Positions 1 through 64,000 of a stretch of 64,000 bases of DNA are shown here, in pieces. This DNA is from Okeania sp. SIO1I7. GTDB lineage: Bacteria > Cyanobacteriota > Cyanobacteriia > Cyanobacteriales > Microcoleaceae. The notes under the pieces were generated by a model. It saw only the letters and a program-made list of their open reading frames with translations, was not told where the DNA came from and did not search any database. Both the position numbers and the translations under genes were made by a program. Positions within the stretch are counted from its first letter, which is position 1. Every line of letters begins with the position of its first letter. The stretch covers positions 107,717-171,716 of the forward strand of contig JAAHGF010000008.1 in NCBI GenBank assembly GCA_010672585.1. The letters are read 5' to 3'.

Positions 1-986
1 ACTACAAACTGATTCATTCTCAAGTATTACAGGATTGCATAAAACGGGTAAAACTTGCCTTTGATAGATGGTTTAAGGCAGACAAAAATGGACATAAATT
101 AGGAAAACCAAGGTTTAAAGGAAAAGGTCGTTATCGTAGTTTTACTTATCCTCAAATCAAACAAGATTGCCTTGAAGAAAACAAGATTAATTTACCCAAA
201 ATAGGAACAGTAAAATTAATTCAACATCGACGATTACCAGATGGTTTTCAAATTAAAACTGCTACAATTAGCCGTAAAGCTGATGGGTATTATGTAACTT
301 TATCTTTGGAGGATAAATCAGTTCCAGCTTTAACAACTCAAGTTGAACCTACATTAAAAAATACTCTGGGAATCGATATGGGGCTAAAGGAATTCTTAGT
401 AACAAGTGAAGGAGAGTCTGTCCCCATCCCTCAATACTATCGCTCTTCTCAGCAGCGATTAAAAACTCTACAAAAACGCTTATCCCGTAAAAAGAAAGGA
501 AGTAAAAGATGGTTAAAAGCTGTTAAAGCTGTAGCCAAACAACATAAAAAGGTCGCCGATCAACGTAAAGATTTCCACTTTAAAACAGCCAATGAATTGT
601 TATCAAAAGCGGATGTTATTGCCCATGAAAACTTAAATATTAAAGGACTAGCAAAAACCCGATTAAGTAAATCAATTAATGATGCTGGATGGGGTCAATT
701 CCTAACTATTTTGACTGTCAAAGCCGGAAATGCTGGACAGAAAACCGTAGCAGTGAACCCCAAAAATACTAGCCAAGATTGCTCAAACTGTGGGAAAAAA
801 GTCCCGAAAGAATTATCCCAAAGAACTCATTCTTGTCCGCACTGCGGTACAGTAATAGACCGCGATGTAAACGCGGCGATAAATATAAAAAATAGGGCGG
901 CAGGGCATTCCGTCCTTAAAGCTCGTGGAGTCCGACGGGGTACCGGGACTGCGAAACGAGAAGCCCACACTATAGCTTCTGCTTAG
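1..986 (+). CDS. tnpB: TnpB RNA-guided nuclease, IS200/IS605 type (5' end outside window)
   Basis: The reading frame is open from base 3 to the stop at 984-986, so the gene starts left of the window. TnpB is the transposon-encoded, omega-RNA-guided DNA nuclease ancestral to Cas12. Seen here: a [10 protein letters not shown] segment in the N-terminal half; the RuvC motifs GIDMGLKEF (first catalytic Asp), HENLNIKGL (Glu) and [10 protein letters not shown] (last Asp); and a four-cysteine zinc ribbon CSNCGKK...CPHCG between the last two. All key residues are present with no frameshift, so this is the only apparently intact TnpB in the window. Its last codons lie in the right-end hairpin of the element, where the guide RNA of such elements usually matures. 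No TnpA is visible. Confidence 0.92.
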
Positions 987-992
987 TGTGGG
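964..992 (+). mobile_element. Right-end hairpin of the IS200/IS605-type element
   Basis: A perfect 9-bp inverted repeat, CCCACACTA (964-972) and TAGTGTGGG (984-992), spans an 11-nt loop and includes the tnpB stop codon. Subterminal imperfect palindromes of this kind mark the ends of IS200/IS605 elements. The exact cleavage site, probably within about 10 nt to the right, cannot be fixed without an empty site. Confidence 0.7.
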
Positions 993-1468
993 AGTATGTC
1001 ACAATAGACCATCAAACAGTATTAGTAACTGAATATAATATTGAAGCAGGAGATACCTTAAAAGGATTAATTTTAGCTGAAATAGCTTATGGTTATGGAG
1101 TAGTGACAATATTATATCAAAAGCCACCAAATGAATCAAAATTAATGCCTTCAGATGATATTAAATTAGCCGTAGGCGATCGCCTAATTGTCTTAGCAAC
1201 AATTAATGGTTTAAAAAGAATTGAAAATGGTGAAATAAAACAACCTACTTGGCAAATTATGATTGAATCTGCTCCATCAGAATATGCCATATTTCAAGGA
1301 GCAAATGAAATTGTTGGTATTTCTGGATGTAGCATTAATCAAGCTAGAGAATTAATGAATAATTTGCCAGGAATATTACCTAAACCACTTTATAAACATC
1401 AAGCTCAAAGATTACTTATAACTTTGAAAAAAGCTTTCGTAAAAGCGAGATTGATAATTAATAATTAA
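986..1468 (+). pseudogene. 3' fragment of a TrkA-C/RCK-domain potassium channel or transporter gene
   Basis: The 160-residue frame opens inside the transposon end, so its first residues are not native. From about residue 10 it reads like a C-terminal RCK (TrkA-C) domain: VTEYNIEAGDTLKGLILAE, then VAVGDRLIVLAT-like residues (LAVGDRLIVLATINGLKRIE), a pattern typical of ligand-binding C-domains of KTN/RCK proteins. The NAD-binding RCK-N half and any pore are missing upstream, where the TnpB element lies. The most economical reading is that the element inserted into, or deleted, the 5' part of the gene. A small free-standing domain translated from the new ATG is possible but less likely. The 3' end runs into heptamer repeats. 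Confidence 0.6.
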
Positions 1469-1494
1469 TAATTAATAATTAATAATTAATAATT
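1457..1494. repeat. Tandem heptamer repeat (TTAATAA)n
   Basis: About five head-to-tail copies of a 7-bp unit. The same heptamer recurs near 3900-3945, 29935-29958 and 40728-40799. It resembles the short tandemly repeated repetitive sequences known from filamentous cyanobacteria. Confidence 0.85.
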
Positions 1495-1556
1495 ACCTCT
1501 TTCAAATTAGCTGATGAGTATTTTTATCATTAAAAATAATTTATAGCAATCAGGAA

Positions 1557-1736
1557 TTAGTTGTGAGAATTTAGGTGTTCCTTAAAAGTAAAGGAATAAA
1601 TTGATAATATGGCAATACAAAGCCAAATAAACACAACAACCCATAGAAATATTTCATTTGTAAAAGCTAGATTTATCTCAGTATAGAACCAATTTGGGAA
1701 CCATTTAAAATCAGAATATAGCTCTGATAAGTTCAT
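1557..1736 (-). CDS. Small single-TM tryptophan-rich protein, 59 aa
   Basis: This minus-strand frame starts at ATG 1734-1736 and stops at 1557-1559. The protein begins MNLSELYSDFKWFPNWF, has one strongly hydrophobic stretch around residues 29-49 (FLWVVVFIWLCIAILSIY) and ends in a polar tail with Lys, Glu and His. It lies downstream of, and in the same orientation as, the two-TM channel-like gene at 2024-2497. I do not recognise a family and see no clear Shine-Dalgarno sequence. The composition (five Trp in 59 residues and one clean membrane span) is unlike the shadow frames around it. It could be an accessory subunit of the neighbouring membrane protein. Coding is inferred from composition alone. 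Confidence 0.45.
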   Translation of the reverse strand: MNLSELYSDFKWFPNWFYTEINLAFTNEIFLWVVVFIWLCIAILSIYSFTFKEHLNSHN

Positions 1737-1779
1737 CTTTAACTGTAACGACTCTAATCATTTATTTTTAAGTTTTACC

Positions 1780-1886
1780 GAAAAATTGTGGTTTAAAACC
1801 TCCCCTTTTAAGGGGATAATAAATAAAAATTTTCCTTTCAGTCAATCCTCTTCTTTTCAAGGAGAGGTAATTGTTAATTATAGCAG
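1780..1886 (-). repeat. Dispersed repeat family A, inverted copy
   Basis: Read on the minus strand it gives ATTACCTCTCCTTGAAAAGA, then GAGGATTGACT, a CCCCTT...AAGGGG hairpin, and ends near TTTTTCGGT. Related copies lie at 29950-30045, 46985-47105 and 14621-14805, with fragments at 3257-3397 and 3640-3680. The rest of the 1469-2023 gap, apart from the small ORF at 1557-1736, shows no gene. Confidence 0.65.
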
Positions 1887-2023
1887 TCGAAGCAAAGGTT
1901 AGGACAGATTAAAAGCTTAAAACTCAGACAACGCAAGGTTTTTCCTTCTTCCTTCTTTCTTCTTCCTTCTTTCTTCTGCCATATTCATTATTCATTATTA
2001 ATTATTAATTGTTGAAATCTCGA

Positions 2024-2497
2024 TCATTTTGCTAAATGCTCATCTTGTTGGTAATCTTCATTGTTGAGATGAACACGAAATTGACTTAACAAACTATAGA
2101 CCAAAGGAGATAAAAGAATTCCCATCGCTATGACAAAAACCAAACCACTAAAGAGCGCATAAACAGAAGCAAATACTTTCGCGCTAGTAGTTGAGAGGGG
2201 ACTAATTGGTCCCATACCACTAAGAATCATCGAAGCTTCTACTAGAGAATCTATCCAACTCAAACCCCCTGCCCAATGATAGCCAATAATGCCCATCATA
2301 AGTCCCAGAGAGATAAAAATTGCAGACAGACCCAGATAGCTGAGAAACTTCCACAGAAAGAGAAAAATTGACCTTGTTCGCTCTGATGAAGTCCAAGTGT
2401 TCGGTTCTTGAATCACATTTAAACCAGAGGAACGGATGAGAAATATTATAATTACTAAAATTAATAGTCCATATATGAGCATATTTCTAAAATCCAC
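2024..2497 (-). CDS. Two-TM channel-like membrane protein (Ion_trans_2-like, atypical filter), 157 aa
   Basis: Hydrophobic segments lie at about residues 6-22, 46-70 and 108-135. A short loop between the last two reads SWIDSLVEASMILSGMGPIS. This TM-pore-loop-TM layout resembles two-TM potassium channels, but the usual T-V-G-Y-G filter is replaced by SGMGP. Potassium selectivity therefore cannot be assumed. The C-terminal tail is short and charged (NNEDYQQDEHLAK), with no RCK domain attached. The gene converges on the TrkA-C fragment at 986-1468 and has the 59-aa membrane ORF downstream. The start at 2497 is the first Met. Its role is unknown; ion channel is a hypothesis from topology. Confidence 0.5.
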   Translation of the reverse strand: MDFRNMLIYGLLILVIIIFLIRSSGLNVIQEPNTWTSSERTRSIFLFLWKFLSYLGLSAIFISLGLMMGIIGYHWAGGLSWIDSLVEASMILSGMGPISPLSTTSAKVFASVYALFSGLVFVIAMGILLSPLVYSLLSQFRVHLNNEDYQQDEHLAK

Positions 2498-2747
2498 TTC
2501 ACGGTTATCTTAATATATAGGGCTAAAACAAGAGAAACTACTGTAAGCGTGCCCACCAATTTTGTCATCCTTTTATGGTAAACTTTTTAAGTCCTTAGTT
2601 TCGAGCATTGCATAGTCCAAAACCTTGAGTAGAATGAGGCTAACTATAACTAATATGCAGCGTGAGTTGTTGTAAAACTCATTATGAGTAGGATATATTT
2701 GCATATTTTTTAATAACTGTTTTTAAGTTAAGTTACTGATTAAATTT

Positions 2748-3602
2748 ATGGTTAAAACTATTCAATCTCAAGAAATTACTCTCCGCTATTTGGTTGATAA
2801 TTTCGGTTTGCAGTTAGTCAGAGACGAGCAATTTTTTCGAGAATGGCAAGATGATTTGCCAGAGATTAGTGACTGGGAAAAAGAACTACTTAATCAAGTT
2901 CAAGAGGGATATTTTAATTTATTACAAAATCCACCTTTTTTAGAAGATATTGTCAGAATGGCAATAGTCGATCCTATTTTATTTATTGGGAAATTTTTTC
3001 TCTATCCTTATCACATTCGTTCTGAAAATCCTATTAATTTAGAACTAGCAGATAAAGAGGTGATTATTAGAGGTCGAATTGATGCTCTTGTTATGAAAGA
3101 GCAGTTATGGATGATGGTTATTGAGTCTAAAAGAGCCGAGTTTTCTATAGAAGCTGGTCTGGCTCAATTATTAACTTATCTAATAGCTAGTTCCTATCCT
3201 GAACATCCTAATTATGGTTTAATTGTGACCGAAGAAATAAGGTCTCAAGCCTCTTATTTCAAGGGGATAAAAAGCGGTTGAGGGATGGCGAGGTTTCCTC
3301 GCCATATCCAATCAACCAAGAAAAGAAAATTTCCTATTTCAAGCCTCCTTATTGCAGAGGTACTGATAACTGATAACTGATAACTGATAACTGAAATGAC
3401 GGGTGGCAGTTTCATTTTTGTGAAGTTAATCAAGACAGAAGTTCCTCAATATGCTACGTCAAAAATGTTTGCTATTCGTAATCCGGGTAATGAACTTTTT
3501 GATGTTCTTAGTATTCTTAAACGTTTGAGTAAAATAGTTATTAATAGACATCTCCAGAAAAGAGAGAACAGGGAACATGAAACTTGGAATAGTGAGGAAT
3601 AA
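2748..3602 (+). pseudogene. HsdR-N-like restriction-nuclease-fold protein, interrupted by a repeat
   Basis: The first part (2748-3254) encodes about 169 residues with a PD-(D/E)XK-type core. It contains VIIRGRIDALVMKEQLWMMV, then IESKRAEFSIEAGLAQLLTY, which supplies the D...ESK nuclease triad seen in type I restriction R-subunit N-domains. The frame breaks after NYGLIVT. The missing C-terminus reappears at 3396-3602 (GGSFIFVKLIKTEVPQYATS, then DVLSILKRLSKIVI). About 140 bp of repeat lies between the halves, with TGAC at both junctions. Cyanobacteria carry many solitary proteins of this family, about 200 residues long, so this is most likely a dead solitary copy and not part of an hsdRMS operon. 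Confidence 0.75.
3257..3397. mobile_element. Short repeat element interrupting the HsdR-N-like gene
   Basis: The insert holds a palindrome (GGCGAGGTTTCCTCGCC), two copies of an AAGCCTC motif, and four to five CTGATAA heptamers at its right end. Parts match repeat family A (see 14621-14805, which has the same ATGG...GAGG...CTCGCC module). TGAC flanks both sides and the coding frame resumes after it, consistent with insertion plus a 4-bp duplication. Confidence 0.65.
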
Positions 3603-3688
3603 TTGATAATTTATCGATAATAATTGATTTTATTTTTAATTTTTAAAAGAGACGCTTTAAACCTTAATTATTCGGTAATTGTTAATTA

Positions 3689-3895
3689 GGGTTTGCTGAA
3701 AAAGTCTGATGGTGATGGTAGTCAACAGGCAACAGGCAAAAGTTTAGGGTATCTGCTACGGCAAAATTTTCGGCATTGTCAGGGAAAAATATTAGCATTT
3801 TGAGACTAATTGAGCCAAAAACCTTGCACTTTTGTCAGAATAAAAAACCCTGGAAGGCAGAACTGGCATTGATTATAATTTTATTCAGCAAGCCC
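3689..3895. mobile_element. MITE family 1, copy 1 (207 bp)
   Basis: Terminal inverted repeats GGGTTTGCTGAA and TTCAGCAAGCCC are flanked on both sides by the 6-bp target duplication TAATTA (3683-3688, 3896-3901). There is no ORF. Other copies are at 10595-10858, 22209-24030 (interrupted by a TnpB remnant) and 60091-60364. Confidence 0.8.
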
Positions 3896-3945
3896 TAATT
3901 ATTAATTATTAATTATTAATTATTAATTATTAATTATTAATTGTT
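3896..3945. repeat. Tandem heptamer repeat (TTAATAA)n before the CDF gene
   Basis: About six units end 6 bp before the CDF start codon, so the leader of that gene lies in or beyond the array. Upstream, 3640-3682 carries a fragment of repeat family A (GCTTTAAACCTTAATTATTC). Confidence 0.85.
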
Positions 3946-3950
3946 GAACC

Positions 3951-4868
3951 ATGTCTACCGATAATCGTAAACAAGTCCGCAAAGTTTTAATCATAACTTT
4001 ACTACTAAATTTATTAGTGATGTTAATCAAAGCAGGAATAGCATTTTGGACAGGTTCTCTGAGTCTATTTGCTGATGCTTTGCACAGTGTTACTGACAGT
4101 GCTAATAACATTTTAGGGTTAGTCACAAATCATCTTGCCTCCCCTAAACCAGACCGACAATATCCATACGGACATCAAAAATTTGATGCTATTGGCGCTT
4201 TAGGTATTGCTGCTTTCCTTGGTATTGCTTGTTTTGAAATTCTCAGTGCAGCAATACAACAAATAGTGGGGGGTAGTCAAGAGGTAAATATTTCCCCACC
4301 TGCGCTATGGATATTATTAATTGTGCTTGGGATTAATATTTTTGTGGCATTTTATGAACGTCGGGTAGGACAAAAAATCGGTAGTAGTATTTTAATTGCC
4401 GACTCCCACCACACCATGAGCGATATCTGGGTTACAGTAATTGTTATAGCTGGATTAATTGGTATTTGGCAAGGAAATATCTGGAATTTACCTATTTTCC
4501 GTTGGTTAGACGTGGTTTTAGCTTTTCCCGTCGCTCTTTTAGTGTTTCGGAGTGCTTGGGAAGTTTTGAAAGAAAATTTGCCTTGGTTGGTAGACTATAT
4601 GGCAGTTGCACCAGAAGCTATTCATGCGATCGCCATGGAAGTTCGGGGAGTAGTAAATTGTCATGATATTGCTTCTCGTGGAATTATCGGTCGTCAGGTA
4701 TTTATTGAAATGCACCTGATTGTTAATTCAAATGATATAGAAACTGCTCATCAAATTACCGAAAAAGTAGAAGCGCGTCTACAAGAAAGGTTTTATCCTG
4801 CCAGAATTATGATTCACGTTGAACCCCCTGCTTATAAATCAGAACATATTTCTTATGAAAGGGAGTAG
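3951..4868 (+). CDS. Cation diffusion facilitator (CDF) family metal/proton antiporter
   Basis: CDF proteins export divalent metals such as Zn, Fe, Co or Mn in exchange for protons. The 305-residue protein has the family layout of about six TM helices (residues 12-215) and a cytoplasmic metal-binding tail. The two transport-site motifs are visible: FADALHSVTDSANN in TM2 and ADSHHTMSDIWVT in TM5. The first has D..H/D where ZitB/YiiP-type exporters have HxxxD or DxxxD. The conserved YPYGHQKFD loop follows TM2. The C-terminal domain ends IMIHVEPPAY, as usual. Substrate cannot be read from sequence. The length is normal and the start follows a heptamer repeat without an obvious ribosome-binding site. 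Confidence 0.9.
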   Translation: MSTDNRKQVRKVLIITLLLNLLVMLIKAGIAFWTGSLSLFADALHSVTDSANNILGLVTNHLASPKPDRQYPYGHQKFDAIGALGIAAFLGIACFEILSAAIQQIVGGSQEVNISPPALWILLIVLGINIFVAFYERRVGQKIGSSILIADSHHTMSDIWVTVIVIAGLIGIWQGNIWNLPIFRWLDVVLAFPVALLVFRSAWEVLKENLPWLVDYMAVAPEAIHAIAMEVRGVVNCHDIASRGIIGRQVFIEMHLIVNSNDIETAHQITEKVEARLQERFYPARIMIHVEPPAYKSEHISYERE

Positions 4869-4970
4869 GGAGATGGGGAGATGGGGAGATAGGGAGATGG
4901 GGAGATGAGGAGATGGGGAGATGGGGAGATGGGAACCCACCCCTAACCCCTCCCAGGAGGGGGATGTAGA
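4869..4970. repeat. (GGGAGATG)n tandem repeat plus GC-rich palindromic repeat
   Basis: Eight-base purine-rich units begin right after the CDF stop and run to about 4931. They are followed by AACCCACCCCTAACCCCTCC-type sequence and the inverted arm at about 4933-4970. The same pairing of a purine repeat with this palindrome recurs around 11170, 27428 and 37685. Confidence 0.8.
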
Positions 4971-5183
4971 AAAAGATTTGGCAATGGCGCTCAGATGGAA
5001 CATTTTTTTATATTGAACCCGAGCAAATTTGATATTATTTTTCCTTTTAAGATTTTCCAGAATAGGTAAAGTTTTCCACAGTTAAACTACAGTTTTCCAC
5101 AGAATTTTCCACAAAGATTAAGGTTAAGTTAAAGTCTAAAACATCAATTATTTAAGATTCACTAATATTTTTCTTTGAGGAGT

Positions 5184-5535
5184 ATGAACAACAGTTATCG
5201 TCTAGACAAATTTATATTTATGCAAAGTGCGTAAATATTCCATAGAATTGATCGACCGCAATCAATACATCAAGTTTCCGAGTTTGCTGGGTAACTTCAC
5301 AGATGCTTTTTTAGAAGTTTATTATGAATCAGATCCGGAACCGGTGATTATTATAGATAATGTTGACTTCGATCCTACGACTCAGGTCGGAGATTCGCGA
5401 GCGATTAGATGGTCGCACACTAGCACGAACCCCCAGACCAAGCAACTTGTTGCCACGCCCGAACCCAGTCTGATCTTAGGTTTTATCACACTAGGTGGTT
5501 TAATGCTAGGCAGCAAAAGAAAAACTAAAGGCTAA
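5184..5535 (+). pseudogene. Decayed PEP-CTERM exosortase-substrate gene
   Basis: The last 30 codons form a textbook PEP-CTERM anchor: ATPEPSLILGFITLGG, then LMLGSKRKTKG (PEP motif, one TM span, basic tail). Such proteins are sorted by exosortase. The frame carrying it has no ATG, only GTG at 5227. A well-placed ATG at 5184 preceded by GAGGAG opens a different frame that stops after 16 codons, so a frameshift between them is likely. Only about 60 residues precede the sorting signal and there is no signal peptide in frame. Most of the protein appears to be lost. Confidence 0.6.
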
Positions 5536-5605
5536 AAAGTGCGAGAAGAAGGAGTCAGGAGACAGGAGTTAGGAGTCAGAATGAAGAAAGAATTTGCTAA
5601 AAAGT

Positions 5606-5910
5606 TGTAGGTTAGGCTTCGTTCCTCAACCTAACACTCGAACTGTCGAAGTTGGTTTGAACAAAGTAGCTTTAAAGCGAAAAACCCTGGTTGTGTTGGG
5701 TTGCGCTTTCGCTTAACCCAACCTACAGTACAATATTATTCCCACTCAATAGTTGTAGGTTGGGTTGAGGTACGAAACCCAACATCCTCAAATCGTCGAG
5801 GTTGGTTTGATCAAGGTAGCTTGAAAGCAAAATTTAACCTTCGTTGTGTTGGGTTGCACTTTCGCTTAACCCAACCTACGGTAGAATATTACTCCCACTC
5901 AATAGTTCCA
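5606..5910. repeat. Tandem duplication containing the guaA 3' tip and a GTAGGTTGGG repeat
   Basis: Two direct copies of about 145 bp lie side by side (about 5606-5750 and 5752-5910). Each has CAACCTAAC or TAGGTTGGGT at one end, GTTGGTTTGA and AAAGTAGC/CAAGGTAGC in the middle, TTCGCTTAACCCAACCTAC, and then CCCACTCAATAGTT. That last part in the second copy is the C-terminal coding end of guaA. Confidence 0.75.
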
Positions 5911-7496
5911 GGAGGCTTAGAAGTAATGTCATACACCACTCGGTTAACACCTTTCACCTCATTCACAATACGGTTAGAAATAGTCTCCAACAAATCGTAA
6001 GGTGCGCGAGACCAATCAGCAGTCATCCCATCCTCACTAGAAACAAACCGCAACACAATTGGGTAAGCATAAGTCCGTTGGTCTCCCATCACCCCAACAC
6101 TACGAATAGGTAACAACACAGCAAAAGCTTGCCAAAAATCGTGATACATTCCCTGCTGTTCAATTTCATCACGCACAACAAAGTCAGCATCCCGCAAAAT
6201 TTTCAACCGTTCATCCGTAACTTCCCCTAATATGCGAATTGCTAACCCTGGACCGGGAAAAGGATGTCGTCGCACAATTTTTTCTGGTAAACCGATGGAG
6301 CGACCTACTTTTCTAACTTCATCCTTAAATAGCTTGCGCAACGGTTCGACCAACTTAAATCTTAAATCTTTCGGCAAACCGCCAACATTGTGATGACTCT
6401 TAATTTTAACTGCCACCCGCTCCCCTGTCTTAGGGTCAACGTTGGTGTCAGCAGATTCAATCACATCTGGATAAAGAGTACCTTGAGCAAGATAATCAAA
6501 AGGTCCTAAACGTTTTGACTCTTCTTCAAATACCTGGATAAATTCATGGCCAATTAACTTACGTTTTTGCTCTGGGTCTGTAACTCCTTTGAGTTTACCT
6601 AAGAAGCGCTCCCGCGCATTTACATACTCAACTGATATATGAAAAGATTCCTGAAATATTTGTACCAAGTTTTCTGGTTCATACTTCCGCATGAAACCTT
6701 GGTCAATAAACATACAAGTTAATTTATCCCCGATCGCTCGATGCAGCAAAAATGCTAAAGTTGAAGAGTCAACACCTCCAGACAATGCTAATAATACTCG
6801 TTTGTCCCCTACCTTAGCTCTAATTTCTCGAACTGCTTCTTCTACAAAAGCTTCTGTAGTCCAAGTTGGCTCACATTTACAAATATGGTACACAAAATTC
6901 CGAATCAACGCTTGACCACCAAGGGAATGAACTACCTCTGGGTGAAACTGAGTCCCATAGAGCTTTTTCTCATGGTGAGCGATCGCTGCACAGGGAGTAT
7001 TATCCGTATGAGCTAAGACTTCAAAACCAGAAGGCATTTTCGCCACAGAATCTCCATGACTCATCCACATAGTTGTGCCTTCTTCCACATTAGTCAGTAA
7101 ATCTGTGGGGTCATCTATAGATAAAGATGCTTTACCATATTCAGCTAATTTAGCACGTTTAACTTCACCCCCTAATTGCTGTACCATCAACTGCATACCG
7201 TAGCACACGCCCAAAATTGGTATTCCCAACTGCCAAATTTCGGGGTCGCACTGAGGTGCCACTTGGTCGTAAACTGAGTTCGGACCTCCGGAAAGAATAA
7301 TTCCCTTGGGATTGAGAGTTGCCAGTTTTTCAGCAGTTGTCCGATAAGAAATTACTTCTGAGTATACTTGAGTTTCGCGAATCCGGCGGGCAATTAGTTC
7401 TGAATATTGAGAACCGAAGTCCAGAATCACAATCATCTGACGATTAAACTGAGTGGAGAAATTAGAAATTTCTTCTGTCTGTCTTGTTAGAGTCAC
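5889..7496 (-). CDS. guaA: GMP synthase (glutamine-hydrolysing)
   Basis: Converts XMP, glutamine and ATP to GMP in the last step of guanine nucleotide synthesis. Residues 21-205 form the class I glutamine amidotransferase, with Cys98 in GVCYGMQ and His185/Glu187 in QFHPEV. The ATP pyrophosphatase follows with the PP-loop SGGVDSS (239-245) and the XMP-binding dimerisation domain, which ends in the conserved KPPGTIEWE. The 535-residue length is normal for cyanobacteria. The first 20 residues are a poorly conserved lead before [12 protein letters not shown], so Met21 is an alternative start. The 3' tip has been duplicated next door (5606-5750). It lies downstream of cbiD in the same orientation. 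Confidence 0.97.
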
Positions 7497-7913
7497 GGTT
7501 AATATGCTATAATATTCTACTTGTGAGGTTGATTTTCCTGAGTTTTAAGTTTTCGGGCCGAGCTTATAAGCTATAAAAATATGTTTTTTTTGTGAGGAAA
7601 ATTTGTTTCTCCACACTTTATTGTTTGAAACTAAACTTTTCCTACTGCCACAAAACCTTTGATACTTGGATTGCTAATAAGCTAACAACTGACAGGCTAA
7701 GTTGTTTAATGAGCAATAGGGATCGTTTTCCTACCGAATTATTCATCAAGGCTAAGTTATATTAAAAATGTTTTGGTATTCTGACTAGGGAATGATAATC
7801 TGCTTCTAAACCAGTTACTCACTCTAGCTAGTTATGAAATTTACCAATTCCGTTTTTTAATTTTCCCCCACCCCTCATCCACTATTGTTGATTTCTCCTA
7901 AAATACCCTAACT
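7497..7913. other. Intergenic region between cbiD and guaA
   Basis: No gene seen. A hairpin with 8-bp arms (AATACCCT 7902-7909, AGGGTATT 7921-7928) overlaps the cbiD stop on the minus strand and may act as a weak terminator. The AT-rich remainder presumably carries the guaA promoter; I cannot place it with confidence. Confidence 0.4.
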
Positions 7914-9068
7914 CTAGCGAAGGGTATTCTTAATAGAATAACAAATTTGTGCAAAAAGTGTATCAGCAACTTCTGTTTTTAGGAAGATTTGGCGATCGCG
8001 GTCAAATAACATCGAGCCTACTTGGACCTGTTTTTGACTATGATTAAAAATATAAGCTTGACTACGTTGCTCTATACGGTAGGCGATCGCCCCATAGACC
8101 AGACCTACCCAATTCTTTTCATTCTCTTTATCTAAACTCCGCAGCAGTTTCAAAGCATCCTCGGCAGTAGTACAAGCAAAAATTTCTTGTAGTACAGAAG
8201 TGGACAAACCTATATTTGCACAGTGAGCTGTTAAAATTTCTAATCGTCCGTCAGCTAGATGGTGGTGAGTATGAAAAATTCCACCAGCCAATTTAATTAA
8301 TTTGCCATGATAGCCTAACAATAAAATAGACTCCACTCCAGCAACAGCAGCAGCTACTAACATTGGGCCTAACCAGTTAGCTGTTTTAATAGTCTGCTGT
8401 GGTGGTATCCCCATTTTCCTAGCTAGGTCTAAACCATTTTCTCCCACACAAAACACCAAACAACTAAACTTTGCTGCCTTTTGTTGTAACTCCTCCCGAT
8501 AAGCATCAAGTTGTCCAGGTACACTCAAAGGTTGAGAAATTCCTGTAGTGCCCAACAAAGAAAGTCCTTCAACTATGCCAAAAGCTGAATTAGAAGTCCG
8601 AGTTGCTAGTTGACGTCCCTCCGGTAAGATAATTGTCACTTTAATTTGTTCATTAAAATTTAACAGAGGTTTCAAATTTTCTTGTAGCAGTCGTCGTGCA
8701 TAACTATAGATAGCTGCTTCCCCATTACTAATATTATGTCCCACTCCAGCGCCACCCAAAATCACAATTTGTTCTGAAGCGTCACTTATAGAAAATTCCC
8801 CTAATTCTACCATTGCCCACACAGGAGTATTGCGAGTTAGATCGAGATTATCACCGGGATCGGAGTGAGTAATAGCTAAAGCAGTATTAGTTTTTAGCAA
8901 GACCAACTGTTGTATGGGAATATCTACAATTTTTGCTGGTTCAATTAAATCTATTGATACAGTAGACAAAGATGGGACATCTTGACGTAGGCAGTGGAGG
9001 GCAGCTACTGCACTTGCACAAGCAAAGACGGGAAGAGTATACCCAGAGCGAGGTTCAGGAGTTATCAT
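7914..9068 (-). CDS. cbiD: Cobalt-precorrin-5B C1-methyltransferase (CbiD)
   Basis: CbiD methylates C1 of the corrin ring in the anaerobic (early cobalt) cobalamin route. The 384-residue protein starts with RSGYTLPVFACASAVAAL, the family's usual RSGYTTGxCAxAA segment in altered form. It continues through DPGDNLDLTRNTPVWAMVEL, GGAGVGHNISNGEAAIYSYA and GTTGISQPLS, and ends with the GYHGKLIKLAGGIFHTHHH signature, all CbiD landmarks. The length is normal and the frame intact. It is transcribed towards guaA and divergent from the GTPase gene at 9132, with only 63 bp between start codons, too short to hold a cobalamin riboswitch. Confidence 0.93.
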   Translation of the reverse strand: MITPEPRSGYTLPVFACASAVAALHCLRQDVPSLSTVSIDLIEPAKIVDIPIQQLVLLKTNTALAITHSDPGDNLDLTRNTPVWAMVELGEFSISDASEQIVILGGAGVGHNISNGEAAIYSYARRLLQENLKPLLNFNEQIKVTIILPEGRQLATRTSNSAFGIVEGLSLLGTTGISQPLSVPGQLDAYREELQQKAAKFSCLVFCVGENGLDLARKMGIPPQQTIKTANWLGPMLVAAAVAGVESILLLGYHGKLIKLAGGIFHTHHHLADGRLEILTAHCANIGLSTSVLQEIFACTTAEDALKLLRSLDKENEKNWVGLVYGAIAYRIEQRSQAYIFNHSQKQVQVGSMLFDRDRQIFLKTEVADTLFAQICYSIKNTLR

Positions 9069-9131
9069 AGTGAACTAAGATAATTTTCTTATTATACTAT
9101 TACTGGAAAAAATTGTTGCTATTAGGCTTAG

Positions 9132-10049
9132 ATGGGAAAAAAAGACTGGTCAAAATATCCTGGTCGTTTAGTCAAAAGTTATGCAGGTTTACCAGGGGTA
9201 GGTCTAACAATAAGTGGTTTTTTACTTGGTGCAGCTGCACTTATACCAGGAGTTAATATTGCCGGAAGTATTATTCTCGGAATAGGAGCAGGTATTGGAG
9301 GAGTATCTATTCTTGGGGGTGCTATTTCGGCAATTCCTCAAGAGTTTCGTGAAGCAGTACAATTAGTAGGAAAATATGAAACTTTAGATAGTCTTGCAGA
9401 TATCGATCCACCACTTTATAAAATTGGTATTGTTGGGATAAGTAGATCGGGTAAAAGCACTTTAACTAAATCCTTTTGCCGAATACCTGAAGAGAAAAGA
9501 GAAGAGGGAAAAACAGAAGGAAAAACGACTGAACTTTATGTGTATATTTATGGACTTTTCTTATCTCCAAAAGAAGGCGATACAGTCAATAATACAAAAT
9601 TTTTGGGATTTATTGACGGTGATGGAGCAGCTTATTATCAACAATTAAAAATAGCTCAAGAATCAGATTTTCTTTGTGTTGTTGTGGATCATAATTCTAT
9701 AGGTAAAGAATCTCATAAAAATCGGAATATTGCTCAGATAGATAAAGATAGATTGACAAAGCATGAAGAATTTCTTGATCAGATATATCAACACTTAAAG
9801 AATCAAAGAAAAGAAAATCCTCTTTCACGCATTCATTTTCTGCTCAATAAGAAAGATTTTTGGAACAAGAATGGTTCACAAAGTAGCAATGAGCTGGAGA
9901 GCTGGTTTGAAACTCATATTAATAAATGGCGCGATACAGCTCTATTTACAAAATCAATATCTTTTGATTATCACTCTAATCAAGAAGTAGAATATATCCA
10001 AAAATTTGAAAGCGAGATATTAAATGCACTTACTGCAGAAGATGCCTAA
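9132..10049 (+). CDS. Membrane-associated small GTPase-like protein
   Basis: The 305-residue protein begins with about 18 basic/polar residues and a long Gly-rich hydrophobic stretch (about 20-68, with GFLLGAAALIPG and IILGIGAGIGG) that could form two membrane hairpins. The GTPase core follows: P-loop GISRSGKST (102-110), DGDG as G3 (162-165) and NKKD as G4 (239-242). A charged Lys/Glu loop lies between G1 and G3. I know no named family with exactly this layout; it recalls membrane-attached TRAFAC GTPases. The gene overlaps the next ORF by 8 bp, so the two are probably co-translated. A role in stress or phage response is possible but unproven. Confidence 0.7.
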   Translation: MGKKDWSKYPGRLVKSYAGLPGVGLTISGFLLGAAALIPGVNIAGSIILGIGAGIGGVSILGGAISAIPQEFREAVQLVGKYETLDSLADIDPPLYKIGIVGISRSGKSTLTKSFCRIPEEKREEGKTEGKTTELYVYIYGLFLSPKEGDTVNNTKFLGFIDGDGAAYYQQLKIAQESDFLCVVVDHNSIGKESHKNRNIAQIDKDRLTKHEEFLDQIYQHLKNQRKENPLSRIHFLLNKKDFWNKNGSQSSNELESWFETHINKWRDTALFTKSISFDYHSNQEVEYIQKFESEILNALTAEDA

Positions 10050-10530
10050 AGAAAACCCAATATTTCCCATCGTAATTGAAAATTCTCCGATTGATTTTAT
10101 TTTAATTGGATTAAAAGAAGATGATTTATGTGTTTTAGTAAAAAATGATAAATTGACTATTGATTTTATTGGTGAATATATAGCTAGATACGAAAATAGA
10201 GAAAAACCGCAACCAACTACTTGGTGGAATTCTTTGCTCAAATTACTTCATATTTTATCTTCTGCAAAAGTTTATTGCATCAAAAGTTATGCTATAGAAA
10301 ATCTACTGAATAAAAATGATGAAAGAAGTATAAACTATATATTTTGTTGGCGGGGTCGCTGTCGGAAAAAAGATATTTATTCTGTCAAAGAAATTTTAAA
10401 TTTGCAGATACAAAGTATACAGTTATCTCTGATAAATAATGATAAAGAAAAGTTGATTTGGCATCTTGCGCCAATAATTTATAAATGCACGCAAATAGAA
10501 AATACTAATTTTTTATACAACATTTTCTAA
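10042..10530 (+). CDS. Unrecognised protein translationally coupled to the GTPase
   Basis: Translation probably starts at ATG 10042, which overlaps the GTPase stop (ATGCCTAA). An in-frame ATG also exists at 10024. The product of about 162 residues begins MPKENPIFPIVIENSPIDFI and has no signal peptide, TM span or motif I recognise. It is rich in Ile, Lys and Asn, with a mid-protein IFCWRGRCRKK segment. Overlapping start and stop codons suggest that it works with the upstream GTPase, perhaps as an effector or regulator of nucleotide exchange. That function is inference from arrangement only. Confidence 0.6.
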   Translation: MPKENPIFPIVIENSPIDFILIGLKEDDLCVLVKNDKLTIDFIGEYIARYENREKPQPTTWWNSLLKLLHILSSAKVYCIKSYAIENLLNKNDERSINYIFCWRGRCRKKDIYSVKEILNLQIQSIQLSLINNDKEKLIWHLAPIIYKCTQIENTNFLYNIF

Positions 10531-10594
10531 ATGATAATTATGGAGGAGTCAGGAGTCAGGAGTTATGTTAAATCCGGTAGCATTAGTGTAATTA

Positions 10595-10858
10595 GGGTTT
10601 GCTGAAAAAGTCTTATGGGCAAGGGTAGGAGACAGGAGACAACCCACCCGCGGGCCCCGACCGTGGAGGGGAAGGCAGGAGAAATGGGAATTATAGAGGA
10701 GGTAGGAGGAAGAATAATCCCTTGATTATTCTGCGCAACTATGAGCCTAAAATGCGCTCTTTTTTGAACCATTATGACCATTAAGCTTGGACTTTTTTTT
10801 ACTAAAAAATGCGCTCAACCTTTATATTTCAGTGCTTTTAGATTTAATCAGCAAACCC
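10595..10858. mobile_element. MITE family 1, copy 2 (264 bp)
   Basis: TIRs GGGTTTGCTGA and TCAGCAAACCC are flanked by TAATTA at 10589-10594 and 10859-10864. It carries an internal GC-rich palindrome (10648-10680) and TGCGCTC motifs shared with the copies at 22209 and 60091. No ORF is believable. Confidence 0.8.
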
Positions 10859-10864
10859 TAATTA

Positions 10865-11330
10865 GATAGGGAGATGGGGGACCCACCCGCGGGTCCCTTC
10901 CAGGAGGGGAATGTGGGAATATTGAGAAATATTTGGTAATGGTTGAAGATGGAAAATTTTTTTATACCGAATTAAACGGATTTGATATCAATAAGGAATA
11001 AGAAGGAAGAAGAGAAGAAAGTTTTTGTTTAGCTAGTGCACAATTTTCCTATCGGAATGTTACCGCAAACGTTAACGCTTTCAGCCCAGAATGCTTTTCA
11101 TATCACGCAGTTAAATGCAAACGCGTAATATCATGTTCGGATAATCAATAGACATCTACAGAAAAGAGGGAGTAGGCAGTAGGGAACCCACCCCTACCCC
11201 TCCCCCTCCCAGGAGGGGAAAGAATTGATATATCTAGTGTGATAATTGATTTTATTTTTTATGATCACGCCTATGTCTAGTGATAATAAAACTTTATCCC
11301 TTATTCCTTCTTCGTTCTTCCTTACTTCAA
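10865..11330. repeat. Repeat-filled intergenic region
   Basis: It holds GC-rich palindromes at about 10872-10912 and 11183-11221, a (GGGAGTA)-type run before the second, the AATAGACATCT...CAGAAAAGAG motif also found at 3538-3570, and a TATCATGTTCGG family-4 end near 11130. No gene seen. Confidence 0.7.
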
Positions 11331-13004
11331 TTATTTTGTCTCCTGCTTTTTCAATTTCACAAATACATCATAATTAGTTGTACGATTACTACTTACAATA
11401 GATGTAACTCCAATAGACTCCATACCATCTATCCAAACTTTTTGATTTGGAGGTAGTTGCGGAATAGAAAGATTTTGAGGATTGAAACTGCCACTAATAT
11501 CAAGGAAAAAATTACCGTTAAAAGATTCTGACTCTGGAGGTAAACTTTTTTGTAACACTGCACTTTCAGCCATAGAAGTTGTTGGCGCGGGTAAAATTTG
11601 ATTCTCTACAGACCCTCCTAATGTAAAAAATGCCACATTCCCATTCAACCAACCACGAACTACCGTAAAACCACCAAATGGTGAGGTCCACTTAACAACA
11701 GATTCTCCACTAGCAACAGCTTCACCTACTTGAAATTCTTGGTTTTTCATTGCCTCATCCAACTTTTTCAGTGACTCCTCCGCAGCACGGCGATCGCTTG
11801 CTTTGACCATAAACACAAACCCCGCAGCAAATTTATTTAACTCATCCTTACTTTTAGGGATAGGTAGCAAAGACAAAGAATATTCTCCTGCCATCCATTT
11901 GAGAAAATCTTCATCTAAATTCATATTAGTTGTATTCTTCACAGCTTTACGCAATGTATCTGGGTTAATAGGAGCTACTGGGTTAGCTGCTGCATTTTTG
12001 ACATAATCAGACCACATTTTCTGTAAATTACTGCCAGATACCATCATCAAAGCATTTCCCGGAATTCGATTTAACATTTCCATAGCTCTGTTTTCCACGG
12101 CAAACTTTTTCTGACTATTAGGTTTTAGCCAAGAAATAGCCTTTAAACTTATACCTTCAGGAACTAAATTTACACTAGCTGCCACTCCCTGGTTATCCTC
12201 AAGTTGTTTGAGATTTTCCTCAGAAACAGGAGTAATAGACTTACTAGAACTATAAGCAGCAGCAACAGGAATATTCACATATACTAAACCAAAGGGTGAA
12301 GAGGTTTCCAATTTATCGATCGCCTCTGTATAACCAGGCACTTTTGCCAGAGACTCGTCTCCTTTATAAATATCGATCGCCTGATTTATTGAAGTCTGGG
12401 AGTCAGCAATTACTAAATACTGATTCCCCAATGCTGCAGCAGAAATATCTTGTTTGGGCACTCCTTCCGTTTCTGTAATTTCAATACCTCTATAAGTACG
12501 TTTAACTAATTGACCTTTTTCCAGAGAGCGTGGTTGGTCTAAAATTTGTTTGGCCTTGACTGGATCGGCGATCGGCAAGACCACCACAGTTGCTTGTTGA
12601 GCTGGAGGTGGTGGAGGAGAGTCGGGAGTAGTAGAGTTAGCGGGTTCTAGAGTTTGCTTGCGCAATAAAGCAATCATTATTTCCTCCCCTACCCAAGGTT
12701 GAATATCTCGTTGATAGTTATAACCATAAGTCGTGAGGAAACGATCGCGCAATTGCCCCAATAGATTTTTAAAAGCAGTTTGAGATTCTGGAGTGCCAAA
12801 CTGTTGTAGTTTTTCCCATTGACTGGGGTCACTAGAGACAGAAATAGTCATCATTGCATCCTTAGGCACAACCTCAGCACCTACTGGCAAATTATCTGCT
12901 GTTTCTTTGGAAGCTATTATAATGTAGCCAGCGACACTACCAATAATCATTAATACGGTTGCACCTAGTAGGGTTAAGGGTAAAGTTTTATCTTGTTTTT
13001 TCAT
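11331..13004 (-). CDS. DUF3352 family protein, N-terminally anchored
   Basis: A 557-residue protein with one N-terminal TM helix (about residues 8-31, LPLTLLGATVLMIIGSVAGY) and an otherwise soluble, presumably periplasmic or lumenal body. The order NLPVGAEVVPKDAMMTISVS, PWVGEEIMIALL, a Pro-rich linker near residues 125-137, LVYVNIPVAAAY and FNGNFFLDISG matches the cyanobacterial DUF3352 family. Function unknown; no catalytic motif is evident. Length and frame look complete. It stands alone, between repeat regions on both sides. Confidence 0.85.
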   Translation of the reverse strand: MKKQDKTLPLTLLGATVLMIIGSVAGYIIIASKETADNLPVGAEVVPKDAMMTISVSSDPSQWEKLQQFGTPESQTAFKNLLGQLRDRFLTTYGYNYQRDIQPWVGEEIMIALLRKQTLEPANSTTPDSPPPPPAQQATVVVLPIADPVKAKQILDQPRSLEKGQLVKRTYRGIEITETEGVPKQDISAAALGNQYLVIADSQTSINQAIDIYKGDESLAKVPGYTEAIDKLETSSPFGLVYVNIPVAAAYSSSKSITPVSEENLKQLEDNQGVAASVNLVPEGISLKAISWLKPNSQKKFAVENRAMEMLNRIPGNALMMVSGSNLQKMWSDYVKNAAANPVAPINPDTLRKAVKNTTNMNLDEDFLKWMAGEYSLSLLPIPKSKDELNKFAAGFVFMVKASDRRAAEESLKKLDEAMKNQEFQVGEAVASGESVVKWTSPFGGFTVVRGWLNGNVAFFTLGGSVENQILPAPTTSMAESAVLQKSLPPESESFNGNFFLDISGSFNPQNLSIPQLPPNQKVWIDGMESIGVTSIVSSNRTTNYDVFVKLKKQETK

Positions 13005-13440
13005 TATTAATTAATGGGAATAGGGAGTAGGGAGTAGGGAGTAGGAATTGGCAATAAATATAATTTCGGCGTTGCATAAATGCGCTTGGGATTTTAATAG
13101 TTTTGTGGAACGGGCAAGATGCCCATTCCTGATATTTTCCTGTTCCTGCCCTCAGCAATGCCATAATTTCAGATGGTATTATAAGTATTTAAGGATATAA
13201 TTTGCTATAAGTTCTGAATTATATCAGGACTTACCCATAAACGCTACGCTATTGGTAGTGGCGTGACACGCCTAAAATAGTGCATTTGACTTTTGACTTA
13301 AAATACTTCTAACTTATGACTTATGACTTATTAATTTTGACTTTTGACTAAGAATATAGGTCGGTAAAACTATCGCGGGCAAGACTAGGTCGGTAAAACT
13401 ATCGCGGGCAAGATGTCCGCACTACAAAAATTTTATTACC

Positions 13441-13553
13441 CGGACTTACGCACAGACACTAAATCCAATGAGAGCGTTAGCGGAGCTTGGCGGAACACCA
13501 ATGCCATTCGCCCCTACAGATGGTGGTTTAACAGTCAATTTGCGTAAGTCCTG
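13441..13553. mobile_element. MITE family 3 copy (GGACTTACGCA ends)
   Basis: Terminal inverted repeats GGACTTACGCA and TGCGTAAGTCC lie about 113 bp apart, with no ORF inside. Related copies are at 37850-37984 and 55228-55284, and a single end is at 24040-24052. Confidence 0.7.
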
Positions 13554-13895
13554 ACTGAATCTCCTAACTTCTAACTTTTAACTTTTAATATCATGTCTGG
13601 TAGCATCGGTCTTGTATAGAGAAGGTAAGGAAGACCGAAGTTGAAAGAAGGAAGAAGCTTTAATATCATGTTCGGTTGAATACTTACACTTTGGAGGAAG
13701 GAAGGCAGAAGGCAGCGGGAGCTGGAGGCTGAAGGGAAGAAAGGGTTAAAAGGGATAAAGTTTTTTTATAACTGACCCGTCCGTTAGCGCAGCTCCCCTG
13801 GAAGGGGAACATGATATAAGAGAAGGAAAAACCTTATATGTATAGCGCTAGATATTTCCCCAACTTTATACACGCTCCGATACCAACGGACATGA

Positions 13896-14054
13896 TATCA
13901 TGTCCGGTAGCATCGGTATTGTATAGCAAAGGTAGGCAACAGGCAACAGCTCCGGAAAGCAACAGGCAGGAAGGCTTAAGAGCAAGAAAAAAATTTAAAT
14001 TTCCTGTAGATATTCACGCTAACTTTTACACAAACGATATCAACGGACATGATA
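13896..14054. mobile_element. MITE family 4 copy (TATCATGTCCGG ends)
   Basis: TIRs TATCATGTCCG and CGGACATGATA bound a 159-bp segment. It abuts another family-4 end head to head at 13886-13899. Its inner CATCGGTATTGTATAG and CTGTAGATATTCACG modules match the copy that disrupts the DUF29 gene. Confidence 0.7.
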
Positions 14055-14620
14055 TGACGAGTTCTTTACCACCGTTGACGATTTTGCCTAGAAAGTTTTT
14101 AGCACCGACAATCGGCAGTTTAAAAATATCTAGTGCAGGATGGCGGAAATAACTAACCAGTTAAAAAAGGTTCAAAAGCTTGTAACATAACCTTTCTTCC
14201 CTTCTGCCTTTCGGTGCGGAATGCTGCGCAAACAGCATAGCTGCCTTCTGCCTTTTTGCACTAGAATGTCCGAAGCTACTTTTTTGAAATAATCCTGATC
14301 CAATTCTTGCCCATAGATTAAGGTACTTGATCAGGTCGCAGTATTTATAGCAATGTGCACTGGCATATTTACAAATTACAAGAACTGTCCAATAGCTAAA
14401 AGTCTTACAATATCGGTTTTTTATTCCCCCTTCCGGAGCTGTTGCTTTCCGGAGCTGTTGCCTGCGCACAGCGCTATATGATCATGCAGAACCCACTCAA
14501 AAACAGTATAATCAATGTTAGTAATACCAAATTCAAAAAAGATCGCTACAGTATTAGCCTCAAAACTCCTACCAACAAAATAAAGGACTTTTATTAATGG
14601 ATAATTGATAATGGATAATT

Positions 14621-14805
14621 GATAATTACCTCGGGTTTTAACCGTTACGGAATTGAATATAAGGAAATATTATTTCTTCTCTTGGTCGATGGTCGGACAG
14701 CTCCGAGACCTCGCCATCTCTCGACCGCTTTTTTCCCCTTAAAAGGGGAGGCTTCAAGGCGCGAATTATTTAATTATTAATTAGTTAATTATTCGGTAAC
14801 AGTAT
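14621..14805 (+). repeat. Dispersed repeat family A, longer copy
   Basis: Starts ATTACCTCGGG and ends TTAATTATTCGGTAA, with CCCCTTAAAAGGGGAGGCTT inside. It contains an extra GGTCGATGG...CCATC hairpin shared with the insert at 3257-3397. Confidence 0.65.
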
Positions 14806-14883
14806 TTTTTGAAAATGGTATAAGTAGTTTCACGTTCTTCTGCTAAAATGTTGCCAGAAAATCTGACAACATTTTTCAATACC

Positions 14884-15024
14884 TTAGAGCTGATTTATAA
14901 AGTAAATATTAAGAAGATAAATGCTTTACAGTTAAGGGTTCGACACTATCTAAGCCCCTAGGGCATAATTTTCCGCCAACCCATGCTAGAAAGGAGTTTT
15001 AACTCAGTTTATAAATCAGCTCTA
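14884..15024. mobile_element. TIR-bounded 141-bp element upstream of the pentapeptide gene
   Basis: TTAGAGCTGATTTATAA at the left is mirrored by TTATAAATCAGCTCTAA at the right, which ends 25 bp before the next start codon. There is no ORF inside. It may supply or disrupt the leader of the downstream gene. Confidence 0.6.
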
Positions 15025-15049
15025 AAACTTATTTTGTCTTTAAATATTA

Positions 15050-15559
15050 ATGGCTAAAATGAAATTTAAAATATTAATAACAACCCTATTATTTTCACTA
15101 GCTTTTGCTACACCCGTAGTGGCATATACAAAGTGGCAAGTACGAATTTTAAAACGTTCAAATGAATGTTTTTTCTGCAACCTTTCCGATATAAATCTCA
15201 GTGATTCTAATTATAAAAAAATGAACGTGACTGGTTCTGTACTACAAAATGCTAACTTCTCTGGCACAAATCTCGAAGAAGCCAATTTTACCAACACAGA
15301 CTTAACAGGGTCAAAATTCGAGAGCGCCAACTTACAAGAAGCCAACTTACAAAGGTCTATCCTCAAATCTACTAACTTTTGGGGGGCAAATCTTCAAGAG
15401 GCCAATTTACGCGGAGCAGACCTCACAGAAGCCATTTTTTGGAATGCCGATTTAAGAGGAGCAGATTTGCGGGACACTGATATTAGTAATGCTAGCTTCA
15501 TCGATGCCCAGCTCAACGGTGCAATCTTACCTGATGGCAGCGTATATCAATACAAATAG
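15050..15559 (+). CDS. Exported pentapeptide-repeat protein
   Basis: 169 residues. A signal peptide is visible at residues 1-26 (basic MAKMKFK, hydrophobic ILITTLLFSLAFA, cleavage near VVA-Y). Then CFFCNLSDINL and a right-handed beta-helix of A(D/N)LXX pentapeptides follow from about residue 60 to 155 (ANFSG, ANLQEANLRGADLTEA, ADLRGADLRD). Such proteins form quadrilateral solenoids; most cyanobacterial ones have no known function. ATG 15059 is an alternative start. The region just upstream is a TIR-bounded repeat. Confidence 0.85.
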   Translation: MAKMKFKILITTLLFSLAFATPVVAYTKWQVRILKRSNECFFCNLSDINLSDSNYKKMNVTGSVLQNANFSGTNLEEANFTNTDLTGSKFESANLQEANLQRSILKSTNFWGANLQEANLRGADLTEAIFWNADLRGADLRDTDISNASFIDAQLNGAILPDGSVYQYK

Positions 15560-15662
15560 GCGTTAACTACCTCAACTTGCTACTCAGCAGATTTTTTTGA
15601 GATGCCTTCGTTTGTGGATCATTCCGGAACGGAAAGGAGATTTCAACTCCTCCAAGGGCCAT

Positions 15663-15690
15663 CCGGCTGCCCAGAAGCCGGAGATTTTTA
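15663..15690 (+). terminator. Possible intrinsic terminator after the pentapeptide gene
   Basis: CCGGCT (15663-15668) and AGCCGG (15676-15681) form a hairpin followed by AGATTTTTA. It sits about 100 bp after the stop codon, among other small palindromes, so it may instead be a repeat. Confidence 0.4.
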
Positions 15691-15823
15691 CCCAGAGCTA
15701 TCAAAGCTGAAGCGCTAAAAGCTGATAGCTAGTTAACTTTTGTACTCTTTACCCTTACAATCTTAAAACATTGTAAATATTTTCAATTTTAGCTCACCCT
15801 TTTATTAATTACCCTTAAAAACT

Positions 15824-17419
15824 ATGGCTATTGGCTACCTCGCCTTTGTTCTTCATGCCCATCTACCTTTTGTCAGACATCCAGAAAGTGATTATGTCCT
15901 AGAAGAAGAGTGGCTCTTTGAAGCAATAACCGAAACTTATGTCCCCCTGATACAAATGTTTGAGGGATTAAAACGAGATGGTGTGGACTTTAAAATTACT
16001 ATGAGTCTCACACCACCTTTGGTGTCTATGCTACGAGACCCACTATTACAAGAACGCTATGAACATCACTTAAGCTTACTTGAAGAATTAGTAGAAAAAG
16101 AATATGACCACAATCTCCATAACGGTCATATCCGCTACCTTGCAGAACATTACGCTACTCACTTCAATAATGTTCGAGAACTCTGGGAACGTTACGACTG
16201 CGACTTAATTTCTGCATTTAAACAGTTTCAAGACAGCAATAACCTAGAAATTATTACCTGTGGAGCTACTCATGGTTACTTTCCACTGATGAAAATGTAT
16301 CCGGAGGCAGTCTGGGCACAAATAGAAGTTGCTTGTCAAGATTATGAGGCAAATTTTGGCCGTCGTCCCAGAGGAATTTGGGTGCCAGAATGTGCCTATT
16401 ATGAGGGTCTAGAGCGAATGTTGGCGGATGCTGGTATACGTTACTTTTTAACAGATAGCCACGGCGTACTCTATGCTCGACCACGGCCCAGATTTGGTAG
16501 TTATGCTCCTATCTTTACAGAAACAGGAGTGGCTGTTTTTTCTAGAGACCATGAATCTTCTCAACAGGTTTGGTCTTCCCAAGTAGGGTATCCAGGAGAC
16601 TCAGAGTATCGAGAATTTTATAAAGATTTAGGTTGGGAAGCAGAATATGAATATATTAAACCTTATATTATGCCTAATGGCCAGAGGAAGAATACTGGTA
16701 TTAAATATCACAAAATTACAGGTCGTGGCTTGGGATTAGGAGATAAACAACTTTACGACCCATACTGGGCCAGGGAAAAAGCTGCGGAACACGCTGGCAA
16801 TTTTATGTTTAATCGGGAACGCCAAGTTGAGCATCTATATCATATTATGGAGCAACTCCCGATTATTGTTTCTCCCTACGATGCTGAGTTGTTTGGTCAC
16901 TGGTGGTATGAAGGACCTTGGTTTTTGGATTTCCTCTTCCGTAAAACTTGGTATGACCAAAGTACCTATCGGATGATTCATTTAGCAGATTATTTGCAGA
17001 AACACCCAGAACATCAAGTTTGTCTTCCAGCACAGTCTAGTTGGGGATATAAGGGTTTCCATGAATATTGGCTCAATAATACTAACTCTTGGATTTATCC
17101 TCATCTACATACTACTACAGAGCGAATGATTGAGTTGGGTGGACGAACACCAGCAGATGAGTTGGAGTTGCGGGCGTTAAATCAGGCGGCCAGAGAACTT
17201 TTGCTGGCTCAATCTTCTGATTGGGCTTTTATTATGAGTACGGGTACTATGGTTTCTTATGCTGTGCGAAGAACAAGATCCCATTTGATGCGTTTTAATA
17301 AGTTGTATGAAGAGATTCGACAGGGAAAGATTGACTCAGGTTGGTTGGAAAAGCTGGAGGCGATCGACAATATTTTTCCTCAAATCAACTATCGAGTGTA
17401 CAAACCGCTTTTTCAGTAG
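15824..17419 (+). CDS. GH57 1,4-alpha-glucan branching enzyme-like protein
   Basis: A 531-residue glycoside hydrolase family 57 protein. The N-terminal barrel begins FVLHAHLPFVRHPE, the GH57 HAHLP motif. The catalytic pair is visible: Glu189 in GIWVPECAYYEGLE (nucleophile) and Asp353 in VSPYDAELFGHWWYEGP (acid/base). The C-terminal half matches the DUF1957 domain that GH57 branching enzymes carry after the barrel (SSWGYKGFHEYWLNNTNSW, MSTGTMVSYAVRRTRSH). GH57 enzymes of this type make alpha-1,6 branches in glycogen and are common in cyanobacteria alongside the GH13 enzyme GlgB. Frame and length are intact. Activity as a branching enzyme rather than an amylase is inferred from the architecture. 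Confidence 0.9.
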   Translation: MAIGYLAFVLHAHLPFVRHPESDYVLEEEWLFEAITETYVPLIQMFEGLKRDGVDFKITMSLTPPLVSMLRDPLLQERYEHHLSLLEELVEKEYDHNLHNGHIRYLAEHYATHFNNVRELWERYDCDLISAFKQFQDSNNLEIITCGATHGYFPLMKMYPEAVWAQIEVACQDYEANFGRRPRGIWVPECAYYEGLERMLADAGIRYFLTDSHGVLYARPRPRFGSYAPIFTETGVAVFSRDHESSQQVWSSQVGYPGDSEYREFYKDLGWEAEYEYIKPYIMPNGQRKNTGIKYHKITGRGLGLGDKQLYDPYWAREKAAEHAGNFMFNRERQVEHLYHIMEQLPIIVSPYDAELFGHWWYEGPWFLDFLFRKTWYDQSTYRMIHLADYLQKHPEHQVCLPAQSSWGYKGFHEYWLNNTNSWIYPHLHTTTERMIELGGRTPADELELRALNQAARELLLAQSSDWAFIMSTGTMVSYAVRRTRSHLMRFNKLYEEIRQGKIDSGWLEKLEAIDNIFPQINYRVYKPLFQ

Positions 17420-17484
17420 TCAATAGGGAGTAGGGGAGTAGGGGAGTAGGGGAGTGGGGGAGTAGGGGAGTAGGGGAGATAAAG
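17420..17484. repeat. (GGGGAGTA)n tandem repeat
   Basis: About seven 8-bp units start within 10 bp of the GH57 stop codon. Similar runs follow other genes in the window (4869, 22345, 27470, 53405). Confidence 0.85.
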
Positions 17485-17865
17485 ACACTTAGAATTGACA
17501 TCCTCCCGACGCTGCTCTCACGAGACAGCGCGGGATTCCCTAGCATTACTGTTAGGGACTTTCTGCTTCAATGCACCCGCCTTCAAGGATTTACTCCCCT
17601 CTGGTCTTACAGTCGCTCCACAGACTGACACTGCTAGTCCCGCAGCCAAAATATTTATACTTGCATTGATGTCCCGGTCATGGTGAGATGCACACTCTGG
17701 ACAATCCCACTCTCTAATGTTTAATGGTAATTTTTCCACTATGTGCCCACAACTAGAGCAACGTTTAGAACTAGGGAAATATCTATCAATTTTGATTAAC
17801 GAAGGGCCATACCAATCAGCCTTATATTCTAATTGCCTCACTAATTCTCCCCAGTTCGCATCACT

Positions 17866-17910
17866 ACCCACCCCTCTTACTCCCCTCCCGGGAGGGGATG
17901 GGGGTGGGTT
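17866..17910 (-). repeat. 45-bp GC-rich palindrome inserted in TnpB-1
   Basis: On the coding strand it reads from AACCCACCCC through CTCCCGGGAGGGG to GGGGTGGGT. It is in frame and in the opposite orientation to the 45-bp copy in TnpB-2 (23514-23558), yet at the homologous codon position. Confidence 0.8.
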
Positions 17911-18484
17911 GTGATTCTTGACCATGTTTTTAACTGCTAAGTCCTCAACTACAATAGTTTGATTTTCTCTAATTAGTCGAGTGGGCGCGCTTATGGGCAT
18001 AGTCAAGCCTTGAATCTTTGATTTTTGCGTGTATTCTAGCTACCTTGAGCCTAGCTTTTTGATAGTTATTTGAACCTTTAGTTTTACGAGAAAGTGATTT
18101 TTGGGCTAACCTCAGTTTTTTGTGTAACTTGTAATGATTCTTTGGGTTAACAAATTTTTCTCCTTCACTGGTTGTTAATAGACTGGTAATTCCGCGCGTC
18201 AATACCTATTTGTTTGGTGACTGACTTGAGACTCAAATTTCTGGTATCATTGACTCTCAAAGATACATACCACCTACCACTTGAGTCCAGCTTGACTGTA
18301 ATTGTGCTCGGTACACAACCTGGTGGTAGTTGCCTACTCCATCTAATAGCTAACGGTGATCAACATTTAGCTAAATAGACTTGACCGTCTTTCCACTTAA
18401 ATGCAGACTTTGTAAATTCAGCACTACCGCCATTGCGCTTTTTCTTAAAGTTAGGATACTTAGTACGTCCACTAAAAAAGTTAG

Positions 18485-18508
18485 TGTTTGCGCAGCATTC
18501 CGAAGGAA
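18485..18508 (-). repeat. 24-bp small dispersed repeat inserted in TnpB-1
   Basis: On the coding strand it contains CCTTCGGAATGCTGCGCAAA and is read as PSECCAN. Other copies lie at about 14215, 23278, 24067, 24110, 44690, 50999, 54820 and 56614, with a diverged one near 27650. Confidence 0.8.
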
Positions 18509-18892
18509 AAGCTGTTTGTAGATGTCTCAAGCCTTGCTGTAATGGTACACTGCTTACTTCTTTTAGGAAATCTAAATCTTCCTGTTTTTTCCAGTGAGTC
18601 AGCATAGCTGAAGTTTGCTTGTAACTCACTCTTTGCTTGTGTTCATACCAAGCTTGAGTTCTCGCTGCTAAAGCTTTGTTGTAGATTAAACGCACACAAC
18701 CCAAAGTCCTGCGCAACAGATTTTCCTGTTCAGGAGTTGGGTAGAATCTAAATTTGTACGCTTTTTCGACCATCTACTGTTTATTTGTCAATATTTACAC
18801 TGTAGCATATTATATGTGAAACCACAACATTCATTGGTTTTCATCCCGACGCTCCCCTTCGGGAGAGCGCGGGTCAAGGGCCAACGTTGAGA

Positions 18893-19162
18893 TAAAAATA
18901 AGAGTGCACCATTTTAGATGAAACAGTCCAGTAGTGGCGTGACACAGCTAAAAATGTGCATTAGAAAATGGGGGGGTGGGGGATTGAGATGAGGGAGTGG
19001 TGAGGTGATTATCAAAAATGCTAATGCACTATTTTAGGCGTGTCAGTCTAGTAGTGGACCGTTTCATCTAAAACTGTGCATTAGATTTGTCATTGCGAAC
19101 GACAGTGAAGCAATCTCAGACCAATTTCCTATTGCACCATTTAAGGTGAAACAGTCCAGTAG
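18893..19162. mobile_element. Chain of MITE family 2 copies sharing their ends
   Basis: Ends of the type AGTCCAGTAG/TGGCGTGACAC...CTAAAA...TGCATTAG alternate in both orientations. Full units lie at about 18933-19053 and 19053-19162, preceded by a lone right end (18893-18935). Adjacent units share CAGTNNAGTAG junctions. The unit interiors are unrelated. Confidence 0.65.
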
Positions 19163-19230
19163 AATGTGTTAGCGGTAGCGTAACGCACCAACCCTACATA
19201 TATTGTCAGTGAGTAAGTCTTGATGGTATT

Positions 19231-19347
19231 AGATGATGTCCGGATAATAGCGTGACAAAAAAACTTACTCCCTTCTAACCTTTTCTTTCTGCCTTCTGAC
19301 TTCTGCCTTACTTCCTGCAAAGTGTAAGTATTCAACCAGACATGATA
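19231..19347. mobile_element. MITE family 4 copy
   Basis: The left end has ATGATGTCCGG and the right end ATTCAACCAGACATGATAT, with a pyrimidine-rich TTCTTTCTGCCTTCT core typical of this family's longer copies. No gene lies between 18881 and 19576. At 19400-19442 a CTATAGTGCCACACTAC repeat recurs inverted at 60412-60443. Confidence 0.55.
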
Positions 19348-19576
19348 TGACTATGGTTTTTCAACCGGACAGGATCTAAATTGCGCCAAAACGCTACATA
19401 CATCAAGCTAAAACTATAGTGCCACACTACATATAGTGTTTAAAAATAAAAATATAAATATTTGTAAATAATTAGTATTTTGTAGCAACAGTTACAGATT
19501 TTTTAGTTAATATAAAAATGTAAGGGGAAAAAGCTTCCCAAACATAAGTTAAATAATCAGGGGAGAAAATCTAAAG

Positions 19577-19771
19577 ATGTTTACTGAACCTCAAGCTCGT
19601 TCTTTAATGGTACGTCACCACCACCTGGTAAAAAATCGTCAACAGTCAATGCTCAACCGCACCGTAACAGAAGTGGGCTTAGAAAATAGTAACTATTGGG
19701 GCCACATTCAAGGAAAAGTACAGCCTAGCTTTAGGAAAAATTATGAGCGTGGTCATGCTTCGATGAGCTAA
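19577..19771 (+). CDS. Small conserved-looking 64-aa protein, tandem copy 1
   Basis: Starts at ATG 19577, 13-16 nt after GGGGAGAAAA. Sixty-four residues, soluble and basic: ARSLMVRHHHLVKNRQQSML, then NYWGHIQG and the terminal HASMS. No TM span or cysteine. Forty-four of 64 residues are identical to the next gene, with the NRQQSMLNRT core fully conserved. I do not recognise the family. The shared terminator after the second gene and the 77-bp gap suggest one transcript. The pattern of conserved His/Arg/Trp between copies argues for a real folded protein. Confidence 0.75.
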   Translation: MFTEPQARSLMVRHHHLVKNRQQSMLNRTVTEVGLENSNYWGHIQGKVQPSFRKNYERGHASMS

Positions 19772-19848
19772 TTTATTTTCTTTCTTGCCATCATCATTAA
19801 TCTTTAACAAATAACAGTTAATTAAACAGAAACAGGAGAATTAAAAAT

Positions 19849-20043
19849 ATGTATGTAGAAAATCAAGCTCGTGCTTTAATGATGCGTCATCACAACCTAA
19901 TTAAAAATCGTCAACAGTCGATGCTGAACCGCACCGCAACAGAAGTAGGTGTAGAACCAGATGATTACTGGGGAAATATTCAAGGAAAACCACATCCTAG
20001 TTTTGTTACTACTTATGACCGTAGTCATGCTTCCATGAGTTAG
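19849..20043 (+). CDS. Small conserved-looking 64-aa protein, tandem copy 2
   Basis: Same length as its neighbour and 69% identical. It starts 11 nt after a good AGGAG (AACAGGAGAATTAAAAATATG). Sequence features: ARALMMRHHNLIKNRQQSML, DDYWGNIQGKPHPSF and a terminal HASMS. It is followed 43 bp later by a strong intrinsic terminator. Differences from copy 1 cluster in surface-like positions (residues 2-5, 37-39, 48-55), as expected after duplication with retained fold. Function unknown. Confidence 0.78.
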   Translation: MYVENQARALMMRHHNLIKNRQQSMLNRTATEVGVEPDDYWGNIQGKPHPSFVTTYDRSHASMS

Positions 20044-20086
20044 GAACATTGCCTCAAAAATTGAATAATGTTTTTGACTTCATAAT

Positions 20087-20132
20087 GTCGCAACTTACTA
20101 ACTATATGAAAAGTTGCGACTAATTTTTTTTT
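20087..20132 (+). terminator. Intrinsic terminator of the 64-aa gene pair
   Basis: A perfect 10-bp stem, GTCGCAACTT (20087-20096) and AAGTTGCGAC (20111-20120), with a 14-nt loop, followed by TAATTTTTTTTT. This is the clearest rho-independent terminator in the window. Confidence 0.85.
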
Positions 20133-20238
20133 AGGTTATTAATTTTTTTATTGAAAAATTATCAAGGTTGCTACCACGGGAACGCTAACTTTTTCATCAT
20201 TTTACAAAAGTCAAGTTTTTCACAAATAGGCATAAAAT

Positions 20239-20866
20239 ATGATTAATCAAATTACCGATCTAAAATTACTGTATGAAGTAGATTATTTTGAATGGTTAGA
20301 AAAAACAATCAAACTACTAAATAATCGTCAATTAGAAAACCTAGATTATGATATCATGTCCGTTGGTATAGTCCCGTGTAAACCTAAGAGTGAATATCTA
20401 CAGGAAATTTAGGTTTTTCTTGCTCAATAGTCTTCTTCCCTCTTTTCTCTTCCCTCTTCCCTCTTCCCTCTTCCTTCTTCCTTCTTCCTTACCTTCGCGC
20501 TTACAATACCGATGCTACCGGACATGATATGAGAACTTAATTGCGGAGTTAGAAGCATTGGGTAGAAGTGAAAAAAGTGCTGTAGAAAGTTTCGTGATTT
20601 TAATTATTCAACATCTCCTCCTTTATTAATATTGGTCAGAAGAAAGAGCTAATAACTCTAGGCATTGGTGTGGATAAATTTTTGCTTTTCGGACTCATTT
20701 AGAATTAAAAATTACAACAAATTTACGAAATTATTTAGCTGAACGACTTGACTATCTCTATAGTAAAGCTAGAAAAAGTTCTCAAATTAAATCAGAACTT
20801 CAATTACTAGAAATTAACCCTTATACTCTCCAACAGATATTGGATGAAGATTGGCTACCAAAATAA
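20239..20866 (+). pseudogene. DUF29 family protein gene disrupted by a MITE
   Basis: DUF29 proteins are abundant cyanobacterial proteins of unknown function. The start (20239) reads YEVDYFEWLEKTIKLLNNRQ, typical of the family. The frame is interrupted at 20352-20529 and resumes as ENLIAELEALGRSEKSAVES. It ends NPYTLQQILDEDWLP, the family C-terminus. Beyond the insertion there are two in-frame TAA codons (near QHLLLY and RHWCG), so the gene has decayed further after disruption. Confidence 0.85.
20352..20529. mobile_element. MITE family 4 copy inside the DUF29 gene (178 bp)
   Basis: Perfect TIRs TATCATGTCC and GGACATGATA, with TGA repeated on both sides (20349-20351, 20530-20532). Removing the element and one TGA restores the DUF29 codons for LDYENLIAEL, so the boundaries are defined by the host gene. 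Confidence 0.85.
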
Positions 20867-20960
20867 CTGTAATACTAAATTTATGATGAAATTTAAACAG
20901 CTATTCCCTAAATCATTGGTATAATCACCACTCAAAATCATCCAATAAAGGAAAGAAACA

Positions 20961-22202
20961 ATGTCAGACTGGCAAGTAATTGATGGTGGGGTAACAGCTC
21001 CTAAAGGATATCGGGCAACAGGAGTTACTGCGGGGTTAAAACCCTCCGGTGCACCAGACTTGGCCTTGATTTTGTCAGATGTAGACTCGATCGCTGCTGG
21101 AGTCTTCACGACAAGTCAAGTACGAGCTGCTTGTGTGGACTACTGTCGGCAACAGCTAGAAGCTAAACCAAGTGCTAGGGCAATTTTGTGTAATTCTGGA
21201 CAAGCAAATGCTGGTACTGGAAGTTTAGGTTTGCAGGATGCTGTGGAAAGTGCGGAAGTATTGGCTAAAGCACTCAATATTTCTCCAGAGTCAATTTTAC
21301 TAGCTTCTACTGGAGTTATTGGCAAACGAATTAAAATGGATGCTCTCAAAGCAGCAATTCCCGAGTTAGTATCTACAGTTTCTACCGAAGGGGGAGAAGC
21401 GGCGGCAAAAGCTATTGTCACTACAGACTTAGCCACAAAGTCAATTGCTCTGGAAACTCAAATGGGCGATCGCCCGGTGCGTATTGGTGGTATTGCTAAA
21501 GGTTCTGGCATGATCCATCCGAATATGGCAACGATGCTATCATTTGTAACTTGTGATGCAGCAGTTTCTCCTCCATTATGGCAAGAGATGTTAACTAGAG
21601 CAGTTAATCGTAGTTTTAATCAGATTACTGTTGATGGGGATACGAGTACCAATGATACAGTAATTGCCTTGACAAATGGTCAGTCTCGCACCTCTGCTAT
21701 TACTAATGTGGGGGCGGAGGCGGAAAAGTTGGAGGCTATGTTGACAGAGGTTTGTGTCTATTTGGCCAAGGCAGTAGCTCGTGATGGAGAAGGGGCAACT
21801 TGTCTGATGGAAGTTCAGGTGACAGGAACATCTGATGAAGCATCTGCGAATAAAATTGCTAAGACTATTGCCGGATCTTCTCTAGTAAAATCAGCTATTT
21901 TTGGTCGCGACCCCAATTGGGGAAGAATTGCCGGAGCTGCTGGTCGTGCTGGAGTGAAGTTTGAGCAGGAGCAGTTACAGATAAAGTTGGGAGACTTTTT
22001 GATGATGGAAAACGGTCAACCTTTAGATTTTGACCGAGCTGCTGCTAGCGAGTATTTGAAGCAGAGAGCAGCGGGGGAATATCTCAAGGATGATACTGTG
22101 TTAATTTCTGTCAAGGTTGGGGATGGTGTTGGTAGTGGGAAAGCTTGGGGATGTGACCTGAGTTATGATTATGTGAAAATTAACGCTGAGTACACTACCT
22201 GA
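20961..22202 (+). CDS. argJ: Bifunctional ornithine acetyltransferase / N-acetylglutamate synthase
   Basis: ArgJ transfers acetyl from N-acetylornithine to glutamate in the cyclic arginine pathway. The 413-residue precursor is cleaved into alpha and beta chains before a nucleophilic Thr. Here that is Thr191 in HPNMATMLSF. Other landmarks: PKGYRATGVTAGLKPSGAPD near the start, CNSGQANAGTG, TTDLATKSIAL, VDGDTSTNDTV, and GRDPNWGRIAGAAGRAGV. Length and frame are normal. An AAAGGAAAG purine run precedes the ATG. A MITE abuts the stop codon. Confidence 0.97.
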   Translation: MSDWQVIDGGVTAPKGYRATGVTAGLKPSGAPDLALILSDVDSIAAGVFTTSQVRAACVDYCRQQLEAKPSARAILCNSGQANAGTGSLGLQDAVESAEVLAKALNISPESILLASTGVIGKRIKMDALKAAIPELVSTVSTEGGEAAAKAIVTTDLATKSIALETQMGDRPVRIGGIAKGSGMIHPNMATMLSFVTCDAAVSPPLWQEMLTRAVNRSFNQITVDGDTSTNDTVIALTNGQSRTSAITNVGAEAEKLEAMLTEVCVYLAKAVARDGEGATCLMEVQVTGTSDEASANKIAKTIAGSSLVKSAIFGRDPNWGRIAGAAGRAGVKFEQEQLQIKLGDFLMMENGQPLDFDRAAASEYLKQRAAGEYLKDDTVLISVKVGDGVGSGKAWGCDLSYDYVKINAEYTT

Positions 22203-23277
22203 TAATTAGGGTTTGCGCTCAAAAGTCTTTTTTTAAGGAGTAGGAGAGCGGGTTCTTGAGGACACGGAGAGGGGGAGAGGGGGGAGACGCGGAGATAGGG
22301 TGTCACCGACACGCCGCGTCCGGTGTTTCTCCGTTTCCTCATAGGGGAGTAGGGGAGTAGGGGAGTAGGGGAGTAATTTTTTTTGCCCAACTATGCGCTA
22401 GAAATACTAACTTTTTGAGCATGAAGTGCTGAAAAAGTAGGAGCTTTTCGGTTGATGGAGCGGAAAAAGTGAAGATTTTGGAGTCATTATGACAGAAAAA
22501 GTAAGGGCTATCAACAGTATTAAAATAATTAGACAAAGTTAAATATAAATAGACATTTGTTGTGATATACTAGATTTATGTCTAATTTATTAAACTCTTA
22601 AAAAGGGTGGCCGATAAATTAAAATGCAATCAATCAAGACCAAATTAAAAGTTAACAATTACCAAAAAACCATGCTAGCCAAACACGCAGGTGTAGCTCG
22701 TCATGCTTATAACTGGGGATTAGCAACTTGCATTGCTGAGTATGAATCAACAAAAAAACGCCCTAGCGCTATCACTTTACACAAGCGTTTAGTGGCTGAA
22801 GTTAAGTCAATTAATCCTTGGTATTATGAGGTATCTAAATGTGCCCCACAACAAGCATTAAGAGACTTAGAAAAGGCATTTAAAAACTTTTTGACTATTC
22901 CTAAACGTGGTTTTCCTAAGTTTAAGAAAAAGGGTAGAAAAGATAGTTTCTATTTAGAAGGAAGTATTAAGGTTCTCAAGGGAAACTATATAAAGCTACC
23001 CAGAATAGGAATCGTAAAAACTTATGAAATCTTACCATCTGTACCCATCAAAAATGTTACTATATCAAAACGTGCAGATAATTGGTATATCAGCTTTAAA
23101 TATGATTATCAACCAACTACTACCGCCAAAAAACGAGATATCATTGGTGTAGATGTGGGAGTTAATACTCTAGCAACTTGTAGCGATGGAACAAAATTTG
23201 CTAACATCAAAGCCTATAGGCAAGCAAAAAAACGATTAGCTCGTTATCAACACCGTGTCAGCAAAAAAGAGCCAGGC

Positions 23278-23301
23278 TTCCTGCGGAATGCTACGCAAAC
23301 A
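23278..23301 (+). repeat. 24-bp small dispersed repeat inserted in TnpB-2
   Basis: Contains CTGCGGAATGCTACGCAAAC and is read in frame as LRNATQT between SKKEPGF and KNRLKAI. Confidence 0.78.
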
Positions 23302-23513
23302 AAAAACAGACTCAAGGCAATAAAAAGATTAGCCAAGGCTCACAAAAAAGCGGATGCGACCCCGCGACGACGAAAGTCGCAAGGGAACGCGCACCAAGCA
23401 GTGGCTGATATCAGAGCCGACACACTTCATAAACTCACAACATGGGCGAGCTTTAAACCACAGCACCATAGTGATAGAAGTATGACAATGTCAGTGGAAT
23501 GCTCAAAAATCAC

Positions 23514-23558
23514 AACCCACCCCTCTAGCTCCCCTCCCGGGAGGGGATGGGGGTGGGT
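23514..23558 (+). repeat. 45-bp GC-rich palindrome inserted in TnpB-2
   Basis: Runs from AACCCACCCC through CTCCCGGGAGGGG to GGGGGTGGGT. It sits directly after the codons for KNHN, as in TnpB-1, but is the reverse complement of that copy apart from a few bases near CTAG/TAAG. Confidence 0.8.
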
Positions 23559-24030
23559 GCAGACTGCGGTTTTTATGAGTTCAAGCGTCAGCTCATATAC
23601 AAGTGCGAGTGGTATGGAAGCCAGCTAGTGATAGCAGATAGATTTTATCCAAGTTCTCAAATATGTTCTCCCTATCGGACATCAACAAAAAATGCCTTTA
23701 CATGAGAGAACTTATAATTGTGCTAATTGTGGATTTGAAACTGACAGAGACTTTAATGCTGCTGTCAACCTAGAAAACTATGTGAATAAGTAGGTGAAGT
23801 TCTCACCGATTTGAAGCCTGTGGAGAAGATAAGTTACAGACTGTGGTCAGTGGTCTTCTGGGAAACAGGAAGCTAGCTCCAAAGCTCATGCAATCAGTCA
23901 TGGGTAAGTTTGGGTAAGTTTAGTAGAACAGTGGATGATGAATGACCAGTTCTTCTAGAACTCCCCTAGATCCTAACTCTTCACTACTCCCTACTCCCTA
24001 CCATAGCAAAAAGACTTTTTCAGCAAACCC

Positions 24031-24210
24031 TAATTAATTAGGACTTACGCAAAAGGTAATAAAGCTGTTTGCGCAGCATTCCGCAGGAATAGCTGATAGC
24101 TGACTGCTGTTTGCGCAGCATTCCGCAGGAAATGCTTACAAAAATATGATGGGATGCGATGGCTTTTTGAGTTGTTTTTGAGGAACGATCGCATCCTAAA
24201 TTTTTCATTA
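24031..24210. repeat. Repeat-rich gap before the PLD-like gene
   Basis: Contains one family-3 end (AGGACTTACGC, 24040-24050) and two 24-bp small dispersed repeats (about 24067 and 24110) separated by an AGCTGATAGCTGA run. No gene. Confidence 0.65.
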
Positions 24211-24783
24211 CTAGCTAGTTTTTTTTCCTGCTAAGTTTGGTGCTTGGGCAAAAGAGTTAATCAAGTTTTGAATGCTATTAATATTATTTGTCCAAATTCC
24301 AATTTCTTCATGGCAGTTATCAGTATTTCCTGGTTTTGAACAGAGAATATTGGCACTTGTAACTACGGCAAATTTATAATCACAAACCCAAACTTTGGCA
24401 TGAGTGCCTGTTAGTTTCAGTTGAAAATGTTCGGGGTATAATTGTTTAAGTTTTTGTAATTTACTCATAGCATCGTATTTCCAAGTATTGGCAGGATTTA
24501 ATTGCCAACAACCATTACCAGGAATAATAATATTACCAATATCTTGTTGCCATCCCCAATTAATCTGTATTTTTACTTTGCGTTTAAGGGTATTTTTAAA
24601 TTCTTGAATCAGATGATTATTGAGGCTATAACGAGTTAGCCAAGGGCAAACAATAATAATTTTTTCTTGTGCTTGGTGGAGGGTTTTTAGGAGTAGGTAA
24701 CGATGTTGATGTTTACCTTGGATGAGTTCTTGGCAGTTAAAGGGGTCGGTATTTTTTCCGTGAGAGTTAGTGGTTATAAACAT
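24211..24783 (-). CDS. Phospholipase D-like (HKD) domain protein, 190 aa
   Basis: One HKD active-site motif is present: His128, Lys130 and Asp135 in GTHAKVWVCDYKFAV, followed by Ser143 and Asn145 (VTSANILCSKPGN). Upstream, residues 30-50 form the typical ILLKTLHQAQEKIIIVCPWL strand-helix start. One HKD per chain means two chains would have to pair to make a site, as in Nuc-type nucleases. The length of 190 is normal for such proteins. It is divergent from the NB-ARC ATPase gene, with 146 bp between start codons. PLD-fold nucleases are common effectors beside STAND ATPases, but the link here rests on position only. Confidence 0.75.
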   Translation of the reverse strand: MFITTNSHGKNTDPFNCQELIQGKHQHRYLLLKTLHQAQEKIIIVCPWLTRYSLNNHLIQEFKNTLKRKVKIQINWGWQQDIGNIIIPGNGCWQLNPANTWKYDAMSKLQKLKQLYPEHFQLKLTGTHAKVWVCDYKFAVVTSANILCSKPGNTDNCHEEIGIWTNNINSIQNLINSFAQAPNLAGKKTS

Positions 24784-24929
24784 TTGGATATTTCCTATTT
24801 ATTTAAGGTATGAAACTATTGTGCTGACAATTTCATTATTTGTCGGTAAGATAAGTTAAGAAGTTTAGTAACCTGACTAAGTAAGAAAAAGTCAGGTTAA
24901 ACTAAAAAGTAAGTTTTATAAGTAAAAGA

Positions 24930-27029
24930 ATGATGAATGAGCAAGAAGCATTAGAAATTGTTAATGAGGCAATTTTTCAAAAGGAAGGAAGAAAACTCAA
25001 AGATATTGAAGAGCTTATTTTTATTGGTGCTTTTCAAAACCTTACTTATGGAAAAATTGCTGAAAATAACGACTACGATGAGCAGCATATTAAGAATAAA
25101 GGTGCTGATTTTTGGAAGTTACTATCAGAAGCATTGGGAGAAAAGGTTAGTAAGAATAATTTTTTGGGAGCCTTAGAAAGACGACAAGATTGCTCTGCAA
25201 AGTTACCACTCTCTCTTTCTTCAAACAACTCTTTATTTCAAGAGTTAACTACAGAAATAAATGTTCCAAAAAAACCTGATTTTGTGGGGCGAGAAGAAGC
25301 GTTCGCTCACCTTAATACTCTTATTACTGGTCGAGGTGCAAAGGTTATTGGTATTTATGGCAAGGGAGGTATTGGAAAAACAACTCTTGCTCGTGAATAT
25401 TTGCAAGTTCAAAGAATCAAAATTTTAGAGCTTAATGTTGGGATGGATACTGAATATATTACTTCTGTCAAAAGTTGGGTAAAACGTCAAATAAACCAAC
25501 AATTTAAACAGAAGGCTAAAAAAAAATTTATTGATATGCTGGAGCAACTAAAATATTTACTTCAGAATGAAGAAGAAAAAGTAGTAATATTAATTGATAA
25601 CTTAGAAACTGCTCTTGATGAAAAGGGAAAGTTTAAACAAGAGCATCGTGATTATATTGAATTAATCACAAGAGTTTTAAATCATCCCACTGTTAATGCC
25701 ATTACATTAATTACTTGTCGTGAAGAGATTAATGAGGCAAAATTAAGTTTTGTCGAATCATATCCACTGCCAGAGTTAAGCGAGTTAGCATGGCGAGAAT
25801 TTTTCAGCATATTTGAAATTAATATAAATACTCTTGCTTTGAGTGAAATTCACAAAGCTTATGGCGGAAATGCTCTAGTAATGAAAGTTATTACCCATCC
25901 AATAGAAACATATTATGGTGGTAGCTTAGAGGATTATTGGCTGGATAATAAACAATTTTTATTAAAGGGGCAAATTAAGGATTTAATTGCTAGTCAGTTT
26001 GACCGTTTATTTGAACATGACCGTCATGCTTATAATCTTCTTTGTCGTTTAGGAATTTATCCTTATCAAGAGATTCCTAGAGTACAAAAAATTGGTCTTT
26101 TTTGTTTACTTTGGGATGTCAAAGAATCGGAAAATATGCAGGTAATTGAATCTTTACAAAGGCGATATTTAATAGAGTTTGAAGCAGGAAAATATTGGCT
26201 ACATCCAGTTATTAGGGCAGAATCTCTGACAAGATTAGATGCTCTGGATAATACTCTTCTTTTGATGAAGGAAGAAATTGATAAATTATTGGTAAGAGAT
26301 GAGAAATTCCAGCATTTTTTAGAATGGCTAAGAGAAGTTACTCTTCTAGATTCAGATTTTACCCCATTAGATTTTAGAGCTTTTTATCTTTGTCTTGAAT
26401 ATGTTTACAGTTTCGGAATTTTCGCTCAAGATGAATTTTTGGAACTAGCTAATTTTTTTGGTATCCCTTCTATGGAAGAAATTGGAGAAGTATTCTTTAA
26501 TTTTATTACTTCCACTGATGTTAGTAAGATTGAAGAAGAAATGAAAGTAGTGTATGAAATACATGAATATCTACTATACGACCTTTTAATTGACAAAAGA
26601 TTATACGATATACTTAAACTTGGCAGGTGTTCGAGCTTCGATCCTAAAAATTATTTAGCAAGTGAAATTGATTATTTGACTGGAGATGGACAGTATATTG
26701 ATTTAGAATTAAAACAAGCATTACAGACATTAAAATCCGAATTACCAGACCCAAATCAAAAAGAAGAACTGTTTGATGCTTGGTGGAAAACTAATAGTAA
26801 AAATTGGGCTGAAAAACTAAGAAAAGTAATGATTGAATATTGTAATATTGGTCACGACTGGCAATTTAATCGGTATGATTACTTGCTTTTAGAGGAATAT
26901 TATCATGCAAATGTTTTACTTTTATATTGCCTCTACTATTGTGATTATCATTTAACTGATTCTGTGCGAAATAAAATTAAAGATGAATTATTTTTACCCA
27001 TAGCTGAAATCGAAAAAAGGAAAGAGTAA
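24930..27029 (+). CDS. STAND ATPase with vMAP-type N-terminal domain and NB-ARC core
   Basis: 699 residues. Residues 1-85 (MNEQEALEIVNEAIFQKEGR, then LTYGKIAENNDYDEQHIKNK) match the helical vMAP-N domain found at the start of many cyanobacterial NB-ARC proteins. The NB-ARC/AP-ATPase core follows: PDFVGREEAFAHLN, Walker A GIYGKGGIGKTT (141-152), Walker B VVILIDNLE (Asp222), an RNBS-like ITCRE motif, and GGNALVMKVI as the GxP-type region. The C-terminus is helical, with no WD40 or TPR repeats I can count, so the sensor is unusual or short. Such proteins act as signal-triggered oligomerising switches, some of them in phage defence. No fused catalytic effector is visible. Confidence 0.8.
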   Translation: MMNEQEALEIVNEAIFQKEGRKLKDIEELIFIGAFQNLTYGKIAENNDYDEQHIKNKGADFWKLLSEALGEKVSKNNFLGALERRQDCSAKLPLSLSSNNSLFQELTTEINVPKKPDFVGREEAFAHLNTLITGRGAKVIGIYGKGGIGKTTLAREYLQVQRIKILELNVGMDTEYITSVKSWVKRQINQQFKQKAKKKFIDMLEQLKYLLQNEEEKVVILIDNLETALDEKGKFKQEHRDYIELITRVLNHPTVNAITLITCREEINEAKLSFVESYPLPELSELAWREFFSIFEININTLALSEIHKAYGGNALVMKVITHPIETYYGGSLEDYWLDNKQFLLKGQIKDLIASQFDRLFEHDRHAYNLLCRLGIYPYQEIPRVQKIGLFCLLWDVKESENMQVIESLQRRYLIEFEAGKYWLHPVIRAESLTRLDALDNTLLLMKEEIDKLLVRDEKFQHFLEWLREVTLLDSDFTPLDFRAFYLCLEYVYSFGIFAQDEFLELANFFGIPSMEEIGEVFFNFITSTDVSKIEEEMKVVYEIHEYLLYDLLIDKRLYDILKLGRCSSFDPKNYLASEIDYLTGDGQYIDLELKQALQTLKSELPDPNQKEELFDAWWKTNSKNWAEKLRKVMIEYCNIGHDWQFNRYDYLLLEEYYHANVLLLYCLYYCDYHLTDSVRNKIKDELFLPIAEIEKRKE

Positions 27030-27031
27030 AA

Positions 27032-27121
27032 ATGACAGATAAAACCCAAGCAGCAGACACAACTATTGCCACGGAAAAATCCTGGTTAAATTACTGCAAA
27101 AAATCCTCATATAAACAATAG
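27032..27121 (+). CDS. Possible 29-aa peptide directly after the STAND gene
   Basis: The ATG lies 2 nt after the STAND stop and follows GGAAAGAG. The product MTDKTQAADTTIATEKSWLN has a few more residues and then stops. It may be the remnant of a longer gene truncated by the downstream repeats, or no gene at all. Confidence 0.25.
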   Translation: MTDKTQAADTTIATEKSWLNYCKKSSYKQ

Positions 27122-27866
27122 TAAAAAATATCATACAGCTTCCAAAAAAGTACAAAATACTGTCAGGAAATTACTCAAATACCATTATTCCTATTTAATT
27201 AAAAATATCAAATATATTGAACTTAAATTAAACCAGGAGTATAGTAAAACTTAAGCATTCAGCCATCAGCTATCAGCTAGCCTCCTATGGTCGGAACTAC
27301 GTTATCAGCTATGAGTTGTTAGCTCATTATCAGCTCAAAATAGGAATTAGTCTCCAAGGAAAATTAAAACTTATAAAAAAAATGTCTTCAGCTAACCTTA
27401 GTAATACCATTTATCAAAAACTTTTCTCAGGGGACCCACCCCTAGCCCCTCCCCCTCCCAGGAGGGTAAATAGGGGAGTGGGGGAGTAGGGGAGAAGTAA
27501 AAAGTAAGAATAATTAACATTAACTGGGCTATTTTTAGCAAAAAGGTGATTATATCTGTTTTGATTAATTAATAACTGAAGTCTTACCCAAGTATAGCGT
27601 TACTTTTAGGAATTGGTATAATTTATTGAATATGTTCATGTATCTTTTTGCGCAGCATGACCTAGGAAATGCTGAATGCTGAATGCTTACGGTAAAACAA
27701 ACAATGACACGATATTTTATAAGTTTTAAAACTGCAATAAAAATATTTTAATTTAGAGTAGCGGTTTTCATTATCTAAAACTTAGGATAGCTGTCAATAG
27801 GTGCTAATCCAGATTATAATGTTTATAAATAAATTATAATAATCAATTAATTTTCAATATTTAACT
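27122..27866. repeat. Gene-free region with repeats
   Basis: Contains CAGCTATCAGCT runs (27250-27330), a GC-rich palindrome (27428-27466) with a GGGGAGTA run, and a diverged 24-bp dispersed repeat near 27650. No ORF with coding character. Confidence 0.6.
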
Positions 27867-28365
27867 ATGACTAAAGCTATTTTTCAGCCTCCAAAATTGC
27901 GCAGAGAAGAACTTGAAGAAGGTGAACGTCGGGCAACTTGGTTAGAATTATTTTTTGACCTTGTTTTTGTATTGGTTTACTAGGTTTATCTATTACTTTT
28001 AGTTTTTGGTGGATGTACTTTGATACTATAGATAATTCTCCTTTGTATGCTATGAAACAAGGCAAAATGAATATTGCTCTTACTTGGCTTTATTCTCATT
28101 TGCCTTTAACTATTGGTTTAACAGCTACAGGAGTGGGTGTGGAAAAAATGATTCACGGTTTAGCTCACGATCCTGTAAGTATAGAAAAAGCTTTATTCTG
28201 TTTTTCTGTAGCTTTATGTCTGTTAATTCTAGGGGGAATTCATTGGACAAGTTGCAATATCGGACAAACTAAATGTACAAAAATTTTGACCTTTTATCGC
28301 CTTGGAGGTCTATTTCTGGGTCAGAATAGCTTATGCAAAACAGGAAGCTTACAGGAAAGTTAGCC
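27867..28365 (+). pseudogene. LtrA (low temperature requirement A) family remnant
   Basis: The first 36 codons match LtrA proteins (LRREELEEGERRATWLELFF, then DLVFV). The sequence then jumps into a later part of the protein in another frame: LLGLSITFSFWWMYFDTIDN, HLPLTIGLTATGVGVEKMIH. The intervening several hundred bases are missing and the C-terminus is truncated. LtrA proteins are multi-TM membrane proteins of unclear function. The gene is dead. Confidence 0.75.
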
Positions 28366-28640
28366 TATAATATTGGAGTAAAACTTAAGATGCCTTTCAA
28401 TAGATGGTAATTCATATCTTAATATATTGAAAGATTATCAAGTTTATTTACACCTCTTCATTGGTAGAATATAATGATAGTATTAATATTTTTAAACTAT
28501 TGAAACAATATTAATTTATCCAAATTATCTGTTTTGAAAAAAAGGGAAATAGTATAGTCAATTAACTATGTTTGATATAATTTATGTGCAATCAGGAAAC
28601 AAATACTTAAAATTATATTCATTACATTATATTAACGAGA

Positions 28641-29438
28641 ATGATTATGAATCAAAAATTAAACCTGGTTTTATTTTTCTTGGCATTAACAATAATAGCG
28701 CCTTTGCATTTACCAATGGTAATAGCACAAACTACTCAAGTACAAAATAATTCTAATCAGAATGGGGAAAAAGATGTTGATGATACATTTGATAAATCTG
28801 ATGAAGACCCACCAGGAATTGGAAACAATGGTACTACCAGATGGAACAGATGGGAAAAAGCCTTTGAAAATGTATTTAATCAATCAGATGAAGACCCACC
28901 AGTAAATATCAAAGATGGTACTACCAGAGGTGATAGCTTATGTTTAGTTTCTCCTGGTCTAATAGAGGTAGAAGGAAAAATTTGGAATACTCGCCCTATA
29001 TTTATTTGGCAGGGAAAATTAAACAGAATTGAGATTCGTCCCTCTAATAACGAGCAGGTTTTGTGGACTTTTGATATTCAAGAAAATGAAGAAATAGTTG
29101 ATTATTCTGGGGAAGAATTAGAACCTGGTAGTACTTATCGTTGGAGAATATTTGATAGTACAAATTCTATTGCTGGTATGCAACAAAGAACTTTTAGCAT
29201 TATGGATGTGGAAGAACATGAAGCTATTACTCAAGATTTAGCTAAACTAGATCGAGATTTAAACAAACAAGGAGCTACAAAAGAAGCGATCGCTTTTGCT
29301 AAAGTTCAATTTTTTGCTGAACGTAATTTATGGTCTGATGCTTTATCAGAAGTATTTAAAGTTAAGGAACCTTCTATGGAATTAGAAGCTTTTCGTAGCA
29401 ATATTTTGCAGCGTCTCTGTCAAGGCGATCAAAATTAA
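28641..29438 (+). CDS. Secreted DUF928-like protein with a repeated acidic motif
   Basis: 265 residues. A signal peptide covers about residues 1-29 (LVLFFLALTIIAPLHLPMVI-A-Q). Two copies of an acidic module follow: FDKSDEDPPGIGNNGTTR and FNQSDEDPPVNIKDGTTR. The remainder resembles DUF928/CHAT-associated periplasmic proteins: PIFIWQGKLNRIEI, LEPGSTYRWRIFDS, then a helical tail (NKQGATKEAIAFAKVQFFAE). An immunoglobulin-like substrate-binding fold is plausible. ATG 28647 is an alternative start. No partner gene lies next to it; the neighbours are a dead LtrA gene and a duplicated non-coding tract. Family assignment is moderate. Confidence 0.6.
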   Translation: MIMNQKLNLVLFFLALTIIAPLHLPMVIAQTTQVQNNSNQNGEKDVDDTFDKSDEDPPGIGNNGTTRWNRWEKAFENVFNQSDEDPPVNIKDGTTRGDSLCLVSPGLIEVEGKIWNTRPIFIWQGKLNRIEIRPSNNEQVLWTFDIQENEEIVDYSGEELEPGSTYRWRIFDSTNSIAGMQQRTFSIMDVEEHEAITQDLAKLDRDLNKQGATKEAIAFAKVQFFAERNLWSDALSEVFKVKEPSMELEAFRSNILQRLCQGDQN

Positions 29439-29445
29439 GTCCATT

Positions 29446-29600
29446 GAGAAACAAGGAAGAGGGAACAAGCAACAAGGAACAAGGAAAAATCTTGTTTTGT
29501 CTGAGTTTTCAGCTTTACTCCTCAACAAGGAAGAGGGAAGAAGGAAAAATCTTGTTTTGTCTGAGTTTTCAGCTTTACTCTCTTACTCCCAACTATATAA
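29446..29600. repeat. 60-bp tandem duplication downstream of the DUF928-like gene
   Basis: The segment AAGGAAAAATCTTGTTTTGT followed by CTGAGTTTTCAGCTTTACTC occurs at 29481-29520 and again unchanged at 29541-29580. The hairpin CTGA...TCAG is inside each copy. Confidence 0.8.
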
Positions 29601-29648
29601 TAAGTATTCTACCGGATTTGATATAAACCACAGAATTGAATCTAAACC

Positions 29649-29939
29649 ATGAACCTAATTTTATACAGTAAACCAGGTTGCCATCTTTGTGAAGGACTCC
29701 AAGAAAAACTCGAAGAAATACTGAAAGACCCTGAAAACCCCTGTAAATTCGATCTAGAGATTAGAGACATTACCACCCGGGATGATTGGTTTGCGGCTTA
29801 TCAATATGAAGTACCCGTACTTTCTGTCTGTGAAGCAGATACCACAACTGAACAATTCATACCACGTCCCTCTCCCAGAATGTCAGTGAGAAAATTGCAG
29901 CAAATGTTACAAAAATATCTTTCAACAATGAATAATTAA
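29649..29939 (+). CDS. Glutaredoxin-like protein (DUF836 type)
   Basis: 96 residues with the thioredoxin-fold active site at the start of helix 1: LILYSKPGCHLCEGLQEKLE (CxxC = CHLC). The strand-2 segment CKFDLEIRDITTRDDWFAAY and the cis-Pro loop YEVPVLSV follow, as in DUF836 glutaredoxin-like proteins. The physiological partner is unknown. It lies 183 bp upstream of murE in the same orientation, with repeat family A and heptamers between, so co-transcription is uncertain. Confidence 0.88.
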   Translation: MNLILYSKPGCHLCEGLQEKLEEILKDPENPCKFDLEIRDITTRDDWFAAYQYEVPVLSVCEADTTTEQFIPRPSPRMSVRKLQQMLQKYLSTMNN

Positions 29940-30050
29940 TAATTAATAATTAATAATTACCTCTCATTGAAAAGAAGAGGATTGACTAAAAGGAAAATTT
30001 TTTCTCCTTTAAATGAGAGGCTTTATACCTTAATTATTCGGTAAACTTGT
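29935..30050 (+). repeat. Heptamer array plus repeat family A copy
   Basis: About three to four TTAATAA units are followed by ATTACCTCTCATTGAAAAGA, GAGGATTGACT, a GAGAGGCTTTATACC arm and TTAATTATTCGGTAA. This is the best-preserved family A copy. Confidence 0.7.
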
Positions 30051-30122
30051 GGTAACGATAACCAAAAAATCCTGTTGGTAAAAAGTCCTAAACTTTAGCA
30101 AAAAACTATAGGAGTTCCTAAC

Positions 30123-31622
30123 ATGAAATTGAGAGAATTATTAGCAAAAATTCCCAGTATTTCCCTTGGCAATAATCATCCTGCATTAGAGACAGAAATC
30201 ACAGGTTTAGCCACAAATTCTCATGCTTGCAAGACAGGGGATTTATTCTTAGGAATGCCAGGTACCCGTGTCGATGGAGGAGAATTTTGGGAAAGCGCGA
30301 TCGCTAATGGTGCAGTGGCAGCTCTAGTATCTCAACAAGCAGCTCAAAAACACCAACCCAAAAATGAATGTGTAATCCCAGTTGCTGACATGACTCAAAC
30401 TTGTCCGGAAGTTGCTACAGCATTCTATGATTATCCAGGGCAAAAAATGAAGATGGTAGGTATTACTGGCACCAACGGTAAAACAACCACTACCCACTTA
30501 GTAGAATTTCTCCTCAATAACGCTCAACTACCAACTGCTTTATTCGGCACCCTCTACGCTCGTTGGCCTGGTTTTGAGGAAACAGCAGCTTACACCACAC
30601 CTTTTCCAGTGGAATTGCAAAAACAACTGGCGCAAGCAGTAGCAGCAGGTAGCAAATATGGAGTTATGGAAGTTAGTTCCCACTCTCTACATCAAAAGCG
30701 AGTTTGGGGTTGTAGTTTTGAGGTGGCAGTATTTACCAATTTGACTCAAGACCATCTCGACTATCACAAGGATATGGATGATTACTTTGAAGCAAAAGCG
30801 TTGCTGTTTAGCTCAGACTATCTCAAGGGTCGCGCTATAGTTAACGCTGATGATCCCTACGGTAAAAAGTTAATCGCCAGAATGAAACCGGAGCTAGTTT
30901 GGAGTTATAGCACTAGCAATACTTCTGCTGATTTGTGGGCTTCAGATTTGGAATATCAACCCAATGGAGTTAAAGGAATTCTGCATACTCCCCAAGGTGA
31001 AATTCCTTTTAGTTTGCCGTTGGTAGGACAGTATAATTTATCTAATATGTTAGCAGCAGTGGGAACAGCTTTACATTTGGGTTTAGATTTGGGGATGGTG
31101 GTTGCTCACTTATCAGAATTTCCTGGGGTTCCTGGTCGGATGGAAAAGGTACAGGTTAGTAACGAGCAAGATGTCAGCGTAATAGTAGACTATGCTCATA
31201 CTCCCGATAGTTTAGAGAATTTATTAAAAGCAGCACGACCTTTTATTCCCGGTCGAATGATTTGTGTGTTTGGTTGTGGAGGCGATCGCGACCGCACTAA
31301 GAGGCCCAAAATGGGTAAAATAGCTGCCGAATTATCAGATTTAGCTGTAGTGACATCTGATAACCCCCGCACTGAAGACCCGGAAAAAATATTACAGGAT
31401 ATTTTAGAGGGAATATCTCCAGAAATTAAGCATTTAGTAATAGGCGATCGCTCCCAAGCTATTCACACTGCCATTATGGAAGCAAAACCTGGAGATGGGG
31501 TATTAATAGCAGGAAAAGGTCACGAAGATTATCAAATTTTGGGAACAGAAAAAATCCATTTTGATGACCGGGAGCAAGCAAGAGATGCTTTGAATGATAA
31601 GTATGGTTTGAGTCAAAATTAA
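30123..31622 (+). CDS. murE: UDP-MurNAc-L-Ala-D-Glu:meso-diaminopimelate ligase
   Basis: Adds meso-diaminopimelate to the peptidoglycan precursor in the cytoplasm. The 499-residue protein has the N-terminal UDP-binding domain (LATNSHACKTGDLFLGMPGT), the Mur ligase ATP site VGITGTNGKTTTTHL (GTNGKT 116-121), MEVSSHSLHQKRVWGC, FTNLTQDHLDYHKDMDDYFE, and the C-terminal DNPRTEDP motif (near residue 413) that distinguishes meso-DAP-adding from lysine-adding MurE. The frame is intact and length normal. The start is preceded by CTATAGGAGTTCC. The GC-rich tandem repeat block begins just after the stop. Confidence 0.97.
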   Translation: MKLRELLAKIPSISLGNNHPALETEITGLATNSHACKTGDLFLGMPGTRVDGGEFWESAIANGAVAALVSQQAAQKHQPKNECVIPVADMTQTCPEVATAFYDYPGQKMKMVGITGTNGKTTTTHLVEFLLNNAQLPTALFGTLYARWPGFEETAAYTTPFPVELQKQLAQAVAAGSKYGVMEVSSHSLHQKRVWGCSFEVAVFTNLTQDHLDYHKDMDDYFEAKALLFSSDYLKGRAIVNADDPYGKKLIARMKPELVWSYSTSNTSADLWASDLEYQPNGVKGILHTPQGEIPFSLPLVGQYNLSNMLAAVGTALHLGLDLGMVVAHLSEFPGVPGRMEKVQVSNEQDVSVIVDYAHTPDSLENLLKAARPFIPGRMICVFGCGGDRDRTKRPKMGKIAAELSDLAVVTSDNPRTEDPEKILQDILEGISPEIKHLVIGDRSQAIHTAIMEAKPGDGVLIAGKGHEDYQILGTEKIHFDDREQARDALNDKYGLSQN

Positions 31623-31655
31623 AGTAGACCTGGGTTGGGTTTTGCGCTTCGCCTG

Positions 31656-32047
31656 TTTGGTTCTGGTCAACGCCCCCGCGCATCCCCCAAAATTGGGGGA
31701 CTTTTAGAGTTTTATTCCCCCCAGAATTGGGGGGCTAGGGGGGCAAAATTTGGTTCTGGTCAACGCCCCCGCGCATCCCCCAAAATTGGGGGACTTTTAG
31801 AGTTTTATTCCCCCCAGAATTGGGGGGCTAGGGGGGCAAAACTTGGTTCTGGTCCACGCCCCCGCGCATCCCCCAATTCTGGGGGACTTTTACCAGCTAA
31901 TGGATTCTTGTTCCCCCCAGAATTGGGGGGCTAGGGGGGCAAAACTTGGTTCTGGTCCACGCCCCCGCGCATCCCCCAAAATTGGGGGACTTTTACCAGC
32001 TAATAAATTCTTGTTCCCCCCAGAATTGGGGGTCTAGGGGGGCAAAA
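31656..32047. repeat. Four direct repeats of 93-103 bp with GC-rich palindromes
   Basis: Units start near 31656, 31749, 31842 and 31945. Each has TTGGTTCTGGTC(A/C)ACGCCCC, CGCGCATCCCCCAA, a CCCCCAAAATTGGGGG palindrome, and CCCCCCAGAATTGGGGGGCT. The third and fourth units carry a longer ACCAGCTAAT spacer. An inverted relative sits at 36359-36445, on the far side of the NACHT-caspase gene, and a third version at 40310-40470. ORFs predicted within are repeat-encoded. Confidence 0.9.
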
Positions 32048-32118
32048 TCATACCCAGAATCAGCAACCTTGTACAATTTGATCTGATATTAATAAACTCA
32101 TTTTATCCAGACATGATA

Positions 32119-35100
32119 TTACTGGCTTTGTCTGGAGCCAATATCACCAATTGTTATACTTGTTTGAGAATTGCCAGAAACATTAATGTGGCTAATATTA
32201 TCACCATCAGCACTATAAACATCTCGCCCCACTCCAATATTCCTCCGAACTTCTGACTTAACCTCTTCCCACCCACCATCCGGTAAACCTTTACCCCCAC
32301 ACAATAACGCTACAGAAAAATCTTCTGTCTGAGAAAAGTCAAAAATAGGGGTTTGTTTTCTCCCTAATTGTCGAGCGCTTTCAGGAACAGTTTTTCCCAC
32401 ATAATTCATTAAATTGGAAACCTTGACCTCTTTATCTCCTGGTTTATTGCCACCACCATGTAATGCTTCCAGAAAATGGTCTGTGTAGATACTCATTTTT
32501 CCATCCGAGCGTATCCATGATGACTGCTCTCCTGTGGATGAGGTAAAAACTGCTCGCCCTGTTCCTTTTCTTAATTCATCTATTAAGTTTTTCGGGAGGG
32601 CGGTTTTACTGAAGTTTTCCGGTAATTCTAGTTCCTCTGTTTCTTTGGCAGTTGCCATTCCTTGGGCGTGACAACTATCTATTATTACTAATAGTTTTTG
32701 GGCGGATATTTGCTGGAGGGCGTTGTTAAATTCTGTTGCTGGTAATGCTGTTTTTTGTAGTTTTACCGGACTGGTTTCGTGGGGGATTAAATAATAGTTT
32801 TGGGTTGATTTATCTAGCCAACCATGACCGGAATAATAGACTAATATTGTTGCTTTTGGGTCGTTTTTTGCTTGTTGTTGGAGCCAGTTTAAGTTGTCTA
32901 AAATGTTTTGTTTTGTTGCTTGTTCATTGCAGAGGAAGCGGAGATAATTTTCATTGTCAATGTAACCACATGATTCGGGTTTTATGAGGAATGATTTGAT
33001 GGCTTGAACGTCTTTGACTGTGACGGGAAGTGACCAGTTGGGGTATTTGCAGTCGCCGATTCCTATGAGTAGGGCGTAGTTATGAGAAAGTGTGTTAGAC
33101 ATGGTTATTTTGGGGGTGGGTTTGTAGTATTGAAGGCGTTGTTGGATGGTTTGGATGGCTTTGATGATGTTAAGTATAACAAAACTACCATTACTATCAT
33201 TTATTAGTTTTTTAGTTAATTCAACAATTGTGTTTTCTGAGCCAATTTGACCCAGAGCATCTACTGTATACCTAAAATGATTTGAGTCTTCTAGAAATGA
33301 AATTAATCCTGGCACTGCAGTTTCTGAACCTATTTTACCCAGAGCTTCTACTGCACTCCAACACATATCAGAGTCTGGATATTCTAGAAGTGGAACTAAT
33401 TGGGGAATGGCAATTTTGGAACCTATTTTACCCAGAGCTTCTACTGCACTCCAACACATATCAGAGTCTGAGTCTTCTAGAAGTGGAATTAATGCTGGCA
33501 CCGCAGTTTCTGAACCTATTTTACCCAGAGCTTCTGTTACTTTCTCACGCACATCCAAGTCTGAGTCTTCCAGGAGTGGAATTAATGCTGATACCGCAGT
33601 TTCTGAGCCTATTTGACCTAGAGCGTCTGCTGCACCCCTACGAACAGATTTGTTTGAGTCTTCCAGTAGTGGAATTAATGCTGGTATAGCAGTTTCCGAA
33701 CCTATTTTACCCAGAGCAGATATTGTAATCAAACGCACATTAAAGTCTAAGTCTTCTAGAAGTGGAATTAATTGGGGAATGGCAATTTTGGAACCTATTT
33801 TACCCAGAGCTATTGCTGCATTCCAACGCACATCAGAGTCTGAGTCTTCCAGTAGTAAAATTAATCCCTCAATTGCAGTTTCCGATTTTTCGGGGACCGT
33901 ACCTATTTTAGCCAGAGCTTCTGCTACACTCCAGCGTACATATTTGTCTGAGCGTTCTAGAAGTGGAATTAATCCCTCAATTGCAGTTTCTGAACCTATT
34001 TTACTCAGAGCTTCTACTGCACTCCAACGCATATCAGGGTCTGAGTCTTCCAGGAGTAGAATTAATACCTCAATTGCAGTCTCGGAACCCATTTTACCCA
34101 GAACGTATGCTGCACTACTACGCACATATTTGTCTGAATGTTCTAGGAGTGGAATTAATGCTGGAATCGCAGTTTTTTTGCTTATTTGACCCATAGCTTC
34201 TACTGCACTACTACGAACATTAAAGTCTGAGTCTTTTAGGAGTGGAATCAATCCCTCAATTGCAGTTTCTGAACCTATTTTACCCAGAGCTTCTGTTGCT
34301 TTCCTACACACATCCAAGTCTGAGTCTTCCAGGAGTAAAATTAATACCTCAATTGCAGCCTCGGAACCCATTTTACCCAGAACGTATGCTGCACTACTAC
34401 GCACATATTTGTTTGAGTCTTCCAGTAGCGGAATTAATGCTGGTACCGTAGTTTCCGAACCTATTTTACCCAAAGCTTCTGCTGCACTCTTACGCACATC
34501 AGAGTCTGAGTCTTTTAGGAGTGGAATTAATTCTGGCACCGTAGTTTCCGAAACTATTTTACCCAAAGCTTCTGCTGCACTCTTACGCACATCAGAGTCT
34601 GAGTTTTGTAGGAGTGGAATTAATTCTGGCACCGCAGTTTCTGAACCTATTTTACCAAGAACATCTGTTACTCTCCAACGCACATATTTGTCTGAGTCTT
34701 TTAGGAGTGGAATTAATCCCGGAACAGCAGCACCCGACTTCGTTAACCCCGCCAACTCAACCTTCACCAACACAGGCAACTCCAACCCATCAACCTCCAC
34801 AAACGCCTGCTCCTGAAACCTCCTCTGCACCTCTCCCACCAACCTCGCTCCCAAAAACCAATCTACCTCCAACGCCAACCTTACCACCCGCACTGCCAAC
34901 CCCTCATCCTCCACCAACCCCAACATCAACGCCACAACTTCCGTCCACTTCAAATAATTCAAATAATCCCACTGCAACTCATAGTCACTCAAACCAGACA
35001 ACTGCGACAACAACCTTTCCGCCACATAATACTCCTGCAACAACTGATGGCGAAACGAAATCTGACCATCATCTCCCACCTGAATCAAATGATGCTCCAA

Positions 35101-36270
35101 TAAATCCTCCAACCAACGCATCGCACAGTCAGTAGGAGCTACCACCTCCCCTCGCAAAAACTCCGTCAACACCTCCTCAGCTTTTGGGCGAGAAATAGCA
35201 ACCATAATCTCAGTTTTCGACTCCCCATTCGTCATCACCCACGCCAACTCCTGCAATAACCTATCCCACCAACGTCGAGAACTTTCATCAACCAGAACAT
35301 CTTGCTTGAGGCGACCACTATAAGTCTGAGTAAAACTCCGAAACACCAACCCCAGATTTGCAGGTATTACTTTATTATAGCCAAACACCGAACACAACAT
35401 CAACAAAAACATCGGAGTTTCCCCCAACTCCCGCAACCTCCCCTGCAACTGCTGCCATAATTTTTCACCATGCTCAGGCAAATAAGCACAGACAAACTCC
35501 TGCATTTGAGATTCTGTCAGAGGTTGCATTTCCAACCTTTTCTCAATCCCCAAATCTCCCCCCAGACTCAAATCTCGCGTGGTAAACACCATAGCAGTTT
35601 GGGGGTAGTCTTGCCGAAACGTTCTTACCTGTTGTCGTGCCGCTTCCGATGCCATCTCGTTAAACCCATCGAATAGCAGCAAAAGTTCACCTTGACGGAG
35701 CAAAGTTTCTAGAGTTGCTGTATCTATATTTATGGTGGGGTGGTGTTTGTGGATAAATGCTTGAATTCTCGAAAGTATGGAAGATTGACTGTAGCGGAGT
35801 TCGATGAGGATGGGGATTTTGGGTTTATCCCCCCCAACCCCCCTTTGTAAGGGGGGAGTATCTCTTCTTATTTCCCCTTCTCTTATTTCCCCCCTTTCCA
35901 AGGGGGGACTAAGGGGGGATTCTTCTTTGGGACTAAGGGGGGATATCAACTTTGTTGCCTCCTCCAACAACAACCTGGCCAAAGCAGTTGATTTTCCCGA
36001 CCCCGGCCGCCCCACCAACAAAACATGATTTGGAGCATATTTGCGCAAACCCTCCAAAACCGTCAACCGTTCAATTTTCTCTTCTGGACGTTCCCTCTGT
36101 TTTTCCTCTGACTCAACAGTTTGTACCATCAAACCCAAATCCAACAGTGGAGAAATATTTTGCCGTTGCTCAAGAGACTTTTTTCCCCTCACATCCGTCA
36201 GAGTATAAACCTCCCACCATTTGGCATATTCCCGACAAATTGATCCTAGATAGGACTTCCAATTAATCAT
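32119..36270 (-). CDS. NACHT-HEAT repeat-caspase (orthocaspase) protein, 1383 aa
   Basis: Domain order: a short N-terminal helical segment; a NACHT ATPase with Walker A VGRPGSGKST (86-95) and Walker B LLLLFDGFNE (196-205); a winged-helix-like region to about 510; about 16 clear HEAT repeats of 31 residues (513-1010, consensus TAIPALIPLLEDSDxDVR); then a C14 caspase-like domain starting NYALLIGIGDCKYPNW. The protease dyad is present: His1149 in YYSGHGWLD and Cys1200 in VIIDSCHAQG. The tail NISHINVSGNSQTSITIGD may form a small beta structure. The likely logic is that HEAT repeats sense a trigger, NACHT oligomerises and the protease is activated. A repeat-derived insert lies at residues 110-148. 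No gasdermin is adjacent. The arrangement is reminiscent of known bacterial NLR-like defence proteins; its trigger and substrate are unknown. Confidence 0.9.
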   Translation of the reverse strand: MINWKSYLGSICREYAKWWEVYTLTDVRGKKSLEQRQNISPLLDLGLMVQTVESEEKQRERPEEKIERLTVLEGLRKYAPNHVLLVGRPGSGKSTALARLLLEEATKLISPLSPKEESPLSPPLERGEIREGEIRRDTPPLQRGVGGDKPKIPILIELRYSQSSILSRIQAFIHKHHPTINIDTATLETLLRQGELLLLFDGFNEMASEAARQQVRTFRQDYPQTAMVFTTRDLSLGGDLGIEKRLEMQPLTESQMQEFVCAYLPEHGEKLWQQLQGRLRELGETPMFLLMLCSVFGYNKVIPANLGLVFRSFTQTYSGRLKQDVLVDESSRRWWDRLLQELAWVMTNGESKTEIMVAISRPKAEEVLTEFLRGEVVAPTDCAMRWLEDLLEHHLIQVGDDGQISFRHQLLQEYYVAERLLSQLSGLSDYELQWDYLNYLKWTEVVALMLGLVEDEGLAVRVVRLALEVDWFLGARLVGEVQRRFQEQAFVEVDGLELPVLVKVELAGLTKSGAAVPGLIPLLKDSDKYVRWRVTDVLGKIGSETAVPELIPLLQNSDSDVRKSAAEALGKIVSETTVPELIPLLKDSDSDVRKSAAEALGKIGSETTVPALIPLLEDSNKYVRSSAAYVLGKMGSEAAIEVLILLLEDSDLDVCRKATEALGKIGSETAIEGLIPLLKDSDFNVRSSAVEAMGQISKKTAIPALIPLLEHSDKYVRSSAAYVLGKMGSETAIEVLILLLEDSDPDMRWSAVEALSKIGSETAIEGLIPLLERSDKYVRWSVAEALAKIGTVPEKSETAIEGLILLLEDSDSDVRWNAAIALGKIGSKIAIPQLIPLLEDLDFNVRLITISALGKIGSETAIPALIPLLEDSNKSVRRGAADALGQIGSETAVSALIPLLEDSDLDVREKVTEALGKIGSETAVPALIPLLEDSDSDMCWSAVEALGKIGSKIAIPQLVPLLEYPDSDMCWSAVEALGKIGSETAVPGLISFLEDSNHFRYTVDALGQIGSENTIVELTKKLINDSNGSFVILNIIKAIQTIQQRLQYYKPTPKITMSNTLSHNYALLIGIGDCKYPNWSLPVTVKDVQAIKSFLIKPESCGYIDNENYLRFLCNEQATKQNILDNLNWLQQQAKNDPKATILVYYSGHGWLDKSTQNYYLIPHETSPVKLQKTALPATEFNNALQQISAQKLLVIIDSCHAQGMATAKETEELELPENFSKTALPKNLIDELRKGTGRAVFTSSTGEQSSWIRSDGKMSIYTDHFLEALHGGGNKPGDKEVKVSNLMNYVGKTVPESARQLGRKQTPIFDFSQTEDFSVALLCGGKGLPDGGWEEVKSEVRRNIGVGRDVYSADGDNISHINVSGNSQTSITIGDIGSRQSQ
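35824..35945 (-). repeat. In-frame repeat-derived insert in the NACHT domain
   Basis: Pairs of CCCCCCTTTG(T/C)AAGGGGGG-like palindromes are translated as SPLSPPLERGEIREGEI and TPPLQRGVGGDK between the Walker A helix (LLLEEATKLIS) and the next core strand (KIPILIELRYS). Related CCCCCTTGGAAAGGGGG sequence is at about 40345-40372. The insert keeps the frame open. Confidence 0.7.
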
Positions 36271-36299
36271 AAGTCAGAAGTTACAGAAAATAATATTCA

Positions 36300-36525
36300 T
36301 TATACTACTACGAAATTAGAAATCAGAAGTTAGAGGGCGATCGGTAGTAACAGTGTATGATTTTGCCCCCCTAGCCCCCCAATTTGGGGGGGGAATAAAA
36401 CTCTAAAAGTCCCCCAAATTTGGGGGATTTAGGGGGCTTGACCAGAAGCAAACAATCGCGCATTCATACTTTAATTCAGCAACGTCCGTTTTTGTACCAA
36501 AATTACCGATCGCCCGTATCATTGC
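36300..36525. repeat. Inverted copy of the GC-rich palindromic repeat
   Basis: TTTTGCCCCCCTAGCCCCCC, AATTTGGGGGGGGAATAAAA and CTCTAAAAGTCCCCCAAATT (36356-36430) form the mirror image of the block at 31656-32047, followed by TTGACCAGAAGCAAAC. No gene. Confidence 0.8.
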
Positions 36526-37581
36526 CTATAAATTAGAAGCACGAATCGCCGCACCAATTAATCCCACTTTAGGGTTTAACACAATATGAACGGGTACTTT
36601 TTCTAACAATGCTCTCATCCGTCCCTTATGGTGAAAAGCATCCATGAAAGTACCTGACTTCATCAGTGGCAGAATTTTAGCAGCGATACCACCTGCTATA
36701 TATAAACCACCATAAGGTAAAAGTTTCAATGCCAAATTACCTGCTTCCGCTCCATAAGCTCCCACAAAAAGATCTAAAACTTTCTCGCACAAGCGATCGC
36801 TCTTTTCCAACGCAGTTTTCCCAATAACTGCACCTGGATCTACTGTAATTTCACTTGAACCTATTTCTGTTTCCCACTTTCTTAGTACTTCTGCTATTTC
36901 AGGAGATTCAGCAGCAGATTGGCGATCGCGCAAAAATTGATAAATTGACACAATTCCCATGCCTGAAACTACCCTCTCTACAGACACTCGGTCTATATTA
37001 TGCTTTGCTAACAAATATTTTAATAGATGAAATTCCAACTCAGAGCGTGGTGCAAAATCTGCATGACCTCCCTCTGTGGGGTAAACTTTAACTGATCCTG
37101 CTCCTCGAATTAAAAAGCATTCTCCTAATCCTGTACCTGCACCAATTACAGCTATTGGAGTATCACCTTGGGGTTCGCCAGCTTGTAAAGTCTCCAAATC
37201 ATTGTCAGTTAAGCCCAAAATTCCATAACCCACTGCTTCAAAATCGTTGATCAGGCTAACTTGGGATACCCCTAATTCTTTTTCTAGCAATTTAGCATCC
37301 AGTATCCAAGGTAAATTAGTTAATTTAACAGTATTATTGACGACCGGACCAGCGATCGCAAAACAAGCTTTTTCTGGTTGGAATTGCTCACCCAATTTCT
37401 CATTTGCTTCTGCCAAGAATTTTTGTACTATAGGTACTAAATCTGGAAAATCGTGACTGGAATAACGATTCTCATAGAGGCCCTGAAATTCCACAGTAGC
37501 CTTGGATTCTTCTCGTTTAGCCTCTGCCAGTTGTAGTATTGTTTTAGTGCCACCAATGTCACCAGCTAATAGCAATGTCAT
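36526..37581 (-). CDS. glk: Glucokinase
   Basis: Phosphorylates glucose with ATP, feeding glycolysis and the oxidative pentose phosphate route. I place the start at 37581, where an AGGAG lies 11 nt upstream (CAGGAGAATACAGTCT before ATG); the longest frame adds 14 unlikely residues. The protein begins MTLLLAGDIGGTKTILQLAE (phosphate-1 ASKHA motif). It has CFAIAGPVVNNTVKLTNLPW and LINDFEAVGYGI (catalytic Asp), IGAGTGLGECFLI and GGLYIAGGIAAKIL (adenosine motif). About 351 residues, normal for the cyanobacterial Glk family. Complete. Confidence 0.95.
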   Translation of the reverse strand: MTLLLAGDIGGTKTILQLAEAKREESKATVEFQGLYENRYSSHDFPDLVPIVQKFLAEANEKLGEQFQPEKACFAIAGPVVNNTVKLTNLPWILDAKLLEKELGVSQVSLINDFEAVGYGILGLTDNDLETLQAGEPQGDTPIAVIGAGTGLGECFLIRGAGSVKVYPTEGGHADFAPRSELEFHLLKYLLAKHNIDRVSVERVVSGMGIVSIYQFLRDRQSAAESPEIAEVLRKWETEIGSSEITVDPGAVIGKTALEKSDRLCEKVLDLFVGAYGAEAGNLALKLLPYGGLYIAGGIAAKILPLMKSGTFMDAFHHKGRMRALLEKVPVHIVLNPKVGLIGAAIRASNL

Positions 37582-37639
37582 AGACTGTATTCTCCTGAAC
37601 AACTGTTTAGTTTTTATTATCATATCTTGTTCAGTCTAG

Positions 37640-37820
37640 TAGTTCAGTCCAGTAGTGGACTGACACACCTTAAATGGTGCATTAGATGGGAGATGGGGAG
37701 ATGGGGGGATGGGAACCCACCCCTAGCCCCTCCCAGGAGGGGAATGTGGGGGGATGGGGAGATCAAGACACCTAGAAACAAAAATAAGAGTGCACAGTTT
37801 TAGATGTGTAAGTCTAGTAG
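37640..37820. mobile_element. MITE family 2 copy with GC-rich palindrome inside
   Basis: The left end AGTAGTGGACTGACACACC and right end GATGTGTAAGTCTAGTAG are inverted relative to each other, with TAAATGGTGCATTAG and GAGTGCACAGTTTTA just inside. The interior is a GGGAGATG run and a GC-rich palindrome (37711-37744). An extra end motif abuts at 37632-37652. Confidence 0.7.
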
Positions 37821-37849
37821 GGTGCGTTATTTTTATGTAATTTAACCAA

Positions 37850-37984
37850 TCAGGACTTACGCAAATTTACCTTGAAAGCACCATCTGTAGGGGCGCAATT
37901 CGGCAGCTCTACGGAACGCAAATGGCATTTGCTAGTGCAAACGAATGGCGCACTAGCTATCTGTAGAGTCCCTGCGTAAGTCCT
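37850..37984. mobile_element. MITE family 3 copy
   Basis: CAGGACTTACGCA and TGCGTAAGTCCTG bound about 135 bp. GCACCATCTGTAGGGGCG and a CATTTGC/GCAAATG pair lie inside; no ORF. Confidence 0.75.
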
Positions 37985-38272
37985 GCCAATGTTAAAAAAG
38001 TCTGATATCATGTCTCTTTACAGCGGTTTTCATTTCCGTAGACCACAGTAGGGAGTAAGGAACAAGGGGAATTTTGAAGAATATTCTCTCTCAAGAGAAG
38101 AAAATTTTGATTATGGCTAATTTGATATAACTTCTAACTTCTGACTTCTCCCCCACTCAAGAAAATATAGAAAAGTTTTTGATAAATGGTATAATTGTTG
38201 ACTGCTAATTTCTAACTTTTAACTTTTAACTTCTGACTTCTAACTTCTAACTTCTGACTTCTCGAAGGGGGT

Positions 38273-38303
38273 TGACAATTTGTATACTTAAAGTTAAGAT
38301 TAA
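38273..38303 (+). promoter_or_regulatory. Sigma-70-type promoter
   Basis: TTGACA is followed after 17 bp by TAAGAT, a near-consensus pair. The next gene start is about 345 bp away (38648). The space between holds a GGTG...CACC hairpin, so the transcript could have a long leader or include a small RNA. CTGAATAAAAC-type direct repeats fill 38475-38553. Confidence 0.45.
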
Positions 38304-38647
38304 GAATTATGGTGTTGGCATAAAGCACCTCGAAAAATTAATAGCAGTGCATATGCAAGCAGATTCCAGTTCGCTGTCACTCCACTGATTGGGTTAATGC
38401 GGATTAGTTGGAAACTTTGTCTCCACGCTCCTTTTTAGCAATTTCTAAGTAATTATACTTATTCCCCATGTTCAAACCTGAATAAAACTGAATAAAACTG
38501 AACTTTTTCCTGAATAAACCTGAATTTTTTTCCTGAATAAACCTGAATAAAACGGTATTTATTTTGCTGGAGATTAAGGTGATAATACTCTAGGCACAGC
38601 AAAAAGTGACTATCAACCCAACAAATGTAAAGATTCGGAGAAAAAAA

Positions 38648-39055
38648 ATGGCAAAAACAGGTAGAGATGGAAACAATACAGAACCAAACAAAACATCAAA
38701 GTCAAAGGATAGGTTAAGCAGTAGAGATACTCTGATGGGAGGCGATAAAAATGATACAATTCAAATGTGTTATGAAGACGATTTGCCCTATGATAGTATA
38801 GAATCATCAGACATAGATTCTGAGCCTAGACAAATATGGACTCTGTTTGAAGACACTGACCCACAACCTACTGGTAAATGCTTTATTGAAGGGGATCATA
38901 GCAATGATACGCTCAAAAGTGGAAGCAATTTTGATGCGGAATTATATAAAACCTGGTTAAGTTTACATAATATAATGGGGAAGTGCTGTAGAGTCAGCGA
39001 AAAGTCTCAGGAAGATGACCATCGACCCCCAACATCTTTGTCGAAATCTTCATGA
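38648..39055 (+). CDS. Hypothetical polar protein with calcium-repeat-like segments
   Basis: ATG 38648 is preceded by CGGAGAAAAAAA and is the better start; the frame opens earlier. The 135-residue product begins MAKTGRDGNNTEPNKTSKSK and is rich in Asp, Ser and Asn. Two stretches look like worn RTX/hemolysin calcium-binding repeats: DTLMGGDKNDTIQM and EGDHSNDTLKSGSNFD. There is no signal peptide or TM span. It could be the surviving N-terminus of a longer RTX-like gene. Its end overlaps by 6 bp the convergent TPR pseudogene. Function unknown; coding status moderate. Confidence 0.45.
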   Translation: MAKTGRDGNNTEPNKTSKSKDRLSSRDTLMGGDKNDTIQMCYEDDLPYDSIESSDIDSEPRQIWTLFEDTDPQPTGKCFIEGDHSNDTLKSGSNFDAELYKTWLSLHNIMGKCCRVSEKSQEDDHRPPTSLSKSS

Positions 39056-40125
39056 GAGATAAAGCGAATGTTGAAGTAGGTAATCGGTTATCCGATTACT
39101 TCTTGCTTTGTCATATTTTCCTAAAGCTAAATAGTTTTGACCTAGTTGGTTAAAAGAGGCAGCTTTTGTATAAATATCGTTTGTATTAGTAACTATATTC
39201 TCAAAAAATTCTATTGCTTGATCATGTTTTCCAAAAACAGTATAAAGACCTCCAATATAGAATGCTTTTCTCCCCAGTGCTGCACTTTGCTTATAGTATT
39301 CGATGGCTTTTTTGTAATTTTTTTGAAAATAGTAAATATCCCCGATTCTTTCTAAAGCACGAGCTTGAATATCTGTATCTTTAATTTCTTTTCCTCTGGC
39401 TAAATATTGCTTTTGATACTCAAGACTTTTATGATAAATTCCTAAATATAAGTAAGGCTTTGATATGTCATATAATCTGGCTGTCGCTGCGTAATCATCA
39501 TCAATTTCTTCAGCTAATTCAAAACTTTGCCGATAATAATCAATGGCATTAACATAATCATTTAACCAATAATAAGCCCATCCTACACTAGATAAAACTT
39601 GTACTTGCCCAGATTTATCTCCAATTTCCTGATAAATTTTCAGAGATTTTTTAACTGTTTCTAAACCTTTTTGATATTGATGAGCATTACTGACTAAATT
39701 ATCTGCTTCTAACCTTAGTCTTTCAGCTTCTGCTTTACGATAATTTACTTTTCGCAGGCGATCGCTATCTACACATTCACTCCAGGAGCGGTCGTAAACT
39801 ACATAATTTACACAATATTGATTATTTTTTATCTCTAAAATTTGAGCTAAATGCCATTGCTTCTTCCACAAAACTTCTACATATTCATTGACTGAATAAT
39901 CTCTATTTGTTTGGGTAAATTCTGAATTATGTTGCTCTAGATTAGTATTAGTATTTCGACGATAACCTTGCAGTAGCAGTCTTTCTGCATCAATTTTTCT
40001 AGGGTCTGCAATGCGAATACGAACTCTATCAATACACTTTCAGGAATAATCAAACTGGAAAATATTGAGAATTTTACTAATATTATGACTAATAATTTAC
40101 TGATTTTTAGATGATGTTGAATCAT
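39050..40125 (-). pseudogene. Exported Agenet-like/TPR protein, frameshifted and 3'-truncated
   Basis: A signal peptide-like start lies at 40125 (MIQHHLKISKLLVIILVKFS). The frame shifts near 40030-40050, after which RIADPRKIDAERLLLQGYRR continues in the frame of the rest. Next comes an Agenet/Tudor-like module, EYVEVLWKKQWHLAQILEIK...SWSECVDSDRLR. From about 39700, four to five TPRs follow (YYWLNDYVNAIDYYRQSFEL, DIYYFQKNYKKAIEYYKQSA). The last repeat breaks into ARSNRITDYLL and stops, so the C-terminus, often a CHAT protease in such proteins, is missing. Only the start-side shift prevents a continuous frame of about 350 residues. Confidence 0.65.
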
Positions 40126-40799
40126 AATGTATGGGATTTTTCTACTGATGAAATACAGTAATCAACTCTCTCAAATTAAACACTGAGAGAAAAATCAAAA
40201 AGCTGAATACTTACCTAAGTACCATAAATTAATGAAAATATAGTAGTCGAAGCAAAGAGAGCAGACATATCAAAAGCTTAGAGGATATCTGAAAAGTTTT
40301 TTGATACTGAATTTTGCCCCCCTAGCCCCCCAACAAAGTTAATCCCCCTCCCGTCCCCCTTGGAAAGGGGGAAGCCAGATGTTGCTGCGCTTTTTGTTGA
40401 ATGGGGAATAAGAGTCAATTTGCTTCTAAAAGTCCCCCAATTTGGGGGATGCGCGGGGGCTTGGATGTAGCTAATGGGAATTCTCAGACAACCTCTTAAA
40501 ACCCAGACAAAACAAGATTTTTCCTTCTTTCTTCTTTCTTCTTTCTTCTTCCTTTTTCTGCTATAAAACTGAAAGAGGCTAAAACTAGCTCCAAAGGAAA
40601 TGATTATTCCCTTCAATTCTAGTTTTAACCTCTTTATTTAAGACTCAGCAAAAGTACAATTAGCGTTTTATCTTCGCTAAACTCCAAAAATGCTAGGCAT
40701 AAGAGACTGGTACAAGGAATTTTCAATAACTAATTATTAATTATTAATTATTAATTATTAATAATTAATTATTAATTATTAATTATTAATTATTAATTA
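40126..40799. repeat. Gene-free region with GC-rich element and heptamers
   Basis: Contains a third variant of the CCCCCC...GGGGG palindromic element (40308-40472), with AAGTTAATCCCCCTCCCGTC and CTTGGAAAGGGGG inside it, and a long TTAATAA array in two orientations (40728-40799) ending at the thioredoxin stop codon. Confidence 0.7.
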
Positions 40800-41168
40800 T
40801 TACATTAACTGAGGTTCCAAAAGTCGAGTTAGGCGAGTTTTTTGGTAACTGGTCATAAAAGCATCTAATGTCCGTAGAAAATCTTCCCGTGCCTGAAAAT
40901 GATCCACTCGAGTCACTATTTGGCCATCTTCAAATAAGATTAGGGTAGGCAAGGTTCTGAGTTGATATTTACTAGCAAGCTTTAAACTTTCATCAGCATT
41001 CACCCCCACCAGCTTTAAGCGGCCATTCCACTCAGACTGAAATTGAATTAATTGGGGGACAATCATTTTACACAGGCCACACCAAGGTGCCCAAAAATTT
41101 ACTAAAACGGGGTTAGAAGCATCTAACACCTCTTTTTTAAAAGTTTTTTCGTTAACTGACAAAAGCAT
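40800..41168 (-). CDS. Thioredoxin-family protein with CGLC active site
   Basis: A thioredoxin fold is clear: VNFWAPWCGLCKMIVPQLIQ (active site WCGLC instead of WCGPC), the LVGVNADESLKLASKYQLRT strand, and cis-Pro in LPTLILFEDGQIV. I start it at Met 41168 (MLLSVNEKTF); the frame could begin at 41186 or 41216. The Pro-to-Leu change in the active site should alter redox potential. The gene follows the NnrU/Z-ISO-like gene with a gap of 1-49 bp and no terminator between, so they are probably one operon. Confidence 0.85.
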   Translation of the reverse strand: MLLSVNEKTFKKEVLDASNPVLVNFWAPWCGLCKMIVPQLIQFQSEWNGRLKLVGVNADESLKLASKYQLRTLPTLILFEDGQIVTRVDHFQAREDFLRTLDAFMTSYQKTRLTRLLEPQLM

Positions 41169-41217
41169 GGCTGATCGATGTGACATTAAATTAAATTTTT
41201 TATATCCTGGGATCATG

Positions 41218-41931
41218 CTACCAGTCTACGCTCCCAGTTGCACGGATGAGTAGTGGATGAGCTTGCCAAAGTAAAAAAATAAAAACAGCTACTCCCACAT
41301 AGGCCCATCGGAGAAACTCCTGTAACTGTAGAGTTTGACGTCCTTGAATAATAGCCACAAAAGGCATAACTGATGTGCGAAACTTTAACTTTTCAAAAGA
41401 TTCACCAAAACGCTGTTGAAGTCGTCGATCCCCATGCCATACACCAAATAAATGATGAAGTATGAGGCCAAAAGAGGTAACAAGGGTAAAACTTGTCCCT
41501 AACCAAAGAGTATGGGCAATACACCAAATTACTTGGCCGACCATTTGGGGATGGCGGGTAATCCGAATGATCCCTGTTTCATAGAGATGGACTTGGGGTT
41601 TTTGAATTGCAGCAATTTCTAAAAGGTTGAATGTAGAGGGATAGAGAAAGATAAATGAAATTGCTGATAGTATCCAGACTATAGGCTTAACTATTGGGAC
41701 ACCTTGTAGTTGCCATAACTGCAATCCATCATAACGGTGGTTGAAAAAGTAAATAATCAGAATTACTGCTAGTGGTAGACTGACCAGGGCAAATAAGATG
41801 CGATAGGGTCTAGGACCAATTTTGGTTTCGGCCCACAGTCGGAGGGCTGCTAAACCACTATGAGCGGTCGCAAAACTTAGCAGTAACCCCAACATAATAA
41901 AATGGCTAGGGGTTAACCAATCATTAGACAT
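41218..41931 (-). CDS. NnrU family membrane protein, 15-cis-zeta-carotene isomerase-like (Z-ISO)
   Basis: NnrU homologues in plants and cyanobacteria include Z-ISO, the haem-dependent isomerase of 9,15,9'-tri-cis-zeta-carotene in carotenoid synthesis. I place the start at 41931 (MSNDWLTPSHFIMLGLLLSF); 33 upstream residues in the frame look non-native. About 237 residues with six predicted TM segments. Conserved features: HSGLAALRLWAE, GIIRITRHPQMVGQVIWCIA and FGVWHGDRRLQQRFGESFEK. The RHPQ and H residues fit the family's haem-binding histidines. It is co-directional with the thioredoxin gene and divergent from rbcR, which suggests a photosynthesis-related role. Confidence 0.85.
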   Translation of the reverse strand: MSNDWLTPSHFIMLGLLLSFATAHSGLAALRLWAETKIGPRPYRILFALVSLPLAVILIIYFFNHRYDGLQLWQLQGVPIVKPIVWILSAISFIFLYPSTFNLLEIAAIQKPQVHLYETGIIRITRHPQMVGQVIWCIAHTLWLGTSFTLVTSFGLILHHLFGVWHGDRRLQQRFGESFEKLKFRTSVMPFVAIIQGRQTLQLQEFLRWAYVGVAVFIFLLWQAHPLLIRATGSVDW

Positions 41932-42630
41932 GGGTACTATGGGAAATTGATAATAAAAGTTAACTTTTGGAGGAATCGTCCCGCAGTATGCTGAAGGGAC
42001 GTAATGCCAATCCCTGGAATAGGGAAGCAAATGCGGTGAGTGTGGAGTTTGATTTTCTCAAATTATTGATTCCCTAACTGAGGAATTTGGAAATCAAAGG
42101 TCTTCAACTCTCAACCTCTGTCTTAAGGACTTTTGTCCCTGATTCAGTTTAATCTAAACAGGACAATCAGAGCTTGATTAACTAACAAGATTGAAGATAT
42201 GGGGTATGGAGTTAACGAAGTCAGAAGTCAGAAGTCAACCCACCCGCGGGCCCCGACCGTGGAGGGGAAGTAGGGGCGAATGGCCATTTACCCCTACAGA
42301 AGTTAACCCACCCCTCGCCCCTCCCCCTCCCAGGAGGGGAGGTAGGGGATTTGAGCTTTGCTCCAAAAATATTTCGCCTTAGAAGGTGGGGTTGCGCGAC
42401 CCAATCCTGTTTGATAATTGTAATTTCTTCCTGATTTAATCAAATTAAGTAACTTAAATGAAAACCAATTTAAGACAGAAAAACACTCTAAATTCAAGCT
42501 TGTTAAAATTTTCCCACTCTCTACTTGCTCTGGAAATACCTAACGAATCAAATCAAAGGCCATTAAGTAATTTGCCCATTTGCTAACCCTTTGGGCGTTA
42601 ATTCTCTCAATTTCTTTTTCCTTTAACAAT
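41932..42630. other. Divergent intergenic region between Z-ISO-like gene and rbcR
   Basis: Two GC-rich palindromes lie at 42235-42269 (CCCGCGGGCCCCGACCGTGG type) and 42303-42344 (CCTCGCCCCTCCCCCTCCC type), with TAGGGGCGAATGGCCATT between. The remaining AT-rich sequence presumably holds both promoters. No gene seen. Confidence 0.6.
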
Positions 42631-43635
42631 ATGTCTGAGCTTCCTTTCACCCTAGACCAATTACGCATTCTCAAGGCGATCGCTGCTGAAGGTAGTTTTA
42701 AACGAGCTGCCGATAGTTTGTTTGTTTCTCAACCAGCGGTTAGTTTACAGGTACAAAATTTAGAGCGACAGTTGAATGTACCTTTATTTGACCGGGGTGG
42801 CCGCCGGGCACAATTAACTGAAGCTGGTCATTTGCTACTTACTTATGGTGAGAAAATATTATCTTTGTGTCAAGAAACTTGCCGAGCTATTGAGGATTTA
42901 CAAAACCTTCAGGGTGGTACTTTAATTGTTGGTGCTTCTCAAACTACTGGTACTTATTTACTACCCCGAATGATTGGGATGTTTAGACAAAAATATCCTG
43001 ATGTGGCTGTGCAGTTACACGTTCATTCTACTCGTCGTACCGCTTGGAGTGTGGCTAATGGACAAATAGATTTAGCTATTGTTGGGGGTGAAGTTCCTCC
43101 AGAGTTACAGGAGTCTTTGGAAGTTATACCTTATGCTGAGGATGAGTTGGCTTTAATTTTGCCTGTTTCTCATTCTTTGGCAGAAAAGGAGACTATTCAA
43201 AAAGATGATTTGTATCACTTAAATTTTATTACTCTAGATTCTCAATCTACTATTCGCAAGGTTATTGACCTGGTATTATCCCGTAGTGGTATTGATACTC
43301 GCCGTCTGAAAGTGGAGATGGAATTAAATTCAATTGAGGCAATTAAGAATGCTGTTCAATCTGGTTTAGGAGTAGCTTTTGTTTCTGTTTCAGCTATTGA
43401 AAAAGAGTTACAAATTGGGGTTTTGACTACGGCTAAAATAGATCAGATAGTTGTTAATAGAATATTATCGGTTATTTATAATCCTAATCGCTACCGCTCT
43501 AAAGCTGCTGAGGCTTTTAGTAAGGAAATTTTACCTTTGTTTTCTAGTCTAAATTTTAGTCCAGATAAGATTAAACCTTTATCTAAAGAAATACAGCCTA
43601 TAGAGATAGTAACAAATAATGTTAGTGATACTTGA
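42631..43635 (+). CDS. rbcR: LysR-type regulator, RbcR (Ycf30) type
   Basis: The start is ATG 42631 ([20 protein letters not shown]); 17 upstream residues of the frame are not conserved. 334 residues: winged HTH at 10-65 ([20 protein letters not shown]) and the inducer-binding domain from about 95 ([40 protein letters not shown]). This strongly conserved sequence is characteristic of RbcR, the regulator of RuBisCO genes and carbon metabolism in cyanobacteria and red-lineage plastids. The C-terminal 35 residues are variable. RbcR targets cannot be deduced here, but the divergent partner is a pigment gene. Confidence 0.9.
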
Positions 43636-44025
43636 AGATCAACTATTAATGGAGAATTTTTGAATCAGTTATCATTATAGAAGAAGAGTCAGCAAATTTT
43701 GCTCGCAATCAAGATTAATTGACTCGAGTATATTTTATGTTCGCTAAAATAACAATTTTGTCACATTCTTAGATCGGAATTGGTATTATATCAAATCTGT
43801 TTAATTGCAAAATCTGAATTTCACGCTCGACATCTGCGGAATAGACAATGAGAATAAATATTAGGTAAAATTTCTGGCTTTCCTAGAATGTCAGGGTTTA
43901 TCTAAGTGCTGGTTGAAGACCCGCGCTCTCCCGTAGGGGAGCGTCGGGATGAATGCGAGCGCATTCCGGAGGAAAAACCAATCAATGTTGGGCTGTTCTC
44001 TGGTATAAATTGATAGTGAGGTTGT
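43636..44025. other. Intergenic region with a solitary IS200/IS605-type hairpin
   Basis: GACCCGCGCTCTCCCGTAGG and its arm GGGAGCGTCGGGAT (43918-43952) match the end hairpin of the TnpB-1 element (18844-18876). A GAATGCGAGCGCATTCC palindrome follows. This could be a remnant end or a non-autonomous derivative. Nothing else is seen. Confidence 0.55.
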
Positions 44026-44634
44026 TCAACCGGATTTGATATTAGACAAATTTTTGACATAATTAATAACTTCTGGAAAAAAAATCAAAAAATCCGACTC
44101 AATTTCAGTATAATTTTTAATCAGCTCATTTCCAGCAGTAGCAAGATTATTTTCTCTTTTCAAACGTTTAGATAAACGGACAAAAGTCAAGTTAATCCCT
44201 GACAAATTTTTGTAGGAAGTAAGCCAATTTTCAGATATAATTTTCGGCAATATTTTTTGTAATTTCTCAGGTAAAATTTCCTGATTTTTCTGCAAAATAA
44301 TATATATTTTTTGCACAAATACATCTAAGTTTTCATGGGTTTCATGGGCAAATAAGTTCCAGTGATTAGCTAAAAAATGGTCGTAACAAATATCAATAAT
44401 TATTCCTGCTAAACGTCTATGACTATTACTAATACGATTTTTACTTCTCAAAAATATTGGATGAGTATCAGTAAAGCAATCAACTTGACGATGAGTTTTG
44501 ATTCCTTGAATAATTTCATGGCTATAAATAGTTTCATATTGTTCTAGATACCCTTTGACAAAATCACCTAATAAATTTCCTATTTGTGATTCAGGAGTAT
44601 TTTTAGCTAAAAATAAATGAGCTAAATAGTTCAT
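44026..44634 (-). CDS. acpH: Acyl carrier protein phosphodiesterase family (AcpH/DUF479)
   Basis: AcpH removes the 4'-phosphopantetheine arm from acyl carrier protein. The 202-residue protein matches the family throughout: MNYLAHLFLAKNTPESQIGN, LLGDFVKGYLEQY, GIKTHRQVDCFTDTHPIFLR, RLAGIIIDICYDHFLANHW, and an aromatic C-terminal helix region. These His/Asp residues belong to an HD-like metal site. The last codons coincide with a CCGGATTTGATAT sequence resembling a family-4 MITE end, so the native C-terminus may have been changed by a few residues. Confidence 0.88.
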   Translation of the reverse strand: MNYLAHLFLAKNTPESQIGNLLGDFVKGYLEQYETIYSHEIIQGIKTHRQVDCFTDTHPIFLRSKNRISNSHRRLAGIIIDICYDHFLANHWNLFAHETHENLDVFVQKIYIILQKNQEILPEKLQKILPKIISENWLTSYKNLSGINLTFVRLSKRLKRENNLATAGNELIKNYTEIESDFLIFFPEVINYVKNLSNIKSG

Positions 44635-44951
44635 AAGTGGATAGTTCGATAGTTTTTAAGTACAACATATAGCAGTTATAGTGTAAGAATTTCCTGCGGA
44701 ATGCTGCGCAAACAGCTATTAGCTGTCAGCTCTCAGCTCTGATGGGGGGATTTTAATATATAGACTGTTTTAGCCAGCTTTTATAGTAAATTTTAATCAA
44801 TTAATAAAGCTCTTATCTAGAACTAAAAAAAGTAATAGCTGATGGCTGATAGCTGACGGCTGAATGCTTACATTATAGTAGAGGGAAGAAAGAAGAAGGA
44901 GGAAGGAAAAATCTGCCTTTGTCTTAGTTTTAAACTTTTGATATATCCTAA
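44635..44951. repeat. Repeats upstream of acpH
   Basis: Includes a 24-bp small dispersed repeat (44690-44713), AGCTGATGGCTGATAGCTGA-type runs (44830-44870) and a purine-rich tract. No gene. Confidence 0.6.
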
Positions 44952-45134
44952 TATCATGTCCGGATAATTAGTGATAAAAAAACTTTCTCCTTTTCCTCCT
45001 GTTTTTTCTTTCTTCTTCTTTCTTTCCTCCTGACTCCTGACTTCCCCTCCCCTCCTGGGAGGGGGAGGGGCGAGGGGTGGGTTTACTCCTGAGGACTCCG
45101 TCATTTATTTATAAGTATTCAACCGGACATGATA
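44952..45134. mobile_element. MITE family 4 copy with GC-rich palindrome inside
   Basis: TATCATGTCCGG and AACCGGACATGATA bound 183 bp. A pyrimidine-rich core and a GC-rich palindrome (45045-45083) lie inside. No gene lies between here and 45518; the 45140-45517 stretch looks like an ordinary AT-rich leader. Confidence 0.75.
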
Positions 45135-45517
45135 TAACCTTTCCTTCGACTGCTATATATTTTGATTTTATATAAAATCTCTATTGGAATTCAATAATAG
45201 ATAACAGTAATAGGAGTTTCAGACTTGATTATCTATTTTTTTGTTTTTGACAAATCCTGCACATCAAGAGTGTATAAATATCAATATTGCCGAGATTTTA
45301 TGATTAATTTTTAGATACTTCCCATCATATCTATATTAAAGCAAAGTTAAGCTGCTCAGGATAATTTATACAACAACCAACGTCTATTGAAATGAATTAG
45401 AAATGACGATTGACGTTATTAGCTAATAGCTTATAAAATAAACAAATCTAAATTATGATAGTTAAACTACCCTAGATTTTTCCGAAGCTCTTTCATAAAT
45501 TAAGTGGGTTTTGTAGC

Positions 45518-46903
45518 ATGGCAAACACTCTAGAATCTATTATTAATCTACCGAAGCTAAATTCTGAATCTACCCTCAGAGAATTACCACTGACTGATTT
45601 TCAAGTAAGTCCGATAACTTCCCTAGAATTAGTTGAATATCAGTTTAATGAACAACCTGACTTACCTGGAGTTATAGTTGCTTCCGATGAAAAGTTTTTT
45701 GGCATGATTTCTCGACGCTACTTTCACGAACAAATGAGTTCTCCTTATGGAAGAGAACTATTTATCAAACGTCCTATTCAATATTTTTTAAAAGCAACTC
45801 CAGTTAAATATTTAGATAACTGTTTGGTATTACTTGCTGAAGAAAAAATTAACTTGGCTGTACAAATAGCACTAAATCGTTCTGAAGAAACTGTTTATGA
45901 ACCACTTGTAATTAAATTTGTAAACAAAAAAAATTATAATTTTTCTACTTATTTTTTACTGAATTTTCAAACTTTAATTCTGGCTCAATCCCATCTACTT
46001 AGAGAAGTAAATAATGAGTTATATCGCTACAAAAGTGCTGCTAAAAATTATTTGATTCAGCTAAAAAATAAACAGCAAAAACTCCAACAACATACGGCAG
46101 CATTACAAACGCAAAAACAAGAAATTTTGGCTAGACACAAGTTATTAGAAATACAGCAAAATGACCTAATTAATCAATCAAAACAAATTCATAATCTGAA
46201 CCACAGACTAAAGAAAATTACTGGTTTTATTTCTCAGGAAGGAAAAAAAGCATTTTATGCAACATTTGAAGGAGTACAAAAAATCAACAAAAATATGGAT
46301 GAAATTTTCAATATTGGTCACTTGTTTACCAATGAACTCAAACTAATTAACTCTACATCCCATCAAATTGAAACAGTTAGTAAGCAAGCAAAACACTTGG
46401 CAATACAAGCTGCCATTGTTGCTGGTCATTCAAATTCTGAACTTGGTGGTTTTAGTCATATTACTAACGAGATTGGAAAATTGGTGAATGAAACTTCACA
46501 AGCAGGTCGTCAAATGAATTTAGTAGCTAATAACTTAATGATGAAAATTTCTGAACTTAACAATTTAGCTGAAACTGGTAAACAAACAGCTCAGTCTCTA
46601 GTAGAAAATAATCAACGTTCTGAGATAACATTAGATGAGTTAGAAAAATTAATTCAACAACCAAACTTGGATCGAGCAGTAGTAAATTCGCCTCCTGTTA
46701 CACCAGGTAGCAAAGGTACTGATATTTCTCAAGAAAATCTGTATCGAGATCAAAATATAGTCAATAACTATAAAGAAAAGTTTGAGGAGAAAAATACAGA
46801 TATTTCTGAATTGCAAATGCAAATATTGAATAATAAAAAAGATAAAGAAAAATTGATACAACAAATTCGTTCTACTTTAAATAAAAAAAAAATTGATATT
46901 TAG
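45518..46903 (+). CDS. Cytoplasmic signalling protein with coiled coil and methyl-accepting-like domain
   Basis: 461 residues, no TM span. The N-terminal 150 (LTDFQVSPITSLELVEYQFN, GVIVASDEKFFGMISRRYFH, EQMSSPYGRELFIKRPI) resemble the CBS-like sensory domain found before some cyanobacterial diguanylate cyclases. A long coiled coil follows (about 165-250, HTAALQTQKQEILARHKLLE). A short receptor signalling-like hairpin comes next (about 285-365: IETVSKQAKHLAIQAAIVAG, FSHITNEIGKLVNETSQAGR). The Lys/Asn-rich tail is low complexity. Probably a signal transducer; no output enzyme is fused. The convergent neighbour is an EAL-domain regulator. Confidence 0.65.
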   Translation: MANTLESIINLPKLNSESTLRELPLTDFQVSPITSLELVEYQFNEQPDLPGVIVASDEKFFGMISRRYFHEQMSSPYGRELFIKRPIQYFLKATPVKYLDNCLVLLAEEKINLAVQIALNRSEETVYEPLVIKFVNKKNYNFSTYFLLNFQTLILAQSHLLREVNNELYRYKSAAKNYLIQLKNKQQKLQQHTAALQTQKQEILARHKLLEIQQNDLINQSKQIHNLNHRLKKITGFISQEGKKAFYATFEGVQKINKNMDEIFNIGHLFTNELKLINSTSHQIETVSKQAKHLAIQAAIVAGHSNSELGGFSHITNEIGKLVNETSQAGRQMNLVANNLMMKISELNNLAETGKQTAQSLVENNQRSEITLDELEKLIQQPNLDRAVVNSPPVTPGSKGTDISQENLYRDQNIVNNYKEKFEEKNTDISELQMQILNNKKDKEKLIQQIRSTLNKKKIDI

Positions 46904-46984
46904 TGAGATTGAGTTGACAAAAAAATAACCAACTTGATAGAAGATGTAGCCAGTTTAAGTGAATCTTCAACAATTAATCATTAC

Positions 46985-47105
46985 CTCTCCTTAAAATAAA
47001 AAGCTTCAAACTTTACCGAAAAATTCAGGTATAAAGCCTCTCCATTCATGGATAAAAAAGAAAAAATCCTTTGATCCAATCCTCTTTATTTATAAGAAGA
47101 GGTAA
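46985..47105 (-). repeat. Repeat family A, inverted copy
   Basis: On the minus strand ATTACCTCTTC, AGAGGATTGGATCAAAGGA, GAGAGGCTTTATACC and TTTTTCGGTAAAG appear in the family order. At the far end TTACCTCTCC is repeated in inverted form, so this copy may be bounded by ACCTCTCC/GGAGAGGT ends. Confidence 0.65.
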
Positions 47106-47197
47106 TTCTAAATTCTTAATTCTAAATTCTTAATTCTTGAACCCTGTTTATTGATTTGAAATTTTCTAGAATAACTAAAGTATAACTTCTATAGTTA

Positions 47198-47488
47198 ATG
47201 AACAAGATGCAAATTATTGTTACTCCAAATCACTTTCTTTATCAAGATGTACAACTATACCATCTTAAACTTCGAGGTATTAGTAATCAAGCTACTGGAT
47301 ATTTATATTGCAAAAATAATGAAACTATTACTAGAGCTACTTCTATGGATAAAATTCAGTTAGAAGGACTTTGTAAGATTAAACAAGTTATTGCTCTACG
47401 GCAGCGAGCAGTTATAGATATTGCACCTATTCTAGAAGCACATAACTGGGAGATAATGCCTATTTCAGAAAATCAAACTAATAACTAA
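47198..47488 (+). CDS. Small unrecognised protein, 96 aa
   Basis: The sequence starts MNKMQIIVTPNHFLYQDVQL and includes LRGISNQATGYLYCKNNETI and KIKQVIALRQRAVIDIAPIL. There are no TM spans or motifs I recognise. The alternation of hydrophobic and polar residues suggests a small alpha/beta domain. The start could be ATG 47207. It converges with the REC-GGDEF-EAL gene, 13 bp between stops. Coding is supported by its composition and its fit between neighbours. Confidence 0.55.
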   Translation: MNKMQIIVTPNHFLYQDVQLYHLKLRGISNQATGYLYCKNNETITRATSMDKIQLEGLCKIKQVIALRQRAVIDIAPILEAHNWEIMPISENQTNN

Positions 47489-47501
47489 TAGATATATTAT
47501 T

Positions 47502-49334
47502 TCATTTCCCTTTTCCATGTATCCAATCATTAATCATTTGAGGACAACTAGCTAAAGACTCTGCTAAGGATGCAAACTCTACTAAAGGTAACGGACGATG
47601 AAATACATAACCTTGAAGTTCATCGCACTGATTTTTAACTAAAAAAGCCAATTCTTCTTCGGTCTCAACTCCTTCAGCAATAACTCGTATATTTAGTTTG
47701 TGAGCCATCGAAATAATTGCTGATATAATAACTTGGTTAGTAGGATTACTATGAATTTTACTAATAAAATTTTGATTGATTTTTATACTATCAATGGGGA
47801 ATTTTTGCAGATAACTTAAGGAAGAATAACCTGTACCAAAATCATCTATAGAAATTTGAAGACCTAAACTTTTTAAACCATGTAAACATCGTACAGCCTT
47901 TGTTTCATTTGTAATCAAAACACTTTCATTAAAATCTAACTCGAGATAATTAGGAGCTAGACCGCTATTTAAGAGAACTTTAACTAATCTTTGACGTAAA
48001 TCTAATTGATTTAACTGGCAAGCAGATATATTGACTCCTACTCGTATTTTTCCTAACCCAATATCCTGCAAAGCTTTAACATTTTCACAAGCAGTCTTCA
48101 AAACAAATTCACCTATTGGTTCAATTAATCCTGTTTCTTCTGCTAGGGGTAAAAATTGTTGTGGTAATATTATAGAACCATCAGATTTTTGCCAGCGCAG
48201 TAGAGCTTCAGCACCTACAATTTTGCCTGTTTTTAAATTTACTATTGGTTGATAGTAAATCTTAAATTGTTTACTTGATAGTGCCGAATGTAAATCATTC
48301 TCTAACTGCAAAGTATTGCTGTTTTGATCTTTACCTATTTCATTATCAAAATAATATTTATTATTGCCCTGTTTTCTGGCATATTCCATGGTCTTTCTGG
48401 CTTTTAAAAGTAATTGCCCCAGTTGTTCTCCATCAATAGGATAAAGAGCAATTCCAGCATTAGCACTAATCAAAAATTTTTGTTGTTTTAATACATAAGG
48501 TTCGACAAATTGCTGTAGGATATTTTGAATTATACCTGTAATTTTTATCTTCTGATGAAGTGATTCTAAGATAATCACTAATTCATCTGTATTTAAGCGA
48601 GCTATAACGCTGTTTTTACCAAGAAATTTATTGAGCCTTTCAACTATATTTGTCATCAATAAATCACTCCAATCATGTCCTAAATCATTAATGCGCTTGA
48701 AGCGATTTATACCTAAACAAATTACAGGAAGAGTTGGTATAAAATTTTGTTCTTTTCCAGAATATTGTGTTTTTGAATTTGTGATGTTATTAATAATTTT
48801 ATCGAATTTCTCTGATAATAACAGCCGATTACTTAAAATACTTGAATTTTCTCGATCGCTTAACTTATTAAGTTGATTTTTTACCGTTTCAATTTGCTGA
48901 ATGTACCGTGACTCTACAGCTTGTTCACTTTGATATTTCTGAAGGGCAATCTCAATTGTAGTTTTTAATGATTGAGGTTTAAATGGCTTCACTAGATATC
49001 CATAAGGTTCGGTTAACTTTGCCCGTCCTAATGTATTATCATCTGCATAAGCAGTCATATAAACCACAGGTATTTTTAATTGAGAGCGAATATATCCAGC
49101 AGCTTCAATGCCATCCATATCCCCTTGAAGCATGATATCCATTAGTACTAAATTAGGATGTTTTTTTGTTGCAGTTTGAATAGCTTCTTCGCCAGAGTCT
49201 ACAATTCCAATTACTTCATATCCTAATTTATGAAGATTTCTTGCAATATTTTCCGCAACAATAAGTTCATCTTCAATAACTAAAATTTTTGTGGTAGAGA
49301 TGGGATTTTTAACAGAATTTTGAGTAATATCCAT
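47502..49334 (-). CDS. Response regulator REC-GGDEF(degenerate)-EAL protein
   Basis: 610 residues. REC (residues 15-135) has acidic residues EDE (21-23) and phosphoacceptor Asp66 in LVLMDIML. The GGDEF domain (about 195-340) has LNTDELVIIL where GGDEF should be, so cyclase activity is unlikely. The EAL domain (about 355-600) keeps EALLRW, VNISACQL, DDFGTGYSS, AEGVETEEE and LQGYVFHRPL. It shows LDFNES instead of the usual LEITES and KIN instead of KID, so phosphodiesterase activity is plausible but not certain. The protein would link a histidine kinase signal to cyclic-di-GMP breakdown. No kinase lies next to it. Confidence 0.85.
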   Translation of the reverse strand: MDITQNSVKNPISTTKILVIEDELIVAENIARNLHKLGYEVIGIVDSGEEAIQTATKKHPNLVLMDIMLQGDMDGIEAAGYIRSQLKIPVVYMTAYADDNTLGRAKLTEPYGYLVKPFKPQSLKTTIEIALQKYQSEQAVESRYIQQIETVKNQLNKLSDRENSSILSNRLLLSEKFDKIINNITNSKTQYSGKEQNFIPTLPVICLGINRFKRINDLGHDWSDLLMTNIVERLNKFLGKNSVIARLNTDELVIILESLHQKIKITGIIQNILQQFVEPYVLKQQKFLISANAGIALYPIDGEQLGQLLLKARKTMEYARKQGNNKYYFDNEIGKDQNSNTLQLENDLHSALSSKQFKIYYQPIVNLKTGKIVGAEALLRWQKSDGSIILPQQFLPLAEETGLIEPIGEFVLKTACENVKALQDIGLGKIRVGVNISACQLNQLDLRQRLVKVLLNSGLAPNYLELDFNESVLITNETKAVRCLHGLKSLGLQISIDDFGTGYSSLSYLQKFPIDSIKINQNFISKIHSNPTNQVIISAIISMAHKLNIRVIAEGVETEEELAFLVKNQCDELQGYVFHRPLPLVEFASLAESLASCPQMINDWIHGKGK

Positions 49335-49834
49335 CGCATTTTACCTGCATAAGTTGGATAATTTGATTGTACATACTATTATACTAATTATCAAAAATAA
49401 TGTTCTAAAAAGGAGATTTAAAAATTATACCTAATAGGAGATGATTAGAACCTAAAAAATCTCTATATATATCATTTTTTTCTTTATTTACTCTTTACTT
49501 TTCCTTCTTTCTTCTCTTTAGTATGGCATTATTTTATTAAATTTATATTATACTACTGGACTGTTTCATCTAAAATGGTGCAATAGAATAGTCAGCCAAA
49601 AGTGACTATTGGACTGACAAGCGATCGCTCTTCAACCAACAGCCAAAAACAGGCGATCGCTCTTCAATCAACAGCCAAAAACAAGCGATCGCTCTTCAAT
49701 CAACAGCCAAAAACAGACCTTCTGGATCGACACAGCTAAAATAGTATATTGTAGTGCAGCTTTGTTGCACAAAGAAAGGAAATAGGGTAAGAATAAAAGT
49801 GCGTGGCACAAAAAAACCTACACTAAATGTAGAT
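49335..49834. repeat. Intergenic region with MITE family 2 ends and HIP1 tandem repeats
   Basis: Family-2 end sequences appear at 49553-49590 (CTACTGGACTGTTTCATC) and 49728-49752. Between them lie three 32-bp direct repeats (starts 49621, 49653, 49685), each beginning with the HIP1 octamer GCGATCGC and CTCTTCAA(C/T)CAACAGCC. Confidence 0.8.
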
Positions 49835-50237
49835 ATGAGTAAGTCCAAGTCCAAGTCTAAGTCTAATTACCGAATCAGCAACTGGTCTGAGTATGATGCT
49901 TCCTTAAAGCAAAGAGGAAGTCTAACATTTTGGCTCACATTGGAAGTAATAGAGCAGTGGGTAAACCAGGAGAAGACTGGACGTAGGGGAGCATCGAATA
50001 CCTATAATGATGTGGCTACCCTTATTAATGGTCTGCCTAAGTAGTCTATTTGGATTAGGAGGACGACAGACAGAAGGGTTTGTGGAATCTATATTTGACT
50101 TGATGGGACTAGATTTACCTGTATCAGACCATAGTACTGTATGCCGTAGGGTCAAGAAATTAAATATTGTGATACCAGTGATGACAACCCGTGAGGGGAT
50201 TCACGCGCGTAGTAGATTCTACATAAAGCTGATTTAG
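49835..50237 (+). pseudogene. IS5-type transposase fragment
   Basis: The start MSKSKSKSKSNYRISNWSEY, then RGSLTFWL and KTGRRGASNTY, matches the N-terminus of IS5-group DDE transposases. The frame shifts near 50030 and resumes as TEGFVESIFDLMGLDLPVSD, HSTVCRRVKKL. It stops before any catalytic Asp/Glu region. Non-functional remnant. Confidence 0.75.
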
Positions 50238-50300
50238 GGGTGATCTGGGGGTAGACTCAGGTATAACCTTCTCTAATTGTAGGATAGAAGTAAATATATT

Positions 50301-50942
50301 TTACTTTTTTCCAAAAGTCCAGTTAATTACTTCCACTAATTCTTGCGGTCGATCGACTAAAGCATCTGGCTGATAATCGGATAATACTTCTCTAGAATTA
50401 AATCCCCAAGTCACTGCTATTACTTTAACTTTAGCTTTTTTGGAAGCACTAATATCTCTAACCTCATCTCCAATATAAACAATCTCTTCTGGTTGAATAT
50501 TCTCCGTTTTTAGATATTGTTTAATAACCTTATCTTTGCCAAAAAGTGTTGGGGCTGAAATTATAAAATCAAAGATTAATAAATCATATTTTTGCAAGAC
50601 AAACTCTACATTTTTCTGACTATTAGAAGTAATTATTCCCAGTTGATAACCTTGCTGTTTCAGTGCAAATAAAATTTCTTTAATACCTGAAAACAACCTG
50701 ACATTGTTAATTTTTTTTTGAAATTCTGCTCTAATTCTTCTCAATAAAAAAGGTAATTTAAAAATAGATATTCCTGACTGAGTAATCACTTGTAGAGGGC
50801 TTAATTTTTCTATTTCTGGAATTTCTTCCTTCTTCGCTTGTTTATATCCAAATTCAACTGATAAATCATTTGTAATTGCAAAAATCAGATCGAAAGTATC
50901 TGCTAATGTACCATCAAAATCAAAAATAACTATTTTTATCAT
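50301..50942 (-). CDS. HAD superfamily hydrolase, phosphoglycolate phosphatase-like
   Basis: 213 residues. Motif I is FDFDGTLADTF (nucleophile Asp8, Asp10), motif II LGIITSNSQ (Ser/Thr), the Lys of motif III lies near LFGKDKVIKQYL, and motif IV is VYIGDEVRDISASKKA. The helical cap between motif I and II is about 65 residues, as in subfamily IA (PGP/Gph). Possible substrates include 2-phosphoglycolate, but HAD specificity is not readable from sequence. Complete frame. Confidence 0.88.
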   Translation of the reverse strand: MIKIVIFDFDGTLADTFDLIFAITNDLSVEFGYKQAKKEEIPEIEKLSPLQVITQSGISIFKLPFLLRRIRAEFQKKINNVRLFSGIKEILFALKQQGYQLGIITSNSQKNVEFVLQKYDLLIFDFIISAPTLFGKDKVIKQYLKTENIQPEEIVYIGDEVRDISASKKAKVKVIAVTWGFNSREVLSDYQPDALVDRPQELVEVINWTFGKK

Positions 50943-51651
50943 TATTATATAACAATTACTAATTGCTTTCTGATTCTATCATTAAAAAGCGTTTCAGTAC
51001 GGAATGCTGCGCAAACAGCAGTTCAGCAGTTCAGCGGTCAGCTTTGCGAGAAGGGGATGCGCCACCCCTCCTAAAATTAAACGACTTGCTCGCGTGTCGG
51101 GGATGTTTTACCCAAGCTTTTCCGTTTCGGAATACTCCTGCAAACAAATACCATTATCTATGCACAAATTTTTAGTCTGATAGCTAGTTATATCATGTCC
51201 GGTTGAACAGTTATAGAACCCATTTGAGAGCTATATAATTATGGTAGTAAAGTCTTTTCGTGCATCAATTTTGAAGAAAAATCATCTGAAGGAGTGTTGA
51301 ATTTTTTGTATTCTTTCTCCCCACATCTTCCCTGTTCCCTGTTCCCTCCTGTCTTCCCCTCCTGGGAGGGACCCGCGGGTGGGTTGTCTCCTGTCTCCTG
51401 ACTCCTTGCTAAATTTATGAAGATATGATCGGGGGTTCTATAAATAAACGACGGAGGAGTCAGAAGTCAGGAGAACCGAGTCACGAGGAAATAAAGAAGA
51501 AGAAAGAGGAGAAGAAGGAGAAAGTTTTTTGGTCGCGTAAGCGGAACGGAGTTCTATCACGCTCTTATCCGGACATGATATTAACTATTACTCGAAAATG
51601 TAAATCAATCAACTTCATCTATGGCAGTGGATAACTTGGACTTTGACTTCA
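50943..51651. repeat. Repeat-filled gap upstream of queG
   Basis: Contains a 24-bp dispersed repeat (50999-51022), a long family-4-bounded segment (51191-51580, TATCATGTCCGG to CCGGACATGATA) and a GC-rich palindrome (51354-51388). ORFs here are repeat-derived. Confidence 0.65.
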
Positions 51652-52575
<924 letters not shown>

Positions 52576-52835
52576 TGATACTAGCTAGATTTGTAAAATT
52601 TGTATTAATTTTTAATATTTTAAATACCTTAATTGGTAACATATATGGACAAAACTGTATAATAATTTAGAATAAAACCACTATTAATTTTCAATTATAC
52701 TTTGTTTTGAAACTTGTCAATTTTATTTGCACCTATTAACAAAAAGTTACATAATGCCAAGTAAGAAGGCAGAGATTAACAAGGCCATTTTATTTGAGGT
52801 TGGCGAACATAAATATAAATCTCTAAATTGCAGAC

Positions 52836-53336
52836 ATGACATATACTGCTGAATCTACAATGAAAATTTTTATCTGTAGTAACCCTAAAACTGTTGTTGA
52901 AACTACAGCTCAGTTTAATGCTCTCAGTATTGATGAGCAACTGGCATTACTCTGGAACATCTACACCAAAATTAGACGCTCTGTTACACCTGCAACTTCC
53001 GGTGCAGCACGCCTACAGTTGGCTGAAGGTCTGCTGAATGAAATTAAATATATGTTTCACGAAGAACAATTAGGAGCCATCCGTGACTTAGCTGCTAGCA
53101 AAAATAACCCTATTTCTCGTGCTTATGGTATGCTAAGTGCTAATACTAAGCTAGCTTTCTGGTATCAACTAACGGAGTCCATTGAAGAAGGCGATATAGT
53201 TCCAATGCCTACTTTTCATCAGCTCTCGGTTTCTGGCTCTCAAGTATTGACCTCTATAGAAGTATTAGATTTTGGTCAACAAATTACTGTATTACGCAAT
53301 GTTGTAGCTAATATGGGTGTAGATCCTTTAGCTTAA
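52836..53336 (+). CDS. Helical carotenoid protein (OCP N-terminal domain homologue)
   Basis: 166 residues covering only the all-helical carotenoid-binding half of the orange carotenoid protein; the C-terminal NTF2-like domain is absent. Matches include the opening LSIDEQLALLWNIYTKIRRS, LLNEIKYMFHEEQLGAIRDL, SRAYGMLSANTKLAFWYQLT and VLRNVVANMGVDPLA. HCPs bind a keto-carotenoid and act as singlet-oxygen quenchers or phycobilisome quenchers. No CTDH partner gene is visible within 10 kb. AT-rich leader (52576-52835) without recognisable operators; TATAAT at 52658-52663 may be a -10 box. Confidence 0.92.
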   Translation: MTYTAESTMKIFICSNPKTVVETTAQFNALSIDEQLALLWNIYTKIRRSVTPATSGAARLQLAEGLLNEIKYMFHEEQLGAIRDLAASKNNPISRAYGMLSANTKLAFWYQLTESIEEGDIVPMPTFHQLSVSGSQVLTSIEVLDFGQQITVLRNVVANMGVDPLA

Positions 53337-53965
53337 TTTTTTAGTAACATTCCCGAAACCGAATCTAATACCAAATCTCAACAAGTTTGCTATATATCTT
53401 TAGTAATGGGGAGTAGGGGAGTAGGGGAGATGGTAATCAAACCGTAAAACCCTCTGATATTGGGCAGTACAAAGCAAAGAATTACTGGTATTGAAAAGCA
53501 AGTAGTTACTCGCTACTTTATCTAATACCAAGAAACTTTTAATCACGATAATTTTGAAAGTACAGCAGTCGCCATTACTGTATTTGACTTATGAAATAGC
53601 TGCAACAATAATCAAACTTCTTCTTTCTTCCTTCTGCGTTTGCAGCAAGTCTATTTACTGCTAATGGCTCACTTAATGATCCTTTTCAAGATCCTATTAT
53701 TTAGTAGGAGTGCGATCGCTTCCTCTCTTTAGGAAGAAGCTAAAGTTATACCCACTTATCCTCAAGTAGGAGTGAACCAAGAGCTTGATGAAAGCGAAGT
53801 AGAAGTTTAAGTCAGGGAAACTAAACTTCTTGATTTTAGGTGAATTTCACTGGGGAAATTTATTTTGAACCGTCAGTAGGAGCAAATAATTGCTCTTAGT
53901 TTCAAGCTGTTAGCTTCTGCTTCATAAAACCGATATAAAACGTCACAAGCGCGACATTTTAATGT
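53337..53965. other. Intergenic region after the carotenoid protein
   Basis: A GGGGAGTA run at 53405-53430 and pyrimidine-rich stretches. I see no gene, RNA or terminator. Confidence 0.5.
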
Positions 53966-55058
53966 TTACTTCCTGCTTCCACCGGAACTGTCGGCAGCAC
54001 TCCGTCCACAGGCATCAACGGTCAAGCCGACCGCATTTCTTAAATTTATACTTGCGTTTAAATCCCGGTCTATAGATATCCCACAATCACCGCAGTCATA
54101 AGTTCGATTATTTAACGGCATATCTTGAACATGACCGCAGTTTGAGCAAGTCGAGCGAAGATGGAAAAAACCTGTCAACTACGGCTAGCTTACTACCATA
54201 CCATTGGCACTTATATTCTAGCTGTCGTCTAAACTCATAAAATCACTATCTGCTAATTGATTTAGCTAGCTTGTGGTTAGCTAACATACCGCTAACGTTC
54301 AAATCTTCGCTTGAGCAACAACGCTGTGGTTTTTAGCTAAATATGTTGTCAATTTATGAAGTGCATCTTTGCGGATATTAGCCACTCGTCTATGGAGTTT
54401 AGCTATCTTCAGTTGTGCTGCCCGACCGTTAGCAGAGCCAACCCTTTTATGGCGATGTAGGTATTGCAGCCGAGACAACTTAGCTTCAAATCTCTGATAT
54501 GATTTCACGCTCTCAAATACTTTCCCATCACTCAAAGTAGCTAATGTTTTCACTCCCAAATCTACTCCTATAACATCATTTGTTTTGGGTGTGGTTATGG
54601 CGTGAAATTCATAGCTGCAGCTCAGATACCATGAACCCGCTTGTCTACTAATAGTGATTTTTTGAGCTGTTGCCTCAATGGGTTCATAAGTTTTGACCAT
54701 ACCAATAAAAGGTAACTTGTGACTCCATCCATTTAATTCTATGGGTTTTCCACTGGTTTTCAATCGTGAAAGAATCAGACTTACCTTTCTTCTTAAACCG
54801 TGGGCGTTTACCCAATCCCTGTTTGCTCCGCATTCCGCAGGAAAAGAATCTTTTAAATGCTTCACCTAAGTTTATAAAAGCATATTGATAAACTTTAGAT
54901 GAGAGGTTTTTCATCCAGGGATAAAGAGGTTTTGTGTGATTGGTAAAAACCTCTCTGAGCTTACGGGCGTTTGGCTTATAACCATCTCTGTAAGCTGCAT
55001 TCCACAGACTTAAACCCCAGTTATAACACCAGCGTGAATAGCCAGCGTGTTGAGCCAT
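53966..55058 (-). pseudogene. tnpB: TnpB-3, frameshifted and carrying a 24-bp repeat
   Basis: Reading from 55058: MAQHAGYSRWCYNWGLSLWN through NLGEAFKRFF, then SCGMRSKQ from a 24-bp repeat (54820-54843), then GLGKRPRFKKKGKSDSF. The frame changes near 54730. The next part has VIGVDLGVKTLATLSDGKVF (first RuvC Asp) and LHKLTTYLAKNHSVV, followed by LNVSGMLANHKLAKSI with stops. The end has the zinc ribbon [10 protein letters not shown]...CGDCGISIDRDLNAS. The site that carries a 45-bp palindrome in TnpB-1 and TnpB-2 is uninterrupted here. Confidence 0.85.
54820..54843 (-). repeat. 24-bp small dispersed repeat in TnpB-3
   Basis: On the coding strand it reads TCCTGCGGAATGCGGAGCAA and is translated in frame as SCGMRSKQ, the third possible frame relative to the TnpB-1 and TnpB-2 copies. 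Confidence 0.8.
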
Positions 55059-55227
55059 CAGAGTTTTCTGTTTATTATTAAGTTTCAGCTTTGTTAATCA
55101 TGGATTTCATTTATGAGTGAGTGCAGCCTATCTAAAAGTATGCTTCTTAGGGTATTATATCGTTATTCTCTGATTAAGTCAATGCTCCACAAAAGTTGTT
55201 AAAAAGCATTCAGCTTAAATCTATACA

Positions 55228-55284
55228 GGACTTACACAAATTGACCTTTAAAGCACCATCTGTAGAGTCCCTGCGTAAGTCCTG
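55228..55284. mobile_element. MITE family 3, short copy
   Basis: CAGGACTTACACA and TGCGTAAGTCCTG are 57 bp apart, sharing GCACCATCTGTAGAGTCCC with the copy at 37850-37984 after an internal deletion. A separate GTTGAAATCCC/GGGATTTCAAC hairpin (55321-55370) follows. Confidence 0.65.
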
Positions 55285-55452
55285 TTATACTGAAACGGAG
55301 AGAAATGCAATTTAAGAGGCGTTGAAATCCCTTTTAAATTATTCGGCACTTATAAACCGGGGATTTCAACCCAAACTGATACCTGAAAGATCTGAGCCCA
55401 GAGCTAGTTAAATTTGCGTCCTCACACTAGATTTCATGTTAGATGATTCATT

Positions 55453-55887
55453 TCAAGCTGTAGTGGATACTTGCAATGAACGAGCTAACATTTGTTGTCC
55501 TAGTTCTATATGACTAGAAGCACACTTCCAGTCTGGATGACTTGTCATTAATAAACTTTCTAAAGTTTCTTTGTCAAATAGATGCCATACTAACGATTTA
55601 TTAAAATAGCATTCGACTGCATAGCAGTTTTGACTAATACAGTAAATATAACAAGTTTCGGAAGCTCTCTCAATTTTTATATGTGCCCCTGGTTCTAGAT
55701 CACGAAATTGAAATATATTTTGTTTAAATTCATCTGTAGAAGACACTGTAAAACCAGGAATTACAGCCGTTAGTGTTTTTTCTCCATTAATATGAATCCA
55801 ATAATTACGAGTGGGATCGATTCTTTCTAGCCAAGGAGATTCGTCATCTAGACGATAACGAGGAGCTAAAGGAAAAAACATATTCAT
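55453..55887 (-). CDS. Conserved-looking cyanobacterial hypothetical protein, 144 aa
   Basis: The protein starts MNMFFPLAPRYRLDDESPWL and has no TM span. Its middle (IFQFRDLEPGAHIKIERASE, then TCYIYCISQNCYAVECYFN) contains five cysteines within about 30 residues, not spaced as a standard zinc or iron-sulphur motif. I do not recognise the family. Coding is supported by length, composition and an uninterrupted frame among repeats. Confidence 0.6.
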   Translation of the reverse strand: MNMFFPLAPRYRLDDESPWLERIDPTRNYWIHINGEKTLTAVIPGFTVSSTDEFKQNIFQFRDLEPGAHIKIERASETCYIYCISQNCYAVECYFNKSLVWHLFDKETLESLLMTSHPDWKCASSHIELGQQMLARSLQVSTTA

Positions 55888-56657
55888 ATAACAAACCTAA
55901 TATATATATTTTAATTGTATCTAAATAAACCTTATTTTTATCTTGCGGTAGAGTATAGTTAGATGCAACCAAACTTAACAAAACTTATCAGATTTATCAT
56001 ATAAATATAATAGTTATCGCCATCTGTTTTCAGTTGTGTAATACAATGTTCGGATGATTAGTTATAAAAAACCTCTTCACTTCACACTTTGCTCTCTTCC
56101 TTCTGCCTTCTACCTTCTCTGTGCCAAAGTATAAGTATTTAACCGAACATGATATAATAAAAATTTCATCAAATATTGCTACTATCCTGGAACAGGAAAC
56201 AGGGAATAGGGAAAATACTTAAGGATCAACCTATAAAATAAACAGGAAAAAAGTAAATAAATATTGATAATATATTTTATTTTATACTAGGTACTTTGAC
56301 TTATCTCCACAAATTAATCTTGATCAAAGAAAAAGCCTGACAACTTTTATCTATTTAGTTGCATTATTTTAGGTTGCAATTCCGATAAATCTAACCCAGA
56401 AAAAGTAGTTAATCTTAACTTCCATCAGCAATATTTTAATCAAAATTAAAATGTAATATTAATGAAGCAACTGCTTTATGGTACTTTTTTATCTTTTCAG
56501 TGGCGAGTTTAATACCCCACCATCAACGGGGGTGCTGAAAATTGTTTGGGGTTATAAGACACGAAGTGGCCGATCGTTGACTATCCATAAGCAATTAGAC
56601 CTTCTGCCTTTCGGTGCGGAATCCTGTGCAAACAGCATAGCAGCATAGCTGCCTTCT
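55888..56657. repeat. Intergenic region with a MITE family 4 copy
   Basis: A family-4 element lies at about 56042-56154 (left end ACAATGTTCGG, right end CCGAACATGATA). A diverged 24-bp dispersed repeat is at 56614-56636. No gene seen. Confidence 0.6.
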
Positions 56658-57083
56658 TCAAGGTACTTTTTCTGGTATATTCGCTTGTAATTTTAGGCAG
56701 TTTCTACCATCTATCTGTAATGTATAATCTACACGATCCATTAATCTATTCATAATCAACCATCCATAACCACTTTCTTGTTTAGCTTCTGGTGTTGGTG
56801 GGTTATACTCTCCTATACTATAACCTTGACCATAGTCCCAGATTTCCAAAGCAATACCACCGTCTTTGGCTTCTAAGCGTATTAATACTGGTAAGTTTGG
56901 TTGGTCTTTATGAGCATGACGAATCACATTGGAGTAAGCTTCTGCCAGGACCAAGCGTAAACGGTTGGATTGACGAGGCCAATCAATATGTTCTCCTAGC
57001 TCTACTTCTAAACTGCTCAATAACCAATGTTCGACAATAGTCAAAAAGCGTAAGTCGCTTGGCACCTGAAGCTCGGTTTTCAT
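56658..57083 (-). CDS. RsbW-like anti-sigma/ATP-binding protein (HATPase_c_2)
   Basis: I start it at 57083 (MKTELQVPSDLRFLTIVEHW), 4 bp after the stop of the upstream phosphatase gene; the longer frame would overlap it. 141 residues of GHKL fold: N-box RLVLAEAYSNVIRHAH, G1 EIWDYGQGYS, G2-like SGYGWLIMNRLMDRV. Such proteins bind ATP and either inactivate a sigma factor or phosphorylate an anti-sigma antagonist. Directly after a PP2C-type phosphatase, this is a partner-switching pair. Confidence 0.88.
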   Translation of the reverse strand: MKTELQVPSDLRFLTIVEHWLLSSLEVELGEHIDWPRQSNRLRLVLAEAYSNVIRHAHKDQPNLPVLIRLEAKDGGIALEIWDYGQGYSIGEYNPPTPEAKQESGYGWLIMNRLMDRVDYTLQIDGRNCLKLQANIPEKVP

Positions 57084-57087
57084 AAAT

Positions 57088-58752
57088 TCACAGAACCTCC
57101 AGAGATAGTATAGTTTGGTCATCTTCTTGAACTTGATTATTAGCTCGGATATTAGCTAATAAGCCATTTAGGTCTATTTGGCTTTTGTTCTGCTTTAAAA
57201 GCTCCCATAAACCTTCTTGTTGCAGCATTACACGAGTTTGTTCCTCACTCTCAGTAGCCTCTTGAACTACTGTTGCTTCAGTGATTCCATCACTGGTCAG
57301 TAGGAAAACATCTCCTGAATTTAAGTTTATAGTACCTGCTTTTCCTTTCCATATTGGCAATATTCCCAGGGGAATACCACGTTCCTTGAGGAAATTTGGT
57401 TTTACCTCATGAGAATCCTGATTTTCTACAGTTAGCAGGGCAGTTTGAGACCAAACCAAGGGATATATATGGCCAGCATTAGCATAAGCCAATAATCCTG
57501 TTTCTGGTGTATAACGGGCTAAAACCATTGTAATGAAGCAATTGTTACTAATCAGGTCGTCACAGAGACCAATATTAAGATTTTGCATGATTTCGTAAGG
57601 GTCTGGGGGATTTTCTTGAGAAAGTTCTCGTCGCATCACAGACATAGCACTTGCCATGAATAAAGCAGCGGGTACTCCTTTACCAGAAACATCTCCCAGT
57701 GCCAACCAGATGTCACCTTGAGAATGGGTATAAACTTCAAAGAAATCTCCTCCTACTTCTCTGGCAGGATAGCAGCAAGCTTGTATCCTTAATTTTTCAA
57801 ATTCTGGCCAACTTTGAGGTAATAGGTTGCTCTGTATCTGACGAGCTACCTCTAGCTCATTACGCATTTGTTCTGCAAGTTCTCTGGTGCGTTGATAGAG
57901 TTTGGCCTGAGATAATGCTAATGCTCCTTGCTCCAGGACACTTTCTATCAATTCTATATCTTCTGAAGACCAGAATTTACTGCTATCTTGTTGATAAAGA
58001 GCTAAAACTGCTAGTAACTCTTGTTGATAAATCAGGGGGATTATTAATTTACAAATGCTTTTATCTGAACTTTCTTCTAATTGGGTTTGACGATTTGTTA
58101 CTACTTCCAAAAATTTTTCTGGAGCGAAAGGGAAGTTATTTTGGGTAATTTCAGGGTTTTGATAAGAAAAAGATTCAGACATTAAGCGATCGCCTTCTAC
58201 TGGCCATAACTTGCCTTCTGTTGCGTCAAAAGTCTGTCCCACTGTTTGAATTATTGTCGATAACATACTAGAGTAATCCAATGATTCTCTAATAGCACTC
58301 ATTACTTCATTTAACATAGACTCTCGTCGCAAAGCACGAGTTAGAGCATTGGTGCGTTGCGTGACAATTTTGTAGGTTTCTGAAGCTTGTTGTACTACAG
58401 CTTTGAGTTCTTCAGGATTCCAAGGTTTTGTAATATACTTGAATACTTTTCCGGAGTTAATTGCTTCTACTAAGTCTTCTACATCTGTATAGCCTGTCAG
58501 TAGAATCCTAACTGTATTTGGATATTTTTCTAATGTTGTGCCTAAAAACTCTGTACCATTCATTTCTGGCATTCTTTGGTCAGAGATAATAAGTGCCATT
58601 TCTCCTTCATCTTCCAAAACTTTCATGGCACTGAAGGCACTATCTGCTTTATATACTTTAAATTCTCGCCGAAACGTCCTGTACAACAAATCTAGGTTGT
58701 CTGGTTCGTCATCGACTACCATCAATTTTAATTTCCCCTCTCCCCGACTCAT
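57088..58752 (-). CDS. Response regulator with GAF and PP2C/SpoIIE phosphatase domains (RsbU-like)
   Basis: I start at 58752 (MSRGEGKLKLMVVDDEPDNL); ten upstream residues are weak. 554 residues. REC domain with phosphoacceptor Asp58 (LIISDQRMPEMNG) and YITKPWNP (Lys). A GAF domain covers about 160-300. A coiled coil follows (LAEQMRNELEVARQIQSNLL), and then the SpoIIE/PP2C serine phosphatase, with metal-site Asp residues in REVGGDFFEV, LALGDVSGKGVPAALFMA and LLTSDGITEA. Phosphorylation of REC probably controls dephosphorylation of an anti-sigma antagonist. Four bases separate it from the kinase gene, so they are one operon. Confidence 0.93.
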   Translation of the reverse strand: MSRGEGKLKLMVVDDEPDNLDLLYRTFRREFKVYKADSAFSAMKVLEDEGEMALIISDQRMPEMNGTEFLGTTLEKYPNTVRILLTGYTDVEDLVEAINSGKVFKYITKPWNPEELKAVVQQASETYKIVTQRTNALTRALRRESMLNEVMSAIRESLDYSSMLSTIIQTVGQTFDATEGKLWPVEGDRLMSESFSYQNPEITQNNFPFAPEKFLEVVTNRQTQLEESSDKSICKLIIPLIYQQELLAVLALYQQDSSKFWSSEDIELIESVLEQGALALSQAKLYQRTRELAEQMRNELEVARQIQSNLLPQSWPEFEKLRIQACCYPAREVGGDFFEVYTHSQGDIWLALGDVSGKGVPAALFMASAMSVMRRELSQENPPDPYEIMQNLNIGLCDDLISNNCFITMVLARYTPETGLLAYANAGHIYPLVWSQTALLTVENQDSHEVKPNFLKERGIPLGILPIWKGKAGTINLNSGDVFLLTSDGITEATVVQEATESEEQTRVMLQQEGLWELLKQNKSQIDLNGLLANIRANNQVQEDDQTILSLEVL

Positions 58753-59059
58753 GCTATGCCTTACTCCCAGACAATTTTTCAAATTTTATACTCTCCGGTT
58801 GGCCTTGAGAGTTTCCTAATTTATTAATCTATATATTTAATATTTAGGATAAATAGCCTTGAGTTAAATTTTATGAATTTGGGTTTCATTTCTTCTCTGG
58901 CCATAAACTTCCAAGAAAAACTCATTTTGAGTATATTTTATACTTAGTTCTAGATATACATTATTCCAACAAATGTCTCATTTACTAAATATTATTCAAT
59001 AATAAATTTAATTATAATTAAGCTTTTTTTGTTGATTATTTATTGATTTTTATACTTAA

Positions 59060-59914
59060 TTAACTGACTTTTTCTGCCAATCTAAGTTTAGCAGAACGTG
59101 CCCGTGGGTTTAATGTTATTTCATTATCTTGGGGTTGGATCGGCTTTTTTGTCAATACTTGCAAAACAGATGAACTTCTTAAACTATTTTTAACTAAACG
59201 ATCTTCTAAACTATGAAAACTAATAATTCCTATTCTACCTCCTGGCTTGAGCCAATTAGGAGCATTTTCTAGAAAAGTTTCTAGGGCAGTAAGTTCTTGA
59301 TTTACTTGTATTCTTAAAGCCTGAAAAACACGAGTCGCGGGGTGTATCCTACCATAACGGTATTTACGAGGTACACAGTGGGCGATCGCTTCTGCCAATT
59401 CGGTTGTTGTTTCAAAAGGACGACGTTCTACTATTTTTCTAGCAATACGTCGTGACAAACGTTCTTCTCCATAGGTATAAAAAATATTTGCTAATTTAGC
59501 TTCTTCCCAAGAATTAACTATTTCGGCTGCGGTCAGAGATTGTTGTTGGTTCATCCGCATATCCAATTTAGCTTGATGCCGGAAACTGAAACCTCGTTCT
59601 GGGGTATCTAATTGTACAGAGCTTACACCCAGGTCAGCTATTATACCATCAAATTCAAGATTTTTTGGCTCATAATCAGCAAAATTTCCATGCCAAAATT
59701 GAATATTGGAGTTTTCAGAGGCCAATAAAGTTTGACAATAGGCGATCGCTTGTTCATCTTGGTCAATAGCTACTACTTTAACATTTGGGGCCGTAGCTAA
59801 AATTGACTGAGTATGGCCACCAAATCCTACTGTTGCATCTAAGTAAAGACCTCTGGGAGGTATTGCCAAACCTTGGATTAATTCGGCGCTGAGAACAGGT
59901 ACATGGTTCATCAA
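59060..59914 (-). CDS. rsmH: 16S rRNA m4C1402 methyltransferase
   Basis: SAM-dependent N4-methylation of C1402 in 16S rRNA, at the ribosomal P site. 284 residues, starting [20 protein letters not shown] (either Met). Class I methyltransferase motif I is [82 protein letters not shown] and [13 protein letters not shown] at the end are RsmH signatures. Usually near cell-wall genes; here it stands alone. Complete. Confidence 0.96.
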
Positions 59915-59944
59915 GTCTGAAGTTTACAATTAAGAATTGACTAA

Positions 59945-60411
59945 TTAGTTTGTATAGCGCAGGCAACAGGCAACAGCTCCGAAAGGCAACAGGCAACCCA
60001 CCCCTCGCCCCTCCCCCTCCCAGGAGGGGAATAAAAAACCTATTAGTATAAGACTTTTAGCTATTGGACAGTTATTGTAATTTGTAAATAGGGCTTGCTG
60101 ATTAAACATCAAAGCATTGACTGATATTGGTTGTAGCATTTTTTGATCTAAAAAAGTGCGTCTGTTTTCAGTGGAAAGAGCGGCATAAAGCTAGTATTTT
60201 GGGAGGATTATGGCAGACAAATCAAGGGACAATTTTTCCGACTACCTCCTCTATAATTCCCCGTTCCTCCTGTCTCCTGTCTTCCCCTCCACGGTCGTGG
60301 GAGGGGCGAGGGGTGGGTTGTCTCCTGTCTCCTACCCCTACTAAAAGACTTTTTCAGCAAACCCTAAATATGCCAGGGCACATTGCTATAAATTACGCAT
60401 TTTTGATTTAA
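59945..60411. repeat. Parent repeat interrupted by MITE family 1 copy 4
   Basis: 59950-60090 plus 60371-60410 match 14475-14320 in inverted form, including TTAGCTATTGGACAGTTNTT and ATGCCAG(G/T)GCACATTGCTA. Relative to that copy, a GC-rich palindrome (59994-60033) and a MITE (60091-60364) have been gained. Confidence 0.75.
60091..60364. mobile_element. MITE family 1, copy 4 (274 bp), with paralogous empty site
   Basis: TIRs GGGCTTGCTGA and TTCAGCAAACCC, flanked by TAAATA on both sides (60085-60090, 60365-60370). The related sequence at 14366-14371 has a single TAAATA (inverted) with no element, proving a 6-bp duplication. Internal GC-rich palindrome at 60273-60319. Confidence 0.88.
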
Positions 60412-60611
60412 AACACTACTTATAGTGTGGCACTATAGTTTTGTTCTAGTATATATAGTGTCTCAGGGTAAGTAGAATTATATCTGGTTCGAGTAACTGA
60501 CTATCCCTATAATTTAAGACTAACCACAAATCTAATCAAAACGCAAATTTTGTGTTGAAATGGTTAGTCCAGCCCACTTTTTTCAAGTAAACGTTATTTT
60601 AGTCACAATAC

Positions 60612-60748
60612 GTCGGGATTCTCGCCAGTTCCAACCTCTATTATTCGGCATTAAACAGGCAAAGAGATTTGAAAAGCTAGTGTGCCGAACGTAAAAAGCT
60701 TAAATAACCGGGCGAGGCCAACTTAACACGAGAGTAGAAGGGACGCAA
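60612..60748 (+). ncRNA. HEARO / omega-RNA of the IscB element
   Basis: The segment directly upstream of the IscB start matches the expected place and style of HEARO RNA, the guide RNA of IscB. Stems are visible: CTCGCC (60621-60626) pairs with GGCGAG (60711-60716), and TTCGGCA (60644-60650) pairs with TGCCGAA (60683-60689), nested inside the first. AACCTCTATTATT and AAATAACCGGGCGAGG suggest further pairing. The guide should lie just 5' of about 60612. Ends are approximate. Confidence 0.75.
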
Positions 60749-60750
60749 CA

Positions 60751-61257
60751 ATGTCCAATTCAACCAATTATGTATTCGTACTTGACGCCAAGAAAAAAAC
60801 CCTAGCACCATGCAAACCAGCTATGGCGAGGTCATTGTTAAAAGCTGGCAAAGCCAAAGTTTTTAAGCGCTACCCTTTCACAATAATTCTGAATAAATTG
60901 GTAGCTCTTGATTTTCAAGGCTTGCAATTAAAAATTGACCCTGGTTCCAAACAAACAGGTTTTGCAATAGTTGCCCAAAGTGAAGAAGTTATCTTTGCAA
61001 TGGTTTTAGTCCATCGTGGCCAGCAAATCAAAAATGCCTTGGAGCGACGGCGAACTCTTCGTCGAGGTCGTCGTCATAGAAAAACTCGCTACCGTAAGTG
61101 TAGATTTCTCAACCGCAAACGAAAAAAAGGATGGCTGCCACCAAGTTTAAGGCATCGGGTTTTGACTGTAGAAACTTGGGTTAATAGACTTTGTAAACTA
61201 AGCCCAGTAAGTAGTTTGGCTATAGAATTGGTCAAGTTTGACACCCAGAAAATACAG
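60751..61257 (+). CDS. iscB: IscB nuclease, exon 1 (split by group II intron)
   Basis: IscB is the RNA-guided, RuvC/HNH nuclease ancestral to Cas9. Exon 1 encodes 169 residues: the N-terminal PLMP-like domain (LAPCKPAMARSLLKAGKAKV FKRYPF region), RuvC-I LKIDPGSKQTGFAIV with the catalytic Asp, the arginine-rich bridge helix (RRRTLRRGRRHRKTRYRKCR), and RuvC-II SLAIELVKFDTQKIQ with the catalytic Glu. The coding sequence breaks exactly after the CAG codon at 61255-61257, where GTGCG (intron 5' consensus) begins. The unspliced frame adds only VRLVGH and stops at 61278. The start is preceded by AGAAGGGACGC. Joined to exon 2 the product is 426 residues, usual for IscB. Confidence 0.9.
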
Positions 61258-62400
61258 GTGCGACTCGTTGGCCACTAAACTAGGAAACTAGGTATAAATG
61301 GCCGTTCCAAGTCAATACATGAAGACAACCTCGACTTGTGAATAACTCTTATTGCCTTGGTGGTGAAATTCCATCCGCCTTGTTGTTAGGTTGACAGCAT
61401 AGATCACGGAGTAGAGACTGAACATCAATCTCCGAAGCTGGTTTAAAAGCGGGAAAATACCAGTTACCGAGGAACGATACCGCAAGCAGAGGCTGACAAG
61501 TGGACGAATAGGAAGATAATTAAACTCTCGTGAGCTGGAACCATCCCAAAGGTAGCTATGGGATGTAGGACGAAAATCAGAGGGTCATTGGATATTATTA
61601 TCTGTATGATAATATCAACAACCATACCGAACCCTTCGGGAGATTTTACCCCACTAAATCAGCCGTAACAAAGGAATAAGGGAACGAGGAAACCTCTCTA
61701 AGACACCTAAGAATAAAGGATGGGCAAACTACTTCTCAACCGTAGTCAGTAAAGACATTTTTAAAAAAATGGATATGCTCCTATGGAAAAGACTATGGAG
61801 ATGGGCGAGTAGAAGGCATCCCAATAAGTCGGCTGAATGGGTCAAGGAAAAGTATTTCCCCAGAGTTAAAACCAGAAATTGGGTACTTAACGATGGCGAA
61901 TATATACTAAACCAACACTCAGATGTTCCTATTATAAGGCACGTTAAAGTGAGAGGTAATAAATCCCCTTATGACGGCGACTGGACTTATTGGAGTAGTA
62001 GAATCGGTAAACATCCAGGCGTAAGGAAAGAAGTCACAACGCTGTTAAAACGGCAAAAGAATAAATGCGCATTTTGTGGACTAACCTTCAGGTCAAGCGA
62101 CCTTATGGAAGTAGACCATATAAAACCTAAATCTGAAGGTGGTGACGACAAACTAAAGAATAAACAACTGTTGCACCGACATTGCCACGATACTAAAACG
62201 GCCTTAGATAAAAAGACGTACGCAAAACCAAAGGTACAGGACTTACCTGAAAATTATTTATGGGTTGACGATATGTTGATATTAAGGCAGGGATGTACCC
62301 ATGAAAAGGGACGTTTAAGAGAGGAGCCGTGTGAGGTGAAAGTCTCACGCACGGTTCTGAAGACGAGTCGGGTAGGGTAACTTACCTGGCTTAGTTTAAC
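61258..62400 (+). mobile_element. Group II intron (1143 nt) within iscB
   Basis: The 5' end is GTGCG, matching the GUGYG consensus; the 3' end is AC. A 34-nt domain V is present at 62324-62357 (GAGCCGTGTGAGGTGAAAGT, closing with ACGGTTC). Domain VI follows, with a candidate bulged A at 62393, 7 nt before the 3' end. The last six exon bases ATACAG (62-base region 61252-61257) pair with CTGTAT at 61602-61607, which sits in the loop of a GATATTAT/ATAATATC hairpin, as expected for IBS1-EBS1. The ribozyme thus looks complete. The encoded maturase is truncated. Confidence 0.9.
61697..62380 (+). pseudogene. Truncated intron-encoded protein: maturase domain X plus HNH endonuclease
   Basis: The open frame from about 61697 reads KGWANYFSTVVSKDIFKKMD, then LLWKRLWRWASRRHPNKSAE (domain X), DWTYWSSRIGKHPGV, and an HNH nuclease CAFCGLTFRSSDLMEVDHIK...LLHRHCHDTK. 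The first in-frame ATG is at 61769. The entire reverse transcriptase region that should precede domain X is missing. The remnant cannot reverse-transcribe; splicing and mobility would need a maturase in trans. The last codons run into domain V. Confidence 0.85.
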
Positions 62401-63174
62401 AACCCAGAAATTTCAGGAGTTGAATATCAAAAAGGGGAACTATTTGGTTATGATGTCCGGGAATATCTATTAGAGAAATGGGGTCGATCATGTGCTTATT
62501 GTGGAGTAACAGATACGCCCTTAGAAGTTGAACACATAGTTCCACGGTCAAAAGGTGGTAGTAATAGGGTGTCTAATTTAGCCATAGCTTGTCATCAATG
62601 CAACCAAAATAAGGGTGCTATGGATATTCGGGAATTTCTCGAAAATAAACCGTCTGTACTAGCTCGCATTCTAAAGGTTGCCAAAACGCCGTTAAAAGAT
62701 GCTGCTGCGGTTAACTCAACTCGCTCTAAAATTTTTGAAACTTTAAAAGCAAAAGGTTTGCCAGTGATTGCTGGTAGTGGTGCTGGTACTAAATACAATC
62801 GTTGTCGGTTGAATTTACCAAAAGAACACTGGATAGATGCTGCTTGTGTTGGTGAAGTTGAAAACTTAACAATATTTACTTCTCAACCCCTGGTCGTCAC
62901 AGCAATGGGACATGGTTGCCGACAAATGGTACAGATGGATAAATACGGTTTTCCAAGAATTGGTTACAAAGCAAAAAAACCTGTACCAGGTTGGAAAACA
63001 GGGGATATTATCAATGTGGTCAAAGGCAAAAATGCTGGATTAAAAGGAGTGAGGATTAAAACTGTGAGAAGCAAAGGCAACTTTGATATCCGAAAGGGGG
63101 ATAAAATCTTGTCTGTATCTCGAAACCATATCCAATCTGTCCATAGACGAGATGGATACAATTACTCATTTTGA
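62401..63174 (+). CDS. iscB: IscB nuclease, exon 2 (split by group II intron)
   Basis: Begins [20 protein letters not shown], the sequence expected directly after KFDTQKIQ in IscB. The HNH domain follows: [34 protein letters not shown]. RuvC-III is at [12 protein letters not shown], with catalytic His/Asp. The C-terminal PAM/TAM-interacting domain includes [20 protein letters not shown] and [18 protein letters not shown]. It ends at YNYSF. The exon has no ATG in place, so it depends on splicing or on internal initiation (first ATG in frame near 62623). All catalytic residues of both nuclease domains are present across the two exons. Confidence 0.9.
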
Positions 63175-63302
63175 GTATATTTTTTCTAAGAGTACGCAAC
63201 AGAAGATAAATACAGTCAATAATAATAACATTTAGCCTAAACCCGTTTATGGTCTAAAAATTGGGCTGAAATAAAAATAGGTAACAATAGAGAAGAGTCA
63301 AC

Positions 63303-64000
63303 ATGAGCAAAATTGAAACTAGAACCGAACCCATGGTCATTAACATGGGACCCCATCATCCCTCAATGCACGGGGTATTGCGGTTGATTGTCACTTTAGA
63401 TGGGGAAGATGTAGTTGACTGTGAACCTGTGATTGGCTACTTACATAGGGGAATGGAAAAGATTGCCGAAAACCGCACTAATACAATGTTTGTCCCTTAT
63501 GTGAGTCGTTGGGATTATGCTGCGGGAATGTTTAACGAGGCTGTAACGGTAAATGCTCCGGAACAATTGGCCGATATTGAAGTCCCCAAACGGGCTAGCT
63601 ATATCCGGGTAATTATGCTGGAACTAAACCGGATTGCTAATCACCTTTTATGGCTTGGCCCATTCTTGGCTGATGTTGGTGCCCAAACTCCTTTCTTCTA
63701 TATTTTCCGGGAACGGGAAATGATTTATGACTTGTGGGAAGCTGCTACAGGTTATCGGATGGTGAATAATAACTATTTCCGTATTGGTGGGGTCGCTGCT
63801 GACTTACCTTACGGTTGGGTAGATAAGTGCGAAGACTTTTGCGATTATTTTTTGCCAAAGGTTGATGAGTATGAACGGTTAATTACTAATAATCCTATTT
63901 TCCGTCGTCGGATTACGGGATTAGGTGTGATTAGTAGGGAAGAGGCGATTAATTGGGGGCTTTCTGGTCCAATGTTGCGTGCTTCAGGTGTTAAATGGGA
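63303..64000 (+). CDS. ndhH: NAD(P)H-quinone oxidoreductase subunit H (3' end outside window)
   Basis: NdhH is the 49-kDa-type subunit of the thylakoid NDH-1 complex (quinone-site module) for cyclic electron flow and respiration. The first 232 codons are here: [75 protein letters not shown] and [16 protein letters not shown]. The frame is open to the window edge. Expected full length is about 394 residues. The IscB element ends 128 bp upstream of its start, so its leader or promoter may have been affected. Confidence 0.95.

What the first reader, a model, noticed from the sequence alone, without database searches (positions are those of the whole stretch)
60751..63174. IscB RNA-guided nuclease gene split by a group II intron at a codon boundary
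Exon 1 ends after the RuvC-II motif at a codon boundary, followed by GTGCG. The intron has a 34-nt domain V, a domain VI with a candidate branch A, a 3' AC and an EBS1-IBS1 pairing. Joining 61257 to 62401 gives the uninterrupted IscB sequence [18 protein letters not shown] and 426 residues with all RuvC and HNH residues. Nuclease production therefore depends on RNA splicing. A ribozyme controlling expression of a Cas9-ancestor nuclease, with its omega-RNA on the same transcript upstream, would be an unusual regulatory arrangement. I do not know of a described case.
Basis: partly seen in the sequence, partly recalled or inferred. Interest (0 to 1): 0.9.

Follow-up and report, generated by a model that had tools for sequence, protein, structure and literature searches.

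The report
Gene-cutter gene split by damaged intron
In a marine cyanobacterium, the gene for a small RNA-guided DNA-cutting enzyme is interrupted by a removable RNA insert that has itself lost a catalytic part, so the cell can make the enzyme only if the damaged insert can still be cut out of the message.

Summary
The split gene is real. Exon 1 (60751-61257) and exon 2 (62401-63174) match the NCBI IscB profile at positions 1-164 and 165-314, exactly contiguous. Four related iscB copies carry the site empty. The insert (61258-62400) is a group II intron: D5/D6 at 60.9 bits, 6/6 EBS1-IBS1 pairing, covarying domain I. An omega-RNA lies just upstream. The intron's family splits rpiA and rpsB in relatives with no unsplit copy found there, so that family very likely splices.

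A deletion at 61714|61715 removed half of domain II, all of domain III, the start of domain IV and the reverse-transcriptase part of the maturase gene. A domain II-III model scores 195-219 bits in five sister introns of this genome, 20.5 here. Shortened sisters in a lysozyme-like gene and in a relative's cysK kept domain III; those in iscB and a broken tnpB lost it.

My reading: nuclease production depends on splicing, but splicing is probably weak or lost unless sister introns help in trans. My searches found no paper describing a group II intron in iscB.

The parts
60502..60517 (+). candidate guide of the omega-RNA (16 nt just 5' of the HEARO match)
   Evidence: inference from position and recalled IscB biology; the unit shared with L088-L091 begins at 60516-60518
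60518..60727 (+). omega-RNA (HEARO)
   Evidence: RF02033 84.6 bits, gathering score 83
60751..61257 (+). iscB exon 1 (169 codons, RuvC-I and RuvC-II)
   Evidence: NF040563 1-164, 233.8 bits; Pfam RRXRR 216.7 bits
61252..61257 (+). IBS1 ATACAG
   Evidence: pairs 6/6 with EBS1
61258..62400 (+). group II intron, internally deleted derivative
   Evidence: sister introns 85-89% identical in the same genome; D5/D6 RF00029; empty sites
61264..61688 (+). domain I
   Evidence: consensus structure over 24 copies, 39 of 116 pairs with changes on both sides; 3 of 112 pairs non-canonical in the window
61602..61607 (+). EBS1 CTGTAT
61535..61538 (+). weak EBS2 CTGG, pairing CCAG at 61245-61248
   Evidence: 4 bp by reading; 4/6, where 11 other exons score better
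61692..61714 (+). remnant of domain II (5' strand only); deletion point 61714|61715
   Evidence: alignment to sisters; model R1 20.5 bits
61715..62380 (+). remnant of the intron protein gene: tail of the maturase domain and HNH; RT domain gone
   Evidence: Pfam HNH 50.1 bits, GIIM 22.6 bits (cut-off 23), no RVT match
62324..62357 (+). domain V
   Evidence: RF00029 and RF04357
62359..62400 (+). domain VI and 3' splice site, bulged A at 62393
   Evidence: RF00029, fold
62401..63174 (+). iscB exon 2 (257 codons + TGA; HNH, RuvC-III)
   Evidence: NF040563 165-314, 206 bits; Pfam HNH
60517..63192 (+). mobile unit (omega-RNA + iscB), shared limits with four copies elsewhere
   Evidence: blastn limits in L088-L091

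Best explanation
A CL-type group II intron inserted itself, in the sense strand and at a good EBS1/IBS1 site, into the iscB gene of a small mobile unit (omega-RNA + iscB) in an Okeania-like cyanobacterium. At first it could be spliced out like its relatives in rpiA, rpsB and cruF (inferred). An internal deletion then removed half of domain II, domain III, the start of domain IV and the reverse-transcriptase part of the intron protein. Full-length IscB still needs exon joining, because unspliced RNA gives only a 175-aa fragment. The intron can no longer supply its own maturase and lacks a catalytic effector domain, so splicing is now probably weak and helped in trans by sister-intron proteins, or lost. 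The omega-RNA lies upstream and does not need splicing. Shown: gene, insertion, empty site, pairing, host genes of the family, deletion. Inferred: splicing level, order of events, silencing. CL-type is recalled from the literature on cyanobacterial introns, not tested by a tree.
For: Contiguous IscB profile match. Empty sites in four copies. D5/D6, EBS1 pairing, domain I covariation. Sister introns with long maturase ORFs in the same genome: L028 614 aa (RVT_1, GIIM, HNH by Pfam) and L029 627 aa (not scanned). The family splits rpsB in G011 and rpiA in 4 of 7 genomes searched, with no unsplit copy found in those. Domain III is absent from the window copy. Of 35 intron 5' ends, 30 hit a domain II-3'/III profile and L146 is found by the larger model; 4 lack it: window (iscB), L027 (broken tnpB), L031 (145-nt remnant), L144 (host unclear). 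Shortened introns in L030 (lysozyme-like gene, 195-217 bits) and L154 (cysK) keep it.
Against: The exons carry no stop or indel and domain I is no more decayed than in sisters, as expected if splicing still mattered or if the deletion is recent. Exon changes private to the window copy are 6 synonymous: 8 non-synonymous against 48:29 pooled for the four relatives, Fisher p 0.24, so relaxed selection is not shown. Deletion work on yeast group II introns, recalled and not read here, found some self-splicing without several domains.
Confidence: 0.6

Rival explanations
1. One reading: the intron splices well (with a maturase from sister introns) and gates IscB production.
For: Clean exons, 6/6 EBS1, intact D5/D6, normal domain I, sister maturases in the genome, and a family that sits in single-copy rpiA and rpsB of relatives.
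Against: Domain III and half of domain II are missing. In one search none of the copies in profile-named host genes other than iscB and tnpB (rpiA, rpsB, recF, dnaG, cysK, cruF) lacks domain III.
Confidence: 0.2
2. The gene is simply dead: the intron no longer splices at all and the exons are early in decay.
For: Domain III loss shared with copies in a broken tnpB and a 145-nt remnant; a second intron-bearing iscB (L173) is decayed; private changes 6:8.
Against: No disabling change in either exon; private-change ratio not different from relatives, p 0.24.
Confidence: 0.5
3. The internal deletion is an assembly error among similar introns and the real intron is full length.
For: Several sister introns exist, which can confuse assembly.
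Against: Sisters are only 85-89% identical, the intron lies inside an 825-kb contig, and the retained parts differ from every sister found.
Confidence: 0.05
4. The 175-aa product of unspliced RNA, with the omega-RNA, has a role of its own (for example binding without cutting).
For: Exon 1 ends soon after the RuvC-II motif and adds only six intron codons.
Against: It lacks HNH and RuvC-III; I know of no such natural fragment (recall); not tested.
Confidence: 0.05

Closest known systems
Group II introns inside protein genes of Trichodesmium erythraeum (PMC4649490; passages and section 2 read)
   Same: introns in conserved protein genes; 10 of the 17 documented spliced introns lack an ORF and may use maturases encoded elsewhere
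   Different: host genes there are cell genes; here the host is the nuclease gene of a mobile unit, and domain III is missing
ORF-less group II introns of Thermosynechococcus elongatus (PMC2882425; passages read)
   Same: arose by internal deletion from ORF-containing introns, mobilised in trans, most with good EBS/IBS pairings
   Different: there the deletions are described in DIVb and DIVa2; here domains II and III are hit
IscB with omega-RNA (RF02033; NF040563)
   Same: omega-RNA directly upstream of an iscB with RuvC and HNH parts
   Different: the coding region is split by a group II intron
IStrons (PMC4227781; passages read)
   Same: a self-splicing intron combined with an insertion sequence
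   Different: IStrons are group I introns associated with the IS; here a group II intron sits inside the nuclease gene of the unit

Membership tests
group II intron | domains V and VI, AY 3' end | tested here: met
   RF00029 60.9 bits, 62322-62400
group II intron | 5' GTGYG and EBS-IBS pairing | tested here: met
   GTGCG; EBS1 6/6, best among 34 exons; EBS2 weak (4 bp)
group II intron | domain I core | tested here: met
group II intron | domains II and III | tested here: not met
   only the 5' strand of domain II remains; hence filed as a degenerate derivative, not a complete group II intron
group II intron | RT/maturase in the intron, or one acting in trans | tested here: inconclusive
   own RT gone; sister ORFs of 614 and 627 aa exist; action in trans not tested
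group II intron | splicing | not testable with these tools
   no RNA data
IscB / OMEGA nuclease | RuvC and HNH segments in the joined protein | tested here: met
   NF040563 1-164 and 165-314; best solved chain 9k30_A 1.5e-40
IscB / OMEGA nuclease | omega-RNA upstream | tested here: met
   RF02033, 1.6 bits over the gathering score
IscB / OMEGA nuclease | RNA-guided DNA cutting | not testable with these tools
   no biochemistry
IStron | group I intron carrying the IS genes | tested here: not met
   group II intron inside the gene; no group I match in Rfam

The most novel reading that the evidence does not exclude
The iscB intron, having lost its domain III and its own reverse transcriptase, is still excised because sister group II introns of the same cell supply both a maturase and the missing RNA domain in trans. 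IscB production would then hang on other introns' RNPs: a bacterial step toward a shared, spliceosome-like splicing machine, with a Cas9-ancestor nuclease as its client.
Probability: 0.12. Interest if true: 0.85.

Novelty: new variant of a known kind. Interest (0 to 1): 0.47.

Why it matters
As far as my searches show, this is an undescribed host for group II introns: the nuclease gene of an RNA-guided mobile unit. It is a natural test of what a bacterial intron needs in the cell: domains I, V and VI kept with perfect EBS1, but domain III and RT lost, in a cell with intact sister introns. If it splices, it bears directly on how introns came to depend on shared trans-acting machinery. If it does not, it shows how introns decay in genes that the cell can do without.

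Tried and rejected
Same insertion elsewhere: a pattern for FDTQK followed by GTGYGAC over 388 genomes of the order matched 4 genomes, and only the window is iscB; of the other three, L156 was opened and lists no iscB ORF of 100 aa or more, while L157 and L158 carry the same matched letters and were not opened. The pattern demands TTT for Phe and this intron start, so it cannot rule out other codons or intron types. A similar pattern over genome contigs found nothing. The intron in plasmid records: 20 records matched, none with 80% of the query in one place.

Interrupted iscB elsewhere: from the (truncated) match list (61 genomes, 48 with a match) I chose by eye 20 stretches with short frames or partial coverage. 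L173 holds a second group II intron in an iscB. L171 holds a TnpB-type insertion, L177 a transposase-type one, L178 TnpB-like pieces (names recalled). The other 16 were examined only by tblastn, three of them (L160, L172, L176) also with Rfam. This is not a census.

Regulation as a purpose: Rfam gave only HEARO and two group II models in the window. An origin of the IscB HNH from intron HNH: both score against the same profiles, but that is a shared superfamily; not pursued. Purifying selection after insertion: too few private changes to tell.

A claim I dropped on checking: that all shortened introns of this genome lost domain III. Two shortened ones in L030 keep it.

Papers: searches. Passages read in PMC4227781, PMC4649490 (also its section 2), PMC8987985, PMC8919778, PMC2882425, PMC3410883, PMC4424553; all others seen only as search listings. 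The four 'iscb' counts in PMC4227781 are, in the passages shown, names such as ISCbt4. Recalled, not read: deletion studies on yeast group II introns, the 2005 trans-maturase study, the 2021 IscB paper.

Full report
What is there. At 60518-60727 the window carries an omega-RNA (HEARO, 84.6 bits, gathering score 83), followed by an ATG at 60751 and an open frame to 61278. Its first 169 codons are the front half of IscB: NF040563 positions 1-164 (233.8 bits), Pfam RRXRR 216.7 bits. The back half, 62401-63174, matches NF040563 positions 165-314 (206 bits). The halves meet in the profile with no position missing or doubled. The joined 426-aa protein matches solved IscB chains (9k30_A 1.5e-40, 7utn_D 1.4e-29), and the two alignments printed cover the RuvC-I, RuvC-II, HNH and RuvC-III segments (segment names recalled). 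The genome has one other full iscB (C66, 59% identical in exon 2), which reads straight through the junction.

The empty site. Four copies 91-93% identical in exon 2 protein, three in same-genus and one in a same-family genome, have open frames of 442-452 aa. In DNA they run through the junction without a gap, and their coding parts are 1278 nt without stop, like the joined window. The last 20 nt of exon 1 are identical in all four; the first 20 nt of exon 2 differ by 0, 0, 1 and 3 bases. Records of matching contig length are Okeania hirsuta PAB10Feb10-1 and Okeania sp. SIO2B3, SIO3B5 and SIO3I5, so the window is most likely Okeania. The four copies share the limits 60516-60518 and 63192 with the window and no flanking sequence tested, so omega-RNA plus iscB is a mobile unit. 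Beside ndhH in four other same-genus genomes blastn finds no such unit in the roughly 1.5 kb fetched.

The insert. 61258-62400 begins GTGCG and ends AAC. D5 and D6 match RF00029 at 60.9 bits up to 62400. The genome holds sister introns 85-89% identical to it: 2521, 2543 and 2551 nt, and shortened ones. L028 carries a 614-aa protein with RVT_1, GIIM and HNH; L029 has one of 627 aa, not scanned; that of L026 (621 aa) differs from both in an otherwise shared RT stretch. In 34 intron copies from this and related genomes EBS1 fits each copy's own exon: sum 398, permuted mean 190.2, sd 17.4, 0 of 10000 as high; 25 of 34 have 6 of 6 pairs; for 18 of 34 no other exon scores better. The window has 6 of 6 and no better exon. 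EBS2 also fits overall (268 against 99.5, 0 of 10000) but weakly in the window (4 of 6, 11 exons better). Some copies share homologous sites, so the permutation overstates independence. Domain I is supported by 39 of 116 pairs with changes on both sides, 0 of 500 shuffles as high; the structure was derived from the same alignment, which favours it.

The family very likely splices (inference). Of 23 copies with both ends in hand, 18 have a sense open frame of 120 aa or more across the joined exons, in one of them (L141) with only 6 codons downstream. Hosts by profile: rpsB 348 bits, rpiA 296, cruF 464 (this genome), cysK 556, and first exons of dnaG 50.6 and recF 31.7 (short pieces, below the whole-protein cut-offs). 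The CYTH name is recalled; no NCBIfam model matched it. In G011 rpsB was found only as two exons (the genome is 83% complete). RpiA was found only in two pieces in G001, G004, G021 and G028 and whole in G000, G002 and G003. In G021 the pieces lie on different contigs; in G001 the second match counts one TAG but runs into intron sequence, and the joined exons have no stop.

The damage. Aligned with sisters, the window intron stops matching at intron nt 457 and resumes inside the maturase gene. Sisters have, between the end of domain I and the maturase start codon, two structured blocks with 38 predicted pairs, 10 with changes on both sides. By position these are domains II and III; the naming is mine, from the standard order of domains. 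A covariance model of this block (19 sequences, L026, L028 and L029 among them, the window and L030 not) scores 218.7, 217.4, 216.1, 204.9 and 195.3 bits in five introns of this genome (L026, L030, L028, L029, L030), 121.5 and 24 in two weaker L030 matches, 106.6 in L146, 69.6 in L027, 60.2 in L173, 19.1 in L144 and 20.5 in the window, where only the first strand of domain II aligns well. A profile of the domain II 3' strand plus domain III hits 30 of 35 intron 5' ends (for 12 of the 35 only 900 nt were given); the misses are the window, L027, L031, L144 and L146, and L146 is found by the larger model. So the copies lacking domain III are in iscB, in a tnpB whose first exon is itself off frame (L027), in a 145-nt remnant and in an unclear place. 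Shortened introns in a lysozyme-like gene (L030, name recalled) and in a relative's cysK (L154) keep it. One paper's introduction calls domain III a catalytic effector recruited by the lower stem of domain II (PMC3410883, passage).

What follows. Whether splicing still happens is open. For it: clean exons, perfect EBS1, a normal domain I (3 of 112 pairs non-canonical; other copies 0-10), sister maturases. Against it: no domain III, no maturase of its own, loss of the start of domain IV where maturases usually bind (recalled). Private exon changes of 6:8 against 48:29 pooled do not decide (p 0.24). I put good splicing at about 0.2, weak or helped splicing at 0.3 and none at 0.5.

Second case. 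In a same-family chromosome (G019) an iscB carries a group II intron with a 580-aa RT/maturase (TIGR04416 324.8 bits) from 1818 to about 4290 of L173, about 25 codons further on than in the window. Its second exon has an in-frame TAA, the frame across the junction is off by one if the Rfam 3' end is right, and its 5' part reads N, so this gene looks decayed. Group II introns have thus entered iscB at least twice in this family.

Literature. Searches for IscB with group II intron (15 papers), TnpB with group II intron and cyanobacteria (4), Okeania with intron (1), IscB with self-splicing (5) and TnpB with IStron and splicing (1) gave no title or shown abstract describing such a gene. I opened only some of these papers, and the library lacks most subscription journals and preprints.

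Noticed in passing
L030 (G000:C27:3500-15500), intron 5' ends at 2089, 6061, 8645: Three group II introns of the same family lie in one stretch whose exons read like one lysozyme-type gene (name recalled); a similar multi-intron stretch appears in L143 of a relative.
   Followed up: partly
L026 (G000:C55), 3' end of the intron at 1785, minus strand: One base after this intron ends another GTGCGACTCGTT start follows: apparently two group II introns back to back, after a frame that looks like the start of a DNA adenine methylase (name recalled).
   Followed up: no
L031 (G000:C88:60000-65000), 2241-2385 minus strand: A 145-nt remnant joins the first 59 and last 86 nt of the same intron family (95-97% identical), outside the window on the same contig.
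   Followed up: partly
L027 (G000:C39:1-6500), 2558-4065 minus strand: A shortened intron of the family sits in a tnpB gene upstream of its RuvC-III-like end; exon 1 of that tnpB runs off frame through what looks like a short inserted repeat.
   Followed up: partly
L173 (G019), 1503-4978: A second iscB with a long group II intron at a different site, in a gene that looks decayed.
   Followed up: yes
L171 (G001:C62): A C66-type iscB (91-93% identical) is cut in its HNH region by a TnpB-type insertion: one RNA-guided nuclease element inside another.
   Followed up: partly
G001, G004, G021, G028 (L122, L129, L132, L139, L155): rpiA is split by this intron family at the same codon in four genomes and whole in three others, a clean system to study gain and loss.
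   Followed up: partly
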